A stretch of DNA of 15,137 nt. Origin: Shewanella sp. Its GTDB lineage: Bacteria; Pseudomonadota; Gammaproteobacteria; Enterobacterales; Shewanellaceae. This document shows positions 1-15,137 of this stretch, one piece after another (position 1 is the stretch's first letter; each line of letters begins with the position of its first letter). The position numbers were made by a program, and so were the translations under genes. Under the pieces are notes generated by a model that was not told the origin of the DNA, made no database searches, and saw only the letters and a list, made by a program, of their open reading frames with translations. The stretch covers positions 1-15,137 of the forward strand of contig SDWK01000929.1 of the NCBI GenBank assembly GCA_004195335.1. The letters run 5' to 3'.

Positions 1-1
1 C

Positions 2-250
2 GTGATGACCATGATGCATAAATATGGCGCAAACGCGTTGGACAGAAAAGAGCGAGGACAAGTTGTAGAAGACTTAATGGATACCGATTTTCAAAAGTTA
101 ACTGCAGATGAGCCACTGTCTATCGTTGTAGAATACTTTATCGAGAACAAGCTAGGCTGCCTGCCCGTGGTTGGCACTCAAGGTGAAATAGAAGGTATTG
201 TTACCTCATCAGACTTCGTCAAACTGTGTGCAAGCTTATTGAAAAACTAA
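2..250 (+). CDS. CBS-domain protein, C-terminal fragment cut by the window edge
   Basis: The frame is open from the first bases, so the true start lies outside the window and only about 82 residues are seen. After a short lead-in, the stretch from VEDLMDTDF to the end reads as one CBS motif: an opening LMDTDFQKLTADEPLSIVVE, a central NKLGCLPVV, then GEIEGIVTSSDFVKL, the classic G-(I/V)-(I/V)-T-x-x-D ending. CBS domains work in pairs and bind adenine nucleotides, usually tuning a partner domain or protein. A second CBS copy upstream is expected but not visible, and no effector domain is seen. The gene converges on dld, with a terminator between them. The family call is good; the role is unknown. 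Confidence 0.8.
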   Translation: MMTMMHKYGANALDRKERGQVVEDLMDTDFQKLTADEPLSIVVEYFIENKLGCLPVVGTQGEIEGIVTSSDFVKLCASLLKN

Positions 251-285
251 CGCATCAATGTGTTATCTCTCGACCTAATATAGAT

Positions 286-313
286 AGAAAAAGGGGGCTG
301 AAATCAGCCCCCT
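286..313 (-). terminator. Rho-independent terminator of the lldP-dld operon
   Basis: A perfect 10-bp stem (292-301 with 304-313, agggggctga / tcagccccct) with a tight loop is followed on the minus strand by a run of T (complement of the A run at 288-292). It begins about 26 bases past the dld stop. The plus side lacks a T tract, so it serves dld rather than the CBS gene. Confidence 0.88.
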
Positions 314-338
314 ATTGATAACTTCAGTTTAGTGGCAC

Positions 339-3158
339 TTAGCCACGGGTACACTCTTCGAGCAGATAGGCCAGATGACGATAAGGGATGCCACTATGTT
401 GAGTCAGACCGACTTCACACATACGGTTAGCGTAATAGCCCTCCTTCACATCGACCGGGATCAACTTCTTAATGTTACGCAGTGCACTGGCATTGATCTC
501 TGGCTTATAGAGGCCTTTTTCACCCGCATAACCACAGCATTCGATCCCTGCAGGACGAATAACCTGATTACAACAGGCATCCGCGATTGCGGTCATTTTA
601 GGTTCAACCTTCATGGTTCTGGCGCTACAACCAAGATGCAATGCCGCGTGTGATTTCTTCTTAATGGTCAGTTTAGGCAACAATTTGTCATGCATAAACT
701 CAACCAGATCCACTATCTCTACCTTCTCAGCCAAGCTTGCATCACCAGCTAAGGTTCGCTTGGTACATGAGAGCGCATCGATGATCACTGGGAACTTTCC
801 GCCTTGTGTCATGGCTGAAACAGCCTGAATCAACTCGAGACGTTTTGCATCGGCATTTTTAAAGTCGCCCTTAGACTCCCACATCTGACCACAGCACAGA
901 TCGCGGGTCTTAGGTGGAGTGATCACGTTATAGCCAGCTCGCTCCAATAGCGTCACTACAACTTCCGGTAGTGGTCGCTTATCGGTATCAACAGGCGTAG
1001 GTCCGAAAGTACGTCCACCACAGGCTGGGAAGTAAACCACAGTTTCCTGTCCAGGCTTAGGTGCAGAAACCTTCGGAAGTTTGCCGCCTATAGGGAAAGA
1101 AGGATTCCAGTAAGGCACTTCACCGCTGATAAGTCGTCCAGCCTTCATCATAGTGCCGGTAATACCGTCGCCGGTGATCTTATGGATCACACCCAAGATA
1201 TCAAAACCAGTACTGATCACGCCATTAACCGCGCCGAAGTGATTAGCCTGAAAATCGAGGAACTTTTGCTGACCACTGCTGATGGATGGGGTTCTAAGTT
1301 TACGTACCAATTGACCCATTTTATTATCGACCGGGCAGGCTATGGTACACAGCTGACAGGCGGCGCAAGTATCAATAACGTCGTACTTGGCGGCAGCGCG
1401 CATGGTATCGGCGGCCTGCTGATCACCACTTTGCTCCAAACGAGCAATCTCACGCAATGTAGCAATACGCTGACGCGGAGTGAAGTTCAGCGCTGAGGTC
1501 GGACAGGTCTTCTCACAGAAACCACACTCAAGACATTTATCGACAAAGTCATCGACTACCGGACAGGGTTTGATGTCCTTGACGTGAATTTTTGGATCAT
1601 CGTTTAAGATGACTCCTGGATTCAGGATCCCCTGAGGATCAAATAGCTGCTTGATGCTCTTCATCAGAGCGTAAGCATCCGATCCCCACTCCATCTCAAC
1701 GTAGGGGGCTACGGCGCGACCAGTACCGTGCTCGGCTTTCATCGAGCCGTCGTACTTGTTGATCACCATTTCAGCAATTTCGTCCATAAAGGCATGGAAA
1801 TTGTCGATATCATCCTGAGTCGAGAAGGCTGGCGTGATGATGAAGTGGAAATTACCGGCTAATGCGTGCCCATAGATGCAGCCTTCGGGATAACCGAATT
1901 TGTGCATTAGCGCAGTAATATCACTCGCGGCGGTGGCTAGGTGTTCAAGCTTAAACGCTACATCTTCGATAATAACCGACGTGCCTTTGGGACGCTCACC
2001 AGCAACGATGGGGAACAGCCCCTTACGCATGGCCCAATACTCGCCATATACGGCAGCATCACAGGTAAAGCTTATCGGACGAAGAAAATCAAATCCTTCA
2101 AGCTTAGTGATCACATCCTTGGTATAGGCATCCAAGGTATCGGCATCGTCGGCACGGGATTCGATCAGCAAAATAGCTGACAGAGGTGGCAACTCGGACA
2201 ACCATTCTGGCATCCCAGGTTTGCCGGTAACGGCCTTGATGGATGGCCAGTCGAGCAGTTCGGCTGCCGCAACACTTTCGCCATTGATCAATGGGATCGA
2301 ACGAGCCGCATCTTCCATATTGTGGAAAACGGCTAGGGCCGAAGCCTTAAATTTGGCTTCATTGACCGTGTGGTAGGTTACTTCGTTGATGAAGGCCAAT
2401 GTGCCTTCCATACCAACCATCAGGTGATTAATGATGTCAAATGGGTCGTTGAAATCGATCAACGCGTTGATGCCGTAGCCTGTAGTGTTCTTGATGGAGT
2501 ATTTTTTGCGTATTCTGTCGGCAAGCACAATGTTGTGGCGCGTCTTATGAGCCAGTTGATGCACTCCCTCAAGCATGTCACCATGAGATTTGGCGAATGC
2601 GACCTTAGATTTTTTACAACCCGTGTCGAGCTCGGTACCATCTGCGAACAATAGCTTGGCCGACGCTATGGTCTGGTAACTGTTTTGTGCAGTACCACAG
2701 CACATACCCGAGGCATTGTTGGCGACAATCCCGCCAATCATTGCCGAGGCAATCGTCGCCGGATCTGGGCCAATTTTACGGTTAAGCGGCGCTAACACAG
2801 CGTTGGCATCGGAACCTATGACGGCCGAGCCAAGGGTGATTTGTCTAGCATCGTCACTGACTTCAATCTTTCTGAAGCCATCATGGCCCAGAATAAGTAA
2901 AATACCTTCACCAAGTGCTTGACCGGCCAAGCTGGTGCCTGCCGCGCGGAAAGTCACAGGGGCATTATGCTCACGGGCAACAGCTAAGGTACGCTTAACT
3001 TCTTCCATGTTTTCGGCATGAACAACGACTTCAGGAACAATTCTGAAATAGCTGGCGTCGGTTGACCATGCGAAGCGACGAACATACTCATCCGTCACAG
3101 GTTTGTCACCGAGTTGCTTACGTAAATCGCTGACTACAGCTTTATAATTTATCGACAT
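339..3158 (-). CDS. dld: FAD/4Fe-4S D-lactate dehydrogenase (Dld-II type)
   Basis: This is a membrane-associated respiratory enzyme that oxidises D-lactate to pyruvate and passes electrons towards the quinone pool. Taking ATG at 3158 gives 939 residues. It opens with a PCMH/VAO-type FAD-binding domain (about residues 40-260, RAAGTSLAGQALGEG near 81-95, GMEGTLAFI near 249) and an FAD-linked oxidase C-terminal domain (to about 520, KAEHGTGRA near 474). Two ferredoxin-type clusters follow (CxxCxxCxxxC at C542-C552 and C598-C608). Last come two cysteine-rich CCG domains (FPACGG about 713, CCG about 755, LGC about 844, CCG about 874). Length and domain order fit the Shewanella Dld-II family. An upstream in-frame TTG at 3194 would add 12 residues but lies inside an intercistronic hairpin; ATG 3158 has an AGAG about 9 bases upstream. 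It follows lldP by 79 bases and is probably cotranscribed with it. Confidence 0.93.
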   Translation of the reverse strand: MSINYKAVVSDLRKQLGDKPVTDEYVRRFAWSTDASYFRIVPEVVVHAENMEEVKRTLAVAREHNAPVTFRAAGTSLAGQALGEGILLILGHDGFRKIEVSDDARQITLGSAVIGSDANAVLAPLNRKIGPDPATIASAMIGGIVANNASGMCCGTAQNSYQTIASAKLLFADGTELDTGCKKSKVAFAKSHGDMLEGVHQLAHKTRHNIVLADRIRKKYSIKNTTGYGINALIDFNDPFDIINHLMVGMEGTLAFINEVTYHTVNEAKFKASALAVFHNMEDAARSIPLINGESVAAAELLDWPSIKAVTGKPGMPEWLSELPPLSAILLIESRADDADTLDAYTKDVITKLEGFDFLRPISFTCDAAVYGEYWAMRKGLFPIVAGERPKGTSVIIEDVAFKLEHLATAASDITALMHKFGYPEGCIYGHALAGNFHFIITPAFSTQDDIDNFHAFMDEIAEMVINKYDGSMKAEHGTGRAVAPYVEMEWGSDAYALMKSIKQLFDPQGILNPGVILNDDPKIHVKDIKPCPVVDDFVDKCLECGFCEKTCPTSALNFTPRQRIATLREIARLEQSGDQQAADTMRAAAKYDVIDTCAACQLCTIACPVDNKMGQLVRKLRTPSISSGQQKFLDFQANHFGAVNGVISTGFDILGVIHKITGDGITGTMMKAGRLISGEVPYWNPSFPIGGKLPKVSAPKPGQETVVYFPACGGRTFGPTPVDTDKRPLPEVVVTLLERAGYNVITPPKTRDLCCGQMWESKGDFKNADAKRLELIQAVSAMTQGGKFPVIIDALSCTKRTLAGDASLAEKVEIVDLVEFMHDKLLPKLTIKKKSHAALHLGCSARTMKVEPKMTAIADACCNQVIRPAGIECCGYAGEKGLYKPEINASALRNIKKLIPVDVKEGYYANRMCEVGLTQHSGIPYRHLAYLLEECTRG

Positions 3159-3191
3159 TTGACTTATCTCTTTACTCGCAATGATTAAGAG

Positions 3192-3222
3192 CAATCAGAG
3201 CCGGGATATGTGGCTCTGATTG
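3192..3222 (-). other. Intercistronic hairpin between lldP and dld
   Basis: A perfect 11-bp inverted repeat (3192-3202 with 3212-3222, caatcagagcc / ggctctgattg) has a 9-base loop. It lies 16 bases after the lldP stop and about 34 bases before the dld ATG. The minus strand after it reads ctcttaatc, not a T tract, so it is more likely an mRNA-stability or partial-attenuation element than a full terminator. Confidence 0.7.
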
Positions 3223-3237
3223 ATTGAGTATTACTTT

Positions 3238-4881
3238 TTAGAAACCGCCCCAGAGGAAGGCTATGGTGCCCGCAATCATGGCGTAGGCCAAGGCTACCGG
3301 CATAGTCTTACGAATAATTTCTGATTCTCTTCCCGCCATACCTACTACGGTCGCGGCGGCAACGACGTTCATCACACACATCATGTTACCAGCGTTGGCA
3401 CCAATGCCCTGCAGAGCCAGTACCATAGCGTGGTTCATGCCAATGCTGTCGGCGACGCTATACTGCAGGCCGGAGAACATCATATTAGAGAAAGTGGCGC
3501 TGCCTGAAAGGAAGGCACCGAAGATACCAACGACAGGGGCAACCCAAGACCATACCGCACCCATACTGCCAGCCAAGGTATCGGCTAGGGCGACAGGCAT
3601 TGAAGCCAAACCTGACTCGTTGGTACCTGAGTTCAAGAAAATCTTCACCATAGGCACAGAAGCACCTAAAGAGATAATAGTCGGCACCATAGAACGGCAC
3701 GATACCGTAATAGACTCACTGATGGCTTTCTTGTTCATTCTGAACAAGAAGAAACCCAAGATACATACGGCGACGAAGAAGGCGCCCGGTGCATACAGGG
3801 TCTTGAATCCGGCACTCAGCTCGGTACCCATCAGACCTGTCCACTTGACATTGAAGCTCAGCAACCATGATTTTAGCGGGCCAATAACACGAGATAGCAC
3901 CAACAAGGCCGCCATGATGATATAGGGAGTCCAGGCGGCAATTTGTGAGAACTTAGCAGTGGAAGCTACTTTAGACTCTTTCTGGCCGTCGTTTTCGGCA
4001 AAATCATTCCAGGGAGTCTTAGGCAACATAATGCCTTTTTTAGCAACTGGGATAACGATAGCCATACCAACCAGTGCACCAATAACCGATGGGAACTCGG
4101 GGCCAGCGACGAAGTTGATGATCCAGGCCGGAACTGTGAATGCCAGTCCGGCAAACAGAGCAAACTTCCAGATGGCAAAGCCTTCGGTGAATGACTTGTT
4201 GCGACCGAAGAAACCTGTCAGCAAGGACACCATGACCAGAGGAATTAGGGTACCAGTAACAAGATCTATGGTGATCATATGCATAGCGATAAACTGCGCA
4301 TAATCGGCAAAGCTGCCACCATGCTGGGCAATCTGTTCGGCTGCCATGTTGACGCCACCAGAAGTCAGACCCTGTTCCATACCAAACAATACCGGTAGAC
4401 CAATTGCACCGAAAGATACGGACGCAGAGTCAGCAATCAGGGCAACAACCGCGGCGGCAATAGGGGGAATACCCAATAACACCAGCAAAGGTGCGCCGAT
4501 GGCAGCGGGTGTACCGAAGCCGGCACTACCTTCGATGAATGAGCCAAACAACCAACAGATGATGATCACCTGCACACGGGCATCGGCACTGATATTGGTG
4601 AAACCTGCGCGAATGGTATCCATCGCGCCTGAATACTTCAGGGTATTAAGCAGGAACACAGCACCAAAGATAATACTCAATGGTGTCAATGCAGCAAGCA
4701 ATCCTTCTACAACGGATGCGGCCAAAAAGGTCGTATCCATTTGCCAGACAAACACGGCAGCTAGGCCGGTTAAGATTGCAGAAATGGGCATTGCCCGTGA
4801 TGCGGGCATCTTCAGTAATACTAAAAATAGCATTACACTGATCACCGGCGTTAGACTTGCGAGTAGTTGAATAAAGGTCAT
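3238..4881 (-). CDS. lldP: Lactate permease, LctP/LldP family
   Basis: This is an inner-membrane transporter importing lactate (family members also take glycolate), most likely with protons. The 547 residues are hydrophobic throughout, with some 12-14 membrane segments. Family-typical stretches include [20 protein letters not shown] near residue 113, [15 protein letters not shown] near 150, and [21 protein letters not shown] near 495. The length matches the usual 530-570. ATG at 4881 is preceded by AGAGG with a 5-base spacer. It is the first gene of an operon with dld, which supports lactate as substrate. The upstream region is duplicated in front of the porin at 9035, which suggests shared control. 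Confidence 0.95.
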
Positions 4882-4976
4882 GCTTGCCTCTTATTATCTT
4901 ATTTTGTTACTTAGAGTTATTTCTAGATTTTAGCGGAACTTTTGACTCGTTGGTTCTTGTTGTTTGTCTTGAGCTG

Positions 4977-4989
4977 TGACCTAAGGTCA
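4977..4989. promoter_or_regulatory. Perfect palindrome TGACCTAAGGTCA before lldP
   Basis: This 13-bp dyad (TGACCT, central A, AGGTCA) lies about 96 bases upstream of the lldP ATG, within repeat copy A. The equivalent site in copy B (9090-9102, TGACCTAGGATCA) keeps the TGACC start and TCA end but has an imperfect right arm. The core CCTAAGG recurs at 5065-5071 in the identical block. It is probably an operator; the binding protein is not identifiable from sequence. Confidence 0.55.
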
Positions 4990-5044
4990 GATGCCCGCCA
5001 AATGTATTTTTTATCTGGGGCTAATCATATGGCTTTGTGTGTGT

Positions 5045-5097
5045 TTTTTTTATCCGTGTTTGCACCTAAGGCTACTAAGGGTTTACACGTAGAAACG
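5045..5097 (-). promoter_or_regulatory. 53-bp block identical upstream of lldP and the porin gene (copy A)
   Basis: These 53 bases are identical at 9158-9210 although flanking DNA has diverged. The block holds a direct repeat of CTAAGG with a 9-base period (5066-5071 and 5075-5080). It ends on the minus strand in GATAAAAAAA, which could supply a weak -10 (GATAAA), though no convincing -35 lies at the right spacing. The likely role is a promoter core or activator-binding region; which of the two is uncertain. Confidence 0.55.
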
Positions 5098-5243
5098 CCA
5101 GTTTACCCATGTTCATGATTTCTATTTTTAGGGGAGTGTATCAGGTAATCGTCGCTTTTAACCAGACAATACAGTCGGTTACAAGGTTGTTACTCGCGTG
5201 TAGGTTAACTCGTTGCAGGAAATAATTGTAGGGGGCTGGCAAT

Positions 5244-5257
5244 ATGATGCAGATCAA
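5244..5257. promoter_or_regulatory. FNR/EtrA-like site, copy A
   Basis: ATGATGCAGATCAA matches the FNR consensus TTGAT-N4-ATCAA at 9 of 10 defined positions. It lies about 363 bases before the lldP ATG. The same 9-of-10 match is kept in copy B, where two of the four spacer-side bases around it may vary, so the site persists while neighbouring DNA drifts. EtrA is the Shewanella FNR homologue. The distance to the start codon implies a long leader or action from afar. Confidence 0.45.
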
Positions 5258-5347
5258 CTTTGTAACGATTAACCGTGAAATGTGTTATCGATGAGTGTCG
5301 AGAGACGGTCGTAAGATCGGTAAATGACACTGAAGCAGGAGCGGAAA

Positions 5348-5431
5348 ATGAACATGACCATTTATTCCGATTGTAAACCTGCATTTTTGTTGTGCTTTAT
5401 GGTGAATACAGCTACATATTGTTATTCTTGA
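5348..5431 (+). CDS. Possible 27-residue leader peptide or small protein
   Basis: ATG at 5348 follows AGGAG (5337-5341) with a 6-base spacer, an unusually good ribosome-binding site for an otherwise gene-free region. The frame runs 27 codons (MNMTIYSDCK..., ending TYCYS) with cysteines at 9, 16 and 25 and a short hydrophobic middle. It points towards the kinase gene 174 bases downstream. The related stretch in copy B (from 9431) has a shorter, different reading frame and no such ribosome site, which argues against a conserved peptide. It may be chance. Confidence 0.2.
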   Translation: MNMTIYSDCKPAFLLCFMVNTATYCYS

Positions 5432-5530
5432 TTAAAGTCAGTGCCTGGTTGCGGTGCCGTTGCCAAGGTGAATTATTGCCGTATCTTTGATTTAGCCCCA
5501 CTATTAATGGGTATTTGTTACGACTCTGTG

Positions 5531-5545
5531 GTTAATTAACTGTTA
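5531..5545 (+). promoter_or_regulatory. ArcA-box-like site before the kinase gene
   Basis: GTTAATTAACTGTTA matches the published 15-base ArcA box (GTTAATTAAATGTTA) at 14 of 15 positions. It directly abuts a -10-like TATAAA at 5547-5552, so bound ArcA would occlude this promoter and repress the kinase operon when oxygen is low. The -35 region is poor. The consensus match is seen; the regulatory effect is inferred. Confidence 0.5.
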
Positions 5546-5604
5546 ATATAAACCCCGTTTTGCGGGAGAGTGCGTTCCCGGATATTGAGGAGTAGTTATC
5601 AGCG

Positions 5605-7005
5605 ATGAATATTAACCATAAGTTACAGCTAATCACCGTACTTCCACTCATTATATCTCTGATACTGGTGTTGTTTGTGACTCAAATGCAGTATAGAGAT
5701 CTCTCCCAGCATGTGGTCGACGTTTATCGGCAGAGTATTATCGATCACCGCAAAGAAGAGCTGAAAAATTATCTGGCGATCGCCAATGTGGCTATCAAGC
5801 ATCTCCATCAAAATAAGAACGATGACAAGCAACAAACCCAACAAGAAGTTAAGTCCATGCTGGCCGAAATGCGCTTCGGTAAAAACGGATACTTCTTCGC
5901 CTACGATCTAGATGGCAATAGCCTGGTCTTACCCGATCAGGAGTGGCGGGTCGGTAAAAATTGGCTGGACTTGGCTGACGACAACGGAGTCCACTTTATC
6001 CAAGAGTTAATCTCAGGGGCGAGGAAAGGCGGCGGTTATCTCACTTACCTATTCAACCAGCCCTCCAATGACGGTCAACTGGGGCAAAAACTCGCCTATG
6101 CCGAGGTATTGGGACAGTGGGAGTGGATGTTTGGTACCGGCGTTTATATTGATGATATCGATGAGGAGGCGGCATTATTGAGCACCGCTATCAGTCGCCA
6201 TATCCGCAACACCTCCCTCATGACTCTGACGATAGGTATCTTAGCGGTCAGCGCCGTGTTTATAGGCGGCATTTTTATGCGTGTGGGTGAGAAGCGACTC
6301 GCAAATGCTAAGCTCAGAACGCTCAACGAGCGGATTTATCAGACCCAGGAAGAGGAATGTAAGCGGGTTTCAAGAGAGTTGCACGATGGGGTTAGCCAAA
6401 CTATTGCCGCGGCCCTGTTTGCTATGGAAACCGCCCAATTGAAACAGGAATATGGCGGCGATTCTAGTCCGGAACTGGAGAAGTCGATTACACTGACGCG
6501 GCAGATTATGCTCGATATCCGTAATATCTCGCATCAGTTACATCCGGCCATCCTCGAGGATTATGGGCTGGGAGCGGCGTTAATAGAGTTGGGCAGGGAG
6601 TTTTCGTTGCGTACAGGTATCGAGGTCAAGGTGCAGCGATTATCGGTGCGCAAGATCCTGTCAACCGAGCTTAGCTGCGCGCTTTACCGCATTGTACAGG
6701 AATCGCTAACCAATATTGAACGTCACTCGGGGGCTAAAAATGTGCTGATTTCGATCGGACTGACTCCGGGATGGCTGACCTTGGAAGTTCATGATGATGG
6801 TCTAGGGTTTAACTATGAATGCTATGAGAAAAAATCTACCCCGTTTGAGGGAATAGGCCTGAGGAATATGAAGGAAAGAGTGAATTTTTATAATGGTGAG
6901 CTCAAGGTGGAGTCATCTATTGGCAAAGGAGTGACGCTGGTGGCACGTATTCCCCAGAGTGAGTTGCGTTATCGAGCCGATTCTGCCACTGGGGGACTGT
7001 TATGA
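5605..7005 (+). CDS. Cache-domain sensor histidine kinase (NarX/LuxR-partner type)
   Basis: This is an inner-membrane two-component sensor of 466 residues. Segments in order are TM1 (about 9-28), a periplasmic single-Cache domain (about 30-190, with GYFFAYDLDG at 96-105 and WEWMFGTGVYIDDID at 172-186), TM2 (about 204-226), a short coiled linker with no HAMP or PAS, and a HisKA_3 box with the phosphoacceptor at H260 in RELHDGVSQ. The ATPase follows with an N box around E366/N370 (VQESLTNIERH), DDGLGF at 397-402 and GIGLRNM from 416. sCache_2 domains often bind small carboxylates such as pyruvate, lactate or propionate; the ligand here is inferred from context. A GAGGAG lies about 12 bases before the ATG. 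The stop overlaps the regulator's start (ATGA). Confidence 0.9.
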   Translation: MNINHKLQLITVLPLIISLILVLFVTQMQYRDLSQHVVDVYRQSIIDHRKEELKNYLAIANVAIKHLHQNKNDDKQQTQQEVKSMLAEMRFGKNGYFFAYDLDGNSLVLPDQEWRVGKNWLDLADDNGVHFIQELISGARKGGGYLTYLFNQPSNDGQLGQKLAYAEVLGQWEWMFGTGVYIDDIDEEAALLSTAISRHIRNTSLMTLTIGILAVSAVFIGGIFMRVGEKRLANAKLRTLNERIYQTQEEECKRVSRELHDGVSQTIAAALFAMETAQLKQEYGGDSSPELEKSITLTRQIMLDIRNISHQLHPAILEDYGLGAALIELGREFSLRTGIEVKVQRLSVRKILSTELSCALYRIVQESLTNIERHSGAKNVLISIGLTPGWLTLEVHDDGLGFNYECYEKKSTPFEGIGLRNMKERVNFYNGELKVESSIGKGVTLVARIPQSELRYRADSATGGLL

Positions 7006-7622
7006 TCCGTGTGCTTCTGGTGGACGATCACCCCCTGTTTCGCGAAGGGTTACGGCATCGTCTGAGCCTTGACAGTGACATTGAGGTGCAAGCAGAAGCC
7101 GACAATGGTCTTCAGGCACTGGCAATCCTCAAGGATATTCCGATCGATCTGGTGTTGACGGATATTAATATGCCGCAAATGGATGGCATGTATCTGCTTG
7201 AGCTGATTAAAGAGCAGGAGATGTCATGCAAGGTGGTGATGTTGAGCATGCATGACAACAGAGAATATATTATGGCGGCAATGCGCTACGGTGCTGATGG
7301 CTATATTCTCAAGGATGTACCCGGTAAGGAACTGATTGAAGCCATAAAAAAAGTTGCCGCCGGCAAGCGCTATTTCAGTGCCGAGGTCACAGACACCTTG
7401 TCGCAGGAGCTCGCCAGTGGCAAGCAAGTCTTGGTAACCCAGCGGGAGCAGTTGGTGTTACGGTTGATATCGCTGGGGATGAACAATAAACGCATTGCGC
7501 TGGAGATGAATGTCAGTGTACGCACGGTCGAGACCCACAAGCGTAATATCAAACAGAAACTAGCGATAGACAGTACGGCCGGTCTGGTGCGTTATGCCAT
7601 CGATCATGGCTTGGATCGGTAA
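7002..7622 (+). CDS. LuxR/NarL-family response regulator
   Basis: This 206-residue cytoplasmic transcription factor is cognate to the overlapping kinase (4-base ATGA overlap, GGGGGA just upstream as ribosome site). The receiver domain spans residues 1-120 with acidic D8/D9, phosphoacceptor D54 in LVLTDINMPQMDG, S82 and K104, all the expected switch positions. A LuxR-type helix-turn-helix fills about 142-206 (SLGMNNKRIALEMNVSVRTVETHK). Phosphorylation should drive dimerisation and DNA binding. Targets cannot be read from the protein; the duplicated control regions flanking this gene pair are the obvious candidates. Confidence 0.93.
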   Translation: MIRVLLVDDHPLFREGLRHRLSLDSDIEVQAEADNGLQALAILKDIPIDLVLTDINMPQMDGMYLLELIKEQEMSCKVVMLSMHDNREYIMAAMRYGADGYILKDVPGKELIEAIKKVAAGKRYFSAEVTDTLSQELASGKQVLVTQREQLVLRLISLGMNNKRIALEMNVSVRTVETHKRNIKQKLAIDSTAGLVRYAIDHGLDR

Positions 7623-7668
7623 CACTATTCACGCTGTATTTTCAGGGCGTTGCCATATTGAAAAAAAA

Positions 7669-7718
7669 TACCCGAAGCGGGGTCATGCTTCGGGTAAAAT
7701 CATGGCAAACTAGCCATG
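7669..7718 (-). terminator. Tandem hairpin terminators, minus strand
   Basis: Two hairpins lie back to back. One is at 7701-7718 (catggc / gccatg, 6-base loop); the other is at 7669-7696 (10-bp stem tacccgaagc / gcttcgggta, 8-base loop). The second is followed on the minus strand by eight T (complement of 7661-7668). The T tract shows they terminate minus-strand transcription, not the response regulator. They lie about 250 bases past the porin stop, and 15 bases past a small minus-strand ORF. Confidence 0.75.
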
Positions 7719-7732
7719 TTGTGGGAATTAAG

Positions 7733-7864
7733 TTAGGGGTGTTTTTTGCCCTCATGTTTATGGTCAGAGGGACAAGGCCAACCATCCCACAGGATGACCT
7801 TTTGGAGCTTATTCTCTAGGGGCAGATGGATGACTGCCAGTTTGAGTTCTTTCTTTCCCGCCAT
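7733..7864 (-). CDS. Doubtful small ORF downstream of the porin
   Basis: This 43-residue frame begins MAGKKELKLAVIHLPLENK and ends SDHKHEGKKHP. An in-frame ATG at 7939 would make it 68 residues. I do not recognise it. In favour: its stop falls 15 bases before a tandem terminator on the same strand, and the porin has its own hairpin closer by, so something seems to be transcribed here. Against: neither start has a visible ribosome-binding site, and the longer start lies inside the porin's terminator hairpin. The alternatives are a 3'-derived small RNA or noncoding DNA. Confidence 0.25.
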   Translation of the reverse strand: MAGKKELKLAVIHLPLENKLQKVILWDGWPCPSDHKHEGKKHP

Positions 7865-7925
7865 GCTTGCTTGATTGATTGATATCAGGGCAAGTACGCG
7901 GATTTTCAGGTCAACAGGCTCTAGG

Positions 7926-7956
7926 AAAACCGGCGACATAAAATTGATTATGCCGC
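7926..7956 (-). terminator. Probable terminator of the porin gene
   Basis: A 9-bp stem (7933-7941 with 7948-7956, one G-U pair as RNA) with a 6-base loop begins 8 bases after the porin stop. On the minus strand it is followed by CGGTTTTCC. The T tract is short and offset, so termination may be partial. Confidence 0.5.
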
Positions 7957-7964
7957 GCAGTTGT

Positions 7965-9035
7965 TTAGAGTACGTACTTGGCCGAAAGCTGGACGTAATC
8001 AGAGTCAGCAGTGTCAGTGGCAGAGATATCCGCATCATAGTTGCCGAATTCAACGCCCACGCTTAACTGCTTGGTAAGCTGCTGGATCAGGTTGACGCCG
8101 TAGTGATTGCGATCTGAGTCAGCACTCACGCCATTGAAATCTTCAACTTCAGAGTGGCCGTAGTAAACGGTAGAGCGCAAGTCATCAGTCCAGAAGTGGC
8201 GATAAGCGACGGTGTAGGCTTGCGTTGCCAGCAGATCACCACTGCCATCAGCATTAACCTTATCGCCCGCGTTGTGGCCAGGTGAAATATAACGACCTGC
8301 AGCGCCCGCGTTGTAAGCGAAGCGGAAGTCATCTTTACCAAAGGTATTGATTTTACCACTTATGCTGTAAGCCAACTGAGTGCCGTCGGCATGACCGGCC
8401 ACACCGTTGTCATCGAAGGTGCGAGCCAGCGCGGCAACCGCCACCTGACCAAAATCACCTTTGTAAGTGTAACGCGCCACGGCATCGGGGATACTTTGGT
8501 TGGCATCGGTAGCATTGGCTGGGTTTTCTAATGCCAGTTCCAGACCACCATTAGTATAACGGATCTGGGTTTGACGAATGAATACCTGACCTACGTGCGC
8601 TCCACCAAAGTCCAGTGCCTCGGCGATAGAAGCCAGTGGCATAAAGGTTGACCAAGTCTGGCCGACTTTCCAGTTCTTGTAAGAAATAAAGGCATGACGC
8701 ATACGCGGTGTGTATGAGTTAGAAACCAATGCATTACCGCCACCACCGAAGAAATCATACTCGAGGAATCCAGTCACTTCGCCATGTGTGAACTTGACAT
8801 TGAAGCGCGATTCTTTGGCCTGGAGGCTGGTTTGATTGGTATCTGGCGCGCTGGTACTGGTTCCAATCCAATAGTCACGATAAGCCTGATCGCCACTGAC
8901 ATTACGCAGGTCGGCTTTGAAGTAGCCGCCGAAGGTCAACTTCGAACTATCGTCGATTTGGACTTCATAGCCAGCGAAAGAAGATGCTGAGAAAAATGCA
9001 GCTACCACTAACGCAGTTTTAGTTATTCTATTCAT
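7965..9035 (-). CDS. DcaP-like outer-membrane porin
   Basis: This 356-residue beta-barrel has a clear signal peptide (MNRITKTALVVAAFFSASSFA, predicted cut after A21) and mature start GYEVQIDDSSKLTFGGYFKA. The segment WKVGQTWSTFMPL...LDFGGAHVGQVFIRQTQIRYT is typical of DcaP-like porins, trimeric channels that in Acinetobacter pass dicarboxylic acids. It lacks the N-terminal coiled coil of the founding member. Alternating strands run to the C-terminus, which ends AKYVL rather than the usual aromatic residue. ATG at 9035 is chosen (AAAAGG with a 7-base spacer) over the adjacent TTG at 9038. Its upstream region duplicates that of lldP, so it is probably induced with the lactate operon and may admit small carboxylates; the substrate is inferred. 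Confidence 0.88.
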   Translation of the reverse strand: MNRITKTALVVAAFFSASSFAGYEVQIDDSSKLTFGGYFKADLRNVSGDQAYRDYWIGTSTSAPDTNQTSLQAKESRFNVKFTHGEVTGFLEYDFFGGGGNALVSNSYTPRMRHAFISYKNWKVGQTWSTFMPLASIAEALDFGGAHVGQVFIRQTQIRYTNGGLELALENPANATDANQSIPDAVARYTYKGDFGQVAVAALARTFDDNGVAGHADGTQLAYSISGKINTFGKDDFRFAYNAGAAGRYISPGHNAGDKVNADGSGDLLATQAYTVAYRHFWTDDLRSTVYYGHSEVEDFNGVSADSDRNHYGVNLIQQLTKQLSVGVEFGNYDADISATDTADSDYVQLSAKYVL

Positions 9036-9157
9036 CAAGGTACCTTTTTTGGATTTGTTGATTAGTTGGTTGTCGTTTGTCTTGAGCGGTGACCTAGGAT
9101 CAGATGCTCGGCAAACTTATGGTTTATCTGGGGCTAACCATATGGCTTTATAGGTGC

Positions 9158-9210
9158 TTTTTTTATCCGTGTTTGCACCTAAGGCTACTAAGGGTTTACA
9201 CGTAGAAACG
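9158..9210 (-). promoter_or_regulatory. 53-bp block identical upstream of lldP and the porin gene (copy B)
   Basis: Identical to 5045-5097, including the two CTAAGG repeats (9179-9184 and 9188-9193). It lies about 123-175 bases upstream of the porin ATG, against about 164-216 for lldP. This difference in distance argues for a promoter or operator rather than a structure tied to the start codon. Confidence 0.55.
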
Positions 9211-9357
9211 TCGATTCGCCCGTGTTCAGGCTTGCGATTTTTGGGGGAATGGAATCGGATAAATGTTATTTTTAACGCAGGAATACAGATGGTTACGAAT
9301 TTGTTGCCCGTGTGTGAGTTAGCTAGTTGCAAGTAATAATTGTAGGCGGCTGGTGAC

Positions 9358-9371
9358 ATGATGTAGATCAA
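9358..9371. promoter_or_regulatory. FNR/EtrA-like site, copy B
   Basis: ATGATGTAGATCAA is a 9-of-10 match to TTGAT-N4-ATCAA, about 323 bases upstream of the porin start. The only difference from copy A within the 14-mer is in the non-consensus spacer. Confidence 0.45.
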
Positions 9372-9627
9372 CTTTGTAACGATTAACCATGAAATGTGTT
9401 AACGATGAGTGCCGACAAAGTCGGATACGCATGAATGTGATGACGATAACAGCCGGATTGTTACCCATATAAAGAAATGTGAAACCAAGGTAACAAAAGC
9501 TAAACGGACTGGTATGAAGGAGGTTAAATTCATTGCTTTTAAGCTTCTTTTATAAGTAGGTCAATTAACTTACTGATAATTTGATTAATGAACTGTAATT
9601 CAAATCCCTACAGATAAAGCCTGAGTA

Positions 9628-10317
9628 TTAAACTAAGAAGATCGAAAAGAACGGGGCACCAAGCACCATAGCAACACCAGTAAAGATCATCGTTAAACTG
9701 GCAACCACTCCCTGCTCCGGTCCAAACTCACTGGCTTTTGCGGCTCCGGCACCGTGAGCGGCGGCTCCTAATGCTACGCCTATTGCTAAAGGAGAGCTTA
9801 TTTTCGCTAGCTTGAACAAAGGCTCACACACTAACATGCCGATAATTCCGGTGAGCAGTACCAACATCGCGGTCAACTCAGGTACCCCGCCAAATGCAGA
9901 CGTGGCTTCCATTGCAAATGGCATCGACACAGAGCGCACTAACGTACTGTGAGACAACTCTGGCGGCAGTGAGAATATCTTAGTCAATCCCCATGATGAG
10001 AAGAGCCCTAACAGCAGACCTGTCACCACCCCAAGTCCAATCGTTAACGGATAGCTAAAGATCAATTTTCGCTCTCTATATATAGGCACAGAGAATGCGA
10101 TGGTCGCGGGAGCTAACAGGGCCACTAGCCAATGGGTATATTCAAAATATGCTGGGAGAGGAATTTTCAGACTAATGACAAAAATGACAATAACTACTGG
10201 CACCATAAAGATGGGGGCTAACCACCATACCCTCTTTTTTCGGTACAGCTGTTTAATCAAAAAGTAGCACGAGAGTGTAAAAGCCAGGCTTATCACCGCT
10301 AACATTGACTGGGACAT
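9628..10317 (-). CDS. lrgB: LrgB/CidB (YohK) family membrane protein
   Basis: This 229-residue inner-membrane protein has about six hydrophobic segments. The family signatures are LLAPATIAFSVPIY near residue 67 and GVALGAAAHGAGAAKA near 179. LrgB homologues act with LrgA. They were first described as murein-hydrolase or holin-like modulators, and related pairs in Bacillus subtilis (PftAB) and Streptococcus mutans have been shown to carry pyruvate. The start codon directly follows the lrgA stop (TAGATG), so translation is coupled. Closeness to lactate genes favours the transport reading here, as inference. Confidence 0.9.
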   Translation of the reverse strand: MSQSMLAVISLAFTLSCYFLIKQLYRKKRVWWLAPIFMVPVVIVIFVISLKIPLPAYFEYTHWLVALLAPATIAFSVPIYRERKLIFSYPLTIGLGVVTGLLLGLFSSWGLTKIFSLPPELSHSTLVRSVSMPFAMEATSAFGGVPELTAMLVLLTGIIGMLVCEPLFKLAKISSPLAIGVALGAAAHGAGAAKASEFGPEQGVVASLTMIFTGVAMVLGAPFFSIFLV

Positions 10318-10752
10318 CTATATTACCCCTATCGATTTTTCTGCATTGAGGCGCTTAATATTCATCTTAGTTTCAAACCTAAATACTCTATCGACCACAA
10401 ACCCCGTACCGAGTAGCACACAAACGCTACCAATCACTAATGTGAGTATCAAAGGAACCGAATATTGCTCGAAAAGGCTTTCATACTTAATAATTGAGAT
10501 AACAGGAGGAATAAAAAACAGCAATAACTCACCGGTTAACCATCTTGCTCCAAGCTTGACCGACTTTTCCGGTACCAGTTTTAACCCCATTAACAACAAC
10601 AGGATAGCAAGTCCCAATACACTGCCTGGAATAGGGAGTTCGAAATAAACCGCGACTAGATCCATTCCCCAGGCTAACAGACAAAACAGCCCGATTTGGC
10701 TCAGTAATTGAAGAGCCCCATAACACTTTTTAGTACGTTCAGCTGTCAACAA
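10318..10752 (-). CDS. lrgA: LrgA/CidA (YohJ) family membrane protein
   Basis: This 144-residue protein has four membrane segments and the family core ELPIPGSVLGLAILLLLMGLK, followed by GARWLTGELLLFFIPPVISI. It is the partner of LrgB in the next frame. No ATG exists before residue 30, inside the first conserved segment, so the start must be non-ATG. TTG at 10752 has AGG with a 7-base spacer and is the best choice; the adjacent TTG at 10749 is possible. A TTG start suggests low expression. It is divergent from a LysR regulator 106 bases away, the usual arrangement for control of cid/lrg-type operons. Confidence 0.88.
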   Translation of the reverse strand: MLTAERTKKCYGALQLLSQIGLFCLLAWGMDLVAVYFELPIPGSVLGLAILLLLMGLKLVPEKSVKLGARWLTGELLLFFIPPVISIIKYESLFEQYSVPLILTLVIGSVCVLLGTGFVVDRVFRFETKMNIKRLNAEKSIGVI

Positions 10753-10777
10753 AGTAAAACCTAAATTTGAAATCTAT

Positions 10778-10797
10778 GCGATAAACACAGTTTACGC
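10778..10797. promoter_or_regulatory. Candidate LysR operator between lrgA and the regulator gene
   Basis: The centre TAAAC-ACA-GTTTA (10782-10794) is a perfect palindrome of the T-N11-A form preferred by LysR proteins. It is extended by GCG/CGC on the outside, with one unpaired A. It sits 25-45 bases upstream of the lrgA TTG and 61-81 before the LysR start, well placed to control both. Which protein binds is inferred from divergence. Confidence 0.5.
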
Positions 10798-10858
10798 TTG
10801 CTAAAAAGATAAAAAAAATGAATATTAAGCATAGAAAGCATAACCAAAAGTAATACAG

Positions 10859-11818
10859 ATGGATCTAAGAGTGATCAGTTACTTCATCGATATCGTTGAT
10901 TCGGGCGGCTTTGCAAAAGCCTCTGAAAAAATCCATATCACTCAACCCGCACTTTCTAAGGCGATTATTCAACTTGAACACGAGTTGGACTTAACCCTGC
11001 TCGAGCGAGGTAAACGCGGTACCCAACTCAAGCTGACATCTGCTGGTGAAGTGGTATATCGACACGGTGTCGAACTCTTAGCTGGAAGGCATAGGATGCT
11101 CAATGAGCTGGCCTCTCAGCGGGATTTAACCTCGGGAGAACTGAGGCTAGGTCTGGCCCCGTTGGGCAGCGCCGAGCTTTTTGCCCCCGTGATTGCCAAG
11201 TTCAAAGACAGTTACCCTAAGATTGAGATGAGTCTATTCGTTCGAGGAGGCGTCGAGCAAACCCTCGCGCTTCAAAAAGGAGAGATTGAACTGGCAACGG
11301 GTATCATTTCATTCGATAAAGAGTTTGACGGGATCAGGATACATGAAGATCCTATGGTCGTCGTTTTACCCAAGAATCATCCGCTGGCTCATGAAGCATC
11401 GCTTCAACTTAGCCAAATATCCGACATGGCTCAAATCATGTTCGAGCATGATTTTGCCCTTTATGGTCAGGTCTTTGCTGCCTGTGAAAAAGCGGGCTTT
11501 ACTCCCAAAAACATCACCCGTGTGAGTCACCCTGATTTTGGCATCGCCCTGGTCGCAGCCGGAGCCGGAACTATGGTGCTCCCAAAACTAATAGCCGAAC
11601 GACACAGTGTGAGCGGCGTCGTCTACGTCCCTTTGAAAAGCTCAGAGCTGTATTGGGAATTATCACTCTATTGGAGAAGAGGAAAGCAACTTTCATTTGC
11701 CGCACAAGCCATGCTTGATATTGTAAAAAACACGTTAAAACCACCATTCACTCCAGAGCAGACGATAAACATCGGCTCACTGAAAGAGATAATAATAAGC
11801 CCTCAAAAAAGAGAATAG
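10859..11818 (+). CDS. LysR-family transcriptional regulator
   Basis: The N-terminal winged helix-turn-helix occupies residues 1-60 (FAKASEKIHITQPALSKAIIQLE, then LLERGKRGTQLKLTSAGEVV). A substrate-binding domain of the periplasmic-binding-protein fold follows from about 92 (LRLGLAPLGSAELFAPVIAKF) to about 290. The length (319) is typical. It is divergent from lrgAB and probably controls it, perhaps in response to an organic acid such as pyruvate or acetate, as CidR-type regulators do. The ribosome site is weak. The gene converges on the YedI-family gene with a 40-base gap and no strong terminator. Confidence 0.9.
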   Translation: MDLRVISYFIDIVDSGGFAKASEKIHITQPALSKAIIQLEHELDLTLLERGKRGTQLKLTSAGEVVYRHGVELLAGRHRMLNELASQRDLTSGELRLGLAPLGSAELFAPVIAKFKDSYPKIEMSLFVRGGVEQTLALQKGEIELATGIISFDKEFDGIRIHEDPMVVVLPKNHPLAHEASLQLSQISDMAQIMFEHDFALYGQVFAACEKAGFTPKNITRVSHPDFGIALVAAGAGTMVLPKLIAERHSVSGVVYVPLKSSELYWELSLYWRRGKQLSFAAQAMLDIVKNTLKPPFTPEQTINIGSLKEIIISPQKRE

Positions 11819-11858
11819 CCAAGTATAACTCGGCCATAGCGGCAATGAATATTGGCTA

Positions 11859-12791
11859 TCAGCTTCTGAACTTCTGCAACCCGGACACGATTAACAGGGC
11901 GAATGCTCCGGCTATGACGCCAAAAACGGTGTTCAGCAGGCTCGGTGTAATAAAGGCCAAAGCGGGTCCAACAGCGGCGACCCCCTCGACCCAATGAGCA
12001 ATCGATTCAATTTGCGCGCTGATAACATGCAATCCATGGGTAAGGATGCCCCCTCCCACCATAAACATAGCGATAGTACCGACGATGGTGAGCCCTCTCA
12101 TCAAATGAGGCGCCGCATTCACAAGTCCGCCTCCGAACCAGCGACCGAAGCAGGTCACCACTCCATCTCCCTGCCTTTTACTCAGATAGAGCCCGACATC
12201 GTCTAGCTTCACAATACCGGCGACCAAGCCATACACCCCTATAGTCATCACTAAGGCGATGCCCGCGAGCGTAAATACCTGAGTCATAAAACTACTCTCG
12301 GCAACCACGCCTAAGGTAATGGCAATGATCTCGGCCGACAGGACAAAATCGGTCCGAATCGCCCCCTTTATTTTCTGCCGCTCATAAGCCTTAAGATCAT
12401 CAACTACAGGGAGATCCTCTTCGACTGGATGCTCCCCGGACAGCTTAGCTTTCCTATGTGCGTAGCTATGATGCAGCTTCTCAAATCCTTCAAAACAAAG
12501 AAAAAGGCCACCAAGCATCAATAAAGGAATGATAGCCCAGGGGATAAATGCACTGATAAGCAGAGCTGCAGGCACTAAAATACATTTGTTGCGTAGCGAG
12601 CCCATAGCAACGGCCCAGACAACGGGTAACTCTCTATCGGCATTAACACCCGATACTTGCTGGGCATTTAGTGCGAGATCATCGCCTAATACGCCCGCCG
12701 TTTTTCGCGCAGCGATTTTACTCATTACCGCGACATCATCCAAGATAGATGCGATATCATCCAACAATGACAATAGGCTAGCTCCAGCCAT
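11859..12791 (-). CDS. yedI: YedI/DUF808-family inner-membrane protein
   Basis: This 310-residue protein of unknown function has several membrane segments. It starts with the family hallmark [20 protein letters not shown] and continues [20 protein letters not shown] and [18 protein letters not shown]. coli YedI is about the same length. ATG at 12791 is preceded by GGAG with a spacer of about 6; an upstream TTG at 12857 would add 22 residues outside the family and is rejected. It is divergent from the HD-GYP gene over 238 bases. No role is established for the family, and the neighbours give no strong hint. Confidence 0.9.
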
Positions 12792-12817
12792 AATATTCTC
12801 CAGATTCCCTTTTCCAC

Positions 12818-12836
12818 GAGCTGATATATCAGGCTC
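12818..12836. promoter_or_regulatory. Near-perfect palindrome in the yedI leader
   Basis: GAGC-TGATATATCA-GGCTC is a 10-bp perfect palindrome flanked by complementary GAGC/GCTC with one extra G. It lies 27-45 bases before the yedI start, so it could be an operator or a 5' leader hairpin. No known regulator motif is recognised. Confidence 0.35.
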
Positions 12837-13029
12837 GCAATAAACGTCCAATAACAATGATGGGGCCTAAATTTACTCCTGCCACCTTTTTTTTGCCACC
12901 CTCTTTGGCCTATAGTTAAATTTATAGTCGGTGTGACATTTTACCTCTATTTCCACGGTCTTTTAGTAGAATGCAAATTAGCATTACCTATCATTATTAA
13001 AAATGGACTGTTAATCATAAGGATAACCA

Positions 13030-13914
13030 ATGAAATCTCTCGATCTACTCCGCTCTTTATACTCTATGGCTGCCGTCGTTGAAGCAAGAGATCCCTATAC
13101 TGGTGGTCATTGCTGGCGCGTCGCTCAACTCAGTGAACTGGTAGCAATTGAGATGAATCTGGATGAGAGAACCCGTCTGCGTATAGGTTTAGCCGGTTTC
13201 TTACACGACTTAGGAAAAGTGGGCGTTCCCGATGCCATCCTGAATAAAACGGGTAAGCTCACCGATGACGAATATGAAGTCATTAAAACTCATCCGAGTA
13301 TCGCAGCCGAAGTGCTCAAGCATCACCCCTTGGGAGATTTGGCGATTAACGGCGCCCTCGCCCACCATGAAAGACCCGATGGTTTGGGTTATCCAAACGG
13401 TCTAACCGAGGCCCAAATACACTTAGATGCGAGCATTATTTCGGTTACCGATGCCTTCGATGCCATGACCTCTCACAGACCCTACCGTAATGGAATGGGA
13501 GTCGATAAGGCCATAGGTATATTGCAGGAGAACAGTGGCTCGCAGTTCAATAGCAATGTGGTTAAACATTTCTGTGCCATCGACAGGCACGATATCGATG
13601 CCATCGTGTTACATAGCGATCATCATACCCCCATGCAGGTCTGCCCTAATTGTGGCCCGGTTGTCATCGTCTACAAAGAGATGGAACAGGGTGATAAGAC
13701 CTGCTGCCGTAATTGTGGCGGAGAGTTCAGCCTGCTCATCGAGCAGGGGGTAAGAAGCCTCAAGCCAACCGGAGGAGCGGCCAGCCCCAAGCAGTTACAG
13801 CCAACAGCCGATCATGAACTAATAAGCCGTCTCGCTCATCGCGCCCTGCCTCTGCTCAAAAAGGATGTAACCTGGTGGCAGAAACTCGTAGGCACCGCAG
13901 GTAGCGCAAGTTAG
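13030..13914 (+). CDS. HD-GYP phosphodiesterase with C-terminal zinc ribbon
   Basis: This 294-residue cytoplasmic protein has an HD-GYP domain over residues 1-190. It shows H27 (GGHCWRV), the catalytic H59-D60 (FLHDLGKVGVP), HHERPDGLGYP at 112-122 and DAFDAMTSHRPYR from 141. Every canonical motif is present, so it should hydrolyse cyclic di-GMP or a related dinucleotide. There is no receiver or other sensor at the N-terminus. After the domain comes a CPNC (205-208) and CRNC (226-229) pair that should form a zinc ribbon, then a tail ending KLVGTAGSAS. AAGGA with a 6-base spacer precedes the ATG. The 3' end is repeated downstream. Confidence 0.9.
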   Translation: MKSLDLLRSLYSMAAVVEARDPYTGGHCWRVAQLSELVAIEMNLDERTRLRIGLAGFLHDLGKVGVPDAILNKTGKLTDDEYEVIKTHPSIAAEVLKHHPLGDLAINGALAHHERPDGLGYPNGLTEAQIHLDASIISVTDAFDAMTSHRPYRNGMGVDKAIGILQENSGSQFNSNVVKHFCAIDRHDIDAIVLHSDHHTPMQVCPNCGPVVIVYKEMEQGDKTCCRNCGGEFSLLIEQGVRSLKPTGGAASPKQLQPTADHELISRLAHRALPLLKKDVTWWQKLVGTAGSAS

Positions 13915-14230
13915 TCAATCAAGAAGCGGTTACAGCACATCATGATGTTGATTACCCAGCTCGATCATTATGCACAGACACAGCTTAAAAGGAACGTAAT
14001 ATGATGGCAGAAACTCGTTGGCACCGCGGGTAGCGCAAGTTAGCTTGAAAATGGGGCGTTATCAACAGAGCCGTAGCGACTACAGTCAGGCATGACTGTT
14101 GATTTCCCACCTCGCTCATGAACCCTGCTATTTCTGCAACAGGTTTCAAGCTTGTGGCAGAAGTGACTTCAAACCACAGGGGCTCTGGATAGCTAGAAAA
14201 TGGGAGGTTAACACTACAGTTTCAACGAAG
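13876..14230 (+). repeat. Degenerate tandem repeats including the HD-GYP gene's 3' end
   Basis: Three related units begin at 13876, 14005 and 14155. The last 39 bases of the HD-GYP gene (13876-13914) recur at 14005-14043 with two changes, both at third codon positions and both silent. The following stretches also match: 13931-13957 with 14081-14108, and 14041-14056 with 14190-14205. The natural unit is about 150 bp, with unit 1 shorter by about 21. Unit 3 is partial. Apart from this and the rpiA promoter I see nothing in the 369-base gap. Confidence 0.75.
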
Positions 14231-14236
14231 TGAGCG

Positions 14237-14242
14237 TATAAT
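14237..14242 (+). promoter_or_regulatory. -10 element of the rpiA promoter
   Basis: A consensus TATAAT lies about 41 bases before the rpiA start. The -35 region about 17 bases upstream (ctacag) is weak. It is placed within the end of the repeat region, which therefore borders or supplies the promoter. Confidence 0.55.
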
Positions 14243-14283
14243 AACGTCAGAATTTTTGAATATACTCCTTACAGGAAGCGATC

Positions 14284-14940
14284 ATGACACAAGATGAGAT
14301 GAAAAAAGCCGCGGGTTGGGCAGCACTGCAATATGTTGAAAAAGACAGTATCGTAGGCGTGGGAACGGGCTCTACCGTCAACCATTTTATCGATGCCTTA
14401 GCAACGATGAAAGCCGATATCGATGGCGCAGTATCAAGCTCTGAAGCTTCAACCGAAAAGATGAAGGCTTTAGGGATCCCGGTTTACGATCTCAACTCTG
14501 TCGACCTGCTATCTGTCTATGTCGATGGCGCTGATGAGATCAACGGCCATATGGATATGATCAAAGGTGGTGGTGCAGCACTTACGCGTGAAAAGATCGT
14601 CGCGGCTGTCGCAGAAAAGTTTATCTGTATCGTCGATAACACTAAGCAGGTCGATATTCTGGGTGAATTCCCACTGCCGGTAGAAGTTATTCCAATGGCG
14701 CGCTCTTATGTCGCGCGTCAATTGGTTAAGCTAGGTGGCGATCCTGTCTACCGTGAAGGCGTTGTCACAGATAACGGCAACGTTATCTTAGATGTGTACA
14801 ACATGAAGATAATGAATCCTAAAGAGCTTGAAGAGCAGATCAACGCCATCGTCGGTGTTGTCACTAACGGACTCTTCGCCCTACGCGGTGCAGATGTATT
14901 GCTAGTGGGTACCCCAGAAGGGGTTAAAACGGTTAAGTAG
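14284..14940 (+). CDS. rpiA: Ribose-5-phosphate isomerase A
   Basis: This cytoplasmic enzyme of the non-oxidative pentose phosphate pathway interconverts ribose 5-phosphate and ribulose 5-phosphate. Its 218 residues match the family's usual length. Visible motifs are the phosphate loop GVGTGST (25-31), DGADE (81-85, giving D81 and D84), and [11 protein letters not shown] (94-104, giving K94 and the general base E103), at the same numbering as the E. coli enzyme. An AGGA about 8-9 bases upstream supports the ATG. It is a single-gene unit with its own promoter and terminator. Confidence 0.98.
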
Positions 14941-15006
14941 ACCGTTTTATTGCTTCTCAGAAGTGACTAGATTTCTAGGTACTAGAGCCTAGGAACTTGT
15001 TTAGCT

Positions 15007-15034
15007 AAGCCACCCTCAATAGGGTGGCTTTTTT
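15007..15034 (+). terminator. Rho-independent terminator of rpiA
   Basis: A perfect 10-bp stem (15007-15016 with 15021-15030, aagccaccct / agggtggctt) with a 4-base loop is followed by a T run. It lies 67 bases after the stop. The final 100 bases of the window hold no gene I can support. Confidence 0.92.
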
Positions 15035-15137
15035 ATACATAGACCTGTGCTTACTTGTCGGATCACAAGTTTCAAATATCTTTTTTGATTGCTTCATTGG
15101 GCTTAAATAGGTGCTGGCTAGCGTACTAAGTACCATA

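Follow-up and report, generated by a model that had tools for sequence, protein, structure and literature searches.

The window, by which we mean the whole stretch of 15,137 nt analysed from a Shewanella sp. contig, carries a two-component pair located between the lactate permease gene lldP and a porin gene (Table 1). The permease falls within its own clade of the lldP tree and scores just below the TIGR00795 cut-off, and the product of the dehydrogenase gene gives GlcD/YdiJ-like matches below cut-offs; the name dld-II is taken from a passage in PMC4468914 on the MR-1 neighbour of lldP. The porin, which starts at TTG 9038 or ATG 9035, matches the DcaP profile at 41.3 bits against a gathering score of 27, over part of the profile. 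The nearest solved sensor domains to that of the kinase are 2qhk and 4exo, and in its pocket Leu takes the place of the His found in ligand-binding relatives, so that the ligand of those relatives is not transferable to it. The regulator combines a receiver with a GerE/LuxR helix-turn-helix, as in the NarL/FixJ family (PF00072 106 bits, PF00196 58 bits, above cut-off), and its nearest solved chain is NarL itself (1a04).

Table 1. Genes and predicted regulatory features of the locus, by position in the window
Feature	Positions	Strand	Details
dld-II type FAD/FeS D-lactate dehydrogenase, downstream of lldP	339..3194	-	ORF; GlcD/YdiJ-like
lldP, LctP-family lactate permease, TCS-linked paralogue	3238..4881	-	TIGR00795 337 bits (cut-off 341)
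Weak candidate leader hairpin, lldP	4962..5003	-	ViennaRNA folding in relatives
Predicted -10 TATGAT, lldP	5024..5029	-	22 nt past element; fixed offset
41-bp element before lldP	5052..5092	-	site 1 5075-5092, site 2 5052-5069
Distal conserved block A, lldP copy	5244..5273	-	FNR-like TTGATN4ATCAt at 5244-5257
Sensor histidine kinase, MctS-like	5605..7005	+	sCache_2 + HisKA_3 + HATPase_c (Pfam)
NarL/FixJ-family response regulator, MctR-like	7002..7622	+	Response_reg + GerE (Pfam)
DcaP-type outer-membrane porin	7965..9038	-	PF19577; 6eus DcaP-like, E 1.8e-6
Weak candidate leader hairpin, porin	9075..9116	-	ViennaRNA folding in relatives
Predicted -10 TATGGT, porin	9137..9142	-	22 nt past element; fixed offset
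41-bp element before porin, identical to lldP one	9165..9205	-	site 1 9188-9205, site 2 9165-9182
Distal conserved block A, porin copy	9358..9387	-	FNR-like site 9358-9371

Upstream of both minus-strand genes, lldP (start 4881) and the porin (start 9038), lie the copies of a repeat, 85% identical over 182 nt (4957-5138 against 9070-9251) and 77% identical over 177 nt (5125-5301 against 9239-9415); the alignment offset changes from 4113 to 4114 between these stretches, hence a single-base indel. An earlier note on this DNA had claimed a duplicated control region of about 350 bp for lldP and the porin, each copy before a minus-strand gene and with fully identical blocks of 53 and 24 bp, and all of this is borne out (4957-5301 against 9070-9415, 77-85% identity). 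Exact shared runs measure 53 bp (5045-5097), 24 bp (5251-5274), 15, 13, 12 and 12 bp, while the longest run in 50 mononucleotide shuffles is 11. BLAST of the repeat against the own genome (E<=0.001) aligns the copies at 82% over about 360 nt, in these two places only.

A tandem NarL-type element and its predicted promoter

The 53-bp block contains the 41-bp element, composed of two tandem NarL-type 8-2-8 sites with centres 23 bp apart, in which the inverted repeat with a 2-bp centre typical of 7-2-7 sites is found. Site 1 has a mean arm match of 0.78, against 0.13-0.35 when shifted, and site 2 is the poorer palindrome (0.52 against 0.13-0.33). When scored with a matrix from 19 non-Shewanella elements, both window sites share first place in the window at 24.8 bits, and the same matrix reaches no more than 4.0 across 54 unrelated loci (731 kb); this matrix is not fully independent, because its elements were first found with a Shewanella profile. 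Loci unrelated to this one also drew chance-level matches (E 0.17 to 5) from the Shewanella profile.

Exactly 22 nt downstream of the element, a TAnnnT motif is present in 37 of 39 cases, a count in which orthologous elements are not independent, and, once the window and the seven named loci of its clade are set aside, in 22 of the remaining 24 elements; among the other offsets from 8 to 44, none is above 21%. The fixed -10 is missing from two elements, those of the two most distant genomes (L044 and L045). No -35 is discernible by eye beside the predicted -10. Further upstream, block A holds a candidate FNR-like site matching TTGATN4ATCAA at 9 of 10 bases, a better fit than that to CRP (7 of 10), and CRP was rejected as the common factor on this ground. 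A coding leader peptide was also discarded: an 84-aa ORF runs over the porin copy, but by eye it is interrupted by a stop in the copy before lldP as well as in some relatives.

Proposed circuit and co-occurrence with the regulator

At the level of sequence, comparison between genomes establishes the element, its fixed -10 spacing, the genes that follow it and the fact that element and regulator occur together. The natural candidate for the regulating role is the two-component pair encoded between lldP and the porin. We put at roughly 0.75 the probability that the repeat represents old promoter modules of one regulon, with the phosphorylated regulator activating both promoters. In such a circuit, the sCache kinase would sense a small monocarboxylate in the periplasm, which could be lactate or a closely related acid such as pyruvate, and would phosphorylate the NarL-type regulator encoded alongside; two regulator dimers would then occupy the two tandem 8-2-8 sites, with centres near -66 and -43 relative to the predicted start, and, bound beside the -10 element, switch on transcription. 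The two promoter copies would probably let the sensor-regulator pair between them switch on lldP and the porin together, and the acid could pass the outer membrane through the porin and the inner membrane through LldP before its oxidation by Dld. On this reading, a DcaP-type porin would serve a small organic acid.

But would the signal be lactate itself? The signal might instead be a different C2-C3 acid, pyruvate among them, or redox state sensed via the FNR-like site, an alternative that overlaps with the circuit above and that we entertain tentatively: 4exo contains pyruvate, PscD binds C2-C3 acids according to a part of PMC5062169, the rhizobial MctS/R governs a pyruvate/lactate/alanine permease in the account of PMC9100948, and the pocket His is replaced here by Leu. 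On the other hand, across genera the pair has lactate genes as neighbours, namely dld, lldP, LutB/LldF and an LldD-like enzyme.

Related elements lie upstream of porins in Colwellia, Thalassotalea and Parashewanella, of lldP/dld in Colwellia, and of TRAP genes in some Shewanella; the genes that follow them across Shewanella, Parashewanella, Colwellia-type genomes and Thalassotalea are porin, lldP/dld or TRAP-SBP genes, and weaker elements occur in two more distant gammaproteobacteria. With such elements at other loci and in other genera, the single regulatory programme for porin and lactate genes that had been proposed beforehand is therefore well supported, as a prediction.

The element could be genuine and common to both promoters, and yet be bound by another regulator, the two-component pair being a mere passenger. 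We consider this unlikely, since all 17 strong sites in 116 genomes (own included) fall within nine genomes with a regulator orthologue at least 80% identical, regulator and strong element coinciding in 9 of 9, and since the symmetry of the element is that of NarL-type dimers. The element is found upstream of lldP at 8/8 TCS-linked loci and 0/22 others, and upstream of the porin in 8/8 orthologues and 0/22 others; in G017, a strong element that the training set did not contain stands before a TRAP solute-binding gene, on a different contig from the regulator. The recognition helix is also conserved along with the element, its stretch RTVETHKRNIKQKL being near-invariant in the regulators of element loci, even at 56-57% identity, and absent in the unrelated regulators compared, and a paralogous two-component pair (48%) has a single weaker site of like kind (16.3 and 14.4 bits) before its TRAP gene. 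What speaks for a passenger is G176 in the order-wide sample, the one genome of its kind, which retains a strong element, preceded by lutBC and followed by a transposase-like gene, with no such regulator at E<=1e-25, together with L036, which has the regulator (75%) and the conserved helix RTVETHKRNIKQKL with no element found in the 16.6 kb examined. In G075 the regulator is present, and the match upstream of the porin is confined to positions 1-25 of the 41; the order-wide search, which scored few candidates per genome, missed this known partial site, and its counts are therefore lower bounds. The own genome has a weak single site (17.8 bits) upstream of a nupC-like gene, which does not fit a lactate regulon, and the neighbourhood and co-occurrence in Shewanella are partly a single phylogenetic event.

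Age of the promoter copies and the lldP paralogue

Both repeat copies are present in the nine Shewanella genomes compared, and blocks A and B are about as alike between genomes (0.869 and 0.872) as within one genome (0.874 and 0.881), the stretch between them having drifted to ~0.5 identity. Conservation along the 18 copies is blockwise rather than uniform, as the earlier note had held, with a variance equalled by 0 of 2000 column shuffles; its view that selection acts on regulatory blocks, with no recent copying, gains support from the nine genomes and the promoter-copy tree. By these comparisons, the repeat is a pair of old promoter copies, conserved blockwise. A recent duplication or gene conversion without regulatory meaning is already largely refuted and, in our estimation, highly improbable: the copies in the window resemble each other more than those of any other of the nine genomes (overall 0.80, and 1.00 within the element), and mean overall identity is slightly higher within genomes (0.664) than across them (0.646), but the nine porin copies separate from the nine lldP copies by gene and not by genome (support 0.973), the window porin copy is about equally near the canadensis lldP copy (0.82) and the window lldP copy (0.80), and the gap for blocks A and B is below 0.01, gene conversion being rejected on the tree and the cross-genome identity together. 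We give scarcely any credence to the conserved block working as RNA, in a structured leader, as, although many leaders can fold a hairpin 3' of the predicted -10, the element palindromes, with their 2-nt centre, could not form a closed RNA hairpin in unaltered form, none of the 4 Rfam matches up to E 1 in 4700-9700 reaches the gathering score, and hairpin covariation is not significant, lying within shuffles (116/500) for 11 of 19 leaders (2 pairs changed in both partners; left out were G011_lldP, there the same as G062_lldP, G011_porin, G019_porin, G067_lldP and two each from G054 and c952).

How, then, might old promoter copies have come to serve both genes? CRP-like sites (at least 9/10 bases) are found in none of the 8 TCS-linked lldP promoters and in all 25 of the other lldP promoters examined, out of 48 found; the best match to TGTGAN6TCACA within 420 bp upstream of the window lldP is 7/10. 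The linked lldP-dld is a paralogue with a porin-type promoter in place of the CRP-type one, and G004, G019 and G054 each hold a CRP-type operon alongside the rewired one. The porin promoter would be the older, and we lean towards a scenario in which the lldP-dld paralogue beside the two-component genes took a copy of this ~350-bp control region, lost its canonical CRP-type promoter and joined a substrate-sensing two-component system, the element marking a regulon that couples outer-membrane permeability, lactate uptake and oxidation in several marine genera. No earlier description of a regulon with this element was found in the literature searched. Such a history would show, in nature, regulation before and after its rewiring through promoter copying, and the genomes with both operon kinds would open the rewiring step to dissection in a single cell.

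Comparison with known systems

The half-site of NarL is TACyymT. The half-site here reads CTAmGTGT and, unlike NarL, the system has two tandem sites 23 bp apart and no nitrate genes. The likeness lies in the inverted arms with a 2-bp centre, and in NarL being the nearest solved chain; in E. coli, a NarL/NarP dimer binds inverted heptamers 2 bp apart, as stated in PMC4549865.

The experimental lldP work that we found in the literature is from MR-1 only and describes CRP control. For the same gene pair in S. oneidensis MR-1, sections of PMC5432575 place CRP at -70 to -49 of lldP-dld and report no difference between D- and L-lactate for lldP; the window lldP, unlike that of MR-1, is without a CRP-like site. 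The LldR* lactate regulon of Shewanella also stands within the same genus and was likewise inferred by comparative genomics, and the main text of that paper (PMC3223726) uses the terms lldP, porin and two-component 0 times. Our comparison provides the study of lactate utilisation in marine Shewanella and Colwellia with a precise predicted operator, a candidate for its regulator and targets that can be tested.

MctP and LldP belong to different transporter families. The locus resembles MctS/MctR of Rhizobium, which controls mctP, in combining a Cache-type kinase and a response regulator with a monocarboxylate permease, here a predicted target (compare the description in PMC9100948). Membership of MctSR was rejected, both scores falling below the NCBIfam cut-offs (NF052443 419 against 700 bits, NF052445 242 against 300 bits). 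Control of the neighbouring permease, a trait of MctS/MctR, would have its counterpart here in the element upstream of the adjacent lldP, and, unlike that system, the proposed regulon adds the porin, Dld and TRAP genes.

The duplicated upstream region and its age

Sequence comparison upheld the claim of the earlier note that two similar stretches precede lldP and the porin gene, with exact shared runs of 53 and 24 bp; in 50 mononucleotide shuffles the longest shared run never exceeded 11, and the host's own genome holds no further copies. From low to high coordinates, the genes are a dld-type dehydrogenase and lldP (minus strand), the sensor kinase and response regulator (plus), a DcaP-type porin, lrgB and lrgA (minus) and a CidR-like LysR gene (plus), so that the two-component pair sits between both repeat-bearing genes. 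The host is a Shewanella close to marine species, its response regulator sharing 99% identity with the S. gelidimarina orthologue. The lrgA/lrgB and LysR genes adjoin the porin in some relatives, and a 41-mer matrix scan of this region found no 41-bp element.

Features by position (in the window unless a locus is named)
Feature	Position	Strand	Remark
Repeat copies	4957-5301; 9070-9415		before lldP; before porin
53-bp exact run	5045-5097		lldP copy
24-bp exact run	5251-5274		lldP copy
41-bp element (block B)	5052-5092; 9165-9205	-	
Block A, with FNR-like site	5244-5273; 9358-9387		
Possible leader hairpin	4962-5003; 9075-9116		3' of predicted start
Sensor kinase	5605..7005	+	sCache
Response regulator	7002..7622	+	NarL/FixJ family
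lrgA/lrgB and LysR genes	9628-11818		
Second direct repeat	13822-13914; 13951-14043		93 nt, 76% identical; HD-GYP ORF end duplicated just downstream
Second kinase gene near pair	L027 4692-6071; L029 1393-2787		two Shewanella genomes; 63-66% identical to window kinase
Single 8-2-8 site	L191 4585-4607; L192 4544-4563		paralogous pair
Palindrome before nupC-like gene	L103 1501-1522		own genome, contig C1
Orphan element	L193 1501-1539		genome G176

The region was matched in 12 of 118 genomes, seven of which (own included) carry two copies about 4 kb apart; of 31 aligned upstream regions, ten were identical to another and 21 were kept. In the nine genomes with both copies, mean identity is 0.874 within and 0.869 across genomes for block A, the distal block, and 0.881 and 0.872 for block B, with 0.532 and 0.496 for the stretch between them. 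The window pair is the most alike of the nine (0.80 overall), and its porin copy is about equally near the S. canadensis lldP copy (0.82). In a tree, the nine porin copies and the nine lldP copies fall on opposite sides of one branch (support 0.973), nodes inside these groups being weaker in places (0.42-0.61). None of 2000 column shuffles clustered the conserved positions of the 18 copies as strongly as observed; conservation is thus blockwise, whereas uniform conservation would have refuted the claim of the earlier note. Together, the tree split and the near-equal identities within and across genomes in both blocks indicate that the duplication is older than the nine genomes and that selection has kept the blocks, in agreement with the earlier proposal of selection rather than a recent copy.

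The 41-bp element and its distribution

On the minus strand, block B reads CTACGTGT-AA-ACCCTTAG-N5-TTAGGTGC-AA-ACACGGAT: two inverted repeats, each with a 2-bp centre, lying 23 bp apart from centre to centre. Length and register are constant in 35 of 35 aligned elements; the symmetry of site 1 is clear (arm match 0.78; in S. gelidii the palindrome is perfect), that of site 2 weaker (0.52). Exactly 22 nt 3' of the element, TAnnnT occurs in 37 of 39 cases, both window copies included, a count that takes in orthologous and hence non-independent elements; any other offset from 8 to 44 is found in at most 21%, and the two exceptions (L044 and L045) come from the most distant genomes. Given this fixed spacing, we read the arrangement as predicted activator sites at about -43 and -66, adjoining a -10 without a visible -35. 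Covariation in the possible conserved leader hairpin is not significant.

Across the window and loci L021-L100, the 41-mer matrix gave no scores between 14 and 33 bits, and every match precedes lldP, dld, porin or a TRAP solute-binding gene; most matches are in the training set, with nine places outside it. Among 116 genomes, own included, nine hold 17 strong sites between them, eight upstream of lldP, eight of porin and one of a TRAP solute-binding gene; most of these sites were represented in training by an identical named genome. Three genomes (G075, G061, G013) show weak partial matches. The nine with strong sites are exactly the genomes with a regulator at least 80% identical. G075 has the regulator (75%) and only a partial element, before the porin; at locus L036 the regulator is present, and the matrix scan found no element nearby. 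One genome among 394 of the order, G176, carries a strong element without a regulator at E<=1e-25; this orphan lies behind lutBC and may be a relic, since a transposase-like ORF follows it. In the own genome, the sequence model R1 returned the two strong sites and one match near chance, besides a weak single palindrome (17.8 bits, E 0.02) about 100 bp before the nupC-like gene.

Searched with a profile from 21 Shewanella copies, Thalassotalea, Colwellia and Parashewanella yielded weak, well-placed matches, with E values from 2e-5 to about 2.6 and some lying on the palindrome's other strand; the profile also matched unrelated loci at chance level. In the reverse test, a matrix trained on 19 non-Shewanella elements placed the window's two sites top (24.8 bits); the third score, 9.8, came from an overlapping, shifted position, and 54 unrelated loci reached no more than 4.0. 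As those 19 elements were found by likeness to Shewanella copies, this is a check on the element and not a fully independent discovery. TRAP targets occur at L029 (Shewanella), L121 (S. gelidii) and, more weakly, L044 and L045. A lone 8-2-8 site, of lower score, precedes the TRAP solute-binding gene that accompanies a paralogous two-component pair (regulator 48%); this cluster also includes a related porin. Among the open-literature matches listed, a scope that most subscription papers fall outside, titles and abstract beginnings do not describe the element or the pair in Shewanella.

Proposed rewiring of lldP-dld

lldP was matched 56 times, in 53 of 69 genus genomes. In the loci retrieved for 30 of these matches, the element precedes all eight TCS-linked copies, i.e. 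those beside the two-component pair, versus none of 22 others; for the porin, where 30 of a longer list of loci were scored, the figures are 8/8 orthologues versus 0/22 others. A CRP-like site, counted when 9 or more of its 10 bases match inside 420 bp, is found in 25/25 non-linked versus 0/8 linked lldP promoters, and the FNR-like site in 8/8 linked versus 2/25 non-linked, these 25 (of 48 non-linked matches) comprising 21 others, three second copies and S. gelidii. The second copies belong to an lldP-dld operon elsewhere in G004, G019 and G054 (LldP 87-88% identical), and group in the tree with lldP from genomes that lack the pair. The TCS-linked lldP sequences cluster together (clade support 0.90), and S. 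gelidii is their sister (0.995). In S. gelidii, the element stands before the porin and TRAP genes, and no significant element was found upstream of lldP (best 8.1 bits, E 0.24). The simplest order of events would put the porin promoter first, with lldP-dld later taking a copy of it.

The candidate signal

As to the FNR-like site, SO1522 of MR-1 is reported to be lower in an etrA mutant, but an EtrA site to be predicted only for the other permease (PMC3078092). The sCache domain of the kinase is closest to the solved 2qhk/4exo, and the 4exo pocket contains pyruvate (PMC5062169). Of the residues named there, our alignment apparently keeps equivalents of Tyr90, Tyr143 and the extra Tyr70 of 4exo; the equivalent of His103 aligns with leucine, so that likeness to 4exo would not fix ligand specificity. 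Lactate would be the favoured signal, as the neighbouring genes in other genera are dld, LutB and LldD-like. The S. gelidii TRAP binding protein matches 44 solved chains, with better matches to chains named as sorbitol/mannitol-binding (2hzk) and ketoacid-binding (7ug8), and including the lactate-binding TTHA0766 (2zzv, E 9e-22).
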